Source: Blastocatellia bacterium (GTDB lineage Bacteria; Acidobacteriota; Blastocatellia; UBA7656; JADIYM01). From it: a stretch of 64,000 nucleotides of DNA. Where the stretch lies: positions 124,001 to 188,000 of the forward strand of contig JAJTWZ010000001.1 of the NCBI GenBank assembly GCA_021463145.1, in the 5' to 3' direction. A program made the translations under genes and the position numbers. Under the pieces are notes generated by a model that was not told the origin of the DNA, made no database searches, and saw nothing but the letters and a program-made list of their open reading frames with translations. This document shows positions 1 to 64,000 of the stretch, piece by piece; position 1 is the first letter of the stretch, and each line of letters starts with the position of its first letter.

Positions 1-93
1 CATCGCGAGATCGCGGACTTCGGCAAGCAAGTCGACCGCCGACGGAACGGCCGTCGACACGAAGACCGCCAGTCCAGTGCCTTCCACGGTCAC
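1..93 (-). CDS. nuoN: NADH-quinone oxidoreductase subunit N, N-terminal fragment
   Basis: Only the first 31 codons are inside the window; the rest lies beyond position 1. The reading frame opens at a GTG (93-91) whose last two bases overlap the TGA of nuoM, giving a GTGA coupling like the ATGA overlaps elsewhere in this operon. A GGAGG lies nine bases upstream of that GTG. The frame stays open to the window edge. The product is inferred from position after nuoM, the usual place of nuoN; the visible residues alone would not identify it. An internal ATG at position 3-1 is an alternative start. Confidence 0.55.
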   Translation of the reverse strand, partial: MTVEGTGLAVFVSTAVPSAVDLLAEVRDLAM

Positions 94-1976
94 GGGCGGT
101 TTCCTCCCGGAGGAGGCGGAAGGGCGTCGGCCCGCGGCTCGCTGCCGGGCGGCGGCAAGAGGGGCTTCGGTGAGTCACTGCCAGCAGACGGGGCCTCCGG
201 CTCCGGCCCGAACACCGCCGGATCGACAGCCGGCTTCGCCTCGCTCGCCCAACGCGCGGCGCGATCCCTGGCGAGCTTCTCCTGCGCTTCGGGCGTGGGA
301 GCGTATCGGTCTTCGACGCCGGTCTGGTGCCACACCTGGTACGCGAGCATCTGGCTCGGCCGCTCGAACAGATCGAGCACGGGTTTCGGATAGACTCCGA
401 TCCAGAACGCGAGTACGACAAGCGGCAGCATGTACCACCACTCGCGCCGCGACATATCCGGGAGAGCGAGGTTTACGTCGCGCTCGACCTTCCCGAACAT
501 CAGGCGTTGGTAGAGCCAGAGCGTGTACGCTGCACCGAGCACGATGCCGATCACGCCGGCCGCCGCCCACCAGGGGTTCGCTTCGAATGCGCCGCGCAGT
601 ATGAGGAACTCGCCGATGAAACCGTTCAGAAGTGGCAGACCTATCGATGACAGGACGATGATGAGGAACACGACGGCAAGTCCCGGCGTCACGGCCGACA
701 GGCCGCCGTACTCCGAGATGATGCGCGTGTGCCGTCGCTCATAAAGTATGCCGACGATCAGGAAGAGCCCGCTGGTCGAGATGCCGTGATTGACCATCTG
801 GAGAGTCGCACCCGAGATGCCGTTCGGATTCAGCGCGAAGAGACCGAGCACGACCATGCCCATGTGCGAGACCGAGGAGTATGCAACCAGCTTCTTCATG
901 TCGCCGAGCGTGGCAACGTGGTACATCGAACATAGCGCCCCGTAGATGATGCCGACGATCGCCAACCCCACGACGACGTTCAGTACGTCCGCGTCGCGGC
1001 TTGCATCGGGCAGGATCGGCATGCTGATTCGCAGGAACCCATAACCGCCGAGTTTGAGGAGCACGCCGGCGAGGATGACCGAACCGGCCGTCGGCGCTTC
1101 GACGTGAGCGTCCGGCAGCCAGGTGTGGAACGGGAACATCGGCACCTTGAAGGCAAATCCGGCGAAGAACCCCGCGAAGAGCCAGATCTGGATCGACAGA
1201 GGAATGAGCGCCGCGCCCGTCAGCAGGCGCGCGCCGCCGATCGCGTGCAATGCCGGCAGACAGAACGTGCCGTCCCCGGCGCGGATCGAGGCGATCGCGC
1301 CGTCGACGAGCGACTGCATCGCCGCGTTCGATCCGCAAAGCGTCTTCGCCGCCGCCTGCACCGGCGTGAGGCTCGCCACGGTCGAAGGATCGATCGTGAT
1401 CGAATAGAGCTTCAGGATCGCGAGCAGCATGATCACCGAGCCCACGAGCGTGAACAGGAAGAATTTGATTGCCGCGTAGAGACGCCGTTCCCCGCCCCAG
1501 ATGGCGATGAGGAAGTACATCGGGACTAGCGAGACCTCCCAGAAGACGTAGAAAAGAAAAAGGTCCATCGACGCGAACACGCCGATGGTCGTGGCCTGCA
1601 TGAGGAGCAGGAAGACGTAGAACTCCTTCTCGCGCTTCGCGACCGCGTTGAACGCGCTGCAGCACGCCACGGCACCGAGCAGCGCCGTCAGGACGATGAG
1701 CGCGATCGATATGCCGTCGACGCCGAGCGCGTAGCGCGCGCCGATCGCCGGAATCCACGTCGCGTCCTCGATGAACTGGATACCGCCCGCCGATCGACTG
1801 TAGGCGAAGACGAGGGGCAGCGTCGTGACGAACGACACACTCATCGCGACGTTCGCCGCAAACTTGATCGCCCGCGATTGCGCGGCGGGTATGGCCATGA
1901 CCACGAGCGCGGCGAGTACCGGGAGCCACACGACGATCGAGAGCCAGTGGATGTCGGCGAGCGCGCGCTCGGTCAT
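90..1976 (-). CDS. nuoM: NADH-quinone oxidoreductase subunit M
   Basis: Antiporter-like membrane subunit of respiratory complex I, about 628 residues. It has the long series of hydrophobic helices of the family and its central motifs, including the stretch around FKVPMFPFHTWLPDAHVEAP with its conserved charged residues. The start (MTERALADIHW) is chosen because its ATG overlaps the nuoL stop as ATGA; the open frame further upstream only shadows nuoL. After the last helices there is an unusual hydrophilic tail of about 60 residues, rich in Pro, Ala and Glu, that standard NuoM lacks. Translationally coupled to nuoL upstream and nuoN downstream. Confidence 0.93.
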   Translation of the reverse strand: MTERALADIHWLSIVVWLPVLAALVVMAIPAAQSRAIKFAANVAMSVSFVTTLPLVFAYSRSAGGIQFIEDATWIPAIGARYALGVDGISIALIVLTALLGAVACCSAFNAVAKREKEFYVFLLLMQATTIGVFASMDLFLFYVFWEVSLVPMYFLIAIWGGERRLYAAIKFFLFTLVGSVIMLLAILKLYSITIDPSTVASLTPVQAAAKTLCGSNAAMQSLVDGAIASIRAGDGTFCLPALHAIGGARLLTGAALIPLSIQIWLFAGFFAGFAFKVPMFPFHTWLPDAHVEAPTAGSVILAGVLLKLGGYGFLRISMPILPDASRDADVLNVVVGLAIVGIIYGALCSMYHVATLGDMKKLVAYSSVSHMGMVVLGLFALNPNGISGATLQMVNHGISTSGLFLIVGILYERRHTRIISEYGGLSAVTPGLAVVFLIIVLSSIGLPLLNGFIGEFLILRGAFEANPWWAAAGVIGIVLGAAYTLWLYQRLMFGKVERDVNLALPDMSRREWWYMLPLVVLAFWIGVYPKPVLDLFERPSQMLAYQVWHQTGVEDRYAPTPEAQEKLARDRAARWASEAKPAVDPAVFGPEPEAPSAGSDSPKPLLPPPGSEPRADALPPPPGGNRP

Positions 1977-4039
1977 TGACCACCTCCAAACCAGTGTCCG
2001 AAAGCGGCAACCGCTGCGTTCCAGCCAAACGCCACGACGATCGCCGCCACCGCCATAGCCAGCACGAGAGACGTCCCCGCGAACCGTCCACTCTGCATCG
2101 CCCGGAATACGAGCGATCCCGAGACCGTAGCCTCGCCCGTGCCCCGGACGATGCCGTCGACAACATTTGCATCGGTCCAGTTCGACCCCCCCGCGCCCGA
2201 GACGGTACCTGCCGCAGTCGAGTTCACGGCCCTGTCCACCACCTCCACATCCGCGAGCATCGCGGCGCGCGCGAGACTCAGAGTGGCGCCAACCGGCACC
2301 ACGCCAGCCGCGGCATCGAACCCAAACGCCCCGGCTGCCGCTTCCCGTACCGGACCGAGCCGCAGCGAAATCGCGCGTCCCGCACCGGGCCGGACTACCG
2401 TCAGCCACCATCCAAGGCCGATGCCCGACACTGCAGCCACCGTCGCAAGCGCCGGCACCATCCAGCCTGCGTGCGTTACCACCGTTCCGATCGCAAGCCA
2501 GTGGCCAACGTCGAACAGGCCCCCGAAGACCGAAAGTACGGCGAGCACGACGAGAGGTACGGTCATGGTGGCAGGCACGCTCAGCTTTCCGCCGTGTGCT
2601 TCATCGTGGTCGCTGCCTCTGGCGAAGAAGGCCATTCCAATCATTCGCGTCGTGTAATAGGCCGTAAGTGCGGCAACCACCAGACCGACGAAGAACAATG
2701 CCGTCCTGAGGGGTAACGGCAGCACGGTCGACTCGAGTACACCGATCAGCATCGCGTCCTTCGAAAAGAAGCCCGATGTCGGCGGCACCCCCGCAATCGC
2801 CAGTGCTCCAATGCACATCGTTGCGCAGACGACGGGCATGCGGCGGGCGAGCCCGCCCATTCGACTGAGGCTCTGTTCGTGGTGAAGCGCGATGATGATG
2901 GCCCCGGCGCCAAGGAAAAGCAGCGCCTTGAAAAACGCGTGCGTCATCACGTGAAAAATCGCCGTACCGAAGGCGCCGGCGCCGCACGCGAGCGCCATCA
3001 ACCCCAGTTGCGAAACCGTCGAGTACGCCAGGACCTTCTTGATGTCGTCCTGGGCCGTCGCGGCCAGCCCTGCAACCAACGCGGTCACCGCACCAACGCA
3101 CGCAATTACGAGCATGGCGGACGGTGCGGCGAGCAGGACGCCGTGAACGCGAGCCATCAGGTAAATTCCCGCCGTCACCATCGTAGCTGCGTGAATGAGT
3201 GCCGAGACCGGCGTCGGCCCCTGCATCGCATCCGGCAACCACACGAAGAGCGGGATCTGCGCGCTCTTGCCGGCGACACCGACGAACAGCCCCAACACGA
3301 TGACCGACAGCACTCCCCACTCGCCGAGAGCGTCGGGCACTATGTCGCCAGTGCCGATCACCCTCGCGATGGTCTCGAAATCCATCGATCCGAACACGGC
3401 AAACGCACCGAAGATGCCGAGCAGGAACCCTGCATCGCCGATCCGGTTCGCGACGAAGGCCTTCTTCGCGGCGTCGGACGCCGCATCACGCTCGTACCAG
3501 AAGCCTATGAGCAGGTAACTGCACAGCCCGACGCCTTCCCATCCCACGAACAACACCGGGAAGTTTGCCGCCATCACGAGCACGAGCATCGAGAACATGA
3601 ACAGGTTCAGGTATGCGAAGAACCTCGCGAATCCAGGATCGCCTCGCATATACGCCGTGGCAAACACGTGGATGAGCAGGCCGACGCCCGTGACGACCAG
3701 CAGCATCACGCACGTAAGCGCATCGACCGAATAGCTCCATCGAATCGAAAGCCCTCCGGCAACCGGAGCGCTGGCAATGCCGTCCGCCGACGTGCGGGCG
3801 GCTCCGCCCGGAATCCACTCGAACGACGCCGGGAATCCGTCGCCGACGGCTACCGCCGCTCCGTGGTGCTGAGAGCCGGCATACTCGGCCACCGCCAGTG
3901 CCGACACGATCAGCGAACCCGCAACGGCCGCGATTGCAATCGCTCCCACCGCTCGCTCGCCAAAGCGGCGGCCCAGAGTGCCCAGCACTATGGCGCCGGC
4001 AAGCGGAAACAGGGGGATGAGCCAGGCAAATCCGATCAT
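1973..4039 (-). CDS. nuoL: NADH-quinone oxidoreductase subunit L
   Basis: Largest membrane antiporter-like subunit of complex I, 688 residues and so in the normal range. It shows the family stretches around VGWEGVGLCSYLLIGFWYER, the HAATMVTAGIYLMAR helix, and the conserved His/Lys region near HVMTHAFFKALLFLGAGA. The long C-terminal part fits the lateral helix and terminal helix, with a low-complexity Ala/Gly/Val section. Begins two bases after nuoK and overlaps nuoM by ATGA, so it is part of one transcript. Confidence 0.95.
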   Translation of the reverse strand: MIGFAWLIPLFPLAGAIVLGTLGRRFGERAVGAIAIAAVAGSLIVSALAVAEYAGSQHHGAAVAVGDGFPASFEWIPGGAARTSADGIASAPVAGGLSIRWSYSVDALTCVMLLVVTGVGLLIHVFATAYMRGDPGFARFFAYLNLFMFSMLVLVMAANFPVLFVGWEGVGLCSYLLIGFWYERDAASDAAKKAFVANRIGDAGFLLGIFGAFAVFGSMDFETIARVIGTGDIVPDALGEWGVLSVIVLGLFVGVAGKSAQIPLFVWLPDAMQGPTPVSALIHAATMVTAGIYLMARVHGVLLAAPSAMLVIACVGAVTALVAGLAATAQDDIKKVLAYSTVSQLGLMALACGAGAFGTAIFHVMTHAFFKALLFLGAGAIIIALHHEQSLSRMGGLARRMPVVCATMCIGALAIAGVPPTSGFFSKDAMLIGVLESTVLPLPLRTALFFVGLVVAALTAYYTTRMIGMAFFARGSDHDEAHGGKLSVPATMTVPLVVLAVLSVFGGLFDVGHWLAIGTVVTHAGWMVPALATVAAVSGIGLGWWLTVVRPGAGRAISLRLGPVREAAAGAFGFDAAAGVVPVGATLSLARAAMLADVEVVDRAVNSTAAGTVSGAGGSNWTDANVVDGIVRGTGEATVSGSLVFRAMQSGRFAGTSLVLAMAVAAIVVAFGWNAAVAAFGHWFGGGQ

Positions 4040-4040
4040 T

Positions 4041-4355
4041 TCACCACTTCAGCAGATCGATGTCGTCGACCGACACGGTGCCGCGGTTTCGATATAGAGC
4101 GATGACGAGACCAAGGCCGACAGCCGCCTCTGCGGCTGCGACCACCATCACGAACACGGCGAACACCTCGCCGGTGTGCGGCGAAATACCGCCAATCGAA
4201 GCCCAGTATCGCGAGAAGGCGACGAAGTTCAGGTTCGCCGCGTTCAGGATCAACTCGATCGCCATGAAAATGACGATGATGTTGCGACGGGTAAGCACGC
4301 CCGCCACTCCCAGTGCGAACATCAGACCGCTGATCGTCAGAACCGTCGTCAACAT
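4041..4355 (-). CDS. nuoK: NADH-quinone oxidoreductase subunit K
   Basis: Small three-helix proton-channel subunit of complex I, 104 residues, the usual size. The conserved segment [20 protein letters not shown] carries the buried glutamate of the second helix, and a second acidic residue lies in the third helix ([17 protein letters not shown]). It lies between nuoJ, after a 72-base gap, and nuoL, almost touching. Confidence 0.95.
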
Positions 4356-4427
4356 TCGATTAGTACGTTTGATTGCATCCAGCTGGACCCGCGTGACGAA
4401 TTAAGGCTGGCGATGCTTCTGACCCTG

Positions 4428-5003
4428 CTAGTCGTCCTGCTCCACCCGTCTTCCCTTTGCAAGGACCACAGCCCCGACGATTGCCACGAGCAGCAACAAC
4501 GACGCGACTTCGAACGGCAGCGCTGCCCGAGTGTAGAGATCCGTTCCGACATCTTCCGTGTTGCGGGACACACCCGCACGAACCGCGTCCTTCGATGCGG
4601 CAGCCCGCGGGCCGGGCCGAAGCTCGAAAGCCGGCTGAGCCGACCTCGCCCCCAGTACGATGGAGCCGCCGATGACGAGCACGACCACGGTGGCCGCCAG
4701 AAAACGTACTCCCGAGACGGGCTCGACCTCAGCGGTCTTTCGGCCTCCGCCGACAACCATGATCACGAAGACGAACAGCACCATTACTCCGCCGACGTAT
4801 ACGAGCACCTGGGCGCCGGCAAGAAACTCCGCTCCAAGCACTGCGAAAAGTCCCGCGACCGCCATAAGCGCCGATACCAGAGCCAGCGCCGCGTGCACGG
4901 GCCGCTGGGCCGTGATTACAACGGAGCCCGTGGCGACAGCCCACAGGCCGAACGCAATGACGGCCCCGAGGAACCACGGACTCGATTGGAGGTCGGGATA
5001 CAT
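4428..5003 (-). CDS. nuoJ: NADH-quinone oxidoreductase subunit J
   Basis: Membrane subunit of complex I, 191 residues. The diagnostic transmembrane 3 motif GAQVLVYVGGVMVLFVFVIM (the pi-bulge helix) is present around residues 60-85, preceded by a conserved LGAEF. The middle loop (about residues 90-150) is hydrophilic and poorly conserved, as in other NuoJ. Follows nuoI with a 24-base gap. Confidence 0.95.
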   Translation of the reverse strand: MYPDLQSSPWFLGAVIAFGLWAVATGSVVITAQRPVHAALALVSALMAVAGLFAVLGAEFLAGAQVLVYVGGVMVLFVFVIMVVGGGRKTAEVEPVSGVRFLAATVVVLVIGGSIVLGARSAQPAFELRPGPRAAASKDAVRAGVSRNTEDVGTDLYTRAALPFEVASLLLLVAIVGAVVLAKGRRVEQDD

Positions 5004-5027
5004 TTCCAGGTAAGCGCGGTGCGACTG

Positions 5028-5555
5028 CTATTTCTTGTACGTGACGACGTGGATGCCCTTCTCGAGCATCTCCCGGTCCCAAACGAGCCCGGCCCGCGAC
5101 TCGACCGCGAGCTCGAACTCCTGAGTCAGTTCCAGGCAGAGTGTCGGACACTGTTCCTGACACAGACCGCAGAACATGCAGCGCGACGTGTCGAACTCGA
5201 AGGTCGTCAGAACCTTCTTCTTCTTCCGCTTCTCGCCGTCCCGAACCTCGCGATTCGCCTGACCGACGGAGATCACGTCGACCGGACAGACAAGCGCGCA
5301 GATGTTGCACGCTATGCAGAGCGACTCGCCGGTGCGAGGATCGTTGTTGAGCTTCGGTGCGCCGCGCCATCGTTCGCCGACTAGCGGCCGCTCCTTCGGA
5401 TACTGAGCGGTGTAGATTGCCTGCGTCGGATCTGCGCCGTCACGGGCTTCGACCAGCGCGCGGGCGTTGTAGCGCAGCGTCACCGCGAGACCTTTGAAGA
5501 GGTCGACGAGAAGCAGGCGGCTGAGCACCGAGCCGATGGATCGACGTTCGCTCAT
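5028..5555 (-). CDS. nuoI: NADH-quinone oxidoreductase subunit I (2x[4Fe-4S])
   Basis: TYKY-type ferredoxin subunit linking the peripheral and membrane arms; it carries clusters N6a and N6b. Two complete CxxCxxCxxxCP motifs are visible: Cys80/83/86/90 and Cys126/129/132/136. Length 175 residues. The basic stretch between the two motifs (EKRKKKK, about residues 108-114) is more charged than usual. The ATG overlaps the nuoH stop as ATGA. Confidence 0.96.
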   Translation of the reverse strand: MSERRSIGSVLSRLLLVDLFKGLAVTLRYNARALVEARDGADPTQAIYTAQYPKERPLVGERWRGAPKLNNDPRTGESLCIACNICALVCPVDVISVGQANREVRDGEKRKKKKVLTTFEFDTSRCMFCGLCQEQCPTLCLELTQEFELAVESRAGLVWDREMLEKGIHVVTYKK

Positions 5556-6943
5556 TCGGCCCTCGCTTCTTCAGCCGTCGCGAGACGGCCCGCGCGTCGC
5601 AGCGCTTCGACACGGCGCAGCGCGTGAAGGTCCGTGCTCCACGCCGTCTTGTTGAGCTTCGCGAGGAGCCACGCGGCCATCGCGAACGTTGCGAGGTTGA
5701 CCAGGAGGAAGTAGGCCGTCCCGGCCCAGCCCATCCAGAGACCGTTCTTCGTCACTTCGACGAGACCGAGCAGTCCTCCCTGATCCGGCCGCATCGCGAC
5801 GAGGAACGCGAACGCCGAGATGAGGATGTTCGCGAGCGACACCGGGATCAGCCACCGCCAGCCGAGGTCCATCAGCTGATCGTAGCGATAACGCGGCAGC
5901 GTCCAGCGGACCCACATCACCACGTAGACGAGCACTAGCACCTTGCCTGCGAACACGCCGATCGACAGCAGCGTGAACGCGGTCGAGTAGAGCGGCGTCG
6001 TGGCATCCGTGCCCGCGATCCACGAGACGGCCGTTTCGAGTCCGGGCATGGACCAGCCGCCGAGAAACACCGTCGCCGCGATGGCGGACGTGATGATGAT
6101 GTTCGCGTACTCGGCCATGAAGAATAGTGACCAGCGGAACCCGGAGTACTCGACGTGGAAGCCCGCAACCAGTTCCGACTCGCTCTCCGGCAGGTCGAAC
6201 GGCGCGCGATTCGTCTCCGCAAGCGATCCGATGAAATAGACCACGAAGGCAAGCGGTTGAACTGCAACCCACCAGAGACCGGTGAATCGCTGCGACTCGA
6301 CGATCTCCTGCATCGAGAGCGTCCGGGCAAAGAGCAGCGGGCCGACAAGCGCGAGTCCGAGGGCGACCTCGTACGACACGAGTTGGGCCGATGAACGCAT
6401 CGCGCCCAATAGAGCGTACTTCGAGTTGGACGCCCACCCCGCCAGCACGATTCCCAGCACGCCGATCGACGCTACCGCGAGCAGGAACAGCAATCCGATG
6501 TTTATGTCCGTGACGGTTCCCCACGCCGCGCCAAACGGAACCAGAACAAGCAACCCCAGCGCGGCAGTGACAGCCAGCACCGGCGCCGCAAGGTAGACGA
6601 AACGGTCGGCTCCGGCCGGAACGAGGTCTTCCTTCGACAGCAGTTTGAGTCCGTCCGCGAGCGGCTGCAGCAGACCGACCGGACCTACACGCATCGGGCC
6701 GAGACGCGCCTGAATGAATGCCGCGACTTTACGTTCCAGGTACGTCAGATAAGCGACTGCCGTCAACACGACGAACAGGATGAGCGCGAGTTGGACAGCC
6801 GGCCACACGACGTACTCGGCGAAGCCGTGCGGAACGCCAATGGACTCGATGAGCTCGACGGGCGACCACGAGGGCACGACCGGCGGCGGGGGCGGTGGTG
6901 AGGCCGCCTGGGGCGCCCAATGGAGCGCAATCGGCCCACTCAT
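5552..6943 (-). CDS. nuoH: NADH-quinone oxidoreductase subunit H
   Basis: Membrane subunit that forms the quinone site with NuoB and NuoD, 463 residues. The diagnostic [20 protein letters not shown] motif is at about residues 68-88, and the [11 protein letters not shown](S/G)[14 protein letters not shown] region follows later. The N-terminus has an unusual Pro-rich stretch ([15 protein letters not shown]). ATGA overlaps with nuoD upstream and nuoI downstream show translational coupling. Confidence 0.96.
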
Positions 6944-8073
6944 CGGTCAACCTCCCCAAGCACGATGTCGATCGTACCGATCAGGGCCACGACGTCAGCA
7001 ACTAGGTGGCCGACCGCAAGCTGCTTGAGCGCCTGCAAGTTCACGAAACACGGCGGCCGCACGCGCAGCCGATAGGGCGTGTTCGTTCCGTCGCTCACGA
7101 GGTAGACGCCGATCTCTCCCTTCGGACTCTCGTTAGTGTGGAACACCTCACCGGCGGGAGGCTTGATGACTCGCGGGACCCGGGCGGCCATCACGCTTCC
7201 TTCGGGAAGGCCCTCGATCGCCTGTCTCACGATCCTGACCGACTGTCTCAGTTCCTGCATCCGGACGAGGTAGCGATCGTACGTGTCGCCGGTGTCGCCC
7301 GTCGGAATCTCGAAGTCGAACTCCGGATACACGGAGTACGGCGCCGCCCTGCGCACGTCGTACGCAACACCGCTACCTCGCAGCACGGGGCCCGTCAGCC
7401 CGGTGTCGATCGCATCCGCGGCCGTGAGCACCCCGATACCCACCGTTCTGGCGAGCCAGATCCTGTTTTCGCTGAGAATCGTCTCGTACTCGTCGATTCT
7501 ACCGGGCAGGATGTCCAGGAACGCGAGCACGTCGCGGACGAATTCGGGATTCGCATCCCATTGCAGCCCGCCGATCCGGAAGGCGTGCGCCGTCAAGCGT
7601 GCGCCGGTGAAGTTCTCGAAGATCTTGAGGATCTCTTCACGCTCACGAAACGCGTAGAGAAAGATCGTTGCAGCACCGATGTCGAGCGCGTGCGTCGCGA
7701 GCCACAACAGATGAGACGCAATTCGCTGCAGTTCCGCCAGGATGACGCGCAGATACTCGGCACGGCGGGGCAATTCCACACCCATGAGGCGCTCGACAGC
7801 CTCGACGTAAACGAGATCGCCGTTGACGGCCGCCACGTAGTCGAGGCGGTCGAAGTACGGCGTGATCATGGGATAGGTGTCGTGCTCGCAGATCTTCTCG
7901 ACGCCCCGGTGCAGATAGCCGATGTCGCAATCCAGGTCGACGACCGTCTCGCCATCGAGTTTGAGCAGAACCCGGAGCACGCCGTGCGTCGACGGGTGCT
8001 GCGGCCCCATGTTGAGAAGCATCTCGGTCTGCTCGAAGACGTGCGCGGCGGCACTGGGCGTGTCGGAGGCCAT
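6940..8073 (-). CDS. nuoD: NADH-quinone oxidoreductase subunit D (49 kDa)
   Basis: Quinone-binding peripheral-arm subunit related to the large subunit of NiFe hydrogenases, 377 residues. The [17 protein letters not shown] motif near the N-terminus, the [10 protein letters not shown] motif and the terminal VLGEVDR are all characteristic. It is a stand-alone NuoD, not a NuoCD fusion. It sits between nuoC (3-base gap) and nuoH (ATGA overlap). Confidence 0.96.
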
Positions 8074-8076
8074 CGG

Positions 8077-8697
8077 CTAGATCTCGACCTTTCCCGAGAA
8101 GTCGGCGTCGTCCGGAAGCGCGTGAATATTGAGCGTGTCGGCAACCCAGCGATTCTCGCGGAACTCGACCGGATACTCCTTGCGAAGCGGATGCCCCTCC
8201 CATCCCTCGGGAAGCAGGATCCGTCGAAGGTCCGGATGGCCTTCGAAGACGATCCCGAACATGTCGAAACACTCGCGCTCGAGCCAGTTCGCCGTCCGCC
8301 AGATTCCGGTCACCGACTGCGCCGATGCTCCGTCCTCGATCCCCGATTTGATCCGGACACGCTCGAGTGTCGAAGTGGAACAAAGCTGGTAGACGAGCTC
8401 GAACGGGGGCGTCTCGGCCGGCCGGTGAACAGCCGTAACGTCGAGGAGGAGGTCGAACTTCAACTCGTCGCCCGACTTCAGGTAGGTCAGGACTTCGGCG
8501 AGCGAGTCGACGGCGACGACAACCACGCGCTGACCGACCATGATCACGGCGGAATGGATCGCATCGCCAAAGCGCTCGCGAAGCCTTTCGACAAGCCGGT
8601 CGTCGGTAGCTTCGACGACGTCGATGCCGCCCTTGGCCTTCTTCGCGGTCGGCCGAGACTCGGATGAGGCCTCGTTGTTCGGATCGTCCTTCGTCAT
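8077..8697 (-). CDS. nuoC: NADH-quinone oxidoreductase subunit C (30 kDa)
   Basis: Peripheral-arm subunit of complex I. The C-terminal signature [20 protein letters not shown] followed by the [12 protein letters not shown] region is clear. The frame is open further upstream, but I place the start at MTKDDPNN (206 residues), because the upstream extension runs into the divergent hemD promoter and looks unlike NuoC. It is the first gene of this nuo cluster: nuoA and nuoB, normally just upstream, are absent, and the next gene is divergent. Confidence 0.9.
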
Positions 8698-8741
8698 TGC
8701 AGTCGATTCCCGCCCCTCGACCGTCCGGGTAAAGTGGCCGG

Positions 8742-8768
8742 ATTGTACAACGGATTCGCCTGGATCAA
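8742..8768 (-). promoter_or_regulatory. candidate sigma-70 promoter for the nuo cluster
   Basis: A good -10 TACAAT (8747-8742) lies 45 bases upstream of the nuoC ATG. A weaker -35 (TTGATC at 8768-8763, 15-base spacer, or the overlapping CTTGAT, 16-base spacer) precedes it. The -10 lies within the 8-bp palindrome TTGTACAA, so a regulator could also bind here. Seen in sequence; activity is inference. Confidence 0.4.
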
Positions 8769-8774
8769 GCGTTA

Positions 8775-9632
8775 GTGACGGCTTACTCGCCATTCGCGTA
8801 TCTTTCCAGGGTGCTCGATCCGGTTTTAAGCAGTCCGTGGACTGGTTCCGCGCCGTTGCGCGGATTGACGATCGTGTTGACGAGAGAGCGCCGAAAGGCC
8901 GATTCACTGGCTGGCGCGTTCGAGAGGCTCGGCGCATCGGTCGTTGCCTGTCCGACGATCGAGATTGCCGACCCAGAGGATCCGACAGAATTGGCTCGGA
9001 TCGCCGGACGGCTAGAGGAGTTCCATTGGATCGTATTCACTAGCGCCAACGGCGTGGAACGGGCTTTCGACCAACTGACTGCGGCTGGGCTGGACGCGCA
9101 GCAGTTCGGTCGGTTACGCATTGCGGCAGTCGGGCCGGCGACCGCCGAGGCCGCGCGATTGCGTGGCCTTCACGTCGATGTGGTCCCGGAGGCCTACGTC
9201 GCGGAAGCGCTGTTCGAGGCGCTCGGTACCGTCGGGCCGCTCCACGGATCCCGAATCCTGCTCGCCCGCGCATCAATTGCGAGAGACGTACTTCCCGACG
9301 CGCTCAGGAACGCGGGCGCTTTGGTCGAGGTCGTCGACGTTTACCGCACGATCACGCCTGAAGGCGCCGCCGGCTCGGTAAGTGATCTGCTCGAGGCGGA
9401 CCTGGATCCACTGATCACGTTCACGAGTTCGTCGACTGCGGAGAAATTCGCCGCACTTTCCGGCGGACGGCCGATCGCGGGCATCCGCGCCGCCTGCATC
9501 GGGCCCGTCACCGCCGCCGCTGCAAGAGCGTGCGGGTTTTCCGTGGTTGCCGTGGCTTCGCCCCATACCACCGCCGGACTCGTCGAAGCCGTAGTTCGCT
9601 GGGCCACGGAGGAAGGTGGACACGGCGGATGA
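8775..9632 (+). CDS. hemD: uroporphyrinogen-III synthase
   Basis: Cyclises hydroxymethylbilane to uroporphyrinogen III in tetrapyrrole synthesis. The protein (285 residues from the GTG start) has the weakly conserved HemD pattern: [24 protein letters not shown] near the N-terminus, [30 protein letters not shown], and the second-lobe [13 protein letters not shown] and [13 protein letters not shown]. No good ribosome binding site marks the start; GTG at 8811 is an alternative, and real homology begins near residue 30. It stands apart from other heme genes and is divergent from nuoC. Confidence 0.85.
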
Positions 9633-9701
9633 TTGGCGTGAGAATCGCCGGGCCCGGAATTCATCCACGGCAAATCCCCCCTACAAGGAAGATCTGATTG
9701 C

Positions 9702-10409
9702 ATGGAATCGTCTGGCAAAAAATCCGCTGGCTGCATCATCGCCACAATCGTCGGTGTTTTCTTCGTGATTGCTATCGGCATCCTCCTTGGACTCTTTGCC
9801 TTCGGCCTGCTCGCGTATCGCGGTGGCCCGCCCGCTGTCAACGACTCTCCCTTGACGGGCTCCTCGCCGGTATCCGGCCCGTCCTCGAAGAGCTCGTCGC
9901 CGGACGCGGAAGGTGAGACGCCTTCGCCCACACCCGAGCAGCGCGCGGCAATCGCTGGTGGGACTGAGGTCGCGTGGGACGGCCAGGGGATATCGTGGAC
10001 GGTCCCGTCTGGTTGGACCAAGCAGTCCTCGACGGGCGAGTTGTTCTCGTGCAAGTCGCCGGGAACGTGGGATGCCGGCTGGCTCACGGTGTCGATCTCG
10101 GCGATGCCGGACTCTATGCCGACCGACGCCAGTCTGAATGCCTTACATCAGGCGGCGCTGGACCAGCAGAAACTCGGCAAGTACACGGAGGTGCGCTGGC
10201 TGGTGCTCGACGGCGTGCGCGGCGTGCAATTCCGCGAGAAAGCGCCTGAGGATTCGAGCGACGTCCAGCGAATCCAATGGCAGGCCTATAGGAACTACAA
10301 CGGCCAGAAGCAACTCGTAAATCTGATGGTGCATTCGACGGGCAAGGGCTTTCAGACGCACGTCGACGCTCTCTACGGCATTCTCTACTCCACGAAGCTC
10401 GTAAAGTAG
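9702..10409 (+). CDS. membrane-anchored hypothetical protein
   Basis: Unrecognised, 235 residues. A single N-terminal transmembrane helix (about residues 10-40) is followed by a Ser/Pro/Gly-rich linker (about 45-80). The globular domain begins with a WDGQGISWTVPSGW stretch, reminiscent of extracytoplasmic domains that start with a conserved Trp-Pro segment. No catalytic motif is visible. An AAGGAA lies 11 bases before the ATG. Located between hemD and rsmD with short gaps, probably cotranscribed. Confidence 0.75.
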   Translation: MESSGKKSAGCIIATIVGVFFVIAIGILLGLFAFGLLAYRGGPPAVNDSPLTGSSPVSGPSSKSSSPDAEGETPSPTPEQRAAIAGGTEVAWDGQGISWTVPSGWTKQSSTGELFSCKSPGTWDAGWLTVSISAMPDSMPTDASLNALHQAALDQQKLGKYTEVRWLVLDGVRGVQFREKAPEDSSDVQRIQWQAYRNYNGQKQLVNLMVHSTGKGFQTHVDALYGILYSTKLVK

Positions 10410-10507
10410 ACTCGGGCCCGCTGGCCGTTCTAGCGATTGATCGGCGCACCATCAGAATCGAACCGGACCGCTGGCGAGAAATCCCAGCGGTCCGTAGACT
10501 GCCGGCC

Positions 10508-11059
10508 GTGCGAATCATTTCCGGTCAGCTTAGGGGACGACGCCTGCGAGCGCCTGACGGCGTGGCCACGCGGCCGACATCCGACCGGGTTCGCGAAGCC
10601 CTCTTCAACATTCTCGCGAGCCGCATTGACGGCGCAGCGTTTCTGGATCTCTGCGCCGGTTCGGGGGCAGTCGGTATAGAGGCGTTGTCGAGAGGAGCCG
10701 ATAGAGCTGTGTTCGTGGAGCACTCCAGGCGGGCATTGGAGCACCTCGAGGACAATATCGAGCGCTGCGGAGTAGCCGACAGGGCGCAGATTATTGCGAA
10801 AGACGCCGTGGCTGCACTGAAGGCACTGATAACGCGGGAAGAGGAGTTCGACATCGTCTACGTCGATCCTCCCTACGACGCGGATTTGTACAAGTCGATC
10901 CTGCAGTTGCTGGGCCTTAGTGAGTTGGTCGCACCGGATGGAATCGTCGTGGTCGAGCGCTGGACGCGTCATCGGCTTCCTGGCGAGGCCGGGGCGCTGC
11001 GGCACTATCGCGACGTCAGGCACGGCAACTCGACGTTGGCGTTCTACGAGCGAATCTGA
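10508..11059 (+). CDS. rsmD: 16S rRNA (guanine966-N2)-methyltransferase
   Basis: Methylates G966 of 16S rRNA using S-adenosylmethionine. The N-terminus MRIISGQLRGRRL, the helix TSDRVREALFNIL, the SAM-binding loop DLCAGSGAVGIEALSRG and the catalytic motif VYVDPPYD are all in place. The GTG start at 10508 gives 183 residues, the normal length. In many genomes coaD follows rsmD; here it does not. Confidence 0.95.
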   Translation: MRIISGQLRGRRLRAPDGVATRPTSDRVREALFNILASRIDGAAFLDLCAGSGAVGIEALSRGADRAVFVEHSRRALEHLEDNIERCGVADRAQIIAKDAVAALKALITREEEFDIVYVDPPYDADLYKSILQLLGLSELVAPDGIVVVERWTRHRLPGEAGALRHYRDVRHGNSTLAFYERI

Positions 11060-11377
11060 AGGACAGGCGGTAGTGGGTTTAATCGCCGGTCCGGGATTCT
11101 GGCGCGCATTCGCGGTCATCTGCCGTGGGTCGTGAGCCCCTGAGTGCAACGAGCCAAGTTCCCCGGACTCTGTCTCCCAACCACTGTGTCCGGCCTTCGC
11201 CCCCGACCCACTGTCTCCACGCCAAGCTGCAATTCGCTACCTTTCCTTATATGCAAGACCCCGAGCCGAGCGGCGTTTTGCCGTCCAGCGGGTTCGCTCC
11301 TGTCGTTGACAGGGTTGAATCGCGTGCTAAGATGCCAGTTCGGTCTTCCTCTGCCACCCTTGTCGAGGATGTAGAAG
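11060..11377 (+). other. intergenic region between rsmD and the barrel gene
   Basis: This 318-base gap holds no convincing gene. Short open frames crossing it have no family resemblance. Its 3' end carries the promoter described at 11306-11333. No strong terminator hairpin for rsmD was found. Confidence 0.6.
11306..11333 (+). promoter_or_regulatory. sigma-70-type promoter for the barrel gene
   Basis: A consensus -35 TTGACA (11306-11311) is followed after 16 bases by TAAGAT (11328-11333), which matches four of six positions of the -10. Transcription would start near 11340. The gene start at 11378 has a GAGG about nine bases upstream. Confidence 0.6.
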
Positions 11378-13063
11378 ATGAAGCGTGGTGCGGTGTTCGC
11401 GACATTAGGTCTGCTGGTCTTCGCGAGCCTGAACGCAGTCCCAGTACAGGCCTCCACTCTCGGTGTCCTTCGCGGCACCGTTCTGGATCAGTTTGGCGAA
11501 CCCCTCGTTGGTGCCTCCGTTGCAGTCTTCGACTCCCACGTCAAGTCATCGAAACCCGTTCGCAGCACCACGACGGACGGTTCGGGAGCCTTTGCCACAC
11601 AAGTCGCGCCTGGAAGATACGTTCTGCGAGCGGTTGCCGCCGGATTCGCGTCCTTCTCGGCTCGAGCGCGGGTCGCGGCCAATCAGGAAACCGTAATCGA
11701 CACGATCTCGCTGCGCCGCGTGAACACCCTCGCGGAGAGACGGCGTTCCGAGAGACCCGATCCCTATCGCAACGTCGTCCGGAACTCTCGTGGACACGTC
11801 TTCCATCTGGATGAGTCGGATACTGTCGCCAGCAGTGAGGAACGGGATCGCCGGGATGGCGAGGCGCTGGCGCTTACGGACACGGACAGGTCAATTCACG
11901 GTGTCGTACAGTCAGTGGCAGTCTCCGGCCTTGAAGGCGTTGACTCAGGCTACCTGGCGACGAATTTCGCGGTCGCACACGAAGTTTCCGGGACCGATCT
12001 GACTGTCGCTGGACAGTTTGGAATCGGACCGAATGCGCCGCGAAGGTTCGAGGCCCGAATCGCCAGAGAGCTGGGAGAAACTCACGAAGTCGAAGTCGCA
12101 GCGGCATACGGACGGCTGAGGCTCGCCGCGGGCAGCGGGCCATCAACAGGGCACCTCGATCAGTTCACGGTCCAGGCCGTCGACCGCTGGAAGGTACTCG
12201 ATCCAGTAGTGATCGTTTACGGACTGAATGCGACAAAATTCATTGGAGCCTCGAACGCCGGCGCGATCGTTCCCCGTTTTGGCGTCGAGGTATCGCCATC
12301 CAGCCGGACCCAGATATTCGCGCGCCTGACTCCGGCGGATATGCTGAGCGACTCGGCACATTTCGACCTCGAGAGCGGCCAGGTAACGTTCGACGAACCT
12401 GCTCTGCCAAACGTGTCGGCAGCCGAGATCGAACAGGCGACGCCCGACCGCAGCCGACGGCTCGAATTCGGCGTCGGGCACCTCATCGACGAGTCGTCAA
12501 ACGTCGAAGTGATGGCCTTTATCGATGCGGCCTCCGGGAAAGGCATCGGATTTCTTGCGGTTCCTGCGGGCTCGGCCGAACAGGAATTCCAGACGGGATC
12601 TCTGAACGGGCGGACATCGGGCGTTCGCGTGCTCTACACTCGCCGGCTCGCGAAATCGCTGACAGGGACAATTGGATATGCGGCCGGATCGGGCATGAGG
12701 ATAGATCCAGATGGACTCTCCAATCCTGCCGAACTGTTCCGTTCCGCGACATTCCAGGTCCTGGCCGGCCGTCTCGAAGCCCGGTTTCGTAGCGGTACGC
12801 ACCTGGCGGCAATTTATCGCTTCAGCCCGGATGCCGTCGTTTTTGCGATAGACCCGTTTGCGGGCAGCCTCGGCGCAAGCGAACCGGCCGCGAGTTTCTT
12901 CGTGACGCAGGAACTTCCTTTGCCCGACTTCTTCCCCGGTCAATGGGAAGCGGTCGTGGACGTGAGAAACGCCTTCGCAGCCGGAGCGGGATCCGAAGAC
13001 GGCGAAGTATTTCTCGTCGACTGCGGTCGACTCGTTCGTGCCGGGGTCACATTCCGATTCTAG
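11378..13063 (+). CDS. outer-membrane protein with carboxypeptidase-regulatory-like domain
   Basis: A signal peptide (residues 1-25, ending at VQA) is followed by a CarboxypepD_reg-like beta-sandwich (about 28-115: LRGTVLDQFGEPLVGASVAVFD, then APGRYVLRAVAAGF). The rest is rich in alternating polar/hydrophobic strands and ends in VTFRF, a terminal-Phe signature of outer-membrane barrels. At 561 residues it is much shorter than the 1000-residue TonB-dependent receptors that carry this N-terminal domain, and no plug domain is visible. I infer a small outer-membrane barrel of unknown substrate; the transport role is not shown. Confidence 0.7.
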   Translation: MKRGAVFATLGLLVFASLNAVPVQASTLGVLRGTVLDQFGEPLVGASVAVFDSHVKSSKPVRSTTTDGSGAFATQVAPGRYVLRAVAAGFASFSARARVAANQETVIDTISLRRVNTLAERRRSERPDPYRNVVRNSRGHVFHLDESDTVASSEERDRRDGEALALTDTDRSIHGVVQSVAVSGLEGVDSGYLATNFAVAHEVSGTDLTVAGQFGIGPNAPRRFEARIARELGETHEVEVAAAYGRLRLAAGSGPSTGHLDQFTVQAVDRWKVLDPVVIVYGLNATKFIGASNAGAIVPRFGVEVSPSSRTQIFARLTPADMLSDSAHFDLESGQVTFDEPALPNVSAAEIEQATPDRSRRLEFGVGHLIDESSNVEVMAFIDAASGKGIGFLAVPAGSAEQEFQTGSLNGRTSGVRVLYTRRLAKSLTGTIGYAAGSGMRIDPDGLSNPAELFRSATFQVLAGRLEARFRSGTHLAAIYRFSPDAVVFAIDPFAGSLGASEPAASFFVTQELPLPDFFPGQWEAVVDVRNAFAAGAGSEDGEVFLVDCGRLVRAGVTFRF

Positions 13064-13184
13064 ACCCGGGCCATCCGCCTCAATCAGCCCCACACGGCCC
13101 CGTCCCCGATTCGCCCTCGATTAGCCATTCAGCAGTAAGCGTTTGCGAGCTTTTTCCGGTCGAAATCCATCGGCTTGGACATTG

Positions 13185-13198
13185 TCCGAAAGTTCGGA
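13185..13198 (+). promoter_or_regulatory. palindrome upstream of the kinase operon, possible activator site
   Basis: TCCGAA-AG-TTCGGA is a perfect 6-2-6 inverted repeat. Its centre is about 108 bases upstream of the transcription start expected from the sigma-54-like promoter at 13274. That distance fits an upstream activating sequence for an NtrC-type regulator. Only one copy was seen. Function is inference. Confidence 0.4.
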
Positions 13199-13273
13199 TT
13201 TCCGGCCGCGACAGTTCTGTGCAAGTTCCCGTATTTTCACCTACTTACGTGTGGCTATGCGACACCCGTTCGG

Positions 13274-13289
13274 TGGAATGCTATTTGCA
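13274..13289 (+). promoter_or_regulatory. candidate sigma-54 promoter for the kinase/NtrC operon
   Basis: TGGAATG-CTAT-TTGCA shows the invariant GG (13275-13276) and GC (13287-13288) with the required 10-base gap, and matches most of the TGGCACG-N4-TTGCW consensus. It lies 64 bases upstream of the kinase ATG. The operon encodes a GAFTGA-containing activator, so autoregulation is plausible. Confidence 0.5.
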
Positions 13290-13352
13290 GAACTTTCACG
13301 GGCTTCCCGTGTTCAAATCGTGCATTGATTCCGAGGAGTTGGCGAACCAGGA

Positions 13353-16250
13353 ATGAAGATCACCGGAGCTGCAATCAAGGCGTTCCTCGTGGTCGCGCTG
13401 ACGGTTGGCGCAGTCCTGTTCGTCGCCATGAATACTCGGGATCGGGTGAAGGCTCCGCCGACTCCTGACGACGGCGTGGTATGGGTCGCGACCGAGGAAG
13501 GCGTAACGGCTCTCGATGTCAGATCCGGCAGTCCTGCATTCAATGCCGGCATTCGGCCCGGGCAGATATTGCGCTACATCTACCACGACGGTGCCTGGGA
13601 ATACATCGAGCGTCCTGACGATGTCGCCTACTACCTCGACGATGTCGGCATTAATGGCAACCTCGTCTACGAGGTCGAACGGTTCAACTCGCTCGGTGTC
13701 TCGCAAGGTCTGTGGGAAGGCGATGTCAAACAGATAGAACCGGCTCCGCTTCGCCGCGTCGAGACCTTCTACTTCGGCCTCATCGCGATCGTCTATCTCA
13801 TCATCGGCGTGTTCGTGTTTCTGCGGCAGGGACGCGCGCCGTACAGTTTCCATTTCTTCTGGATCTGTCTGACGGCGTTCCTTTTCTATGCCCTGAAGCC
13901 GACACTGACGGTGGGTCCGGACGGAGAGTGGGAGCTCTTCGACCGGTGCGTGCTGCTCGTCGACCACGTCGCGTTCCTGCTCGCGGCGCCACTCTTCGTC
14001 CATTTCTGCATGGTTTTTCCGAGTAAGCCGGAATGGCTTTCGGTTCGGTGGTTGAGCCCAAGCGCGCTCTACATTCCGGCAGTGACGATGGGGGTGGCAG
14101 AGGCGGTCCTGCTGTTCGGGCAGAACCTCGCCGGAGACTATCTGGTCGCGGGCCGCAGCCTGCTCGACACGGTTGGCGTCGGTCAGTTCGCCATCGGCGC
14201 TGTCGCGGCCGACGTGTTGCTGGTCAACTCGTACCTGAGGGCCAGGACCCCGGCGCTTCGGCTGCAACTCCGATGGATCATGTGGGGCGTGGCGCTTGCG
14301 GCCGGCGCGTTCGCGGTTTTCTACGCGATTCCGTACCTTCTGGGCCAGGCCGTTTCGACGGCTTCCGAAGTTCTCGGACTTGGACCGCTCATCCTGGTTC
14401 CGCTCAGCTTCGGTTACTCGATAGTGCGTTACAGGATGATGGACGTCGACGTCATCGTCCGCCGCAGCTTCGTCCACGTCGTCGCCACTGCGACGGTGGC
14501 GGCACTCTACCTGCTCCTGCTGCTCACAGTCGGCGACGTCGTCAAGGAGATCAACCCCACGGCTTCGACCTGGGTCGTCCGCGCCGTGACCGTCGCCGTG
14601 ATGCTCCTGATCACTATTCTGTTCGCACCGGTCAAGACCTGGCTTCAGCAGACGGCCGACCGGCTCTTCTACGGCGAGAGGTATACGCTCAGGAAGGGGC
14701 TCGGCGAGTTTGGCCGCGCGCTCGCTTCCACTTCGGAGCTCGATTCTCTCCTCGCGTCGCTAGCAGCGCGGCTTCGGCGCATGTTGTCGGCCGACCAGCT
14801 CGCGATAGTCGTCGAGAACGCACATCAGACGGGGCGATTCGACGTGCTTCTTGCCGACGGAATCGACGGCGATATAAGGATTCCGTCGGATTTCTCTCGT
14901 TGGGTTCGCGCCAACGCCGTGATGCGCGGTTATGCGCTGGCCGACGAATCCGGCCAGGACGCCGAGTGGGCCGGAGTGCACTATCTGGTTCCCTGCGTGG
15001 TACGCGACCGGCTCGTCGCCGTCATCGGGATCGGACGGCAGACGTCGGATGGCTCACTGCTGACGAGCGAGGACATCGAAATCCTCAGAGCGCTGTCCGG
15101 TTACGTCGCCGTTGCCATCGACAACAGCCTGCTCCTGCAGTCGGAGCGCGAGAAGTCCGAAGCACTCGCGCACCTCCAGCAGTTCTCGGCTTCGATCATC
15201 GAGAGCGTCAACGTCGGTATCCTGGTCATCGACAGTTCGGGCATCATCACCACCTGGAACAGCGCGCTCGAGGAGATGCTTGGCATCGGCCGCGACGAAG
15301 CCCTCGGCTCTTCCGCACTCCAGATATTCAACGAAGAGATGATCACGACGCTTCGCGCCGTTACCGGAACGGCGGCGTGGGTCGTCGGAGACGTCCGCCA
15401 TCTCTACAAGTTCCGCACGGTGCGGCGCGACGACAGGCCGATCGTCATCAACCTCTCGCTTGCACCCTTCGAGGACACAGCGCATACGCTTGCCGGCACG
15501 CTTGTCGTCGTCGAAGACGTCACCGACCGCCTCAAGCTCGAGGATCAATTGCAGCAGTCCGACAAGCTCAGCTCGATCGGCCTGCTTGCCGCCGGCGTCG
15601 CGCACGAGGTGAATACCCCGCTTGCGGGAATATCGTCGTACACGCAGATGCTGCTCGGTCAGATTCCTGATTCGGATCCAAAGTCGCGCCTTCTCGAGAA
15701 AGTCCTGCTCCAGACCGAGCGCGCGAGCGGTATCGTGAACAACCTGCTGAACTTCTCGCGCACGAGCGGATCCGACTTCGCGGCGCTCGACCTGAACCGG
15801 GTGCTCGAAGACACCCTTCAGCTGATGGAGATCCAGCTTCACAAGAGCAACGTGACGATCAAGCGGACGTACGCCGAGGAATTGCCAGAGGCTTACGGCA
15901 ACGCCAGCAAGCTCCAGCAGGTCTTCATGAACCTGATTCTCAACGCTCGCGACGCAATGGCGAGCGGTGGGACGCTCGACATCGAGACCGAAACGGCCGA
16001 CCACATGCTCGTGGTCCGGATCAGGGACACGGGAATCGGCATCGCTGCCGAGAACATCACGAAGATCTACGACCCGTTCTACACGACGAAGAGCGTGGGC
16101 CAGGGCACCGGTCTCGGGCTCGCGGTCTCCTACGGTATCGTGCAGGAACACGCCGGCCGGATCTTCGTCGACAGCCAGCCTGGCGTCGGCACGACGTTCA
16201 CGATCAAGATTCCGTCTCGCTACCGGCGGCTTCAGGTTGCGAGCGACTGA
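13353..16250 (+). CDS. membrane sensor histidine kinase (PDZ-like, multi-TM, GAF, PAS)
   Basis: 965 residues. TM1 (about 8-26) leads to a PDZ-like extracytoplasmic domain (about 45-125, core SGSPAFNAGIRPGQIL). A block of about eight helices (140-425) follows, then a GAF-like domain (455-595) and a PAS domain (610-725). The HisKA helix carries the phospho-acceptor His751 in GVAHEVNTPL, and the ATPase domain has the N-box (NLILNARDA), DTGIGI (892) and GTGLGLAVSYGIV (918). The kinase core is NtrB/ZraS-like. It precedes an NtrC-type regulator by 75 bases and is probably its partner. A PDZ-like sensor could read protein C-termini or envelope stress; the ligand is unknown. Confidence 0.9.
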   Translation: MKITGAAIKAFLVVALTVGAVLFVAMNTRDRVKAPPTPDDGVVWVATEEGVTALDVRSGSPAFNAGIRPGQILRYIYHDGAWEYIERPDDVAYYLDDVGINGNLVYEVERFNSLGVSQGLWEGDVKQIEPAPLRRVETFYFGLIAIVYLIIGVFVFLRQGRAPYSFHFFWICLTAFLFYALKPTLTVGPDGEWELFDRCVLLVDHVAFLLAAPLFVHFCMVFPSKPEWLSVRWLSPSALYIPAVTMGVAEAVLLFGQNLAGDYLVAGRSLLDTVGVGQFAIGAVAADVLLVNSYLRARTPALRLQLRWIMWGVALAAGAFAVFYAIPYLLGQAVSTASEVLGLGPLILVPLSFGYSIVRYRMMDVDVIVRRSFVHVVATATVAALYLLLLLTVGDVVKEINPTASTWVVRAVTVAVMLLITILFAPVKTWLQQTADRLFYGERYTLRKGLGEFGRALASTSELDSLLASLAARLRRMLSADQLAIVVENAHQTGRFDVLLADGIDGDIRIPSDFSRWVRANAVMRGYALADESGQDAEWAGVHYLVPCVVRDRLVAVIGIGRQTSDGSLLTSEDIEILRALSGYVAVAIDNSLLLQSEREKSEALAHLQQFSASIIESVNVGILVIDSSGIITTWNSALEEMLGIGRDEALGSSALQIFNEEMITTLRAVTGTAAWVVGDVRHLYKFRTVRRDDRPIVINLSLAPFEDTAHTLAGTLVVVEDVTDRLKLEDQLQQSDKLSSIGLLAAGVAHEVNTPLAGISSYTQMLLGQIPDSDPKSRLLEKVLLQTERASGIVNNLLNFSRTSGSDFAALDLNRVLEDTLQLMEIQLHKSNVTIKRTYAEELPEAYGNASKLQQVFMNLILNARDAMASGGTLDIETETADHMLVVRIRDTGIGIAAENITKIYDPFYTTKSVGQGTGLGLAVSYGIVQEHAGRIFVDSQPGVGTTFTIKIPSRYRRLQVASD

Positions 16251-16325
16251 CTCGCTCCGGCAATCCCGTCGCGTGATAGGGTGACGGCACCTGAACCGGG
16301 GTGCGCGGGGGCCAAAGACTGACTT

Positions 16326-17717
16326 ATGGCGAAAAAAGGAAACATCCTTGTCATCGACGACGAGGAAGTCATGCGGGATGTCCTCGAGAACCTCCTCTCC
16401 GGCGAGGGCTACCGGGTCGACCTGGCGAAGACCGGCGAGGAAGGAATTGCCCGATACGCTGACCGTCCTGCCGATGTCGTTCTGCTAGACGTGTCGATGC
16501 CGGGGATGGGGGGACTGCGCGCGCTCGAAGAGATCCTGAAGATCGACCCGGAAGCCGTCATCCTCATGATCACGGCTTACGCGACTTTCGAGACTGCAAT
16601 CTCCGCCTGGCAGCGAGGTGCTTACAACTGTCTTCGAAAGCCGTTCGACAATGCCGATGTACTGAAGCTGGTCGCGGCCGGCATCCGCCGGCGCCGCAAG
16701 GACGAGGAACGCCGCACTCTCAAACGCTCGATGCGCAAGGCTGGCGTCGAGATCATCGCGCGCAGCGAGCGTATGCAGCGAGTGCTCGAGCTCGTCGCGC
16801 AGGTTGCGCCCGCGCGCACCACGATTCTCGTTCAGGGCGAATCGGGAACGGGCAAGGAGCTCGTCGCGCGCGCCGTGCACAATCAGAGCCCGCGGGAAGA
16901 TCAGCCGTTCGTGACCGTAAACTCGGGCAACATCCCGACGGAACTGCTCGAGAGCGAGCTGTTCGGCCACCTTCGAGGGGCGTTTACCGGTGCAATTGCT
17001 GCGAAAAAGGGGCTCTTCGAGGTTGCGGACACCGGGTCGATCTTCCTTGACGAGATAGGGAACATCTCTCTCGAAACGCAGTCGAAGCTTCTCCGCGTCA
17101 TCCAGGAACGGGAGTTCATCCCGATAGGCGACACCAATCCGCGGCGCGTCGACGTCCGCATCATCGCGGCGACGAACGTATCGCTCAAGCAGGCAGTGGA
17201 CGAAGGGACGTTTCGCGAGGATCTTTTCTACCGGCTCAACGTCATCACCATCGACCTGCCGCCGCTGCGCGAACGTGTCGAAGACATCATTCCCCTCGCC
17301 CAGCACTTCATTCAGAAGTACGCGGAAGAAAACGGCCGGCAGATTTCGGAGACTCTGGACGTGGACGTCGTGAGAGCTCTCGAGAGTTACCATTGGCCGG
17401 GGAACATCCGCGAGCTCGAAAATGCGATCGAACGGGCCGTGATCATCTCGCGGTCGGATCGCATCACCCTCGACGAGCTGCGCGAGGAAGTGCTTCACCC
17501 GCCGTCGGGATCGCGATCGCGCGGCGCTGGACGAGTCGCGGCCGAGATCGACGTGGCGGGAGGGATCTCGTTCTACGACGAGGTGAACGCGTTCCAGAAG
17601 GACCTGATCCTGCGTGCGCTCGAGATCACGAACGGTCATCAGAGCAAGGCCGCGAAGCTGCTCGGAATGAACACGACGACGCTCAACAGCAAGATTAAGT
17701 ACTTCGGGATCCGGTAG
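16326..17717 (+). CDS. sigma-54-dependent response regulator, NtrC family
   Basis: 463 residues with a full three-domain layout. The receiver (1-120) has Asp11/12, phospho-acceptor Asp55 and Lys105. The AAA+ domain has Walker A GESGTGKE (171-178), the sigma-54 contact loop GAFTGA (218-223), Walker B around 239-244 and the arginine-rich RLNVI..LPPLRER region. A Fis-type helix-turn-helix ends the protein (ALEITNGHQSKAAKLLGMN). Probably phosphorylated by the upstream kinase. Nothing in the sequence tells its regulon apart from the sigma-54-like site in front of its own operon. Confidence 0.95.
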   Translation: MAKKGNILVIDDEEVMRDVLENLLSGEGYRVDLAKTGEEGIARYADRPADVVLLDVSMPGMGGLRALEEILKIDPEAVILMITAYATFETAISAWQRGAYNCLRKPFDNADVLKLVAAGIRRRRKDEERRTLKRSMRKAGVEIIARSERMQRVLELVAQVAPARTTILVQGESGTGKELVARAVHNQSPREDQPFVTVNSGNIPTELLESELFGHLRGAFTGAIAAKKGLFEVADTGSIFLDEIGNISLETQSKLLRVIQEREFIPIGDTNPRRVDVRIIAATNVSLKQAVDEGTFREDLFYRLNVITIDLPPLRERVEDIIPLAQHFIQKYAEENGRQISETLDVDVVRALESYHWPGNIRELENAIERAVIISRSDRITLDELREEVLHPPSGSRSRGAGRVAAEIDVAGGISFYDEVNAFQKDLILRALEITNGHQSKAAKLLGMNTTTLNSKIKYFGIR

Positions 17718-17903
17718 ATCGAGGACTGGCCTTCACGCTTCGGCGTCTCCTGTGGCGAATGACGGGCGCCGCATTTCACGGCGGCGGTCGCGTGTCGTGC
17801 ACGGCGAGTGCGCAACCGCGGACGGGCTGAGCCGATGATGTCAATCGTCAGCCCCGCGCAGGTTCGATCGACCTGCGATGAGCTGCGGGCTTGACGTTGG
17901 GTG

Positions 17904-17920
17904 CGACCGCTCCGCGGTCG
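17904..17920. terminator. hairpin 1 of the convergent cluster
   Basis: CGACCGC-TCC-GCGGTCG is a perfect 7-bp stem with a 3-base loop. No T-tract follows on either strand, so it may act as a Rho-linked or structural element. It shares the GACCGC core with hairpin 3. Confidence 0.45.
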
Positions 17921-17938
17921 GATCGTGGGGTGCGTGAT

Positions 17939-17983
17939 CCGGGGGTCACGGCGGATCGCTTCGCTCACCGCCCTGACCCCCGG
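17939..17983. terminator. hairpin 2 of the convergent cluster (long, two-part stem)
   Basis: Outer arms CCGGGGGTCA (17939-17948) and TGACCCCCGG (17974-17983) pair perfectly over 10 bp. Inside, GGCGG (17950-17954) pairs with CCGCC (17968-17972), leaving a C:C mismatch between the two parts. This is the strongest structure in the gap. Confidence 0.55.
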
Positions 17984-17992
17984 CTATCTTCT

Positions 17993-18011
17993 GTGACCGC
18001 TTCGCGGTCAC
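17993..18011. terminator. hairpin 3 of the convergent cluster
   Basis: GTGACCGC-TTC-GCGGTCAC is a perfect 8-bp stem with a 3-base loop, almost the same sequence as hairpin 1. No T-tract. Confidence 0.5.
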
Positions 18012-18120
18012 TGCGGTGACTGCCGGCTGCTGCCACACGTGCCGGCCGTTCCATTCCAGGGACTGCGCCGCTGCGGCGCGCCGGGGGTTGTCTTGTCGAC
18101 CGCGCGACGGTTGGCAAAGA

Positions 18121-18585
18121 CTAAAGATCCAGCCCGAACGACGCATCGCAGCGCGCGGCCGCGTGCTCGCCCTCTATCCGGCGGAACCCGTTCCGCTCGT
18201 ACAGCCGGATCGCTTCGACGAGTCTCGAGTTCGTCTCGAGCTCAACGCGCTTGAAACCAAGCTGGCGCGCCGCGTCGAGCGCGTGATCCAGCAACAAGCG
18301 GCCCGCGCCGACCCCGCGGCACTCTGGCCGCACGTACATCTTCCGCAGTTCAACGACTCCATCCCTCAGTGGATAGAGGCCGACACAGCCGACAATGCGG
18401 CCATCAGGCATCGTGAGGACGTCGAATCGGCCGCCCCTGGCCTCGTAGCTGGCCTCGATGTCATCGAGGTCCCGATCCGTCCCCTTACGGTCGCCCTCCA
18501 GTCCGTACTCGGCAAGCACTCCGAACACGAGATCCACGACCGCTTCGCCATCCTCGTTACTCGCCCTTCGCAGCTCCACGGCCAT
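18121..18585 (-). CDS. GNAT-family N-acetyltransferase
   Basis: 154 residues with the acetyl-CoA loop RPECRGVGAGRLLLDHAL at about residues 87-104. This is preceded by the LRKMYV strand and followed by a C-terminal LYERNGF motif typical of the fold. Substrate unknown; the family acetylates amines on small molecules, peptides or proteins. Convergent with the NtrC-type gene and divergent from the secreted protein gene at 18774. Confidence 0.88.
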   Translation of the reverse strand: MAVELRRASNEDGEAVVDLVFGVLAEYGLEGDRKGTDRDLDDIEASYEARGGRFDVLTMPDGRIVGCVGLYPLRDGVVELRKMYVRPECRGVGAGRLLLDHALDAARQLGFKRVELETNSRLVEAIRLYERNGFRRIEGEHAAARCDASFGLDL

Positions 18586-18773
18586 CCTTAGTATCAGACG
18601 GCCCGGAAACAGCGCAAACGCGATCGTGCCCCCCGGCGGGTTCGTGGCCCGGACTCCGGTTTCGTCAGCCGATATGCCGGATTCGTCCGTTTCCGATCAC
18701 CGTCATGCAGACCACGGCGTATCGTCGCCTCGATCGCGGATGCGACCCACTCACATTCGAAAAGAGGTGATTC

Positions 18774-19181
18774 ATGAAGCTCAGTTTTCCATCGATCGGG
18801 CTCGCCGTCGTCGCGGCCCTTGCGCTGGCCGTCGTGCCATCTGTGCTTGCCGGACAGAACAAGAACGCGACGGCCCTGAAGCGGACCGTCACCATCCAGA
18901 ATTCCGCTACCCTCGGCGGCTCCTCGCTCGAAGCTGGCCAGTACGAGGCCGTCGTCGAGTTGACCGAGCCAGCCACGCTCGTCCTGAAGCGCGGCAACAA
19001 GGAACTGGCCCGCGTGCGCGTGATGCGCAAGGACCTGGCTTCCCAGTCCAGATATGACCGTGTCGACGTCCGCACGGCGAACGACGGCTCCAGGGAAGTC
19101 GTCGCCATCTACTTCAAGGGAGCCATCGAGAGCTTCCTCGTCGCCGACAACTCCGGGGTGGCCCTCGTCGAGAAACCGTGA
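18774..19181 (+). CDS. small secreted protein of unknown function
   Basis: 135 residues. A clear signal peptide (about residues 1-26, cleaving after LAG) precedes an all-beta-looking domain of about 108 residues, with LEAGQYEAVVELTEPATLVLKRG and AIYFKGAIESFLVAD. An excellent AGAGGTGA ribosome binding site lies just upstream, suggesting high expression. It is followed eight bases later by the LytS-type kinase gene. A periplasmic role linked to that sensor is possible but only inferred. Confidence 0.8.
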   Translation: MKLSFPSIGLAVVAALALAVVPSVLAGQNKNATALKRTVTIQNSATLGGSSLEAGQYEAVVELTEPATLVLKRGNKELARVRVMRKDLASQSRYDRVDVRTANDGSREVVAIYFKGAIESFLVADNSGVALVEKP

Positions 19182-19188
19182 TACAGAG

Positions 19189-20355
19189 ATGACTGTCCGT
19201 CGACACGACTGGGCCGGCGACGAGCCGGCCCTTTCCATTCCGCAGCGAGTTCCCGTGTTCAAGCTGTCGAAGTTGAGATTCTGTCTCGTAGACCGCATCG
19301 TGGTCTTCACGCTTGCGGGGCTTCTGCTCGCCCTCCACGTGGACTTCCCCTCTCTGGCGGTGCTTACCGGCTTCGTCTCGGCGATTGCGTACTACGCCGT
19401 CGAAACGTACGTGTATCCGCGAATCAGAGTAGCTGGCGAGTGGCGAATCCCGCTTCGCGCCGCGATCATCTTCGTGACCGGTGAAGCTATCGGAATGATC
19501 ACGATCGGTATTCCACTCGCAATGAGGTTCGCGGGTCCATTCGACACGTTCGAAGCGTTCCGGGCAACTTTCGGATGGGGCGGGGCGCTCGGCCTCGGCG
19601 TAGGAGCCGTCGGGACGATCATGTCGAGCTTCCAGGTACTTACAGCACAAACGGAGGAACAACAGGTCGCGCTCATCGAGTCGCAAAGGCAGGCCGCCGA
19701 ACTTCGAGAGCTTGCCGCACGCGCCGAAACCTCGGCGCTTCGCGCGCAGATCAATCCGCATTTTCTCTACAACGCCCTCAATACGCTCGCCTACCTGACC
19801 GAGGAAGACCCAGGCGCCGCCCGGCGCGTCGTCGAGAAGCTCGCCCGAATATTCCGCAGGACGCTCGAGCGTTCATCGGACGCGACGACGACGCTGGCCG
19901 AGGAACTGGAGTTCGTCGCCGACTACCTTGCAATCGAGTGCGAGCGATTCGACGACGTGCTCCACGTTAAGTCCTTCATCGAGCCGGAGACCCTTCGCGC
20001 CCGCGTTCCGACGATGATGCTTCAGCCGCTCGCCGAGAACGCGGTCAGGCACGGGATCTGCCCGGCCGCCAACGGCGGAACGTTCGTCGTGCGGACCTCG
20101 CTGCTGCGAAGCGCCAACCGATTGCGGATCGTCCTCGAGGACGACGGGAGAGGAATGGACGACAGCCGGCTGGCCGAGGTGACGACCGGTAACGCGGGTG
20201 TCGGTATTTCCAACGTGCGAGACAGGTTGAGACTGCAGTACGGAGATCGCGCTTCGGTCACGGTTCAGAGCCGTCTTGGCGAAGGAACAACCATCGTGCT
20301 CGAGTTCCCGTTCGAGCCCGCGGACGAGCTGGCGCGCGCGCTCGCGCAGGCCTGA
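19189..20355 (+). CDS. LytS-type membrane sensor histidine kinase
   Basis: 388 residues from the ATG at 19189 (the frame extends upstream, but only as a shadow of the secreted protein gene). Four hydrophobic segments (about 36-150) are followed by a coiled segment and the His_kinase domain motif AQINPHFLYNALNTLAYL with His191. The HATPase_c domain has LAENAVRHGI, EDDGRGMD and GVGISNVRDRL. Partner of the LytTR regulator that starts 12 bases downstream. GTG near 19255 is an alternative start. The signal is unknown; there is no large extracytoplasmic domain. Confidence 0.92.
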   Translation: MTVRRHDWAGDEPALSIPQRVPVFKLSKLRFCLVDRIVVFTLAGLLLALHVDFPSLAVLTGFVSAIAYYAVETYVYPRIRVAGEWRIPLRAAIIFVTGEAIGMITIGIPLAMRFAGPFDTFEAFRATFGWGGALGLGVGAVGTIMSSFQVLTAQTEEQQVALIESQRQAAELRELAARAETSALRAQINPHFLYNALNTLAYLTEEDPGAARRVVEKLARIFRRTLERSSDATTTLAEELEFVADYLAIECERFDDVLHVKSFIEPETLRARVPTMMLQPLAENAVRHGICPAANGGTFVVRTSLLRSANRLRIVLEDDGRGMDDSRLAEVTTGNAGVGISNVRDRLRLQYGDRASVTVQSRLGEGTTIVLEFPFEPADELARALAQA

Positions 20356-20366
20356 CGCGCGCTCGA

Positions 20367-21170
20367 ATGATCCGCGCACTAATCGTCGACGACGAACGCC
20401 GCGCGCGGGCCTACCTCGCCAAACTCGTTGCCGGGCACGCCGACGTCGAGATCGTCGGCGAAGCCCGCGACGGCCGCCGCGCCCTGGAGGCGATCCGGGA
20501 CTTGCGGCCCGACCTGGTATTCCTGGACGTGCAGATGCCCGAGATGAACGGACTGGAAGTCGCAAAGGCCTTGCCGCCGGACGATCCGCCGATTGTCGTG
20601 TTCACGACGGCATATGATCAGTTTGCGCTCGCGGCATTCGACCTGAGCGCAACCGACTACCTTCTCAAGCCATACGACGGCGACCGGCTGTCACGCGCGC
20701 TCGACCGGGTGCGTGAGGCCAGACGCGGCACGCGCGAAGGCGTTCGCGACGAAACCGCCGAAAGATTGGCACGACTGCTCGATGCACTCGAAAGCAAAGC
20801 CGCGAACCCGGCAGCGGCGCCCATTCTCACTCGCGTGCCAGTACAGGCGAAGGGCCGGATCGTGCTTCTGGATGCGGAACGGATCTCGCACTTCGCTTCA
20901 GAGGATCGGCTCGTTTTCGCTCATACTCGCGACGAAAAATGTCTCGTGAACTTCACGATAAAGGACCTCGAACTCCGCCTGCCGCCTGGAGTGTTTTTCC
21001 GCGTGCACCGATCGTACCTCGTCAACCTGGGCCACGTGCGCGAAGTCGCGCCGTGGTTTCACGGCAAGCTCATGCTCACGCTCGAAGGGGGCGCCGAGGT
21101 GCCGGTGAGCGAGGATCGGGCGCCGGGCCTCCGTTCCACAATCGGTCTCGCGTCCGACGATCGGAAATAG
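20367..21170 (+). CDS. LytTR-family response regulator
   Basis: 267 residues. The receiver (1-120) has Asp8/9, phospho-acceptor Asp54 in VFLDVQMPEMNG, the conserved Thr in VFTTAYD, and Lys in LLKPYD. A linker (about 120-150) precedes a LytTR DNA-binding domain (155-260), recognisable from FFRVHRSYLVNLGHVREV and the terminal strand GAEVPVSEDRA. Forms a two-component pair with the kinase upstream. Confidence 0.94.
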   Translation: MIRALIVDDERRARAYLAKLVAGHADVEIVGEARDGRRALEAIRDLRPDLVFLDVQMPEMNGLEVAKALPPDDPPIVVFTTAYDQFALAAFDLSATDYLLKPYDGDRLSRALDRVREARRGTREGVRDETAERLARLLDALESKAANPAAAPILTRVPVQAKGRIVLLDAERISHFASEDRLVFAHTRDEKCLVNFTIKDLELRLPPGVFFRVHRSYLVNLGHVREVAPWFHGKLMLTLEGGAEVPVSEDRAPGLRSTIGLASDDRK

Positions 21171-21227
21171 ATTGATCGCTCCGGATCGAGCGGATCTGGC
21201 GGATTCGCCGAATGGTGCGCCCTGACG

Positions 21228-21908
21228 TCAAGCCCTCTCCGCCAGCCAGGCGTCGATTAACGGGTGCACGTCGCGCGGCACGACGTGTCCACACTCGAAG
21301 GTCCGTACCGCGACCGTCCGCACGTGCTTCTCCAGCGCCTCGCAGTTTCTCGCCATTCGCTCGGGCCCGTAGAACTCATCCGCCGCCCCGCCGATCATGA
21401 GCACATCGAATTCGCCGGGAACGTAATCCGCGTTCGATTGGAGATCGCCAGGCACGCCACCGCAAATGCCGACGACGCCACGTACGACCGCCGGTTGAGT
21501 GAGCGCGATGCGCAGATTGAACGCCACCGCCTGTGAAAATCCGAGGAAAAACGCGCCTCCTTTAGCAATGCGCGCGTCGTCCTGCATATCGCGGAGCACC
21601 CGATGGATTGCGTCCCGGTGCAATGCGAGCGATTCGTCGAATCGATAGTTCGAGGCCCAGCCGAACGCGTACTTGAGAGCTTCCTCGCGCTTCTCGGGGT
21701 AGACGACGTGCTGATGCGGCGCCTGGAGTGCGACGAACGCATAACGCGTCTCGCTTATCCGCCGGCACAGCCGCATCATCGACGACTTGTCTCCACCGTA
21801 ACCGTGCATACCGAGGACCAGCGGGAACGGTCCTTCCCCTTCCGGGACGTAAAGATCGTAATAGCGCGCGAATTCCTGCGTGAATCGCCGCTCGACGGGC
21901 TCGGTCAT
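21228..21908 (-). CDS. alpha/beta hydrolase, phospholipase/carboxylesterase-like
   Basis: 226 residues. The strand LVLGMHGYGGDKSSM forms the oxyanion region. The nucleophile elbow is GFSQAVAFNLRIAL (Ser in a GxSxA context), with Asp in the LMIGGAADEFYG strand and His in FECGHVVPRD completing the triad. This is the layout of the YpfH/carboxylesterase family. It is the last gene of the heat-shock operon: its ATG overlaps the stop of the Clp/RF2 fusion (ATGA). A role in protein quality control or deacylation is not shown by sequence. Confidence 0.85.
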   Translation of the reverse strand: MTEPVERRFTQEFARYYDLYVPEGEGPFPLVLGMHGYGGDKSSMMRLCRRISETRYAFVALQAPHQHVVYPEKREEALKYAFGWASNYRFDESLALHRDAIHRVLRDMQDDARIAKGGAFFLGFSQAVAFNLRIALTQPAVVRGVVGICGGVPGDLQSNADYVPGEFDVLMIGGAADEFYGPERMARNCEALEKHVRTVAVRTFECGHVVPRDVHPLIDAWLAERA

Positions 21909-24802
21909 TGCTTGTCTCCGCTGTCGCGCCGCCTGAGTGCGACGACGTTGCGCCGAAGAAACGAGTCTATCCGGCCGTCGAGAAACGCCTCGACGTCGCG
22001 CCCGCTCACCACGAGGCCAGAGCGCGGGTCGCGCACCTTCCGCCGGCCCGACAATACGACGGTCCGCACGGCCTCGAGCGGCGACTCGGGCGTGGTTGGG
22101 ATAGCCATCAACAACTCGGTCGCTCTTTCGCGATTACGTTCGAGTCCTTCGCCGTTCTGGAGCCGCAGCGTGATGGCGCCGCGTCGCGCTACGACTCTCG
22201 ACCTGATTCGCCCGGACCGAATACCGCTGGCACGCAGCGATCGAGCTTCGATCACCTCGACCGAAGGAAGCGGTGAAGCCGGCTCGTCGCCAATCGGCAC
22301 GACACGGACGTTCGCCGCCGCAGAGATCGCTCGCTGCCCGTCGGCCGCCGCCCGCTCTTCGCGCATCCGGTGCACACCTGTCTCGCCTGCCAGATACCCA
22401 TAGGCGTACGGCCCATCGATCCGAATCGTCGCCATCGTCTCGCTCGACGCATCGGCCTCGACGTGCTCGTGCAGGAGCTCGGCCGGCCGCCGCACCTGCC
22501 CGGCCCAGCCTAGATACATTCCGGTCAGTCGCTCGAGCCATTCGAGGTCGTACGGCGATGTTCCCTGCACTCGTATCGTCACCAGCGCCGGGCGGTCGTC
22601 GCAATCCAGGAACGTCGTGGTCTCGACGGCGAGCCTGTCGACCGCCAGTTCAGCCCGCAGAAACGCACGGACGAGCTCGTCGCGGAGATTTCCTTCCCTC
22701 CGCGCGATGGCTCGACTGGCGCGACTCCCGATGTCGGCGCAGCGACCTTCGAGCTCGTCGAATCGTCCGACGATGCCGGCAAGCCGGTTATAGGCGTCGA
22801 ACGCCTCGAGCGCCTCTGCCTGATCCGTCCAGAAACCGGGCTCGTGGCGCGCCGCGCGCATCTCTTCCAGCCGAAGGCGTGCATCGTCGAGCCCGTACAG
22901 ATCACCGATACCGGCGATGCGTGCGCCAAGGGCCGCCGATGCGGCGCCAACGTCGCCCAGGGAAAGCCGGCGCCCCTCGATCGAGACTTCCTCGTCGACC
23001 TCTCGCGCCCGGCGGCTTTCCTCCGTGTCGATGATGCGAGCTGCAACCTCGCTTCGGCCCTTTGGCTCGAGACGGACGATCTGTCCCGCTTCGAGCGGCC
23101 GCTCCATCATCGCGACCGCGAGGGGCACAACGATCGAGCGGGATATCTCGCGCTTCAAGGCCCTGGCGCCGAACTTCGGATTGAATCCACACTCCATCAC
23201 ACGGTCGAGCAAGCGGTCGTCGACTTCCACACCGATCTGCCTGTCGGCAATGCCACGGCGCGAGTACACGCGCGCGAGCTCGCGAAGCGCAATACGCTTC
23301 ACGATGTCGAGAGAAAGCGAGCGGAAGACCACGATATGCTCGATCCTGTTGAGAAACTCCGGGCGGAACGCATCGTCGAGCGCGCGCCTCACGCGCTCGT
23401 CGGCCTCGTCGCCCGCCTCTGTGGCTGCGTCGGAGAAACCGTGAATCGGCCTTCCCTGCAGTCGCGGGTCAGTTCCGATATTCGACGTCAGGATGATGAT
23501 CGAGTTACGGAAATCCACGGTCTGCCCCGCAGCATCCGTGAGCCTGCCGTCGTCGAAGACCTGCAGGAACAGATCCGCGATGTTCGCGTGCGCCTTTTCG
23601 AACTCGTCGAGCAACACGACCGCGAATCCGTGCTGGCGCATCGCATCGACGAGGGTTCCGGGAGTGCCTGGCCGTTTCGGATCGCCAATGAGCTTTTCGA
23701 AGCTGTGGTAATCCTTGAACTCGGACATGTCGAAACGCAGCATCCGGCTCTCGCTTCCGAACAGGAATTCGGCCAGAGCTTTCGCGAGCTCGGTCTTGCC
23801 GACGCCCGTGGGGCCTACGAAGAGGAAAGTCCCGATCGGCTTCGCCGGATCGTTGAGTCCGGCCTTGAAGAGCGCAATGGTCTCGACGACTCGGTCGAGC
23901 GCGTGCTCCTGTCCTAGAACCCGTTCGTTGAAGAACTCGCGAACCGCCGAGGTCGATATCCGCTCCGAATCGGACAGGACGAACAGCGGAAGGCCGCTGA
24001 CAACGGAAAACGCCTCGTCGATCGTGCGCGCCGACACCACGGCCGCGCCTTGCGATGCTGACTCCCCCGCGAGGTGGACGGCGCGTTCGAAGAGCTCTAT
24101 CGCCTTCCCGGGTTGGTGACGATGGGGCAGGAAGCGGTTGGTTATCTCGACGGCCCGATCGAGCGCAGGTTCTTCGAATCTCGCGTTTCCCCGCGCCGCG
24201 AGTACAGTCGCCGATGACGAGAGCACTGGCCTGACGCTTTCGGCTGGAAGGGGTTCCACCCGAACCTGCGCGAACAGGTTCCGGAAGGAAGGCGCGAGGT
24301 CGAGATAGCTCGCGATCTGTGCCTTTGTTGCTTCACCGACGAGCGCGATTCGATGCGAGTCGATGAACTCCTTGAGGAGGTCGGCCATCGTCTCGTGCGT
24401 CGATTCGCTCCGGCCGACGGACGTGAGGTTCCAGACGTCCGTCACAAAGAGCACGGCGCCCGGAATGCCCTCGAGCTCGCGGACGAGCATGCTGATCTTC
24501 GACTGCCACTCACCGAGGTACTTCGTCTCGGAAATCATTCGCGACGTCGACGTCCGGAATACCCTCAGACCCGGCTGCGCATCGGGGCCGGCCGCTAAGT
24601 CGTCCGACACCATCCGGTTGACGATAGATGTCTTGCCGACGCCGGCCTCGCCCACCAGGAGCACGCTTCGGCGTGCCAGCAGGAGCTCGCGAAGCTGCCT
24701 GGCCTCCGCATCGCGCCCGACGACGGCCGGGGACTCACCACGAGCCGCGATCTGCCGAAGGTCGTCGGAGCACTGTTCCAAAGCAAGATCGTAAAGAGGC
24801 AT
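21905..24802 (-). CDS. ClpA/B-like AAA+ ATPase fused to a degenerate RF2-like domain
   Basis: 965 residues. A Clp-N repeat domain is lacking. AAA module 1 (about 25-275) has Walker A GEAGVGKT (51-58) and pore loop KYLGEW (94-99), but Walker B is degenerate (VLFVTD, 117-122; no catalytic Glu). There is no ClpB middle coiled coil. Module 2 (290-580) has Walker A GPTGVGKT (330-337), intact Walker B LLDEFE (397-402), sensor Asn441, NRI arginine finger (485-487) and GAR sensor 2 (545-547). Its GYVG-type pore loop is replaced by a Pro/Gly-rich stretch. Residues about 600-965 match RF2 along its length: PCRF region (EPGFWTDQAEAL), GPYAYGYL (797), ETGVHR (807), QNGEGLERNRERA (882), and the RF2 C-terminal tail. 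The SPF motif reads RAA and the GGQ loop is deleted. It cannot be a release factor; I infer a ribosome- or nascent-chain-directed unfoldase. Gene lies between hspR and the esterase. Confidence 0.9.
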   Translation of the reverse strand: MPLYDLALEQCSDDLRQIAARGESPAVVGRDAEARQLRELLLARRSVLLVGEAGVGKTSIVNRMVSDDLAAGPDAQPGLRVFRTSTSRMISETKYLGEWQSKISMLVRELEGIPGAVLFVTDVWNLTSVGRSESTHETMADLLKEFIDSHRIALVGEATKAQIASYLDLAPSFRNLFAQVRVEPLPAESVRPVLSSSATVLAARGNARFEEPALDRAVEITNRFLPHRHQPGKAIELFERAVHLAGESASQGAAVVSARTIDEAFSVVSGLPLFVLSDSERISTSAVREFFNERVLGQEHALDRVVETIALFKAGLNDPAKPIGTFLFVGPTGVGKTELAKALAEFLFGSESRMLRFDMSEFKDYHSFEKLIGDPKRPGTPGTLVDAMRQHGFAVVLLDEFEKAHANIADLFLQVFDDGRLTDAAGQTVDFRNSIIILTSNIGTDPRLQGRPIHGFSDAATEAGDEADERVRRALDDAFRPEFLNRIEHIVVFRSLSLDIVKRIALRELARVYSRRGIADRQIGVEVDDRLLDRVMECGFNPKFGARALKREISRSIVVPLAVAMMERPLEAGQIVRLEPKGRSEVAARIIDTEESRRAREVDEEVSIEGRRLSLGDVGAASAALGARIAGIGDLYGLDDARLRLEEMRAARHEPGFWTDQAEALEAFDAYNRLAGIVGRFDELEGRCADIGSRASRAIARREGNLRDELVRAFLRAELAVDRLAVETTTFLDCDDRPALVTIRVQGTSPYDLEWLERLTGMYLGWAGQVRRPAELLHEHVEADASSETMATIRIDGPYAYGYLAGETGVHRMREERAAADGQRAISAAANVRVVPIGDEPASPLPSVEVIEARSLRASGIRSGRIRSRVVARRGAITLRLQNGEGLERNRERATELLMAIPTTPESPLEAVRTVVLSGRRKVRDPRSGLVVSGRDVEAFLDGRIDSFLRRNVVALRRRDSGDKQ

Positions 24803-24820
24803 GCTTTGGAGGGTCGGGCG

Positions 24821-25213
24821 TCAGTCGTCAGACGAGCGTCGGAGCACCGCCAGCGACGTGTATCGCCTGGGCACAAGCGCCAGGCGAACCCGCTCGTCGG
24901 CCTGATCCGGCTCGGAGGAAAGATGCTCACGCAACGCTCCCAGAATCTGTTCGAAGTCGCGCTGCATATTGTCCATTCGTTCGAGCATGTCGAGGATGAT
25001 CGCCACGCCAGCAAGGTTCACACCGAGATCGCGGGTCAGCGACAGGATGGTCTCGAGCCGGACGAGGTCCTCGTCAGTGTAGAGCCGCGTGTTTCCCTTC
25101 GACCTCGACGGCTTCAGCAGGCCCTCGCGCTCGTACAGCCTCAGCGTCTGCTGATGAAGTCCATAAGTCTCTGACACGACGCCGATCGTGTATGTCATGG
25201 ACTTCTTTCGCAT
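24821..25213 (-). CDS. hspR: MerR-family heat-shock regulator HspR
   Basis: 130 residues. The N-terminal MerR helix-turn-helix and wing match HspR very closely (YTIGVVSETYGLHQQTLRLYE, then LLKPSRSKGNTRLYTDEDL), followed by LTRDLGVNLAGVAIIL. HspR represses dnaK operons by binding HAIR inverted repeats, usually with DnaK as corepressor. Its place after dnaJ matches the actinobacterial dnaK-dnaJ-hspR order. A GGAGG 11 bases before the ATG supports this start; MTYTIG five codons later is an alternative. Confidence 0.93.
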   Translation of the reverse strand: MRKKSMTYTIGVVSETYGLHQQTLRLYEREGLLKPSRSKGNTRLYTDEDLVRLETILSLTRDLGVNLAGVAIILDMLERMDNMQRDFEQILGALREHLSSEPDQADERVRLALVPRRYTSLAVLRRSSDD

Positions 25214-25238
25214 TGTGTCGGGCCCCTCCTTTGCGAAG

Positions 25239-26294
25239 TCAGGCCTTGCCGGCCGGTTCCAGTCCGGGCAGGCTGGCGCGAGGGTTTTCGGGATTCAGTC
25301 TGGCGTACTCTGACAGCACGTCCTTGGTTTCCTCGCTGATCACCGTCGGGAGAACTATACGAACCTCAACGAACTGGTCGCCACGCGCGTTGCCGCGAAG
25401 CGACGGCACGCCGCGATCGCGCAATCGAAACTTCTGGCCCGATTGCGTACCCGGCGGTACCCGCATAACGGTCGGACCATCGATTGTCGGCACGTCGATT
25501 CGCGCTCCGAGTGCGGCTTCCGGCACGGTGAGCGGGATCGTGCAGTACAGGTTGTCGCCCTTCCTCGTGAAAAAAGCGTGGTCGCTCACCTTCGTGATGA
25601 TGAACAGATCGCCAGTTGGTCCTCCACGCTTGCCGGAATGACCTTTCCCCGCGACACGCACCCGGCTGCCGGTGTCGACTCCCGCGGGGATCTTAACGTT
25701 CCGGATTACATCGCGCTTTTCGACGGTGCCGCGGCCGCGGCACGCCGGACAGATGGCGGGCGCATTGCGGACCTGGCCAGTGCCACCGCAGTCCGCGCAG
25801 ACCACGGACCGGCTGATCGTGATGTTCGTCGTAAGACCCCTCAGCGATTCGTCGAAGCTGATGGACAACGGATACTCGATGTCGTCACCGCGCTTGGGTT
25901 GGGGCGGCTCAGGTTGCGGGGCGCGACCGCCCCCCGGCGGCCGGAACCCCGCGGCGCCGCCCCCTCCGCCCCCGCTGAAGAGATCCGAGAAGATGTCGCG
26001 GAAACTCGATGCGCCGAAACCCGAAAAGTCGAATCCCGGCCCGCCGCCCTCCTGGGCCATGCGTTCCGTGGCTTCGGAGTACGTTCCGTAACGATCGTAG
26101 ATCTCCCGCTTCTTCGGGTCCGACAGGACATCGAAGGCCTCGGAGATCTGCTTGAACTTGTCCTCCGCTTCCTTTTTGCCCGGATTCACGTCCGGGTGAT
26201 ACTTGCGGGCAAGGCGGCGGTAGGCCTTCTTGATGTCTTCGGGCTTCGCGTCTCGCGAGACGCCGAGCGTTTTGTAGAAGTCATCGCGTGCCAT
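25239..26294 (-). CDS. dnaJ: DnaJ co-chaperone with a reduced zinc finger
   Basis: 351 residues. The J domain (1-70) has HPD at 33-35. A Gly/Phe-rich linker (80-120) contains a long Gly run. The substrate-binding domain has only two CxxCxGxG-type motifs, Cys166/169 and Cys182/185, instead of the four of classical DnaJ, so it can build one zinc site, not two. The C-terminal domains are normal ([28 protein letters not shown]). It stimulates the DnaK ATPase. Lies 107 bases after dnaK and just before hspR; no grpE is present. Confidence 0.93.
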
Positions 26295-26401
26295 GGCTCA
26301 CCAGCGTCGATCTCGGTGTTACAAGGCCATCGTGCTGCCGGAGCGGCTCCCGTTCGGAAGCCGCCCCGCGTCCATACACGACCAGGCCGTGGCGACGGAT
26401 C

Positions 26402-28345
<1,944 letters not shown>

Positions 28346-28386
28346 TCAGGCTACTAGCCACCCACGCTTCTATTATCAACGGGCGA

Positions 28387-28415
28387 AATATAAAACCTGA
28401 GTGAGAGAGTGTCAA
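28387..28415 (-). promoter_or_regulatory. sigma-70 promoter of the dnaK operon
   Basis: A perfect -35 TTGACA (28415-28410) and a near-perfect -10 TATATT (28392-28387) are separated by exactly 17 bases. The start of transcription is expected near 28380, giving a leader of about 60 bases. This is a housekeeping-type promoter, consistent with control by a repressor and not by an alternative sigma factor. Confidence 0.8.
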
Positions 28416-28416
28416 A
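28396..28416. promoter_or_regulatory. HAIR-like HspR operator
   Basis: Read on the plus strand, CCTGAGT-N7-TGTCAAA matches the HspR inverted repeat CTTGAGT-N7-ACTCAAG at 10 of 14 positions: six of seven in the left arm, four of seven in the right. It covers the spacer and the -35 box of the dnaK promoter, so binding would block RNA polymerase. Its weak right arm partly coincides with the -35 box. Binding is inference from the match and from the hspR gene in the operon. Confidence 0.5.
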
Positions 28417-28457
28417 TTTAATTTCGAACTGGCAGTCAAATCCTTGAAACAGACGGG

Positions 28458-29042
28458 TCAGGTTGAGGGTGGAATCCTCTCGACCTGCCACGCGGCGAGT
28501 TGGCGGCGTCCGTGAAAGATGTAGTGCACGCCCGAAACGACGATGCTTGTGGCCGTAACGTAGACCGACAGGGTCAGGAGCCATTCCGGAAGTCCGAAAG
28601 CCCGGGCCAGCAGGAAGTAGAAAAGGACCCACAACTCCACATTTGTGTTGAGTTTACCCAGAAACGTCGGCGTGAACCCCGAGAACCCGGTCACTCGATT
28701 TATCACGACCCCCGCGCCGAGAATTCCAACATCGCGCGCGATCGCAAGCGCCGCCAACCACCACGGAAGCGGCTCGAACCCGTATCCGGGCAGCGATGCC
28801 GCCAGAAACGTCGAAACGAGCAACAATTTGTCGGCAATCGGATCCAGCAGTCGTCCGAAGTCGCTCGACTGCTCGAGACGTCTTGCGATCATGCCGTCGA
28901 AGAGATCCGTGAGTCCCGCGACGACCACGATGGCGATTGCCAACCCGAATCTGGACTCCAGGATCGACCAGACCAGCGGCACCGTCGCGAAGCCACGCGC
29001 GATGGTCAGCAGGTTCGGCACGGTCAGGACTCGTCGAGTCAT
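28458..29042 (-). CDS. CDP-alcohol phosphatidyltransferase (PgsA-like)
   Basis: 194 residues, several transmembrane helices. The full catalytic signature D-x2-DG-x2-AR-x8-G-x3-D-x3-D is present without error, from DLFDG to DPIAD at about residues 46-71. The family makes phosphatidylglycerophosphate or related lipids from CDP-diacylglycerol. PgsA is the most likely identity, but the alcohol substrate cannot be read from the sequence. Follows tatC with a 43-base gap. Confidence 0.88.
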   Translation of the reverse strand: MTRRVLTVPNLLTIARGFATVPLVWSILESRFGLAIAIVVVAGLTDLFDGMIARRLEQSSDFGRLLDPIADKLLLVSTFLAASLPGYGFEPLPWWLAALAIARDVGILGAGVVINRVTGFSGFTPTFLGKLNTNVELWVLFYFLLARAFGLPEWLLTLSVYVTATSIVVSGVHYIFHGRRQLAAWQVERIPPST

Positions 29043-29085
29043 CGGCGCCTTCGGCGCTGACTCGCGATTTCGAGGTCAGGCGCCG

Positions 29086-30129
29086 TCACTCGGTTTCGTA
29101 CTCCGCTTCCGTTCGTCTCTTCCGATGGAAGAACCAGGCGATTCCGACGCTCACCGTATACAGCGCGATCATCGGCGCCGCAAAAACGAGCAGGTTGGGG
29201 ATGTCGGCTGTCGGCGACACGACCGCCGCCACCAGGAAGATCCCGATCAACGCGTAACGCCAGAACTTGATGAGCATACCGGCCGTCAGCAGACCCAACC
29301 GGGCCAGAAAGTAAGTCACCGTGGGGATCTGGAACACGAGGCCCAGGCCGAGCATTATGAAGAGGATGAGGTCGAAGTACTCGTCGGCGTTGATGAGCGG
29401 CTGGAAGTTGCCTTCTCCCAGTTGAATCAGGTACTTGCACGCAGCCGGGAATGCGATCTCGTACGCAAAGAACACGCCCAGGCCGAAACACACCGTTCCA
29501 AGGCCGACGAATGGCACAACGTAGGATCGCTCGTGTGCGTAGAGGCCGGGCGAGATGAATCCCCAAAGCTGGAAGAGCAGGAACGGCATCGCGAAGACTA
29601 TCGCCGTGTAGAAGGCTACCTTTACATAAAGGTTGAACGTCCCTTGCACGGTCTCGACTACCAGCCTGTCGCCCGGCTGCGCATACGTAGCGGTCGCGAC
29701 GAGTTCGGCCGGCAGCGGCGAGCCTTCGGGAAACAGCTTCTGCCCGACGCCCCAAGGTCGCGACGGAACGATGGTCCTCCCGGCGTCCGAATCCTCGATG
29801 CGGGCAGCGATAGTCGTTCCGGCCGGAATCTCGACTCCATCGAGCTGCACGGGAGCCCGGAACGTGTACTGGATTTCGGTGCCGGCCGCGATCGCGAGAA
29901 GGTCGGTTGTGCCTGCCGACGTGACCGACACCTGCTGGGCCGCCTTGGCCTCGGCTAGCGCCGCGGTAACCGGAACCGACAGGAAATTGAAGATCCGGTC
30001 GGCGAACACCCAGCCGACCACGAACATCACCGCAATCGCGATCGCCGACCTTACGAGGCGCGAACGCAGCTCGTCGAGATGCTCGAGGAACGACATCTCG
30101 TGACCGGACGCGGACGGGGTGCCGGGCAT
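29086..30129 (-). CDS. tatC: Sec-independent translocase TatC with a large periplasmic insert
   Basis: Core of the twin-arginine translocase that exports folded proteins. The N-terminal FLEHLDELRSRL motif and the FAMPFLLFQLWGFISPGLYAHER region are typical. Length is 347 residues, against about 250 usually. The excess is an insert of about 90 residues (66-155) in the first periplasmic loop, between TM1 and the conserved TFNLYVKVAFY segment. The insert looks beta-rich and contains TTDLLAIAAGTEIQYTFRAP and a Pro/Gly-rich part. Five bases after tatA/B. Confidence 0.93.
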   Translation of the reverse strand: MPGTPSASGHEMSFLEHLDELRSRLVRSAIAIAVMFVVGWVFADRIFNFLSVPVTAALAEAKAAQQVSVTSAGTTDLLAIAAGTEIQYTFRAPVQLDGVEIPAGTTIAARIEDSDAGRTIVPSRPWGVGQKLFPEGSPLPAELVATATYAQPGDRLVVETVQGTFNLYVKVAFYTAIVFAMPFLLFQLWGFISPGLYAHERSYVVPFVGLGTVCFGLGVFFAYEIAFPAACKYLIQLGEGNFQPLINADEYFDLILFIMLGLGLVFQIPTVTYFLARLGLLTAGMLIKFWRYALIGIFLVAAVVSPTADIPNLLVFAAPMIALYTVSVGIAWFFHRKRRTEAEYETE

Positions 30130-30134
30130 CGTGA

Positions 30135-30494
30135 CTACGACACCGATGGCGTCGTGCGCTCGACCGGCTGCGGCTCGACCTCTTCGACCGCCGGGAGAGT
30201 GGCGTGAGCGAGTTTCTCCGCGGAAGCTCTGGCCGCATCCGGATCGGCATCGATGATCGTCGGTTCCGCGGATCGGGCCATCGAGTTGACGGCTGGCTTC
30301 GGCTCGACCGGACGCCGTTTCTCGAGGTCGACCTCGTCTTCCCAGGTCCGCTTGAAGTCTTCCGACGCACGCTTGAACTGCCCAAGCGCACTGCCGATCG
30401 TCTTGCCGAGCTCGGGCAGCTTCCGCGGACCGAAAATCAGCAGCGCAATAATGAAGATGAAGAAGAGTTCCGTGAACCCGAGGCTTCCAAACAT
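30135..30494 (-). CDS. twin-arginine translocase TatA/TatB-type subunit
   Basis: 119 residues. The N-terminal helix with FGPRKLPELGKTIGSALGQF is characteristic of TatA/TatB. The FGP hinge, the long amphipathic helix and a long acidic/Pro-rich tail are all visible. The length is intermediate: TatA is usually under 90 residues and TatB longer, so I do not assign a letter. Cotranscribed with tatC. Confidence 0.9.
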   Translation of the reverse strand: MFGSLGFTELFFIFIIALLIFGPRKLPELGKTIGSALGQFKRASEDFKRTWEDEVDLEKRRPVEPKPAVNSMARSAEPTIIDADPDAARASAEKLAHATLPAVEEVEPQPVERTTPSVS

Positions 30495-30690
30495 CCGATG
30501 AAACGCTCCCTCGGCGGCCCGTTACCGCTCACCGTTCTTCCCGTTCGAACCGCCTGAAGTCTAGGCCCGGCCCCGGACCGTGTCAACGCACCGCCCCGAA
30601 TACGACTCGCGCCAGTCCCTTCAAGTCGGGAAAGCTCGCGAAGTCCTTCCTACGAGCGCTCAAACCATTGCGGATGTGCGATCTGGCGGT

Positions 30691-32256
30691 CTAGGACATC
30701 CAGTAACTCCGATCCAGCGAGCGGTACCTCACGGCTTCGGCCACATCCGATGCGGCGATGTTGTCGCGCCCGGCCAGATCCGCCATGGTTCGCGCCACCT
30801 TGAGAATCCGATGGTAGGCGCGTGCAGACAGTCCCATTCGCTTTACCGCCGACTCCAGTCGCGATTGCGACGCGGCGTCGAGCGCGCAGTGCTCGCGAAC
30901 GAGCCGCGCCGACATGAGATGGTTGGAGCGGATTGGCTCGCCAGCGCTCCGGAAGCGATGCGCTTGGCGCTCGCGGGCCTCCACTACTCGTTGCCGGATG
31001 GCGGATGACGGCTCGGCGGCCTTCGTCGACGAGAGTTCGGCGTACTGCAGCGCCGGTACTTCGATCTGGATGTCGATGCGATCGAGCAACGGGCCGGAGA
31101 TCCGCGCAACGTAACGCTGGATCTGGTGTGGAGAGCAGCGGCATTGACCGGTCGGGTCGCCCCATCGTCCGCACGGGCACGGATTGAGCGCAGCCACGAG
31201 CATCAACCGCGCTGGAAACGTGAGAGACATCATCGCGCGGCTGATCGTCACGTTGCCGTCTTCGAGCGGTTGCCGCAGCACTTCGAGCGCGTTGCGGTCG
31301 AACTCCGGCAACTCGTCCAGAAAGAGTATTCCATTGTGCGCGAGCGAGACCTCGCCCGGGCGCGGCGGAGCGCCGCCGCCAACCAGTCCCGCGTCGGACA
31401 CCGTGTGATGGGGCGCTCGAAACGGGCGCACGCGCACGAGTCCGCCGCCGTTGGTCAGACCGGCCACCGAGTGAACGACGGACGTTTCGAGCGCTTCTTC
31501 GAACGTGAATGGAGGAAGAATTGTAGGAATTCGCTTCGCGAGCATGGTCTTGCCGCTTCCCGGCGGGCCGATCATCAGCAGGTTGTGACCTCCGGCCGCC
31601 GCTACTTCCAGCGCTCGCTTCGACGATGCCTGCCCCTTCACCTCCGAGAAGTCCACGGAGTAGGCATTCAGGCCATCGAGCAGCGCATCCGGATCGAGCC
31701 GTACCGGCATCGGCGACTGCCGATCCGCTATCGACCGAACGAGGCGCGCGACATCGGCCAGTGTCGCGGCGGCGAAAACGTCGACGCCGCGCACGACGGC
31801 GGCTTCTTCCACCGATTCCTCCGACACGACGAGTCGCCGGACACCGGTGCGCGCACACGCGACCGCGACAGCCAGCGCTCCGCGGACCGGCCGCACCCGC
31901 CCGTCGAGACCGAGTTCGCCATAGAAAAGCGTGTCGCTTATCCGCTCGATGTTCTTTCCCAACGTTCCGCTCGCCGCGAGAATCCCGACGGCGACGGGAA
32001 GATCGAACCCGGATCCCCCCTTCCGGATGTCGGCTGGCGCCAGGTTCACGGTGACGCGTGCGAATGGAAAGGCGAACCCGGTGTTCGCGATCGCCGACCG
32101 GATCCGCTGGCGCGACTCGCGGACTGCGGCATCCGGCAGTCCAACCATGTGAAATGTGCTGTTCTGATCGCCGGGAACAGGCTTGATATCGACTTCGGCG
32201 TCGATGGGACTTGCTTCGACGCCGATCAGCGACGCCGTCTTGACGGTAAAGTGCAC
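30691..32256 (-). CDS. comM: YifB/ComM-type Mg-chelatase-like AAA+ ATPase
   Basis: About 521 residues. The N-terminal S5/Lon-like domain carries [18 protein letters not shown] and [14 protein letters not shown]. The central AAA+ domain has Walker A GPPGSGKT followed by MLAKR, and the Mg_chelatase signature [17 protein letters not shown] with Walker [10 protein letters not shown]. The C-terminal domain has [21 protein letters not shown]. ComM acts as a branch-migration helicase in natural transformation in Vibrio. The start is the GTG at 32256, which has a GGAGG nine bases upstream; the longer open frame before it shows no homology. Confidence 0.93.
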
Positions 32257-32369
32257 GGTTATCGACCTCCGCTTTACGAAAAAGGGCCGCAGCCGTGGCC
32301 GGCGCTTGTGGCGGCGGTCCAGGTCGGCGACCCATGATCGAGTCTGCGAAGGTTGAAGTTGCGTGCGAT

Positions 32370-33881
32370 CTAGTCGCCGAACCGGATTCCCTGGGCGAGT
32401 GGCAACTCGCTCCCGTAGTTGATCGTGTTCGTTTGCCGGCGCATGTAGGCCTTCCACGAGTCCGAGCCGCTCTCACGGCCGCCACCCGTCTCCTTTTCAC
32501 CGCCAAAGGCGCCGCCGATCTCCGCGCCACTCGTTCCGAGATTGACGTTCGCAATGCCGCAATCGGAACCAAGTGCCGACAGGAAGTGCTCGGACGACCG
32601 CACGCTGTCAGTGAAGATCGCCGACGACAGGCCCTGCGGCACGTCGTTCTGGATCCTGATGGCCTCCTCGAGCGAGTCGACTTCGATCAGGTAGACGATC
32701 GGCGCGAAAGTCTCCTCGTGCGTGACCCCCATCCCGGCGTTTGCGCGAATGATAGCCGGCTCGACGAAAAAGCCAGGTCGATCCAGCCGGTTGCCACCGT
32801 AGAGCAACTCGCCCCCCTGCTCCTTCGCGAGTGCGATCGCGCTCGTCATGCTCCGGACCGCGCGCTCGTTGACCAGCGGTCCCATCAATGTGCCCTCTTC
32901 GAGCGGATCGCCAATCGCGACGGTCTCGTATGCCGAGACCAGCTTCGCCGCGAACTCGCCGGCTATTCCCTTCTGAAGCAGCACTCGCCGCGTCGACGTG
33001 CAGCGCTGCCCGGCCGTCCCGACTGCACCGAACAGGACGGCGCGAAGGGCAAGGTCGAGGCGGGCATCGTCGAGTACGATGATCGCGTTGTTCCCGCCGA
33101 GTTCGAGGAGCGACCGGCCGAGACGCCGGGCGACCGTTTCGCCTACCGAGCGGCCCATCGCGCAGCTACCGGTTGCCGAAACCAGCGGGATGCGCCGGTC
33201 CTCTGCCATTGCAACACCAATTTCGCGGCCCCCTGCGACGAGCGGGAAGAGTCCGGGAACGCCGTGCTCGCGAAGAATGGGCTCGACTATCCTGGTCGTC
33301 GCGATCGCGGTCAGTGGGGTTTCCTCCGAGGGCTTCCAGACCACTGAATCGCCGCACACGGCAGCCAGCAGGGCGTTCCACGACCAGACTGCGACGGGGA
33401 AATTGAAGGCGGAGATCACCCCGACGACCCCAAGCGGATGCCACTGCTCGTACATTCTGTGCGACGGTCGCTCCGAGTGAATCGTCAGTCCGTAGAGTTG
33501 GCGCGAAAGTCCAACGGCAAAGTCGGCGATGTCGATCATCTCCTGAACCTCACCCTCGCCTTCGGCGCGGATCTTTCCGGTCTCCATTGTCACGAGGGCG
33601 CCAAGTGCGGCCTTGTTCTCGCGAAGCGCGTTGCCGATCTGTCTGACCACTTCTCCGCGCTTCGGCGCCGGCATCAATCGCCAGACTTCGAAGGCGTGGC
33701 GCGCCGCCTCGACTGCGCGATCGTAGTCATTCCGGCTCCCCATCTGAACCGTCGCTATTGCCTCGCCGGTCGCCGGATTGATCGACACGAGGTCGCCACC
33801 GCCGGGCGCCTCGACCCAGCTGTCCGTGTACACACCGGAATTCACCGGTCCCAGTCCGAGTTGTTTCAGTATGTCGCTCAT
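32370..33881 (-). CDS. ALDH7-type aldehyde dehydrogenase (aminoadipate-semialdehyde type)
   Basis: 503 residues. Catalytic Cys294 in [13 protein letters not shown] and general base Glu260 in [12 protein letters not shown]. The NAIIV stretch and the [20 protein letters not shown] region are typical of the ALDH7A/AmaB family, which oxidises alpha-aminoadipate semialdehyde (piperideine-6-carboxylate) in lysine breakdown. No other lysine-catabolism gene is next to it. The start at 33881 is chosen by homology; a strong AGGAGG 41-46 bases upstream does not serve this ATG but faces a 7-codon mini-frame at 33892-33915. Confidence 0.9.
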
Positions 33882-33891
33882 CCGTCGCCGG

Positions 33892-33915
33892 TCACCGTGC
33901 GAGCGTGGTCGCCAC
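33892..33915 (-). CDS. possible 7-codon leader peptide upstream of the ALDH gene
   Basis: A consensus AGGAGG (33927-33922) is followed after six bases by GTG (33915-33913). That GTG opens a frame of seven sense codons (M-A-T-T-L-A-R) ending in TGA, ten bases before the ALDH ATG. The ALDH start itself has only a weak site. A translated leader that couples to the main gene is possible; so is chance. No conservation can be tested here. Confidence 0.25.
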   Translation of the reverse strand: MATTLAR

Positions 33916-34119
33916 GGGACGCCTCCTATGAAAATGGTGCGTTCTCGCGAACCGGGTAGACTAGCGTACGGGCCTCTGGCGCGGCAACCGCGGGGAGCGC
34001 GGACAGTAATCAACAACTACTGGAGAAGACTCACGGGAGTCGTTCCAGTCAATCCAATTCGAGGATCACGTGAATCCCGCCCGCTCTCCCTCGCTCGCGG
34101 CAGCGGACGTCAGGCCCGG

Positions 34120-34494
34120 CTACTCCGGCCGCCAGTCGCTTGGAAACAGGCTTTCTTTCACGCCGAATATCGCGATCACCATCAGTCCGGCCGCCATTGC
34201 GCCAAATACGACATCGCTGGCCACGACGGTCTTCTCCATGAAGAACGACAGAGCTCCGAGCCCACAGAGCAGTCCAACGATCGCGTAGACCGTCGCAGCC
34301 GATATCCGGACCCAGAGCGGGCCCGACGCGCATTCTTCGGGAGGCAGATCGTTGATCAGGCCCACTTCAGACGCCGCGGCCTCGATTGCGCGCTCGAGGG
34401 GGGCGGCGCAACAGACCTCACACGGCGCGCCGTCGTCGGCCAGGGCTTCTCCGCACGCCTCGCAGCGCGCGACCGCGATGCCGGGTTCGGCCAT
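34120..34494 (-). CDS. zinc-ribbon membrane protein of unknown function
   Basis: 124 residues from the ATG that overlaps the ispF stop (ATGA). The N-terminus carries a zinc-ribbon-like pair, CEACG then CEVCC (about residues 11-30). A helical linker and two hydrophobic segments (about 60-110: YAIVGLLCGLGALSFFM, then VFGAMAAGLMVIAIFG) follow. Family not recognised. Probably the last gene of the radA-to-ispF group. Confidence 0.72.
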   Translation of the reverse strand: MAEPGIAVARCEACGEALADDGAPCEVCCAAPLERAIEAAASEVGLINDLPPEECASGPLWVRISAATVYAIVGLLCGLGALSFFMEKTVVASDVVFGAMAAGLMVIAIFGVKESLFPSDWRPE

Positions 34495-34991
34495 CACGAC
34501 GAAACATCCTTCACCCGGTGGATGAGCGCGACCGCGCGAGCGGCTATGCCCTCGCGACGGCCGACCGGTCCAAGGCCTTCGTCGGTCGTGGCTTTGACCG
34601 AGACGCAATCCACATCGACGCGCATGGCGCCGGCGAGTCGCGATTTCATCGACTGTATGTGAGGCTTCATGCGAGGCGCCTCGGCCACGATGATCGAGTC
34701 GACATTGCCGATCGCGTAGCCGCGTTCATCGAGCATCCCCGCCGTACGCCGGAGCAACTCGAGGCTGTCGGCTCCCCGCCACCTCTCGTCCGAGTCGGGA
34801 AAGTGACTCCCGATGTCGCCGAGGGCGGCAGCGCCGAGGAGGGCATCGATGATGGCGTGAGTGAGGGCATCGGCGTCCGAGTGTCCCTTCAGTCCGGTTT
34901 CGTGCTCGATCGTCACGCCGCCGAGAATCAGTTTGCGCCCAGCTACGAGTTGGTGGACGTCGTATCCGATTCCCACGCGGAAACTCGACAT
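34494..34991 (-). CDS. ispF: 2-C-methyl-D-erythritol 2,4-cyclodiphosphate synthase
   Basis: Fifth step of the non-mevalonate isoprenoid pathway. 165 residues from MSSFRVGIGYDVHQL, which carries the zinc-binding Asp-x-His. GHSDADALTHAIIDALLGAA and ALGDIGSHFPDSD complete the metal and active-site residues, and VSVKATTDEGLG lies near the C-terminus. A start 16 codons further upstream is possible but not supported by homology. Directly after ispD, as in many genomes. Confidence 0.95.
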   Translation of the reverse strand: MSSFRVGIGYDVHQLVAGRKLILGGVTIEHETGLKGHSDADALTHAIIDALLGAAALGDIGSHFPDSDERWRGADSLELLRRTAGMLDERGYAIGNVDSIIVAEAPRMKPHIQSMKSRLAGAMRVDVDCVSVKATTDEGLGPVGRREGIAARAVALIHRVKDVSS

Positions 34992-35019
34992 CTGGCGATG
35001 ATAGCACAGCAGACCGGGC

Positions 35020-35745
35020 TCAGGCGGGGCTGGCCGCATCCGTGCTGGAAGGCGCTCCGGATTCGTCGAAGTGGCGCGCGAAGGCCTCGGCGACGATCAG
35101 ATCGTCGGCGCGCGTCACTTTGATATTGAACGGCGAGCCTTCGACGAAGGTGACCGGATACCCGGCGCGCTCAACGATCGACGCCTCGTCCGTTCCAATC
35201 CAGCCCTCTTCCATCGCGGCGGCGATGGATGTCTTCAGAACCGTATAACGGAAAGCCTGCGGAGTCTGGGCCAGAACGATCCTGGAGCGATCGATCGTGC
35301 CCACGATCCGATCGCCGTCGACCTGTTTTACCGTGTCGGGAACGAGCTGCGCCGCAATCGCGGCGCCCGAAACTCGCGCCCGGCTTATTACGGCCCCGAA
35401 GAGAGACGGCGACGCGAAAGGGCGTACCGCATCGTGAACCGCGATTATGTCGTCACCGGATTCAGTCACTGCGGCGAGCGCAAGTGCAACCGAGTCCTGG
35501 CGCAGCTCTCCTCCCACCACAACCTGGCGAAGCTTCGAAATGCCCTCTCGCTCCGCGATCGAGCGAACCCGGTCGAGTTCCTCGGCACCCGTGGCGACGA
35601 CGATGGCGTCGACCAGATCGCACGCCTGCGCATTGCGAAGGCTGCGGGCGAGAATCGAAATGCCAGCCACTTCGAGGTACTGCTTCGGCGTCGGCCCCCC
35701 GATGCGCGTCCCGCGTCCCGCAGCCGGAATCAGGACCGTGTTCAT
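35020..35745 (-). CDS. ispD: 2-C-methyl-D-erythritol 4-phosphate cytidylyltransferase
   Basis: Third step of the non-mevalonate isoprenoid pathway. 241 residues. The N-terminal nucleotide-binding loop PAAGRGTRIGGPTPKQYLEV, the central DIIAVHDAVRPFAS with IAAQLVPDTVKQ, and TDEASIVERAGYPVTFVEGS are all conserved. Located between the PIN/TRAM gene (8-base gap) and ispF (28-base gap). Confidence 0.96.
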   Translation of the reverse strand: MNTVLIPAAGRGTRIGGPTPKQYLEVAGISILARSLRNAQACDLVDAIVVATGAEELDRVRSIAEREGISKLRQVVVGGELRQDSVALALAAVTESGDDIIAVHDAVRPFASPSLFGAVISRARVSGAAIAAQLVPDTVKQVDGDRIVGTIDRSRIVLAQTPQAFRYTVLKTSIAAAMEEGWIGTDEASIVERAGYPVTFVEGSPFNIKVTRADDLIVAEAFARHFDESGAPSSTDAASPA

Positions 35746-35753
35746 CCGTTACT

Positions 35754-36875
35754 TCAGGTCGCGCGGGAAGCCGAGCCCGCAGGGACGGATTTCGCGTCAC
35801 GCTCCCCGCTCGAGTCTCGAGGCGGCGCCTGAGCCGGATCGCGGCCATTTTCGCGCTGCTGGTCGCGGTCCCTCGACCGGCTGTCCTCGCCGTACTTGCC
35901 GAAGATCATCTTGCCAGCGGTGGTCTGCAGGACGCTCGTCACGCTGATATCGATGTTCTTCCCGATCAGGCGTCGAGCGTTGTCGACCACGACCATCGTG
36001 CCGTCGTCGAGGTAAGCGACGCCCTGGTTGTATTCCTTTCCTTCCTTGAGCACGTATACCCGCATGATCTCGCCCGGGAGGACGACCGGCTTCAAGGCGT
36101 TGGCAAGTTCGTTGATGTTGAGCACGGCAACGCCGCGTAGTTGGGCGACCTTGTTGAGGTTGAAGTCGTTGGTAACGATTTTTCCCTCGAGTCGCCGGGC
36201 AAGCTCGATGAGCTTGTGGTCCACCTCGCGTACCTCGGGGAAATCCGTCGTCGAAATCTGAACCTCGGCGCTCGCGTTCTTCTGAATTCGCTGGAGAATG
36301 TCGAGCCCGCGCCGGCCGCGATTTCGTTTGATCGAGTCCGAGCTGTCGGCAATCTGCTGGAGCTCGTGAAGCACGAACTGCGGAATGACGAGTGGGCCGC
36401 CCATGAATCCCGTTTCCGTGATGTCGGCGACACGTCCATCGATTATCACCGACGTATCGAGAATAAGCGGCGGAGTTCGAAGCGTTCCCCGCTCGCTGAA
36501 GATCCCTCCGAGTGCCGAGAGGTCGAGGAAATCGCCCTTGGCCGCGCCAACGATCAATCCCACGTATGCCATGAAGAGCGTCAGCGCGAGGGTGACGAAA
36601 GACCCGAGCTCTTTCGGTACGGCATCCTGCGCCGAAATCAGAAACCCGATGAGGGTCGCACCGACTATGCCGAGAATTGAGCCAACGGCCGCTCCGATAA
36701 GCGTCTTGAGCGTCAGCCGCCTGACTCGCGTTTCGAAGAAGATGATGGCGGCGGCAATCAGAAGCGCCAGCCCGGCCGACATGGCTCGCTCACCTGGAAT
36801 CGGCGAAAGCAGATAACCGGCGCCGACGAGCAATGCCGTAAATCCAATGCGGATGATCAGGAAATCGAGTTGCAT
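35754..36875 (-). CDS. PIN/TRAM-domain membrane protein (YacL-like)
   Basis: 373 residues from MQLDFLIIRIGF. Four N-terminal transmembrane helices (about 5-125) precede a PIN-type nuclease domain whose first motif is ILDTSVIIDGRVADI. Further acidic residues occur in EVDHKLIELARR and IVTNDFNLNKVA. A TRAM RNA-binding domain follows (about 275-340), and the C-terminal 35 residues are charged and disordered. This is the YacL family found next to radA and ispD in Firmicutes. The frame is open further upstream without homology. Confidence 0.92.
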   Translation of the reverse strand: MQLDFLIIRIGFTALLVGAGYLLSPIPGERAMSAGLALLIAAAIIFFETRVRRLTLKTLIGAAVGSILGIVGATLIGFLISAQDAVPKELGSFVTLALTLFMAYVGLIVGAAKGDFLDLSALGGIFSERGTLRTPPLILDTSVIIDGRVADITETGFMGGPLVIPQFVLHELQQIADSSDSIKRNRGRRGLDILQRIQKNASAEVQISTTDFPEVREVDHKLIELARRLEGKIVTNDFNLNKVAQLRGVAVLNINELANALKPVVLPGEIMRVYVLKEGKEYNQGVAYLDDGTMVVVDNARRLIGKNIDISVTSVLQTTAGKMIFGKYGEDSRSRDRDQQRENGRDPAQAPPRDSSGERDAKSVPAGSASRAT

Positions 36876-37045
36876 ATGTAATTGGACCGTCCGAAGCGTG
36901 GGGCGGCTCCAGTCGCATCGTAGCCCATTGCACATGCGAGCGGAAGGACCGGATGATCGATCTCGTTCCGGCTGCCTGGTTGCGCCCTGACCGGGAGGCC
37001 GGGTTCCTGGCACACGGCGGGCGAACCTGTGGGCCGTTGCGCGAT

Positions 37046-38428
37046 TCAGAACAGCGCTTCGATAGCCTCGGCCACCGAGCGCACTCCCACCAGTTCCAGC
37101 CCGTCGTCGAGCATTGGAAGTCCGGCAAGGTTCGTCTGGGGCAACACGGCTCGCCGAAACCCCATCGCCAGGGCTTCCCGCAGCCGCAGAGATGCCTGGG
37201 AAATCGCGCGCACTTCGCCAGCAAGTCCGACCTCTCCGAATACCACCGTCCGTTCGTCGAGCGCCCGATTCCGATGACTGGATGCAATCGCGGCTACGAT
37301 TCCAAGGTCGACGGCCGGCTCGTCGAGCTCGATCCCTCCCGCCACGTTCACGAAGACGTCGTCTCCGATCAATTGCATGCCGAGCCGCTTGTCGAGCATG
37401 GCCATCAGCAGGGCAACTCGACTTGCGTCCACCCCAACCGTCATCCGCTTCCCCGTTCCATACTGGCTCGACGACACCAGCGCCTGAAGCTCCACGAGAA
37501 GCGGGCGCGAGCCCTCGAGGGCAGCGACCACGACCGAGCCAGCGGCACCCACCGGACGCTCGCTAAGAAACATCGCCGAAGGATTGAGGACGGGCACCAG
37601 CCCGCGCTCGGTCATCTCGAAGATTCCGATCTCGTTCGAGGCTCCGAAGCGGTTCTTCACCGCACGCACGATCCTGTGGTTGTGGTGACGCTCGCCCTCG
37701 AAGGAAAGGACGGTATCGACAATGTGCTCGAGCGCCTTAGGTCCGGCGATGTTCCCGTCTTTCGTGACGTGACCGATCAGGAACACCGGGACGGAGAGGC
37801 TTTTCGCGAGCACGAGGAACTGGTTTGCCACCTCGCGAACCTGTGAAACGCTGCCGGGCGCCGATTCAAGTTTCGTCGAATAGATCGTCTGTACCGAATC
37901 GACGATGATGGCTCCCGGGCCCATCGAATCGACCTGCTCGAAGATGCGTTCGAGGCACGTTTCGGGAAGCAGGAAGAGACCATCGGCCGCCAGACCGAGC
38001 CTCTCGCCGCGCAGCTTGATCTGACGCCCCGACTCTTCGCCGCTGACGTAGAGCACGGCGTCATATGAAGCCGCGAGAGAGCTTGCCACCTGCGCCATCA
38101 GAGTCGACTTGCCAACGCCAGGCTCTCCGCCGATCAGTACGAGGCTGCCGGGAACGATCCCACCGCCGAGAACGCGATCGAACTCCGGGATCCCCGACTC
38201 CCGGCGCGAGTCGTCCTGGCTCTCGATCTCGGCGTACGGCATCGGACGCATCGCATTGAGTCCGAACATGCCGCGGTTGGCAGCAGCCGTGGAGGCCGCT
38301 GGCGACGTTCGCTCCTCGACGAAGCCGTTCCATTCTCCGCAATCGGGACACTTGCCGAGCCACTTGGGCGACTGGAATCCGCAGCTCTGACAGGCGTAGA
38401 CGAGGCGCGGCCCCTTTGGCTTCGACAT
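37046..38428 (-). CDS. radA: DNA repair protein RadA/Sms
   Basis: Helicase-like ATPase acting in recombinational repair and branch migration. 460 residues. The N-terminal zinc finger (Cys13/16, Cys27/30) leads to a RecA-like domain with Walker A GGEPGVGKST (100-109) and the RadA-specific KNRFG motif. A C-terminal Lon-like domain ends the protein. It heads the group radA, yacL-like, ispD, ispF; disA, which lies there in Firmicutes, is missing. Confidence 0.96.
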   Translation of the reverse strand: MSKPKGPRLVYACQSCGFQSPKWLGKCPDCGEWNGFVEERTSPAASTAAANRGMFGLNAMRPMPYAEIESQDDSRRESGIPEFDRVLGGGIVPGSLVLIGGEPGVGKSTLMAQVASSLAASYDAVLYVSGEESGRQIKLRGERLGLAADGLFLLPETCLERIFEQVDSMGPGAIIVDSVQTIYSTKLESAPGSVSQVREVANQFLVLAKSLSVPVFLIGHVTKDGNIAGPKALEHIVDTVLSFEGERHHNHRIVRAVKNRFGASNEIGIFEMTERGLVPVLNPSAMFLSERPVGAAGSVVVAALEGSRPLLVELQALVSSSQYGTGKRMTVGVDASRVALLMAMLDKRLGMQLIGDDVFVNVAGGIELDEPAVDLGIVAAIASSHRNRALDERTVVFGEVGLAGEVRAISQASLRLREALAMGFRRAVLPQTNLAGLPMLDDGLELVGVRSVAEAIEALF

Positions 38429-38519
38429 GAGCGCGAGTCTAGCACAGTGACTGACTACCCTCTTGAGACAGGTCCGCGAGGCGCGTATCCTTCGTCAACT
38501 CGACGGGGAGACCGAGACC

Positions 38520-38717
38520 ATGCAAATCCGGAAGATCGTCAACCGCATCATCGCCGACGGCGTCGTCACGCGGTCGGAACGTGCCGAGTTGGTTCACGCA
38601 GTGGCCGAAGATCCTGCTCTGACCGAGGAGGAGCGGCTCGAAGTCGGGCGGTTGGTAGAACTGATCAGGAACGGCGATGTCCGTCTCGTCGATGACGAGA
38701 CGCCTACGAATGCGTGA
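38520..38717 (+). CDS. small hypothetical protein
   Basis: 65 residues, highly charged and predicted helical (MQIRKIVNRIIADGVVTRSE, then LTEEERLEVGRLVELI). The alternation of helices recalls small TerB-like or EF-hand-less helical domains, but I cannot assign a family. A GGGGAG lies nine bases before the ATG at 38520, which supports this start over one at 38463. Divergent from radA. Confidence 0.6.
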   Translation: MQIRKIVNRIIADGVVTRSERAELVHAVAEDPALTEEERLEVGRLVELIRNGDVRLVDDETPTNA

Positions 38718-39136
38718 CGTGAGCGCGGTGCGTCGTTTCACCTCTCGTTCGTGGCGCGCGCCCACTCGCCGTCACTCGCGCTACTGACCCGGTCGCGGCT
38801 GCCACGAGGCGGGATGGCGGCACACGCCGCGGCAGCCGCTGACCCCGGCGAGTGCATCCGCTTCGAGACGCTCGACTGCTCGCGCATCCGCCGGTCACGA
38901 TCGGCGGACGGACAGGAGTCGCGATCAGTACCGCGAGCAACAGCGAGCGGGCTGGCCACCCGGCACGCCCCGGATCGATGGAACGAAGCCGTCTCGGTGC
39001 GCTCACCCGTTCGCTCTCGCTTGCGGTGCCGATCCCGTCGCGGAGGTCGCCACACTCCCGTCAGAGCACGATCCTGCCACGGCGACTGCGGTCCACCTCC
39101 GCGCCGCTTGATCCGGGATCGCTCCAGCAGCTGGTA
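38718..39136. other. 419-base gap with one hairpin and no convincing gene
   Basis: Open frames on both strands cross this stretch, but none has a ribosome binding site with recognisable protein character. A perfect 7-bp inverted repeat TCCGCCG-N8-CGGCGGA (38887-38908) could be a weak terminator for either flanking gene. The flanking genes converge here. Confidence 0.5.
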
Positions 39137-40750
39137 CTACTCCGTGTTGTTTACTCGTTCGACGGCCGCATCGAGCTCGACGTCCCATGCGCCCCGGCCG
39201 TTTCCGGAGAGGTTGCTGCCCTCGATTCGGCCCGCGCCGCCCTTGTGCACCCAGACGCCCTCGTAACCGTTGCGATTGATTCGGCAGCGGCGGACCAGCG
39301 GCGCCGCGCCGTCCCTTATCTCGACTCCCGCAAACGCGTTGCCCACGATGTCGCAGTCCTCGAGCACTCCGAGCGCCTTGTCGTACGTGAATACACCTCC
39401 CTGCTTGTTGTCCCGCACCTTCGAGCGCCGCAGCAGCGGATTCGCTCCCGACTTCACCTCGATCCCCGAAAGCGCGTTCTGCACCACATCGCAGTCGTCG
39501 AAAACCGCTTCGCTTCGATCGCTCGCGAAGATTCCTGACGTCAGTCCGTCCCGGAACCTGCACCGGCGAAAGACCGGAGCGCCACCGCTCCTGACATCCG
39601 CGCCGGCAAGCGCATTCGCGGATATGTCGCAATCTTCGAAGACGCCGCTGGACTTCGCGCAAAGAATGCCGGCGGCCAGTCCATTGTGCACCTTTGTCCA
39701 TCTGACGACCATCGAGCCACCATCAGACAGTTCGATTCCCGCCAGACCGTTTCCCGCGACGTCGCAGTCGTCGAGTGTCCCGGACCCTCCCCGGCCTGCC
39801 AGGATGCCCTGTTGCTTCCCATCCGAAATTCGACTGCGGCGGACGACGAGCATTCCCGACTCCGAAGCGTCGAGTCCGGCGAACCCGCTCTTCGTGATGT
39901 CGGTGTCTTCGAGCACTGCCGTCGCCTGTTTCGTCACTGCAACGCCCGCGCGCTCGTTGGCCGAAATTCGCGAACGGCGAATAGTAACCAGCCCGCGATC
40001 GCGCACCTCCACGCCCGAGAAAGCGTTTTCGGCGACGTCGCAGTCCTCGAGCTCGAGCGATGCGTCCGAATGGACGAATGCCCCGCTTGCCCGATTGTGG
40101 TGAATCCGCGTCCGGCGCGCCTGCACTCGAGCGCCGTCGGCTACTTCCATTCCAGCCAGCTTGTTTCCGGTTACCTCGCACAGGTCGATCTCGGCCACTC
40201 CACCGTCATAGGCAAGCACTCCGCCGGCGCTTCCGTTGACGAACCGGCAGCCAGTCGCATTCAACCGGGCGCCAGCGCCGTGGACGGCGATCGTGGCAAG
40301 AGCCCCGGACGAGACGATGCACTGCTCGAGCACCAGCCGGCCTCCTGCTACGTCGATTCCGTAAGCATCGGGCTCCGATTCGTCCACGTCGGCCCGGATC
40401 GACAATCCGCGCACCGTCGCCCACGGAGCCGTCACCAGAAGCGCGTCGCCGTCGCGGCTTTCGATCTCCACGCCGCTACCCGAACCCTCGGCAACTATCG
40501 ACACGGGGCGCGCTACAACGAGCGATTCCGAGTAAGTCCCGGGCTTGACAACGATCCGCCCTCCGACCGGCGCTGCCTCGAGCGCGGCCGAGATTGTCCG
40601 GTACGGACCCGACGGCGAAACGACGAGATCCCTCCGCGCGGCAGCAATGCGCCCAGAGGAAGGACGGGAACGCCGCTGAGTTGCGTCCACGCCGACGGTC
40701 GCGGCTGCCAGGGCGACGACCGTCAGCAGGAAAGTCGCAAACTGACGCAC
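39137..40750 (-). CDS. secreted parallel beta-helix repeat protein, paralogue 1
   Basis: 537 residues, GTG start with GGGAG seven bases upstream that overlaps the end of the preceding gene. Signal peptide (1-23), then a LVVSPSGPYRTISAALEAAP capping segment, then about sixteen 23-residue coils from residue 155 on. The coils alternate between a type with RRCRI..G..GGIF and a type with EDCDI..N.LAGVEI, the pattern of a right-handed parallel beta-helix (pectate-lyase-like/NosD). No catalytic cluster is visible. The same final capping coil (RRCRINRNGYEGVW, then GAWDV) closes its neighbour, so the two are duplicates. Confidence 0.88.
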   Translation of the reverse strand: MRQFATFLLTVVALAAATVGVDATQRRSRPSSGRIAAARRDLVVSPSGPYRTISAALEAAPVGGRIVVKPGTYSESLVVARPVSIVAEGSGSGVEIESRDGDALLVTAPWATVRGLSIRADVDESEPDAYGIDVAGGRLVLEQCIVSSGALATIAVHGAGARLNATGCRFVNGSAGGVLAYDGGVAEIDLCEVTGNKLAGMEVADGARVQARRTRIHHNRASGAFVHSDASLELEDCDVAENAFSGVEVRDRGLVTIRRSRISANERAGVAVTKQATAVLEDTDITKSGFAGLDASESGMLVVRRSRISDGKQQGILAGRGGSGTLDDCDVAGNGLAGIELSDGGSMVVRWTKVHNGLAAGILCAKSSGVFEDCDISANALAGADVRSGGAPVFRRCRFRDGLTSGIFASDRSEAVFDDCDVVQNALSGIEVKSGANPLLRRSKVRDNKQGGVFTYDKALGVLEDCDIVGNAFAGVEIRDGAAPLVRRCRINRNGYEGVWVHKGGAGRIEGSNLSGNGRGAWDVELDAAVERVNNTE

Positions 40751-40754
40751 TCGA

Positions 40755-42209
40755 CTACTCCCGGTTCCCGACCCGCTTGAGCGTCGCGTCGGCCGAGATG
40801 TCCCAGGCGCCCTTCGTGTTACCGGTCAGATCGCAGTATTCGAACGTCCCGCCCGCCTTCTCGTAAGCCCACACGCCCTCGTAACCATTTCGGTTGATCC
40901 GGCATCGACGGAATAGCGGATTCCCCTGCGTCTTGATCTCCACGCCGGCGCGCACGTTGTCGACGATGTCGCAGTCCTCTATCGTCCCGCGGCCACCGTC
41001 GTAGACGAAAATGCCGCCCTGTTGACCGGAGTGAATTCGGCATCGCCGGACCACCGGATTACCGCGTTCCCGGATCTCGACCCCGGCAAAGGTATTGCCG
41101 GTAATCTCACAGCCCTCGAACAGGCCGAGCCCATCGGCGGAAACGAACACGCCGCTCACCTTGCCCCCATAAATCCGGCAGTTGCGGAGCGTAGGCGCTC
41201 CGCCCGTTTTTACTTCCACGCCCGCAAGAGCGTTGCCGACGACCTCGCAGTTCTCGAAGGTTCCCTTGCCATTTCCGTATATGTAAATCCCGCCCTGCTT
41301 GCCTTCGCGCATCTTGCAGCCGCGGAAGATCGGCGATGTCGCATCGCGAATCTCTACGTTGGCCAGCGCATTTCGGTATACGTCGCAGTCTTCGTAAACG
41401 CCGGATCCTCCAGTGTTGAGGAATATGCCGCCGGCCGCGCCGTCGCGAATCTTGCAGCGCAGAAACGTCGGATACGCACCATCCTTCGATTCGACGTTCG
41501 CAAGCTCGTGTCCCCAGATACTGCTGTCCTCGACCTTGCCCTGTGCCCCCTCGTAAACGAACACGCCCCCAGCCGCACCGCCGCCGATCTGGCAGCGCTG
41601 GATTGTCGGGTTCGTGCCACGATTGTGGATTGCAATCGACGCCAGAGAGTCGGAGCTCACGTCACAGTCCTGGATCAGAGGACGCCCCATCGGAATGTCG
41701 ATGCCGTAGAACTTGGCACCCTGACGTCCAGCGATGCTTCGCACCGTGAACCCGCGAATCGTGACCGCTTCATCCGTGTCGATGAGAATGCCGTCCTTGT
41801 CCGGTGACTGAATCAGGACTTCATCGACTCCACCCTCCGCGACTAGCTTGATGCCCCGATCGATGACGACGCCTTCGTTGTAGGTTCCCGGACGCACGGT
41901 CACCACACCGCCGCTTGGCGAATCGGCGATGGCATTGCCAATCGACCGGTACGGGCCTGAAGGCGACACGACGAGGCCGCGAGCCGTTTTCGGCGTTTTG
42001 CGTACCGGCGCCTTTGGCCGCGCCGGCTTTGGCCGCGTCGAAGGCGCCTTTGTCGTGCTTTTCCGGTTCTGCGGCCTGTCGCTGTCACCTACCTGTGCGC
42101 GGACCGTGGAAACGTCCGCCGTGGCCAGAATTCCTAGAAGGAGTGCGGTCAATGAACTACAACAGATAGCGATCCGAGACCATCGCCTGAGCTGGGCTGC
42201 GGTATACAT
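40755..42209 (-). CDS. secreted parallel beta-helix repeat protein, paralogue 2
   Basis: 484 residues from the ATG at 42209; a GTG at 42251 is also open. Long signal peptide (to about residue 37), a Lys/Pro/Ala-rich linker (about 45-75), then the same LVVSPSGPYRSIGNAI cap and twelve regular 23-residue coils in strict alternation (46-residue period). It ends with the same capping coil as paralogue 1. Four bases separate the two genes, and the downstream ribosome binding site lies at the end of this gene. Probably surface or periplasmic carbohydrate binding or structural; unknown. Confidence 0.86.
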   Translation of the reverse strand: MYTAAQLRRWSRIAICCSSLTALLLGILATADVSTVRAQVGDSDRPQNRKSTTKAPSTRPKPARPKAPVRKTPKTARGLVVSPSGPYRSIGNAIADSPSGGVVTVRPGTYNEGVVIDRGIKLVAEGGVDEVLIQSPDKDGILIDTDEAVTIRGFTVRSIAGRQGAKFYGIDIPMGRPLIQDCDVSSDSLASIAIHNRGTNPTIQRCQIGGGAAGGVFVYEGAQGKVEDSSIWGHELANVESKDGAYPTFLRCKIRDGAAGGIFLNTGGSGVYEDCDVYRNALANVEIRDATSPIFRGCKMREGKQGGIYIYGNGKGTFENCEVVGNALAGVEVKTGGAPTLRNCRIYGGKVSGVFVSADGLGLFEGCEITGNTFAGVEIRERGNPVVRRCRIHSGQQGGIFVYDGGRGTIEDCDIVDNVRAGVEIKTQGNPLFRRCRINRNGYEGVWAYEKAGGTFEYCDLTGNTKGAWDISADATLKRVGNRE

Positions 42210-42526
42210 TGCGATCAATCCTCTTCTGTTTTGCTTCTCTTGATGGATCACCTCGCACCGGAAATCAGGCAGTGAAATTGGCGCGAAGCTGAACTTAAGG
42301 GTGGGAGAGCTTCCCGGCGGTAACTATCGGTCGAGCGTGGAAAAATTGTCAACCGAGGCCGCGATCGGGCCATTCCTTCCGCTGTGCCGATCCTGGTATC
42401 CGCCGCAATCGAAGGCCGGTCACCTCGTGACGAAGCCCTCCCGGCGAGGACATCACGCGATGACCGGCAATCGCCGCAAGCGGCCAGGTGCTCCTGCGCG
42501 ACGGTCAAGCCGGCCTGGAGCCAGCT

Positions 42527-43033
42527 CTATCCGAACGTCGCAGTCTTGCCCATCGCTCTCCGCAGGAGCTGTATCTGGCCCGCGTGGTAAGCGTTGTGGC
42601 TGCAGATGAGCGCGAACGCATTGCCGCAATGCTTGAGCGGCGCGAACGTGTCGACCGGCGTCTCGCGTTCGAGGTCGGCAGCATCGACTTCCGCGATGGC
42701 CGCCTTCATCCGTTGCCGAAGCGTTGCAAGAAGCGCCGTCATTTCGTCGAGCGACGCGTCACTGAAGTCGGCTGCGCCGTCCGACCCGCGCGTGTAGCGT
42801 TCCGAGTGACCTTTCGGAAGCAACGTTGCGGCGCCGCGATGGAGTTGCAGCCAGCCGTCCTCCGCTACCGCAATGTGTCCCAGATACCACACAAGGGGCT
42901 TGAAGTCGCCGACACGGGCAACAGCTTCCTCGGCCGTGAATCCCGTCAACAACTCGTCGAGCATCCGCCGGGAAAACTCGTAGTTCCTCTTCATCTGCAC
43001 GTTGAGTGCCGGTGCTTCCTTTGCTGACGACAT
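42527..43033 (-). CDS. DinB-like four-helix-bundle metalloprotein
   Basis: 168 residues from MSSAKEAP, which has GGGAGGAAAT right before the ATG. The DinB/YfiT metal-binding pattern is seen in LVWYLGHIAVAEDGWLQL and HNAYHAGQIQLLRR, which supply the histidines. The fold is used by thiol S-transferases and unknown damage-inducible proteins; the substrate is not known. The frame upstream overlaps the aminotransferase gene and is disregarded. Confidence 0.85.
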   Translation of the reverse strand: MSSAKEAPALNVQMKRNYEFSRRMLDELLTGFTAEEAVARVGDFKPLVWYLGHIAVAEDGWLQLHRGAATLLPKGHSERYTRGSDGAADFSDASLDEMTALLATLRQRMKAAIAEVDAADLERETPVDTFAPLKHCGNAFALICSHNAYHAGQIQLLRRAMGKTATFG

Positions 43034-43064
43034 ATTTCCTCCCAGGACGATGTTGCGCGGCGCG

Positions 43065-44249
43065 TCAACTCCACGCCTTGGATCCTTGACCGTGCATTCG
43101 CGTGGCGAGCCGCTCGGCGGCAGCCGTGAGCGTTTCGTCACGTTTGCAGAAACAGAAGCGCACCTGCGTGCGGCCGAGCTCGGGCCGGCTGTAGAAGCTG
43201 GAGCCCGGAACGACCGCGACTCCCACCTCGGTGACGAGATGCCGTGCGAACGCAACGTCGTCGGCGAATCCGAACGATGCGATGTCGGTCATAATGTAAT
43301 AGGCGCCGCGCGGCCGGAAACACTGAAAGCCAGCTTCCTCGAGCGCCGGCAAGAGCAGATCGCGGCGGTGCGTGTAATCGGACTGAAGCTTCTCGTAATA
43401 GCCGCGGTCAAGCGAGAGCGCGACCGCGCCGGCCTCCTGCAGGGGCGCGGCTGCGCCGACGGTGAGAAAGTCGTGAACCTTTCTGATCGCCGACGTCAGA
43501 TCGGGCGGCGCGATGACGTACCCGACGCGCCATCCCGTGACCGAATAGGTCTTCGAAAGACTGTTTATCGTCACCGTCCGTTCACGCATTCCGGGCACGG
43601 TCGCAATCGATAGGTGCTCGGCTCCGTCGTAGAGAATGTGCTCGTAGATTTCGTCCGTGACGGCGACCGCGTCGAATTCCTGACAGAGCGCGGCAATCGC
43701 TTCCAGTTGGGGACGAGTGAAGACATGCCCGGTCGGATTTCCGGGATTGCAGATGACGATCGCCTTGGTGCGCTCGGAGAACGCGGCGCGAAGCTCGTCC
43801 GGGTCGAACGTCCAGTCCGGCGCCGATAGCGGGACGAACCGGGGCGTCGCGCCCGACAGGATCACGTCCGGGCCGTAGTTCTCGTAGAACGGTTCGAAGA
43901 TGACGACCTCGTCGCCCGGATCGATGATGGCGAGCATCGTCGCGATCATCCCCTCGGTCGAACCGCACGTGACCGTCAGTTCCCGCTCCGGGTCGACCTC
44001 GAGGCCAAGATACCAGGCGGTCTTCTCGGCAATGGCGTCGCGAAATCGCTTGGCGCCCCACGTGATGGCGTACTGGTTGACGTCCGCGAACAGCGCGTCC
44101 GACGCAGCCTGCTTGATGAGTTCCGGAGCCGGGAAGTCAGGGAAGCCCTGTGACAGGTTGATCGCGCCGTGGGCATTCGCCTGCCGCGTCATGTCGCGGA
44201 TCACTGACTCGGTAAAACTGGCGGCCTTGCTGGAAATTCGTTTCTTCAT
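43065..44249 (-). CDS. class I PLP-dependent aminotransferase
   Basis: 394 residues. The N-terminal INLSQGFPDFPAPELIKQAA, the VICNPGNPTGHVFT loop, the TDEIYEHI motif and the PLP lysine Lys233 in SLSKTYSVTGWRVGY place it with the KAT/methionine-aminotransferase (YbdL) branch that uses 2-oxo acids such as KMTB. A methionine cluster lies just upstream. Substrate inferred from family only. The TetR gene ends 10 bases before its start. Confidence 0.92.
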   Translation of the reverse strand: MKKRISSKAASFTESVIRDMTRQANAHGAINLSQGFPDFPAPELIKQAASDALFADVNQYAITWGAKRFRDAIAEKTAWYLGLEVDPERELTVTCGSTEGMIATMLAIIDPGDEVVIFEPFYENYGPDVILSGATPRFVPLSAPDWTFDPDELRAAFSERTKAIVICNPGNPTGHVFTRPQLEAIAALCQEFDAVAVTDEIYEHILYDGAEHLSIATVPGMRERTVTINSLSKTYSVTGWRVGYVIAPPDLTSAIRKVHDFLTVGAAAPLQEAGAVALSLDRGYYEKLQSDYTHRRDLLLPALEEAGFQCFRPRGAYYIMTDIASFGFADDVAFARHLVTEVGVAVVPGSSFYSRPELGRTQVRFCFCKRDETLTAAAERLATRMHGQGSKAWS

Positions 44250-44259
44250 GAGCGGCAGC

Positions 44260-44985
44260 CTATTCTCCGGCGCTGGCGCGCGCAATCTTCTCCGAAGAGG
44301 ACTTTCGCCTGGAAATCCCGAGCGCCGCCATCGGAGGCGCGCCGGTGGTGGCGATCGACCGCAGCCTGTCACGGATTGCCTCGCGTGCCCGCGTGAATGC
44401 CTTCAGATCGCCGTACAGCTGGAACGCCCAGTTACCTGCCATGACCAAGGCGTTGAATTCGAACGCCACCTGTTTGGCATCTGCCTTCGGGTCGAGATGT
44501 CCGCTGTCCTGCGCCTCGCGTACGCCTCGCTCGAGGGCCGCAAGCCATTCGAGCATGATCCCGGCGATCCGGTCGCGGACGGGACCGGGACGTCCATCGA
44601 ACTCAGAAGACGCTGCAGCGAAGAAGCAACCGCCCTTGAAAACGCCACGCTGTGCGTATTCCGTCCAACGCTCGCAAAGCTCCCAGATTCTTGGAAGTCC
44701 GCGTTCGCTCGCTTCCAACGCCGGTTGGACGACCTCCTCTATGAAGATCGCCCGCGCAGCCTCGATCGTTGCAAGTTGCAACTCCTCTTTGGAACCGAAG
44801 TGCGCGAAAAGCCCGCTCTTGCTCATCGCAAGCTCGGTCGAAAGCCGACCGATCGTCAGCCCCTCGAGCCCTTCGATCGACGCCAGATCGACGGCAACGC
44901 GTAGAATCGCGGCTCGAGTCCGCTCGCCCTGCAGCGCTCGCCCACGAGTCGCGTGCTGTTCACCTGCCGGCATCGTCGTCGTCAT
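44260..44985 (-). CDS. TetR-family transcriptional repressor
   Basis: 241 residues from MTTTMPAGEQ, with a perfect AGGAGG nine bases upstream. The N-terminal helix-turn-helix (about 30-75: RAAILRVAVDLASIEGLEG, then STELAMSKSGLFAHFGSKEEL) is typical. The ligand domain is unassigned. A palindromic operator at 45023-45034 in the spacer of its own promoter suggests autoregulation. It lies just upstream of the aminotransferase gene (10-base gap) and probably forms an operon with it. Confidence 0.92.
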   Translation of the reverse strand: MTTTMPAGEQHATRGRALQGERTRAAILRVAVDLASIEGLEGLTIGRLSTELAMSKSGLFAHFGSKEELQLATIEAARAIFIEEVVQPALEASERGLPRIWELCERWTEYAQRGVFKGGCFFAAASSEFDGRPGPVRDRIAGIMLEWLAALERGVREAQDSGHLDPKADAKQVAFEFNALVMAGNWAFQLYGDLKAFTRAREAIRDRLRSIATTGAPPMAALGISRRKSSSEKIARASAGE

Positions 44986-45014
44986 CCGACGTATCCTCCT
45001 TCGGGAGCGGCGTC

Positions 45015-45043
45015 TTTGTAGCACGAACGTTCGTATTGCACAA
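45015..45043 (-). promoter_or_regulatory. promoter of the TetR gene with an operator in the spacer
   Basis: A -35 TTGTGC (45043-45038) and a -10 TACAAA (45020-45015) are separated by 17 bases. The spacer contains ACGAACGTTCGT (45023-45034), a perfect 12-bp palindrome, a typical size for a TetR half-site pair. Repressor binding would exclude RNA polymerase. Seen in sequence; binding is inference. Confidence 0.6.
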
Positions 45044-45096
45044 CGAAAAAGTTCGCGGTGGAAGGTCTCTCGAGATTGCCTTTCCGCTTCGGGCCG

Positions 45097-45927
45097 TCAG
45101 ATTCGGTTGGATAGCGCGGCAGCAAGCATTCGGATTGTCGATGGAGTAGTCCCGCAGCAGCCTCCGATGGCGCAAGCACCCGCAGAAGTTATTCGTTCAG
45201 CAGTGGCAACGAACTCCGCGTCCGTGACGGGGCACGATGGCAACCCCGCGTTCGGCTTTGCCCAGATGGGCAGGCCGGTTGCTCGAGCCATCGCCTCGAC
45301 CACTCTGAGCGCCGTCTCGGGACCGTCGCAGCAGTTCACTCCGACGGCGTCGGCCCCGGAGTCCTCGAGCACCCAGGCAAGTTCTTCGGGCAGCGTCCCG
45401 TCCAATGCACGAAGGTCCGCTCCGAAAGTCATGCAGACGACCAGCGGAGTGTCTCCCCGCACCGTATTCGCTGCAGCGACCGCTTCCCGGACGTCGTCGA
45501 TGCTCGACATCGTTTCGACGACGATTGCATCGACACCAAGGGCGGCCAATCGTTCGAACTGCATCAGGAAGTCACCGGACACGCCGGCGCCGCCAAGTCC
45601 GTCGCGAGTCGCGGCCGACACGCTGGCCGCGACGTAAGCCCGCGCCCCGGCCGCCTCTCGCGCAATCGCTACCGCCCGGTCGATGATTTCCGATGTATCG
45701 CAGCCCGATCCCGTCAGGAAAGCCGGTGCGGCGGCAAAGGTGTTCGTCAACAGGACGCGGGCGCCGGCCTCGGCATACTCCGCGGCGAGACGACGGACTT
45801 CGTCTGGCCGTTCGATCGTCCAAAGGGCTGGCGGTGTGCCTGACGGCAGGCCGCGCGCCATCAGTTCCGTGCCGGTCGCGCCATCGAGAACGATTGGCCC
45901 GGCCGAGAGGGCTTCCCGTAGGCTCAA
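45097..45927 (-). CDS. homocysteine S-methyltransferase-like protein
   Basis: 276 residues, resembling the N-terminal catalytic domain of MetH/BHMT. It has LDGATGTELMARGLP and the three zinc cysteines in VGVNCCDGP and IGGCCGTTPSTIRML. It would transfer a methyl group to homocysteine; the donor could be methyltetrahydrofolate (unlikely without that domain), S-methylmethionine or betaine. It overlaps the preceding gene by ATGA. A second homocysteine methyltransferase module lies in the same direction at 46566-48458. Confidence 0.88.
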   Translation of the reverse strand: MSLREALSAGPIVLDGATGTELMARGLPSGTPPALWTIERPDEVRRLAAEYAEAGARVLLTNTFAAAPAFLTGSGCDTSEIIDRAVAIAREAAGARAYVAASVSAATRDGLGGAGVSGDFLMQFERLAALGVDAIVVETMSSIDDVREAVAAANTVRGDTPLVVCMTFGADLRALDGTLPEELAWVLEDSGADAVGVNCCDGPETALRVVEAMARATGLPIWAKPNAGLPSCPVTDAEFVATAERITSAGACAIGGCCGTTPSTIRMLAAALSNRI

Positions 45928-46517
45928 CGACGCCGCGTGCGCGGAGGATTCTGAGCCGGCGGGTCGGCGAGTTCGGTCTGCGGCGCGGGCTCCTCTGTGT
46001 CGGCCGGCGCCTCGTCCACGGGCTTTTCGCGCTGCGGTCCTTTGCCAACCAGCTTCAGGATGGCAGGACGCCGCTCCCTGATGACGGCGACCATCGCCAG
46101 ATACTTGATCTGGAAGGTCTGGGCGCTCAACGGATCCCGGGTGTCGAGCAGCAGCTTGTATCCAATGTCGCGATCCTTGTCGACGAAGAACCCGCCGGTT
46201 CCCAGCTCGCTGTTGGCGACCAGCAAATAATCGAGGAGCGCCTCGGTGCTAGTCGCTCCCGTCGCGTTTCCGAACCCATAGGCATACAGCCCGATCCTGT
46301 GGCGGGCTGCATCGTTCAGAACCCGGATTTCGACTTTCGGACCTCCCGTCGCCATACTCGTGACGAGCAGGCTCCCTTCAGAGGACTCGATCTTCGCGCC
46401 GGCCTTCAGTACGTAATCGCGCAGCCGCTCCATTGTGATTGCGGCCCTGGCGACAGGCGCCGACGCCAGCCCGGCCATCACCACGAGCGAGAACACGAGG
46501 GCACGGCGACGATTCAT
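45924..46517 (-). CDS. secreted protein, YbjN-like fold suspected
   Basis: 197 residues. Signal peptide (1-25, ending VARA). The mature domain starts ITMERLRDYVLKAGAKIES and includes strands around VEIRVLNDAARHRIGLYAYG and LLDYLLVANSELGTGGFFVD. This recalls YbjN/type III chaperone-like domains, but the assignment is uncertain. The C-terminal 45 residues are Pro/Glu-rich. It sits between two methyltransferase genes, coupled to the downstream one, yet nothing ties it to methionine. Confidence 0.65.
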   Translation of the reverse strand: MNRRRALVFSLVVMAGLASAPVARAAITMERLRDYVLKAGAKIESSEGSLLVTSMATGGPKVEIRVLNDAARHRIGLYAYGFGNATGATSTEALLDYLLVANSELGTGGFFVDKDRDIGYKLLLDTRDPLSAQTFQIKYLAMVAVIRERRPAILKLVGKGPQREKPVDEAPADTEEPAPQTELADPPAQNPPRTRRR

Positions 46518-46565
46518 TTCCTACCTCCTTCCTGACTCGATCAAGAGCGCAACGCGGACCGGACA

Positions 46566-48458
46566 TCAAGCCGTGACGGACACGTTAGGCGAGCCTCGCC
46601 TCGAATCCGGCTCCTCGCGGTCCACGAGACCGTCGAACACTTCGAGTGCAAGCTGTACCTTACCAAACGGAGCGCTCACCTGTACCCCTTGAACGACGTC
46701 GCGAACCTCCGCCAACATCTCGCGCGCAATCAGGAGCCCCTCGGCCTGCGCGGCTTCCTTTCCTTTTTCCTGCGCTCGCGCCATCCGATCTATCACGTGG
46801 TCGGGAAGACTGATTCCCGGCACCTCGTTCTTGAGGAACTCGGCGTTCCTGAGACTCACAAGCGGCCAGATGCCCGCAACGATCGGGATGCGGCAATGCT
46901 CGATGCGCTTCAGGAAGACACGGAGTTGCTCGACGTCGAAAACCGGCTGGGTCACTGCGTACTCCGCCCCAGCCTCGACCTTCCATTCGAATCTGCGAAT
47001 CTCGTGATCCAGATCGATTGCACAGGGATTCACCCCAACGCCAACGAAAAACGACGTCGGCTTGCCTATTGGATTGCCTCCGATGTCGAGCCCGTTGTTG
47101 AGCCTCGTCACCATGTTCGTAAGGCCGATCGAGTCGATGTCGAAGACCGCTGTCGCATCCGGGTAAGGTCCCATCTTGGGAGGATCGCCGGTGATGAGCA
47201 GCAGGTTATGAAGTCCTATTCCAGCCGCGCCGAGCAGATCCGACTGCATCCCCAGGAGGTTGCGATCCCGACAGCAGTAATGCGTGACAGACTCGATGCC
47301 GACGCGCTGCTCGATGAGCACCGACACGAGCAGCGCACCCATCCGGAACTGGGCTCGCGGCCCGTCCGGAACGTTCACGGCATCGACGCCGGCTTCCTTC
47401 AGGAGTCGCACACCCTCGAGCATCCTTTCGGGATCGACGCCCTTCGGCGGCACGATCTCGACACTGGTGACGAATTTGCCTTCCGCGATCCGGCGCGCCA
47501 GCCTCGACTTCTGTGCCTGCGGGACCGGTTCGACGTTCACAGGCCTGTCTTCGACTAGGAACGACTGCACCTGTGACCGTCCGGGCGAACTGGCGTGTAC
47601 CGCGTTCGCGATCTGCTTGATGTGCTCAGGCGTGGTACCGCAACAGCCGCCGACGAACTTAACTCCGGCCTGGATGAGTCGCTTGGCATACTTCGCCATG
47701 TACTCGGGCGAGCACATGTACATCTTCCGGCCGTCCACCTCGCGCGGCAGCCCGGCATTCGGCTGCGCTGAGAGTCGAAGCGACGTTGCCGTACGCAGGC
47801 GCTCTATCGCAGACAGGATGGCCTGCGGCCCGACCGAGCAGTTGAGGCCGATTACGTCGACTCCCCATTCTTCCAACCTCGGCGCGAAAACCTCAGGTGC
47901 GGTTCCGTACAGCGTGTTGCCGTAGATGTCGATCACCATCTGCGCCACGATCGGCAGGCTGGAAACCTCACGGACGGCACGGATGGCTTCGTGAATTTCG
48001 GCTACGTCGCTGAACGTCTCGAGCAGGAAAACGTCAACGCCGCCGTCGGCCAACCCCTGGGCGGCTTGCCGGAAATAGGCTCGAGCCTCATCCATAGAAG
48101 TCGGGCCGTACGGCTCGATCCGAATGCCGAGAGGCCCGATAGCCCCGGCGACGACGACCTGATCGCCGGCCGCTTCGCGGGCAATCTCGGAAGCGCGCTT
48201 CGTGATCTCGTGGACCTTGGTCTCGAGGCCGTATCCGGCGAGCTTGACCGCGTTGGCGCCGTAGGTATTGGTCTCGATGATCTCGGCGCCTGCCCTCACG
48301 TATTCGCGGTGCACGCCAAGAACCAGTTCGGGACTCGTCAGGTTGAGTTCATCGAACGATCGATTGATGTAAACGCCTCGCGAGTACAACATCGTGCCCA
48401 TTGCACCGTCGAAAACATGGGCGCGGTCGCTGTCGAGCAACTGTCTGAAATTCGCCAT
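46566..48458 (-). CDS. bifunctional homocysteine S-methyltransferase/5,10-methylene-THF reductase
   Basis: 630 residues from MANFRQLLDSDRAHVFDGAMG. Residues 1-300 are a homocysteine methyltransferase with GTMLYSRGVYI and the zinc motif GGCCGTTPEHIKQI. Residues about 330-610 are a MetF-like reductase (VTSVEIVPPKGVDPERM, with LLLITGDPPKMG and PNPCAID-like folate and FAD contacts). The arrangement is that of the YitJ-type enzymes. It would make methyl-THF and use it or another donor for methionine synthesis. It is preceded by a promoter and a strong hairpin. Confidence 0.93.
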   Translation of the reverse strand: MANFRQLLDSDRAHVFDGAMGTMLYSRGVYINRSFDELNLTSPELVLGVHREYVRAGAEIIETNTYGANAVKLAGYGLETKVHEITKRASEIAREAAGDQVVVAGAIGPLGIRIEPYGPTSMDEARAYFRQAAQGLADGGVDVFLLETFSDVAEIHEAIRAVREVSSLPIVAQMVIDIYGNTLYGTAPEVFAPRLEEWGVDVIGLNCSVGPQAILSAIERLRTATSLRLSAQPNAGLPREVDGRKMYMCSPEYMAKYAKRLIQAGVKFVGGCCGTTPEHIKQIANAVHASSPGRSQVQSFLVEDRPVNVEPVPQAQKSRLARRIAEGKFVTSVEIVPPKGVDPERMLEGVRLLKEAGVDAVNVPDGPRAQFRMGALLVSVLIEQRVGIESVTHYCCRDRNLLGMQSDLLGAAGIGLHNLLLITGDPPKMGPYPDATAVFDIDSIGLTNMVTRLNNGLDIGGNPIGKPTSFFVGVGVNPCAIDLDHEIRRFEWKVEAGAEYAVTQPVFDVEQLRVFLKRIEHCRIPIVAGIWPLVSLRNAEFLKNEVPGISLPDHVIDRMARAQEKGKEAAQAEGLLIAREMLAEVRDVVQGVQVSAPFGKVQLALEVFDGLVDREEPDSRRGSPNVSVTA

Positions 48459-48489
48459 CAGATTTCTTCCATTCCGCAGACGTGACAAA

Positions 48490-48514
48490 GGCCCCGCGCC
48501 AACTGCGCGGGGCC
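48490..48514 (-). terminator. intrinsic-terminator-like hairpin in the 5' leader of the MTHFR-type gene
   Basis: GGCCCCGCGC-(5-base loop)-GCGCGGGGCC is a perfect 10-bp stem. On the minus strand it is followed by TTTGT, and on the plus strand by no T-run. It ends 31 bases before the ATG, so a gene-regulated attenuator is the natural reading. No riboswitch of a class I know (SAM-I, SAH, cobalamin) could be recognised in the leader. Confidence 0.5.
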
Positions 48515-48598
48515 TAACGAAAGTCCCGGACAGTTAGCAGTTTTTTCCGTGGAGCAATTGCCGAAAATCGCCACGCCGGGGCATCGCCCGGACTTTGG

Positions 48599-48627
48599 AC
48601 GTTACCCGCCGGTGTCCGGAGTGTCAA
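48599..48627 (-). promoter_or_regulatory. candidate promoter of the methyltransferase/MTHFR gene
   Basis: A -35 TTGACA (48627-48622) and a weak -10 TAACGT (48604-48599) with a 17-base spacer. The leader would run about 135 bases to the ATG and pass through the hairpin at 48490-48514. A 7-bp complementary pair AAAGTCC/GGACTTT (48520-48526 and 48590-48596) lies inside it, but begins at or before the predicted start of transcription, so its role is doubtful. Confidence 0.45.
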
Positions 48628-48744
48628 GCTGGTGCAACTTCAGCGTTTCGTTCGCGTATCAACGCGGCACGCTGGCGGCTATCCACCAACCCGCCGCCGT
48701 GTCGAATCCGTTTCCAGCAGCAATCGACCAGCAACAGGAGCGCG

Positions 48745-50091
48745 ATGACGGAGAGCAACCCACCAGGCGGGCCATTGGCCCGGGTCCGTTTAGCCGTCAT
48801 CGGGATCGCGCTGCTGGTGCTGTTCATACCGTTCGTCTCCTCCTTCGCGGGCGTCGATCCGCAGTCGGTTCCCGAGGCCGGGATTTCCGCACAGGCGCCT
48901 GCCGAACCGGCGCTCCTCGAGCCGGATCCCAACGCCGAGTGGCGGCGGACGGGCAAGACGCGGAGCCAGCTAGTGATCGGAATCAGGCTTGCCGATACCC
49001 TGACCGGACTTGGTTTCCTGGCCTGGCTTGCCTTCTCCGGCGCCGCGGCGCGTTTCCGAAGTGTCCTGTCGGCCCTCATCCGCAGCCAGTGGCTCGTCCG
49101 GGCGATCTCCATTCTTCTTGTGACGATTGCCGTGACGGTCGCTTCGTTGCCGTTCGATCTCGCCAGGTACGCGGTGTCGATGTCATATGGGATCGGGCGT
49201 CAGCCTCTAGGCGCGTGGTTGGGCGATCAGGCTATCGGACTTGCCGTCACATCGGCATCGGCTGTGTTCCTGGGCCAGCTCTTCTACTCGCTGCTCCGGC
49301 GGCGTCCGGCAACCTGGTGGAGATGGGTCGCTGGCGCTGGAGTGCCGCTCTCGATGCTGGCTGTCCTGCTCTCGCCGCTCTACATCGAGCTGTTCAACGA
49401 CTTCGCGCCGATATCGAATCGTGCCGTCGCCGAACGCATCCTCGAACTGGCGGGACGCGCCGGAGTTCCGGCGGACGAGGTGTTCGAGATCGATATGAGC
49501 CGCCAGACGCGCGCGGCAAATGCATTCGTGACCGGTATCGGGCCGACTGCCACCATCGCATTAGGCGATACCCTTCTCGAGAACTTCAGCGAACAGGAAA
49601 CGCTGTTCGTCATGGCGCACGAAATGGGCCACTACGTCCGAAACCATCTGTGGATCGGACTCGCCGTGGCGGTAGTAACGTCGGCGTTCGGGTCCTGGCT
49701 GCTCCAGCGAATTCTCGACCGCATTCTGCGGCGATACCACGGCCGGCTCGGCTACACGGCCCTGGCGGACGTGGCAAGCCTTCCGTTAATCCTGCTTGTC
49801 GCCGGCGTGCTTTCGCTTGCGGGAGAACCAGTGAGCAACACCATTTCCCGCTCGATGGAAACGGATGCGGATCGCTTTGCGCTGCGACTCACCGTACCGG
49901 AAGACGTGTCGCCAGAGGCCGCCGCCTCTACGTTCGAGCGGCTCGGCCAACTCGCACTGTCGGACCCCAGCCCGAACCCGATCGTCCGGTTCGTGTACTG
50001 GAGCCACCCGACTCTCGACGAGCGTGTGGCCCTCGTGCGCGAAACGGCCGGCGCCGCGCCTGCTTACCGCGCGCGGCCCTCAGGTCCCTGA
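48745..50091 (+). CDS. M48-family zinc metalloprotease (Ste24/CaaX-type)
   Basis: 448 residues from MTESNPPGG, with AGGAG four bases upstream. Hydrophobic segments (about 14-32, 78-98, 118-135, 160-180, 198-216) precede the HEMGH zinc motif (292-296). The third ligand Glu lies in SRSMETDADRFAL. The order of helices and the SRQTRAANAFVTGIGPT region match the Ste24/CaaX prenyl protease 1 branch more than HtpX. Bacteria lack prenylated CaaX proteins, so it likely trims membrane or abnormal proteins. Divergent from the MTHFR-type gene. Confidence 0.93.
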   Translation: MTESNPPGGPLARVRLAVIGIALLVLFIPFVSSFAGVDPQSVPEAGISAQAPAEPALLEPDPNAEWRRTGKTRSQLVIGIRLADTLTGLGFLAWLAFSGAAARFRSVLSALIRSQWLVRAISILLVTIAVTVASLPFDLARYAVSMSYGIGRQPLGAWLGDQAIGLAVTSASAVFLGQLFYSLLRRRPATWWRWVAGAGVPLSMLAVLLSPLYIELFNDFAPISNRAVAERILELAGRAGVPADEVFEIDMSRQTRAANAFVTGIGPTATIALGDTLLENFSEQETLFVMAHEMGHYVRNHLWIGLAVAVVTSAFGSWLLQRILDRILRRYHGRLGYTALADVASLPLILLVAGVLSLAGEPVSNTISRSMETDADRFALRLTVPEDVSPEAAASTFERLGQLALSDPSPNPIVRFVYWSHPTLDERVALVRETAGAAPAYRARPSGP

Positions 50092-50164
50092 CTCTCACAG
50101 GCCGTCTGTGGTACAAGAGGTCCTCCGGGGTAGCCCAGGTCCACTGTCGGAGTCTCGCGCATCA

Positions 50165-51397
50165 ATGCGAGCGGTCTTCACTCATTTAACAGGAATCCGG
50201 CGAGGCGAGCGACAGGTGCTGGCCGAGCCACAGATCACGGTCGGACGCGCTCCGGCGAGTCTTCTCGCCTTTCCACCCGGAGACACCCGCGCCTCGGCTC
50301 ACCACGCCGAGATCACGTACGACGGGGCAGGCTACGTCGTCCGAGATACCGGCTCGACGAACGGAACCTTCGTCAACGGGCGGCGCGTTTACAGCTTTCG
50401 CTTGAAGTCTGGCGACGTGCTCGAGTTCGGCACTGGCGGCCCGAAGGTACAGTTCGACGTTGAGGGAGATCCGGGTCCTGACCTGCCCCCGACGGTCGCG
50501 CCGACGCAGGGACTCGACTCCGCGATCCCCGGCAACGGATCGCGAGCACCGCAGTCGAAAGAGTTCGGCCGGACGACCGTCCGCCTGATGATCGACCGTG
50601 CGGTCAAGAAGACGTCGACGCAGTTCAAAGTCCTGGTGGCCGTCCTTTCGGTGCTCGTGGTTTCGCTGGTCGTTGTGGTGGGTTATCTGGCGATGCGTCC
50701 GTCGCCCGTGTCGCAGGGCTTCGACTTCAGGGCAATTGCTTCAGAGAACCAGGCCGCCGTGGTGTTTCTCTACGTCAGGTTCTCACTCACGGACGAGAAC
50801 GGGACTCCAATAGAGGAAGACGCGGCGACTGGCTCCGGTTTCGTCGTGTCGCCGGACGGCTACATCGTTACCAATCGGCACGTTCTGCAGTTGTGGGAGT
50901 ACGACGAGAACTGGGTGCGAAACCGGTACAAGGGCGTTATCCGCGAGATCAAGGTCGTCTTCGCCGATCGCAGTCCGGATGCCGCCATCCCGGGAGAACT
51001 CGTACGATTGTCGGACTCGATCGACACCGACCTCGCCATCCTGCGCGTGAAGCCTTTCGAGAAAATGCCCTATCTAAGGAATTTCAACACCGACATCTCC
51101 ACACTCGGTCAGGGCGACCCGGTGGCAGTGATCGGATACCCGCTCGGCAAGGACCTTTTCACGTTCACGCAGGCGAAGACGGCCGAAACCAGCCTCTCGA
51201 CGGGTGTAATCAGCAAGGTGGCGGCAAAGAAGATCCAGCTGGATGCGTCGGCCAACAACGGCAACTCCGGCGGACCTGTCTTCGATCGGAACGGCAACGT
51301 CATCGCAGTGCTCACGCAGGGTCTGGCATCGATGAACGCTCAGAACATCAACTTCGGAACGCCAATTGGCCAGGCGTTGGAACTTGTTCCAAAGTAG
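50165..51397 (+). CDS. FHA domain-TM-trypsin-like serine protease
   Basis: 410 residues. An N-terminal FHA phosphopeptide-binding domain (about 1-95) has the HAEITYDGAGYVVRDTGSTN motif with Gly and Ser of the loops in place. A Pro-rich linker (100-145), one transmembrane helix (155-176) and an S1-type protease domain (195-410) follow. The triad is His239 (TNRHV), Asp289 (DTDLAIL) and Ser368 (GNSGGPVF). The topology implies a cytoplasmic FHA and a periplasmic protease. No PDZ domain. Located just after the M48 protease in the same direction. Confidence 0.93.
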   Translation: MRAVFTHLTGIRRGERQVLAEPQITVGRAPASLLAFPPGDTRASAHHAEITYDGAGYVVRDTGSTNGTFVNGRRVYSFRLKSGDVLEFGTGGPKVQFDVEGDPGPDLPPTVAPTQGLDSAIPGNGSRAPQSKEFGRTTVRLMIDRAVKKTSTQFKVLVAVLSVLVVSLVVVVGYLAMRPSPVSQGFDFRAIASENQAAVVFLYVRFSLTDENGTPIEEDAATGSGFVVSPDGYIVTNRHVLQLWEYDENWVRNRYKGVIREIKVVFADRSPDAAIPGELVRLSDSIDTDLAILRVKPFEKMPYLRNFNTDISTLGQGDPVAVIGYPLGKDLFTFTQAKTAETSLSTGVISKVAAKKIQLDASANNGNSGGPVFDRNGNVIAVLTQGLASMNAQNINFGTPIGQALELVPK

Positions 51398-51433
51398 GCA
51401 GCCGGAACCTTCCGGAACGGACCGTGGATCGCC

Positions 51434-52771
51434 TCAGGGCTTCGCGTCGAGAAGTTCGAGAACCAGCGACTCGAACTCGCGCTTGACGTGAGCATGACGC
51501 TCGCCCGTCGCTGGTCCCGAGAAACCGGCGTGAATTCGCTTCACGCGCCCGTCCCGGCCGATGAATATAGTCGTCGGATAGGCGCCGAATCCTTCGAGCT
51601 GAGGAAGCGTTCGCGCAATCTCGCCGTCCGCCGTCGTGCCGGCCATCAGAATCGGGAACTCGATCCCGTACTTCTTCCGGAATATCTCTATCTGGCGGGC
51701 ATTCCGCGCAAGGTCGGGCGTGTACTCGTACGCGAGCATCACGACCTCGAGCCCCTTCGCTTTGTACCGGCGTGAAAGGTCGGCCAGCAGTGGCGCCGAG
51801 TCGTGGCAATTGGGGCACCAGGTGCCCATAATATCGACGACTACGACTTTGCCGGTGAACCTGGCGTCCGTAAGAGACACCATCGCCCCGGACGGGTCGG
51901 GAAGCGAAAAAGCGAATGGCGCGGCCGGATCCTTCACCTTCGTCAGCGTGAAGGGATCGGCCGGCACGGGATCGCCGACTGCATTACGTTCCTTTCGGAT
52001 TGCCTTCCACGTTCCTTCGTACGAGAGTCCTGACGAAAGTTTCCCGATCAGTGATCCGTCCGGCTGCAGCGTTCCGTCGATTTTCACGACGTGGATTCCG
52101 TCGAACCGGCTCATATGCAGTACCGCCGCACCGGATACCGGGTCGCGCCTGAGCGTCCCGGCAAGCAATCCATAATCGCCACTCACCGGGATGATCGTTC
52201 CGGTCAGGTCGGCAACACCGGCCACCCTCGACGGGCGGGCGGTGAACGTGGCGTCGCTCACGTCAGGATCCTTCGTATTCGGATCGCGTATCGTGATCAG
52301 CCAGTCACCCGAAACCTCCATCGATGGCTCGATGCCGGCGGCCGGAATGGGGCCCTTGGATGGCTTTGGCGATCGCTCGGCGACGAACTTGTAAGTGCCG
52401 ACGCCACTGCGCGTCTGCCGCTGATACTGCCCGACGAGCCGCGTCCGGGCGGCGTCTTCGAACGTCGCCGTGATCCGGCCATCGTACTCGTCGAGCCGTA
52501 GCACGAGCGTTGTGCCGTCGAACGAACCGGCCGAAAAAGCCATTCGCTCCGGACCGTTGAGGATGGCGCCACTCACGGCTTTTCCGCGCCGCTTCAGGTC
52601 GAGTCCGAACGCTACAGGTCCCGACGGAACCAGGAGCGCGGCATCCCAACGCCCCGAAAGCGGATCCGACTCCGACTTCGACTTCTTCTGAGCGCTTGCC
52701 CCGGCCGGAAAAACGGACAGTACGGCGAGCGTTGCGACGGCGATAGCGCGGTGAAAGGTGTAACGAGACAT
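51434..52771 (-). CDS. secreted TlpA-like thiol-disulfide oxidoreductase
   Basis: 445 residues. Signal peptide (1-28). The first 270 residues form a lipocalin- or beta-sandwich-like region (SGRWDAALLVPSGPVAFGLDL repeats itself in part later). A thioredoxin domain follows from about 285, with the CPNC active site (Cys319, Cys322) in GTWCPNCHDSAPLL and cis-Pro in FGAYPTTIFIG. The family reduces or oxidises extracytoplasmic thiols, for example in cytochrome c maturation. Converges on the FHA protease; small inverted repeats lie at the junction (51402-51415). Confidence 0.9.
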   Translation of the reverse strand: MSRYTFHRAIAVATLAVLSVFPAGASAQKKSKSESDPLSGRWDAALLVPSGPVAFGLDLKRRGKAVSGAILNGPERMAFSAGSFDGTTLVLRLDEYDGRITATFEDAARTRLVGQYQRQTRSGVGTYKFVAERSPKPSKGPIPAAGIEPSMEVSGDWLITIRDPNTKDPDVSDATFTARPSRVAGVADLTGTIIPVSGDYGLLAGTLRRDPVSGAAVLHMSRFDGIHVVKIDGTLQPDGSLIGKLSSGLSYEGTWKAIRKERNAVGDPVPADPFTLTKVKDPAAPFAFSLPDPSGAMVSLTDARFTGKVVVVDIMGTWCPNCHDSAPLLADLSRRYKAKGLEVVMLAYEYTPDLARNARQIEIFRKKYGIEFPILMAGTTADGEIARTLPQLEGFGAYPTTIFIGRDGRVKRIHAGFSGPATGERHAHVKREFESLVLELLDAKP

Positions 52772-52967
52772 TCGAGAGCGACTCCTGGACGGATGGATTC
52801 GAGCACGTTCAGGGCGAAGTCTACTTCACGCCCGCAACGGTCCGCACTGGGGTCTTGCGCGGGATCAAGCTTCAGTGTGTCTCGAAGTCCACTCTTTTCC
52901 GAATCGGCGGCACGGGGTATAACAAGGTCACGCTGGCTCACCACGCGCCCGGAGACTCGAAAACTCG

Positions 52968-53744
52968 ATGACGAAAGTCGCGCTCGTTGCCCGCAATACC
53001 TTCCGCGAACTGGTCCGGGATCGGGTTCTGTACAACCTGATCTTTTTCGCGCTCTTGCTGATCGGGGCATCGCTGCTCGTCGGTCAACTCGCCATCGGAA
53101 ATCTCGAGAAGGTCATAAGCGACATCGGACTCAGCTCGATGAGGTTCTTCGGAATGCTCATCGCGATCTTCATTGGGATCCAACTGGTTTCCAAGGAAAT
53201 CGACCGGCGAACGATTTACAGCCTGCTTTCGAAGCCGGTACATCGGTACGAACTCGTCATCGGTAAGTTCTTCGGCCTTGGAATGACGCTGGCGATCAAC
53301 TCTTCGATCATGGCCGCCGGAATCGTCGCGGCGCTGCTGTGGGTGAGTTGGGGCTACGTCCCACAGATATCGGCCGTGCTGCCGGCGTCGTACATGATCT
53401 TTCTCGAATTGCTGGTGATCACAGGGATTGCGCTGGCAATGTCGACACTTTCGTCGCCTACGGTCTCCGCACTGGTGACGTTCCTCCTCTACATCGCCGG
53501 CAACTTTTCGTCGAACCTGCTCGCAATGGCGGATACGACCGACGCCGCGCCGCTCAAGTGGCTCCTGAAATCGCTCTATTTCGTCATTCCCAACCTGTCG
53601 AATTTCAGTGCAATATCGACGGCCGCACACGGTCAGATGATTTCCGGTGCGCGGCTTGGCTTTGCGACTCTTTACGTAGTGATCTACTGCGGAATTCTCG
53701 TGTCGATAGCCGTGCTCGTCTTCGATCGTAGAGACTTCAAATGA
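52968..53744 (+). CDS. ABC-2-type transporter permease
   Basis: 258 residues with six hydrophobic segments. The start MTKVALVARNTFRELVRDRVLYNL and the motif SKEIDRRTIYSLLSKPVHRYELV are typical of NatB/ABC-2 permeases. No ATP-binding subunit is present in the window, so the partner ATPase must lie elsewhere. First gene of an overlapping operon with the next three genes. A TATAAC at 52918-52923 may be its -10; the -35 is weak. Confidence 0.9.
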   Translation: MTKVALVARNTFRELVRDRVLYNLIFFALLLIGASLLVGQLAIGNLEKVISDIGLSSMRFFGMLIAIFIGIQLVSKEIDRRTIYSLLSKPVHRYELVIGKFFGLGMTLAINSSIMAAGIVAALLWVSWGYVPQISAVLPASYMIFLELLVITGIALAMSTLSSPTVSALVTFLLYIAGNFSSNLLAMADTTDAAPLKWLLKSLYFVIPNLSNFSAISTAAHGQMISGARLGFATLYVVIYCGILVSIAVLVFDRRDFK

Positions 53745-54688
53745 GCCGCTCCGCCCGCCTGATTCTCATGGCAGCGGTGTTTGGCGGCTTCGGCCTGATC
53801 GTGCCACTTCAACAATGGACGGACGCTCATTCAGCGACTGCCCTGGTCGAGGACGAAGCGCTCTATCTCTCGAACGGCGACCAGGTCAAACGGCTGGCGT
53901 TTGGCTACGATGCCCTGCTCGCCGACGTTTACTGGATGCGCGCTATCCAGCATTTCGGCGAGAAGGCCTTAGCGAACCGCGACCCTGCAAATCCGACCAG
54001 GACTCCTCCCCTGCTCCTTTATCCGCTGCTCGATGTAACGACGACGCTTGATCCCCAGTACATTGAACCGTATAGGTTTGGTGGGTTCTTTCTGGCGGAT
54101 TTCGTCGACCGGAAGCTTGCCGTCGAACTCATCGAAAAGGGCATCGCCGCAAATCCCGACAACCTGAGTCTCAGGCTCGATCTCGGATTCCTGTACTGGA
54201 GCACGGGCGACTGCGAATCAGCCTCTGAGGCGTATGCCGGCGGAGGACGAATTCCGGGCGCGGCACCCTGGGTCGCGCAGATGTCCGCTATCGTGCTCGC
54301 CGAGTGCGGAAAGCGTGACTTTGCCCTGCGGATGCTGCAGTCGATGTACGACTCGACGGACGATCCGCGCGTTCGTGAAGAAATCGAAGCGCGGATGAAG
54401 GGTTACATAGCGCTCGGCGAAATTGACGCTCTCGACCAGGCCGTTGCCGTGTACGAGTCGCGCTTCGGCGCTCCGCCGCAAAATCTGGAGCTGCTGGTTC
54501 GCGCGGTCCGGATACCTGAGACCGCCGGCGTGCGAATTCGCGTGAACGCTTCCGGTCAACCCGTCGACCCGAACGGCGAGCCGTACGTGTACGATCCGTC
54601 GACGCGCGCGATCACCACGAACCCCGAGAGCATCGTCCTGCCGACGGTCGTGATGAAGCAGTACGTCAAACAGAGCGACGCGAAATGA
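53741..54688 (+). CDS. TPR-like membrane-anchored protein
   Basis: 315 residues. One N-terminal hydrophobic segment (about 5-24). The domain begins with LAFGYDALLADVYWMRAIQHFG and contains helical repeats (KLAVELIEKGIAANPDN, then LRLDLGFLYWSTGDCESASE) that look like TPR units. The C-terminus has RIRVNASGQPVDPNGEPYVYD. The motif set is common in Acidobacteriota but unnamed. Its ATG overlaps the ABC permease stop (ATGA), so it may help that transporter. Confidence 0.8.
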   Translation: MSRSARLILMAAVFGGFGLIVPLQQWTDAHSATALVEDEALYLSNGDQVKRLAFGYDALLADVYWMRAIQHFGEKALANRDPANPTRTPPLLLYPLLDVTTTLDPQYIEPYRFGGFFLADFVDRKLAVELIEKGIAANPDNLSLRLDLGFLYWSTGDCESASEAYAGGGRIPGAAPWVAQMSAIVLAECGKRDFALRMLQSMYDSTDDPRVREEIEARMKGYIALGEIDALDQAVAVYESRFGAPPQNLELLVRAVRIPETAGVRIRVNASGQPVDPNGEPYVYDPSTRAITTNPESIVLPTVVMKQYVKQSDAK

Positions 54689-54701
54689 CTTCCTGCGACT
54701 G

Positions 54702-56336
54702 ATGAACCGGCCTCTGCTCATGATCGGGCTCGACGGTGTGGGAGCAGCGGTGCTTCGCAGTCTCATCGCCGAGGGGCTGACGCCGAACCTCGCCAGTCAC
54801 ATCGAGAAAGGCTGCTGCGGGCCGCTACGTGCAACTGTCCCGCCCATTACGGGGCCCTCGTGGCTGGGCATTGCGACCGGCCTGGATGTCGATCAGACAG
54901 GAGTCGCCGACTTCCTGGTGCGCCGGCCGCCGCTTTTCGACCTGCGAGCAATAGGATCGCGCGAGTTCCGCGGCAGGTCGATCTGGGACCACGCGGCCGC
55001 GGCTGGACTTCGCACGTGCGTGTTCAACTTCCCGATTCTCTTCCCGCCGTACGACGCGAACGGACTGATGGTGAGCGGATTCGGAACCGACGAATCCACG
55101 CAATGGACCTCGCCTCAGACATTGAAGGCCGAACTCATTGAAGCAGCCGGGCGCGATTACAACCTCTCGGTCAACTACCACTCCGAGCAATATGACGACG
55201 TTTCGCTCTTCCTCGGCGACCTCGAGGCCTCGATCGATCGGCGCGTTCGGGCGGCCTCATGGCTGCTTAGCCGCGAAGACTGGGACCTGGCCGTCTGCGT
55301 GTTTTCGGAGACGGACTGGCTGATGCACCGCTGCTGGCACATCCTCGACGCGAACGAATCGGCCGCGCCGTCGCCGGAGGACGCTCGCCTTCGCGACCGC
55401 GCGCGCGCCATCTTTACCCGGATCGACCGAGCCGTGCCCTTGCTGATGGACGCAATCGGAGATGGCGCGAGCCTGCTCGTTTGCTCCGATCACGGATTCG
55501 GATCGAACACGGGCACATTCAAAGTAAACGCCGCGCTCGAACGCGCCGGACTGTTGAAGCGCCGCGCGCCGTCGCGTCGCGGCGCAAGTGCGATTCACCG
55601 CGCAAGTGTGCGGCTGGCGCAGCGCGCCGGCGTGGCGGCCGCGCGCGCTCCCGGCTCGATCGGACGCACGCTTTCAAGCGTGCGGCGACGAGCCAGGCGT
55701 TTTCTGCCGAGAGACGACTCGGCCTATCTGTCCACCGTGATTGACACCGGATCCAGTGAAGCATTCGATCCGGGGCACACGATTCCGTTCGGTGGACTCT
55801 ACGTTGGACCGGCAGTCGAGCGTGGCTCGGGAGTCTACGCGATGACGCTGGACCGCGTCGGAACGCTTCTCACCGAGTCGGCTTTCGAGTCGGGTGTCTC
55901 GCTCGAAATCCGCCGGCCCTGGCTCGAGGCACAGTCTCATCCGGACTCGTTGCCCGACCTGCTCGTGTCGGGCGACGACTGGGGCACGACGTTCTCCAAG
56001 ACCGAGTTCGACGGGCCGCTTTTCGTTCCAGGTCCGTACTCGGCTCGGCACACGGGATCGCATCGAATCGACGGCGTGTACGTGGCCTCGGGTCCCTGCT
56101 TCGAACCGTCCACAGATCTCGCACCGGCGAGCGTGCTCGACATCGCTCCGACGGTACTGGCGTGTCTCGGGCTTGCAGCGCCGCAGGAATGCCGCGGCCG
56201 TATTCTTCCCTCATTCGCCGGCGAGCGCACCGGGCTCCCGGCGGCTGCGGCGACTTTCGCCGGGTCGCCCGAATCCGAAGCTGCCGACGACGAAGACGTT
56301 CGCGAGCGGTTGCGCGGTCTCGGGTACATCGAATGA
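54702..56336 (+). CDS. alkaline-phosphatase-superfamily protein (phosphodiesterase-like)
   Basis: 544 residues. The N-terminal strand LLMIGLDGVGAAVL carries the first metal Asp. Thr45 in RATVPPITGPSW is the likely catalytic residue, and the second metal cluster is in LVCSDHGFGSNTG. The pattern fits nucleotide pyrophosphatase/phosphodiesterases and phosphoglycerol transferases. In the Acidobacteriota context an envelope-polymer or lipid-linked substrate is plausible. It is followed by a glycosyltransferase gene coupled by ATGA, and shares the operon with an ABC permease. Confidence 0.87.
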   Translation: MNRPLLMIGLDGVGAAVLRSLIAEGLTPNLASHIEKGCCGPLRATVPPITGPSWLGIATGLDVDQTGVADFLVRRPPLFDLRAIGSREFRGRSIWDHAAAAGLRTCVFNFPILFPPYDANGLMVSGFGTDESTQWTSPQTLKAELIEAAGRDYNLSVNYHSEQYDDVSLFLGDLEASIDRRVRAASWLLSREDWDLAVCVFSETDWLMHRCWHILDANESAAPSPEDARLRDRARAIFTRIDRAVPLLMDAIGDGASLLVCSDHGFGSNTGTFKVNAALERAGLLKRRAPSRRGASAIHRASVRLAQRAGVAAARAPGSIGRTLSSVRRRARRFLPRDDSAYLSTVIDTGSSEAFDPGHTIPFGGLYVGPAVERGSGVYAMTLDRVGTLLTESAFESGVSLEIRRPWLEAQSHPDSLPDLLVSGDDWGTTFSKTEFDGPLFVPGPYSARHTGSHRIDGVYVASGPCFEPSTDLAPASVLDIAPTVLACLGLAAPQECRGRILPSFAGERTGLPAAAATFAGSPESEAADDEDVRERLRGLGYIE

Positions 56337-57475
56337 CGGAACCGGCGAAGATAGCGATAGTCGGGCCGACCCATCCGTTTCGCGGAGGCATAGCCCACCA
56401 CACGACGCTCCTGTACCGCCACCTCCGCGAACGCCATTCGATGCGGTTCATCGCCTTTCGGCGGCAGTATCCGATGTGGATCTACCCGGCGGCTACGGAT
56501 CGCGACCCAAGCGCGAAGCCGCTGGTCGAGCCGGACGTCGATTGCATGCTCGACTCGATGAACCCATTGACGTGGATCGGCGCAGGGCGCCGGCTGCGAG
56601 CGTTCGCGCCGGACGCGGTCATCATCCCCTGGTGGGTGGCGTTCTGGGCTCCCACGATGTGGACGGTCGCGAAGCTGGCGCGGCGGGGCGGCCGGACGCG
56701 TATCGTTTTTCTCTGCCACAACGTCGTCGAGCACGAATCGAGCGCGGCGCGCAGACTCGTGACGCAGGCTGCTCTGCGAACTGGAGACCGGTTTGTGGTG
56801 CATTCCGACGAAGACCTCGCAAATCTCGCGAAGCTCGTTCCCGGCCGTCCAATAACGCGCGCCGCCCTTCCGAGCTTCGGCGCCGTCGCTTCCGAAAGAC
56901 CCTCTCGCGAAGAGGCGCGCCGACAGCTCGGACTCGCCATTGACGTTCCAACGTTGCTCTTCTTTGGTTTCGTGCGGCCGTACAAGGGCCTGCGACACGT
57001 GCTCGATGCGATGCCCGCGATACTTGCCCGCCGTCCCGTGCGTCTTGTCATCGCTGGCGAGTTCTGGAGAGATCGCCAGCAGTACCTCGACCAGATCGGC
57101 CGGCTTGGGCTGCGCGACGCAGTTACCGTAATCGACCGGTACGTCGCAAACGAGGAAGTCGGCCGACTGTTCGCGGCGGCGGATCTGGTCGTTCAGCCCT
57201 ACGAAACTGCCACGCAGAGCGCCGTCACGCAGATCGCCTTCGATTCCGGCCGTCCAGTCGTGGTCACGAGCGTGGGCGGACTGCCCGAGACGGTTTGCCA
57301 CGGAGAAACGGGCTACGTCGTCGCTCCGTTCGATCCGCCCGCAATCGCCGATGCCGTCGCCGACTTCTTCGACAACGACAGGGCGGCCACCATGGAAGCT
57401 GCCATCGCCGAAGACTCCGAGCGCTTCGCCTGGCCCCGCTACATCGAGCGAATCGAAGAATCGATCCTGCCCTGA
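56333..57475 (+). CDS. GT4-type glycosyltransferase
   Basis: 380 residues from MTEPAKIAIVGPTHPFRGGIAHHT, whose ATG overlaps the upstream stop (ATGA). The two-lobe GT-B layout shows VGPTHPFRGGI at the N-terminus. The C-terminal nucleotide-sugar site has LLFFGFVRPYKGLRHVLDAM and VTSVGGLPETVCHGETGYVV, with the catalytic-lobe Glu in place. Retaining GT4 transferases use UDP-, GDP- or ADP-sugars; the acceptor is unknown. Confidence 0.93.
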   Translation: MTEPAKIAIVGPTHPFRGGIAHHTTLLYRHLRERHSMRFIAFRRQYPMWIYPAATDRDPSAKPLVEPDVDCMLDSMNPLTWIGAGRRLRAFAPDAVIIPWWVAFWAPTMWTVAKLARRGGRTRIVFLCHNVVEHESSAARRLVTQAALRTGDRFVVHSDEDLANLAKLVPGRPITRAALPSFGAVASERPSREEARRQLGLAIDVPTLLFFGFVRPYKGLRHVLDAMPAILARRPVRLVIAGEFWRDRQQYLDQIGRLGLRDAVTVIDRYVANEEVGRLFAAADLVVQPYETATQSAVTQIAFDSGRPVVVTSVGGLPETVCHGETGYVVAPFDPPAIADAVADFFDNDRAATMEAAIAEDSERFAWPRYIERIEESILP

Positions 57476-57500
57476 CCGCAAGAAGGGCTTCTGCTAGAAT
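57472..57500 (+). promoter_or_regulatory. candidate promoter for gatCA
   Basis: CTGACC (57472-57477, four of six matches to the -35) is followed after 17 bases by TAGAAT (57495-57500, five of six matches to the -10). Transcription would begin near 57507, 23 bases before gatC. The -35 overlaps the end of the glycosyltransferase gene. Confidence 0.5.
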
Positions 57501-57529
57501 CCGCCGTTCGAAATCAGAACGGGGGATTT

Positions 57530-57853
57530 ATGTCGATTTCGCGCGAAGTTGTACTGAAAACGGCGGCCCTGGCGCATCTCGAACTGCCGGCCGAGGACGC
57601 CGACCGGTTCGCCGCCCAGATGTCCGAGATTCTTGCGTACATGGACCAACTCGCCGAGCTCGACACGGCCGGTGTGCCGCCAATGTCGCATTCGACCCTT
57701 GCCGAGCACGTCGAGCGGACCTGGCGGGCCGACATCGTGAAGCCGAGCCTCGGCTCGGCGCTTGCCACGGCAAATGCGCCCGAAGGCTTCGGCGGGTATT
57801 TCAAGGTGCCAAGCGTGATCACGCGCGCGCCCCGCGAGCGGGAGGAGTCGTAG
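57530..57853 (+). CDS. gatC: Asp-tRNA(Asn)/Glu-tRNA(Gln) amidotransferase subunit C
   Basis: 107 residues. A compact helical protein beginning [20 protein letters not shown], with [21 protein letters not shown] and the conserved [14 protein letters not shown]. The C-terminal [13 protein letters not shown] is the usual tail that wraps GatA. Holds GatA and GatB together for transamidation of misacylated tRNA. Directly followed by gatA; gatB is not in the window. Confidence 0.95.
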
Positions 57854-57857
57854 GGAC

Positions 57858-59288
57858 ATGAACTCGATCCCGGAACATCGATCGACGATCGCGCTGACTC
57901 GCGCAGCCATCGCGAACGGAACCACGACGGCGCGAGCGGTCGCCGAAGCCGCTCTCTCGCGTATCGAGGCGCTCAATCCCAGGCTGAATGCGTTTCTTGC
58001 GGTTACGGCCGATACGGCGCTCGCGCAGGCAGACGCGACCGATGCACGGGTGCGAGCGGGTGAGCAGCTTCGTCCGTTGGACGGAATTCCGGTGGCCATC
58101 AAGGACAACCTCGTCATCGAAGGGGTGGCAACGACTTGTGGCTCGCGGATCCTCGAGAACTATCGGCCTCCCTACACGGCGACGGCTGTTGAGCGACTTT
58201 GCGAAGCGGGTGCCGTGATCGTGGGAAAGACGAACTGCGACGAGTTCGCGATGGGCTCGTCGAACGAGAATTCGGCATACGGCCCGGTCCGAAATCCCTG
58301 GGACGAAGAGCGGGTGCCGGGCGGGTCTTCGGGTGGCTCGGCGGTCGCCGTTGCGAGCGGAATGGCGATGCTGGCGCTTGGATCGGACACCGGCGGCTCG
58401 ATCCGTCAGCCTGCTTCCCTATGCGGGGTTGTCGGGTTGAAGCCGACCTACGGGCGGATCTCACGCTACGGTCTCGTCGCGTTCGGCAGTTCGCTCGACC
58501 AGATAGGACCGTTTGCCGCGTCGGTCGAGGACGCGAGTGTGGCACTCCGCGTAATGGCAGGACACGACGAGCGCGATTCGACGTCGAGCGAGGCACCGGT
58601 CCCGGACTTCGCGGATCTCGAGTCAGGGGTAGACGGATTGAGGATCGGCATTCCGGCCGAGTTCTTCGCCGACGGGCTGTCCGAAGGCACTCGCGAATGT
58701 GTCGAGTCGGGTATCGAGCGGCTTCGTAAGCGTGGGGCCACGACGGTCGATATTTCGCTTCCTCACATGAAGTACGCGACGGCCTGCTACTACATTGTCG
58801 CTACGGCCGAAGCGAGCTCGAATCTCGCCCGCTTCGACGGAGTTCGCTATGGCTACCGTGCCGAGGGCGCGGAACTCCTGCGTGAGATGTACATGCGGTC
58901 GCGATCCGAGGGATTCGGGCCGGAGGTGAAGCGGCGAATAATGCTTGGAACGTACGTGCTTTCGTCCGGCTATTACGACGCTTACTACGACAAGGCGCTC
59001 CGGGTCAGAACGCTCATAGAGAACGATTTCCGGAAGGCGTTCGTGGAATGCGACGTGATCCTGACACCCACTTCACCATCTACGGCCTTCAGGCTCGGCG
59101 AGAAATCCGGCGATCCGCTTCAGATGTACCTGTCGGACGTCTACACGATCACGGCAAATCTTGCCGGAATTCCGGGGGTGAGCATCCCGTGCGGCACGTC
59201 GGAAGGATTGCCCGTGGGATTGCAGGTTCTGGCTCCGCACTTCGGCGAGCCGGTCATGCTGCGCGCAGCACGCGCCGTCGAGGTGTAG
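57858..59288 (+). CDS. gatA: Asp-tRNA(Asn)/Glu-tRNA(Gln) amidotransferase subunit A
   Basis: 476 residues. Amidase that frees ammonia from glutamine for GatB. The Ser-cisSer-Lys triad is complete: Lys82 in AIKDNLV, Ser157 in [11 protein letters not shown] and Ser181 in [13 protein letters not shown], offset by three from the S. aureus numbering. The body has [19 protein letters not shown]. Four bases after gatC. Confidence 0.96.
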
Positions 59289-59344
59289 CGGGATCACGCC
59301 GGACGCCGGCGGCGGACGGCTCGCCACTACCGGAAGCGTACCTC

Positions 59345-59369
59345 GAGCGGCGGCCCGTCACCGCCGCTC
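59345..59369. terminator. hairpin in the gatA/BNR convergent gap
   Basis: GAGCGGCGG-(7-base loop)-CCGCCGCTC is a perfect 9-bp stem. A second imperfect hairpin lies at 59392-59420 (CCGGA, bulged G, GTAGC pairing with GCTAC, TCCGG). Both genes converge here, so the pair probably stops transcription in both directions. No T-tract is present on either strand. Confidence 0.5.
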
Positions 59370-59454
59370 AGGGTGCGCTACCGTCATATCGCCGGAGGTA
59401 GCAGAAGTCCGCTACTCCGGCACGATGCAGGCAGGCCGAGTTCGATCGGGCTCG

Positions 59455-61650
59455 CTACTCCGTCAGAGTCGCGGCGACCGTGTTCGACCTCATCACGTAA
59501 ACGCCACCGGAATAACTGCCGGCGTAGATACGCCCCGAGTCGAACGGATCAGCAGCCAGCGTCCACACGCGGGCGCTCGGCAATCCGGCATCGAGTCGCT
59601 CCCAGTCTTCCCCGCGATTCGTCGACCGGTAGATCCCGCCGCCCAGATAATCACCGGCATATACCGTGTCCGGGGTTACCGGATCCACGGCCACGATGTT
59701 GATGTCGCCGGCTGGCAGTCCGCCACCGCGCTTCTTCCACGACCGGCCGGCATCCTCGCTCTTGTAGAAGTAACCCCGCGACCCGACATACACGGCCTGG
59801 CCGTCACGAGGATCCTGCGCGATCGACTTCACTGGGAACTCGTCAGGTCCGCGATGCACCTTCTCCCAGGTGACGCCGAAATCCCGTGTGTAGGCGAGTC
59901 CCTTTACCGTTCCGATGTAAATCGTGCGATCCGGGTCCGCCGGTCCCGTCGACACGCACGTGAACGGCGCAACAAGCCCTGGAGTAGCCACCTGTTCCCA
60001 GCCCTTGTCGATATCCTGGGACCGGAAGACTCCACGGTTGGTCACTGCGACCACCCACTTGCCGCCGTTGGCGTCAACATAACCGGTGAACCCGTTGACC
60101 TGCTCCTCGAGCGTAACGAGCTTTGGTCCGGCCGGCTTCTTCGGAGCCTTCTTGCCCTTCGCCGCCGGCTTCTTCGCAGAAGTCTTCGCGACGGACACGA
60201 GATGGAAGTTCGCGGGAGCTCCGAGTGACGCGCGGGTTCTTCGAGTCGAGCGCGGGGACCTGTCAGTTCGCTCGGTATCGGTTCCCTTCTTCGGCGCGGC
60301 CTTCTTCGCAGGTTTACCCACGAAAGACCACGACTCGCCCCGGTCCCTGGATCGATAAACGCCGAAATTCGTTCCGGCGATCAGAACCGAAGGATCCTCA
60401 GGTTTCTGGAGCAGTGCGAACACGTCACGCCCGCCCAGCCCGCGGATAGATTGCCGCCAGGTCCGTCCGCCGTCATTGCTGATGAAGAAGCCGCCCGCGA
60501 TGCCGTCGTGAAAGACCGTCGCATAGACCCGGTCGGCCTGGGCCGAATCCGGTAGTACGGTGAGGATGTGCCGATGAATGTAGCCGGCATTGCTCTCGAC
60601 GAACGTCTTTCCCAGGTCGCGAGAAATGAGAACTCCGTGCTCGTCGGTGCCCAGCATCACGCGGTCCGGATCGTCGGGATGAATATCGATGGCGTTGACA
60701 ACGAGGGTCTTGGTCGTCATTAGCTGCCAGGTCTTCCCCGAATCGATCGACCGCCAGAGTCCCTGCGTCGTTCCCGCGAAAACGACCTCGGGCCGAGTCG
60801 GATGAGGATAGATAATCTGGGTGCGCCGGCTGGAGAACGGAATCCCCTGAACCTTCGTCCACTTCGTACCCGCATCCTCGGAACAATAGATACCCGAGCA
60901 CGCGGAAGCGAACACCCTCTCCGGGTTGTCGTCCAGGATCGCGATCGAGAAGATGTCGGAATCGTCGATGATTCCGTCCTTGATGGACGTCCAGTTTCTG
61001 CCCCCATCGGTCGTCTTCCACGGCAGATGTGTCGTTCCGGCGTAAATGATGTTCGTGTCGCGCGGGTCGATGGCTATCGAGTGGAAATTGATCAGATCGG
61101 GGTGGTTCTTGGGCGAGATGCGTTCCCACGAATCGCCGGAATCCGTCGTCCTGTAGACGGCAGTGAGCGTTCCGGCCACCAGAATCTTCGAGTCGTTCGG
61201 GTCGAGCGCAATTGCCCGAACCGACTCGTCCTTCATGTCATGGAGTTCGCTCCACGTGTCGCCCCCGTCGACGCTCTTGAAGACGCCGCCGGCTTTCGCG
61301 CGATCGGTCGACCAGACCGCCGCGTAGAGCAGGCTCGGGTCGCCAGGATCGATGATCACCTTGTCGAGGACCAGACCGGGCCGGTTGAAGCCGGGTACGG
61401 CACGCGACCAGTTACGCCCGCCGTCTCGCGAACGATAGATCTGGCCGTCAGACGTGCCGACGAATATTTTCTGGGGATCGTCCGGGGCAATACGAAGCGA
61501 ACGGACGCTCCCGCCATACGGACCGGTCACACTCCAACTTCCGACGGATGACTGGCGTTCGTCGCCACTCGCTCCGGGGGCGGCCGCGCTGACAACGCTC
61601 GAGAAACCGAGCAGCGCGACGCACGCGAGGACACTGAACAAATGCATCAT
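59455..61650 (-). CDS. secreted BNR/sortilin-like propeller protein
   Basis: 731 residues from MMHLFSVLACVALLGFSSVV, a signal peptide ending near residue 22; a longer frame to 61701 adds no homology. It consists of BNR/Asp-box repeats (GGRNWS, GGDTWSE, SGDSWERI, GGRNWTSI, SGKTWQLM, GGRTWRQS, GESWSFVG) like VPS10/sortilin and sialidase propellers. No sialidase catalytic residues are apparent. Between two propeller parts lies a basic, disordered segment of about 65 residues (446-510), rich in Lys, Pro and Ala. Function unknown; such proteins are abundant in Acidobacteriota. Confidence 0.88.
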   Translation of the reverse strand: MMHLFSVLACVALLGFSSVVSAAAPGASGDERQSSVGSWSVTGPYGGSVRSLRIAPDDPQKIFVGTSDGQIYRSRDGGRNWSRAVPGFNRPGLVLDKVIIDPGDPSLLYAAVWSTDRAKAGGVFKSVDGGDTWSELHDMKDESVRAIALDPNDSKILVAGTLTAVYRTTDSGDSWERISPKNHPDLINFHSIAIDPRDTNIIYAGTTHLPWKTTDGGRNWTSIKDGIIDDSDIFSIAILDDNPERVFASACSGIYCSEDAGTKWTKVQGIPFSSRRTQIIYPHPTRPEVVFAGTTQGLWRSIDSGKTWQLMTTKTLVVNAIDIHPDDPDRVMLGTDEHGVLISRDLGKTFVESNAGYIHRHILTVLPDSAQADRVYATVFHDGIAGGFFISNDGGRTWRQSIRGLGGRDVFALLQKPEDPSVLIAGTNFGVYRSRDRGESWSFVGKPAKKAAPKKGTDTERTDRSPRSTRRTRASLGAPANFHLVSVAKTSAKKPAAKGKKAPKKPAGPKLVTLEEQVNGFTGYVDANGGKWVVAVTNRGVFRSQDIDKGWEQVATPGLVAPFTCVSTGPADPDRTIYIGTVKGLAYTRDFGVTWEKVHRGPDEFPVKSIAQDPRDGQAVYVGSRGYFYKSEDAGRSWKKRGGGLPAGDINIVAVDPVTPDTVYAGDYLGGGIYRSTNRGEDWERLDAGLPSARVWTLAADPFDSGRIYAGSYSGGVYVMRSNTVAATLTE

Positions 61651-61752
61651 GAAAACATCTTCTCCACGAGGAATCTCAGGACGTGTTGCGAATGATATCA
61701 CAGCGAATTCCGAGCTCCGTTTACACTCTATCGGGCCTCACGAAAGAAAAAC

Positions 61753-61790
61753 GGGCAGGGTCTCCACCAGGTCTGGTGGAGATCCTGCCC
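61753..61790 (-). terminator. strong intrinsic terminator of the OmpA-family gene
   Basis: A 17-bp stem (GGGCAGGGTCTCCACCA with its complement, one G-T pair) closes a 4-base loop. On the minus strand it is followed at once by GTTTTTCTTTCG. It lies about 70 bases after the OmpA-family stop codon, so it ends that transcript. Confidence 0.88.
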
Positions 61791-61860
61791 ATATTCGCGC
61801 TGGTATACCGAATCCGATGGTGGCTCCGGCACGAAGCCGGAGCCACCGAACCGAAAGGGC

Positions 61861-64000
61861 CTACATCGTGCCCTGGCAGTTCTTGGTGATTTCGTCGGCA
61901 GTCCGACCCTCGGGAACGAGATAGAGCTCGACGCGACGGTTCTCCTTCGCATCGGCCTTCGGGCACTTGTCGTCGTAGCTCCGGACCATGATCCGGTTAC
62001 GATCGATGCCCTTCTCGGTAACGAGGTAATCGCGAGCGTTCTCGGCACGCTTGAGAGCGATACCGGCGCGCTCACCCTTCTCGGAGTGACCGTCGATCAC
62101 CAACTGGTAGGTCGGATCCTGCTGGAGCCGGACCGCTGCTTCATCGAGACAGAGCTTGACGACGTTGTCGACACGAGCCGTGTTCCGCTTGAAGTACCGG
62201 CGTCCATCAGGACAGATCTCCTCGATCTCCGCAACGCGCTTGGCATCGACGTTGACCGTAACGCGCTCGGTGCGAACGCAGTTCGGGTCGCCGTCACCAG
62301 TCGTGACCGAAACCGTGATCGTCTTGCCGCCCATACCCGTGGTGTCGAGCGAGACTTCGCTGTCGCTGTTGCGACGGAGCGAGCCCTCGGACGAATTCCA
62401 CTCGTACGTGACCGCGCTCGGGCCGTTGTCAGGATCCGAAGCGCTTGCCCGGAACGTGACGACCTCGCCCTCGGTGACCGAAGTAGAACTCGCCGAAAGC
62501 GAGACGGTCGGGCACTGGTTCGGCCGCTTCTTCACGTTGACCGATACCGAGCAGTCAACCGCCGGATTGAATCCGTCGCTGACCTGCGCAGTCGCGGTGT
62601 ACGAACCCTCGGCGAGTCCCGAAGCGTCGAACGTAACGTTCGCGCCCGAGCCGACGATGCGACCGCCCGTGGCCGACCAGCTGTAGGTCAGCACGTCGCC
62701 GTCCGGATCGTTGGCATTCGCCATAAGCGCGACCGAGTCGCCGATGTAGACGTCCATACTGGCAGCGGAGACGCCCGAGCAGGTCGGCGGCTTGTTGGGC
62801 GGAGGCGGCTCCTCGCACTCGTCACGCGTACCAATGCCAACGTACGCGATGAACCCGTTGTGATCGCCATTCTCGAACGTCTGGTCGACGAAGTTGTACA
62901 CCGGAACCTGGATCACCGTCGGCGGAGCCGGGATGAACGTGAAGCCCTTCAGGTTGAGAACCGGGTACGTCTCGTTGTCGCCACCGTTCAGCAGCCGGCG
63001 ATAGGCACCGCCGACCGAGAAACGCCCGTCATAAAAGAAGAAACGAGCGCCCAGCGTAAGGTCGAGCGGATCGTTCTGGTTTACCACCGGCGTCTGACCG
63101 CCGATGAAGTTCGTCCAGTTGAGTTCGCCGATGAGCTCGGCGTGCTTGTTGACCGCATACGAAGCGCCAAGGCCGAGGCCCAGCTTGTTCGGACGGTCGA
63201 CCGTCTTGACGTCACCAACGTTCGGGTCGCCGACGACCGTGTAGCTGATGTTCTCGTAGAGACGGAAGTGGCCGTCGTTGAACTCGTGACCGAGGGCCAG
63301 GAAAGCGCCGTAATCGACCTCACCCGACGTGCGTCCGCGGGCAAGCGCATTCTGGTTGCGCGCCGTCGGAATTACGACGGTGCCACCGAGCGCGAGCGAG
63401 AAATGCGGATGCTCGTCCGGATCGATCACTTCGAACTTGGTACCAAGGGACGCATCGCCAATGCCGTTGCCGGACTGACGGGCGCCGAAAATCGGACGTC
63501 CCAGGTTGTCGAATCCGAGGAAATCCACCTGGCCGGCGAACGGAAGATCCGGGTAGTAAGCCGGACGGTCGGTCACGATGGCCGGGCCGAGGCCGACGGA
63601 TCCACCGGGGAGACCGAAGTTGTCCACGATCACCGTGCCCGCGGGAACGATCGGGTTGCCGAAACGTCCAAGCACAGGAAGGATGCCGCCACCAAGCGCT
63701 CCCGTTCCCGGGAAATAGGCAGCGCCGCCATCCGTGCCACCAAACGGCGGTCCAAAGAACACGTAAGGGGAGCGGCGATACGCCAGAACCGCGTTGTAGC
63801 CGGTTCCCGAAACCAGGAACGGCTGGCGGATGGTCGTCTGCTGCCACGTGTTGAGGTTGGCCCAGACTTCCCACCGATCGTGGAGACCGATAGTGAAGTT
63901 CACGGGAACCTGATTGATGTCGATGGCGCCCGGTTCGCGGTCGAAGTTATTCCAGAAGAACCCAACGCTCATTTCCCACTTGTTGAGGGTGCGCGTCGAA
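61861..64000 (-). CDS. OmpA-family barrel protein with PKD-like domains, 5' end outside window
   Basis: At least 713 residues. The frame is still open at position 64000 and upstream of the internal Met at 63972, so the signal peptide is missing from the window. The N-terminal part has many amphipathic strands and looks like a beta barrel (EVWANLNTWQQTTI, LGLGLGASYAVN, DLTLGARFFFYDGRFSVGGAYR). Two PKD/Ig-like domains follow (NDPDGDVLTYSWSATGG and SDPDNGPSAVTYEWNSSEGS, with Cys-containing starts). The C-terminal OmpA domain carries QLVIDGHSEKGERAGIALKRAENARDYL and the peptidoglycan-binding RVELYLVPEGR. Likely anchors the outer membrane to the wall. Confidence 0.88.
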   Translation of the reverse strand, partial: STRTLNKWEMSVGFFWNNFDREPGAIDINQVPVNFTIGLHDRWEVWANLNTWQQTTIRQPFLVSGTGYNAVLAYRRSPYVFFGPPFGGTDGGAAYFPGTGALGGGILPVLGRFGNPIVPAGTVIVDNFGLPGGSVGLGPAIVTDRPAYYPDLPFAGQVDFLGFDNLGRPIFGARQSGNGIGDASLGTKFEVIDPDEHPHFSLALGGTVVIPTARNQNALARGRTSGEVDYGAFLALGHEFNDGHFRLYENISYTVVGDPNVGDVKTVDRPNKLGLGLGASYAVNKHAELIGELNWTNFIGGQTPVVNQNDPLDLTLGARFFFYDGRFSVGGAYRRLLNGGDNETYPVLNLKGFTFIPAPPTVIQVPVYNFVDQTFENGDHNGFIAYVGIGTRDECEEPPPPNKPPTCSGVSAASMDVYIGDSVALMANANDPDGDVLTYSWSATGGRIVGSGANVTFDASGLAEGSYTATAQVSDGFNPAVDCSVSVNVKKRPNQCPTVSLSASSTSVTEGEVVTFRASASDPDNGPSAVTYEWNSSEGSLRRNSDSEVSLDTTGMGGKTITVSVTTGDGDPNCVRTERVTVNVDAKRVAEIEEICPDGRRYFKRNTARVDNVVKLCLDEAAVRLQQDPTYQLVIDGHSEKGERAGIALKRAENARDYLVTEKGIDRNRIMVRSYDDKCPKADAKENRRVELYLVPEGRTADEITKNCQGTM

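Follow-up and report, generated by a model that had tools for sequence, protein, structure and literature searches.

We find that a Clp-type AAA+ ATPase ending in a degenerate module derived from peptide release factor 2 (RF2), encoded in the 64,000-nucleotide stretch of Blastocatellia DNA analysed here (the window), represents a genuine and so far undescribed protein family, ClpRF, whose relatives number about 55 and belong to three phyla of bacteria. A sequence-only reading of the window had proposed this architecture, had known of no described protein that shares it, and had suggested a ribosome-directed unfoldase or disaggregase working in a heat-shock setting. Profile searches bear out the architecture, and in the open-access literature (subscription papers and preprints lay outside the scope) we found neither a described Clp-release factor fusion nor an Hsp100 clade with such a tail.

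The clpRF gene is a single intact frame

The features of the locus are collected in Table 1. The reading frame of clpRF runs through 965 codons without interruption, from an ATG at 24802 down to 21905 on the minus strand, so that the coordinates first given for it prove exact, and the plus strand across the same stretch is closed. No break between two genes had been seen earlier, and none appears on checking: codon-position GC is even over the entire length of the gene, giving no hint of a frameshift or join, and an assembly artefact is excluded by relatives from other phyla that share this layout from end to end. On these three grounds (single frame, uniform codon-position GC, relatives) we reject a frameshift or assembly join.

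Table 1. Features of the clpRF locus, in window positions
Feature	Position	Strand	Evidence and remarks
sigma70-like promoter TTGACA-N17-TATATT	28387..28415	-	upstream of dnaK; 11/12 matches
dnaK	26402..28321	-	NCBIfam DnaK 1030 bits
dnaJ	25239..26294	-	NCBIfam DnaJ 4e-101
hspR-like MerR regulator	24821..25213	-	18 bp upstream of clpRF; NCBIfam HspR 7.1e-27, 93.3 bits (just under the cut-off of 105 bits); Pfam MerR_1
clpRF, tandem AAA+ ATPase of the Clp type, ending in a degenerate RF2-like module	21905..24802	-	965 aa, single open frame; Pfam/NCBIfam
D1 AAA+ module, residues ~25-240	24083..24730	-	Pfam AAA 47-149; retains Walker A (GEAGVGKT) and the aromatic pore loop (KYLGEWQ) but has lost the DE pair of Walker B and the Arg fingers
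D2 AAA+ module, residues 321-489	23336..23842	-	Pfam AAA_2 1.5e-45; Walker A, Walker B (LLDEFEK), sensor 1 and Arg finger intact; no GYVG
D2 small domain, residues 496-577, sensor-2 GAR	23072..23317	-	Pfam ClpB_D2-small 2.3e-12
RF2-like module, residues ~639-960	21923..22888	-	domains 1, 2 and 4 can be made out; domain 3 is degenerate
PCRF domain proper, residues 644-814	22361..22873	-	Pfam PF03462 1.6e-13
RF2 GGQ-loop position, here SGIRSGR, residues 859-865	22208..22228	-	alignments; catalytic motif absent
alpha/beta-hydrolase	21228..21908	-	4 bp overlap with clpRF stop; Pfam Abhydrolase_2 1.5e-8

A Clp tandem with one complete ATPase site

Residues 25-580 form a ClpA/C-like tandem of AAA+ modules, where two ClpA/ClpB-like modules had been read from the sequence. 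The best NCBIfam matches are ClpB (3.5e-112, 376 bits) and ClpA (2.1e-105, 354 bits), both far under the curated cut-offs of 1232 and 993 bits, and with key motifs missing as well we reject membership in either family. Matches to defence systems in PADLOC are due to the AAA_2 domain only, and this assignment is also rejected. ClpRF shares with the Hsp100/Clp proteins ClpA, ClpC and ClpB the two AAA+ modules, the D2 small domain, an intact D2 catalytic set and the aromatic D1 pore loop, but unlike them it lacks the M domain (in alignment, the D1 small subdomain has no insertion), the Walker-B DE pair and Arg fingers of D1, and the D2 GYVG loop, bears the RF2-like tail, and falls into a clade apart from canonical Clp (support 100/99).

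These differences hold across the family. Among 49 aligned members the D1 Walker-B columns contain Asp in none and Glu in one, the second Arg finger of D1 is Arg in none, and the aromatic D1 pore loop has its Tyr in 33. For D2, the Walker-B DE pair, the Arg-finger Arg and the GAR motif are each found in 49/49, and the Gly-Lys-Thr of Walker A in 48/49 or better; the Tyr of the GYVG pore loop occurs in 0/49 members of subfamily A and 0/8 of subfamily B (canonical controls, 5/8). To judge from these motifs, D2 is the sole module of ClpRF with a complete ATPase site, and ClpRF is not a canonical threading disaggregase; its missing D2 pore loop speaks against threading of the usual kind. The unfoldase or disaggregase role proposed earlier is therefore doubtful: the D2 pore loop, the D1 hydrolysis motifs and a ClpB-type M domain are all missing.

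The tail is an RF2 without its chemistry

The RF2 origin of the tail is upheld by the NCBIfam prfB model (5.2e-25, residues 627-843), by a phmmer comparison with the RF2 structure 1gqe in the PDB (E = 1e-15), and by an hhalign comparison of 50 tails with 27 RF2s (probability 100, E 2.3e-42, 320 columns). The tail scores as RF2 rather than RF1 (88 vs 20 bits). Structure prediction also yields an RF2-like fold: the AF2 model of the tail has a pLDDT of 82, all 50 Foldseek matches listed are RF1/RF2 entries (best E 3e-18), and domains 1, 2, 3 and 4 are all found in it, domain 3 being deleted in one clade. Of the PCRF and RF-1 domains originally named, the first is detected (Table 1), but a Pfam search of clpRF gives no match to the RF-1, or GGQ, domain (PF00472) because this domain is degenerate.

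The description of the tail as an almost full-length RF2 holds structurally but not functionally. Across 50 members, the Gln column of the GGQ motif is empty of Gln (0/50; first Gly 2%), the SPF discriminator is retained at 6/6/0%, the stop-codon-reading His/Thr at 6/6%, and the GG of the GGxE tip of alpha5 at 4/10%. Core RF2 residues are retained at 90-100% in the same members while these functional ones are gone. The tail does reach the characteristic C-terminus of RF2, which is in fact its best-preserved part (R308 100%, D320 94%, G336 94%, D339 90%; own-RF2 numbering), and the E-G-H and VRRY...VRD core and the domain 1-2-4 layout are strongly constrained across very divergent hosts. The net charge of domain 1 goes from acidic in RF2 (-10.5 per 100 aa) to neutral in ClpRF (+0.4), and that of domains 2/4 from -3.8 to +0.6, a shift that would fit an altered, more RNA-tolerant surface.

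With GGQ, SPF and the other codon-reading residues lost in every fusion, ClpRF is, by the evidence of its residues, not a release factor, and we reject the idea of a working one. Each of five fusion-bearing genomes checked (5/5) has a separate, ordinary full-length RF2-type gene, so ClpRF is not the housekeeping factor. Set against RF2 (prfB), it is alike in domains 1, 2 and 4 with their core residues and in predicted fold; it is unlike in its missing GGQ, SPF, GGxE and codon-reading His/Thr, in its fusion to an ATPase and in its coexistence with an RF2-type gene.

Other class-I release factor relatives have been specialised for non-standard ribosomes, namely PrfH, ArfB and the mitochondrial RF relatives; these retain GGQ and work by hydrolysis, unlike ClpRF, from which GGQ is absent. 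PrfB3 of land-plant chloroplasts, likened here by its description, is an RF2 relative from which SPF and GGQ have gone and which now serves another purpose, in Arabidopsis the protection of petB mRNA (PMC5897788), but it is a stand-alone, mRNA-binding eukaryotic protein with no ATPase.

Patchy distribution and two subfamilies

Counted by genome with the full-length profile A3 (matches of the tail profile A1 are dominated by ordinary RF2), the architecture occurs in about 12 of 396 Acidobacteriota, 41 of 392 Planctomycetota and 3 of 369 Gammaproteobacteria. A scan of Bacillota-type genomes, run without a positive control, gave 0/265, and a search of plasmids and phages for ClpRF returned only plain RF2 genes. 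In one clade domain 3 is wholly deleted and an N-terminal membrane anchor is present. The sister group, subfamily B, often lies in tandem three-Clp clusters, and its RF2-like tail is much more diverged than that of the main subfamily: against a single RF2 its profile reaches a probability of 0.9%, and deeper alignments lead to a match to RF2. Both subfamilies carry the RF2-derived tail, placed immediately behind the D2 small domain. Along with the patchy distribution there are no constant neighbours: clustering of neighbour genes at 57 loci, called by a codon-usage-based method, gave no conserved neighbour of the main subfamily except the ATPase itself.

A heat-shock operon in the window

The gene order in the window is dnaK-dnaJ-hspR-clpRF-hydrolase, with clpRF fourth, hspR in one operon with dnaK, and no terminator between the operon genes; the alpha/beta-hydrolase gene is likely the last. 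From the gene spacing we infer that clpRF is co-transcribed with dnaK, dnaJ and hspR. A promoter scan of 20900..29100 found one match against 1.2 expected by chance, the match being well placed (Table 1). A half-site-like ACTCAGG lies within this promoter. An inverted-repeat scan for a HAIR operator upstream was not above chance. The heat-shock setting suggested earlier is thus real for the window but not general: dnaK/dnaJ lie near clpRF in only 2 of about 43 family loci examined, the window and Ketobacter, and in the latter dapB lies between the clpRF relative and dnaK/dnaJ.

What ClpRF may do

The explanation we favour, and only tentatively, is that ClpRF forms an undescribed Hsp100/Clp clade in which a dead RF2 module provides codon-independent docking on ribosomes or RNPs for D2-powered remodelling. 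A ClpA/C-like tandem ATPase would first have gained an RF2 at its C-terminus by fusion, and this RF2 would then have lost all release-factor chemistry. Heat shock would derepress HspR control, and ClpRF would be made together with DnaK/J; the dead module would serve as a docking arm that needs no codon, directed to ribosomes, or to RNPs associated with them, in which the A site is accessible; and the ATPase ring, powered by D2 with the D1 loop as grip, would remodel or strip whatever is bound there. Peptide release itself would not be done by ClpRF. Balon offers a precedent that a dead A-site-factor fold can still bind ribosomes under stress: it is a release-factor-type A-site protein without codon-recognition and GGQ motifs (PMC10901736), although it differs from ClpRF in its unrelated aeRF1/Pelota fold, its lack of an ATPase and its delivery by EF-Tu. 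Against docking on ribosomes, the RF2 residues that touch the mRNA and the peptidyl-transferase centre are exactly those lost, and the missing D2 pore loop and the scarcity of dnaK/dnaJ neighbourhoods also count against the explanation as a whole. The loss of domain 3 with gain of an anchor in one clade, and the diverged tail of subfamily B, mean that binding to the ribosome may be neither an ancestral nor a general trait. Possible, though we hold it to be doubtful, is a further scheme, in which ClpRF would be a new class of ribosome-directed AAA+ machine whose dead RF2 recognises A sites without a codon, so that ribosomes that have stalled or suffered heat damage are remodelled. It would have two branches, one soluble (including the heat-shock-operon form) and one anchored in the membrane and working at the inner membrane. 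On this scheme ClpRF would represent a bacterial ribosome quality-control or recycling branch distinct from tmRNA, ArfA/B and RqcH.

It is somewhat unlikely that the tail has left the ribosome for a new role as an adaptor, binding RNA or protein and so bringing a specific client to the Clp ring. PrfB3, which binds the petB 3' UTR after losing SPF and GGQ (PMC5897788), is a precedent, and the loss of every ribosome active-site motif in all members, the anchored clade without domain 3, the charge shift, and the patchy distribution without constant neighbours all agree with it. However, a loose remnant would not need a constraint as strong as that on the layout of domains 1, 2 and 4 and on the E-G-H and VRRY...VRD core, a constraint that also fits a structural role. 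Such a role, in which the tail merely stabilises or regulates the AAA+ ring and compensates for the degenerate D1 with no external target, strikes us as improbable: the loss of D1 hydrolysis motifs throughout, the placement of the tail directly after the D2 small domain in both subfamilies, and the low conservation of functional against core residues are in its favour, but it leaves unexplained why an RF2 was recruited and why its multi-domain layout was retained. Quite improbable too is a hibernation or protection factor, with the dead RF2 occupying the A site on idle ribosomes in heat stress, in the manner of Balon, which binds the A site under stress (PMC10901736), and the AAA+ part controlling loading and removal; the heat-shock operon of the window and the codon independence of ClpRF by sequence suit it, but hibernation factors are small and stoichiometric, a large ATPase would be a costly plug, and one clade has deleted domain 3, the part that would extend to the peptidyl-transferase centre.

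We give very little credence to a protease that would work with ClpP on nascent chains that have stalled. The family retains in D2 the loop by which ClpA/ClpC present a hydrophobic residue followed by Gly-Phe, and docking on ClpP is therefore conceivable: an automatic count finds [V/L/I]GF at the loop position in at least 33 of 49 members, and inspection by eye in more, against DLGA in the canonical ClpB of the same genome. Yet the window protein has HGF there, the D2 pore loop needed for feeding ClpP is missing, and non-fused Clp proteins of these genomes also carry the loop. Finally, two genes joined in assembly, or a chaperone that carries a functional RF2, are practically out of the question, being already refuted by the recurrence of the architecture in some 55 independent genomes, the uniform codon-position GC, and the 0% Gln of GGQ and 0% Phe of SPF in 50 members, with no supporting evidence found.

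ClpRF gives Planctomycetota and Acidobacteriota a concrete candidate, open to experiment, for a factor that spends energy to act on ribosomes or on targets resembling them. The reuse of an RF2 that has given up its chemistry has one parallel, in plant plastids; in ClpRF it is ancestral to a large family of bacterial proteins. A dead D1 beside a D2 with no pore loop challenges the simple two-ring threading rule for Clp rings.

The Clp-RF2 fusion is a single gene

A Clp ATPase joined to RF2 was the central claim of the sequence-only reading, and our analysis bears it out for one gene of the window, clpRF, with the strand corrected to minus. The fusion is real: Pfam domains follow one another in the order AAA, AAA_2, ClpB_D2-small and PCRF, and codon-position GC, our check for a frameshift or join, is even throughout the gene. 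The protein matches the RF2 model prfB at 5e-25 and the RF1 model only at 2e-4, residues 586-965 match RF2 in the PDB (E 1e-15), and a profile of 50 ClpRF tails aligns with 27 RF2s over 320 columns (probability 100, E 2.3e-42). An AlphaFold2 model built on homologues that share this architecture (pLDDT 82, pTM 0.69) has RF1/RF2 entries as all 50 of its listed Foldseek matches (best E 3e-18); TM-scores are only about 0.5 across the full length, which we attribute to differing interdomain angles.

Features of the clpRF region of the window
Feature	Coordinates	Strand	Remarks
dnaK	28321..26402	minus	first gene of cluster
dnaJ	26294..25239	minus	second gene of cluster
HspR-like MerR regulator	25213..24821	minus	NCBIfam HspR 7e-27, slightly under curated cut-off
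clpRF	24802..21905	minus	fourth gene of cluster; 965 codons, single gene
alpha/beta-hydrolase gene		minus	overlaps clpRF stop by 4 bp
LytS-type histidine kinase, then LytTR-type response regulator	19054-21170	plus	convergent with clpRF operon; from translations only

The cluster is tight, and we found no terminator-like sites between its genes. The sole sigma70-like promoter detected in 20900..29100 (TTGACA-N17-TATATT) lies in front of dnaK; a search for a HAIR operator for HspR-type control of the dnaK-clpRF cluster demonstrated none. The proposed heat-shock setting holds in the window, where dnaK and dnaJ share a cluster with clpRF, but the link is not general: of about 43 family loci, only the window and Ketobacter have dnaK/dnaJ nearby. 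In Ketobacter (loci L005/L170) the fusion gene sits between dapB and carA, both assigned by position and size only, in the order dnaK-dnaJ-dapB-carA-carB; dnaK-dnaJ-dapB-carAB is the normal gammaproteobacterial gene order.

The tail keeps the RF2 core and loses the active motifs

The description 'almost full-length RF2' suits the core of the tail but not its active motifs. Across 50 tails (own-RF2 numbering), G169, G181, H183 and R308 are kept in 100%, E179 and Y310 in 98%, D320 and G336 in 94% and D339 in 90%. The active motifs fare differently: the GGQ glutamine survives in none, and retention is 6/6/0% for the SPF residues, 6/6% for the codon-reading His/Thr and 4/10% for the alpha5 GG. RF2 domains 1 and 2/4, acidic in RF2, are charge-neutral in ClpRF. 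Judged by its residues, the tail is dead as a release factor, lacking those that RF2 uses for peptidyl-tRNA hydrolysis by the GGQ route and for stop-codon reading.

In one clade (support 100/100 in the D2 tree) the bulk of RF2 domain 3 is deleted and the C-terminal segment VRRY...PSPLVRD..RGWRTG...GDFD is retained. At least 14 of its 18 members with a usable N-terminus carry a clear hydrophobic N-terminal anchor, and none was found among about 30 members retaining domain 3; the two features coincide at loci L019-L021, L070-L077, L110, L113, L117, L122, L126, L127 and L130. Arginines past the anchor suggest that the ATPase is cytosolic.

The ATPase part

Across 49 members, Walker A and an aromatic pore loop (Tyr in 33) persist in D1, but its Walker-B Asp-Glu pair and Arg fingers are gone. 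D2 retains a complete catalytic set, yet no member has its GYVG pore loop. From these residues, ATP hydrolysis must come from D2, through which standard threading seems unlikely. ClpRF is not ClpB, since it lacks an M domain. Most members have hydrophobic-Gly-Phe at the loop position by which ClpA and ClpC bind ClpP, although the window protein has HGF there. Separately, L012, L035 and L036, which are ClpA-like proteins of ordinary length from the window genome and from relatives, have RGIVG as D2 pore loop instead of PGYVG.

The interpretation given in the sequence-only reading is supported in part: the architecture, the RF2 origin of the tail and the operon with heat-shock genes stand, but a role as unfoldase or disaggregase is doubtful, since the D2 GYVG loop, the D1 hydrolysis motifs and an M domain are missing.

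Family and distribution

In an unrooted tree ClpRF separates from canonical Clp proteins (support 100/99), and the window protein clusters with those of Gammaproteobacteria (99/99), a placement that implies horizontal transfer. The proteins of a sister subfamily are about 1,100 aa long and are often encoded by the first two genes in a tandem array of three Clp genes. Their still more diverged tails match RF2 (probability 97%, E 2e-10) and the main family (98%, E 2e-14), and the top 26 matches of the subfamily's own AF2 model are RF2/RF1 (best E 9e-6), so the RF2-derived tail appears ancestral to the whole clade. The three-gene cluster, two tailed proteins and one of about 765 aa without a tail, is conserved in Acidobacteriota, Planctomycetota and one Gammaproteobacterium (L172, L173, L177, L178, L179, L180, L182); the tailed pair may form a hetero-complex. 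A planctomycetal member (L008:5110-8844) has HEAT repeats in its N-terminal extension (HEAT_2 1.3e-10), and other members have extensions of about 230-300 aa. Two very divergent full-length relatives of about 1,000 aa, L084 (genome G375; outside both subfamilies in the tree) and G603:C767, may represent a lineage that is early or fast-evolving.

The first scan, which ran a few short peptide patterns over 84,980 species genomes, turned up full-length relatives in Planctomycetota and in Gammaproteobacteria, Ketobacter among them. Full-length profile scores, which clearly separate fusions from ordinary Clp proteins, give about 12/396 genomes in Acidobacteriota, the window's phylum, 41/392 in Planctomycetota, 3/369 in Gammaproteobacteria and, without a positive control, 0/265 in one Bacillota-type group; these are lower bounds, because genomes were sampled and two candidates scored in each. 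Relatives within the window genome's own class carry a PsaA/PsaB-type reaction centre, as would fit Chloracidobacterium and, very probably, a host in Acidobacteriota. All five fusion genomes checked also have a separate full-length RF2-like gene, and plasmid and phage collections held plain RF2 only.

A proposed role

We propose that the tail would serve for docking or recruitment without reading a codon, its most economical target being a ribosome whose A site is open, and that the AAA+ ring would remodel the docked target, in the window alongside DnaK/J after heat shock and in the anchored clade at the inner membrane. Two precedents point in different directions: Balon, a release-factor-type protein lacking the codon-recognition and GGQ motifs, nevertheless binds the A site (PMC10901736), whereas PrfB3, an RF2 without SPF and GGQ and out of termination, binds an mRNA (PMC5897788). 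Our search of the open-access literature gave no description of ClpRF, which we regard as a new, widespread Hsp100/Clp variant with a dead RF2 tail.
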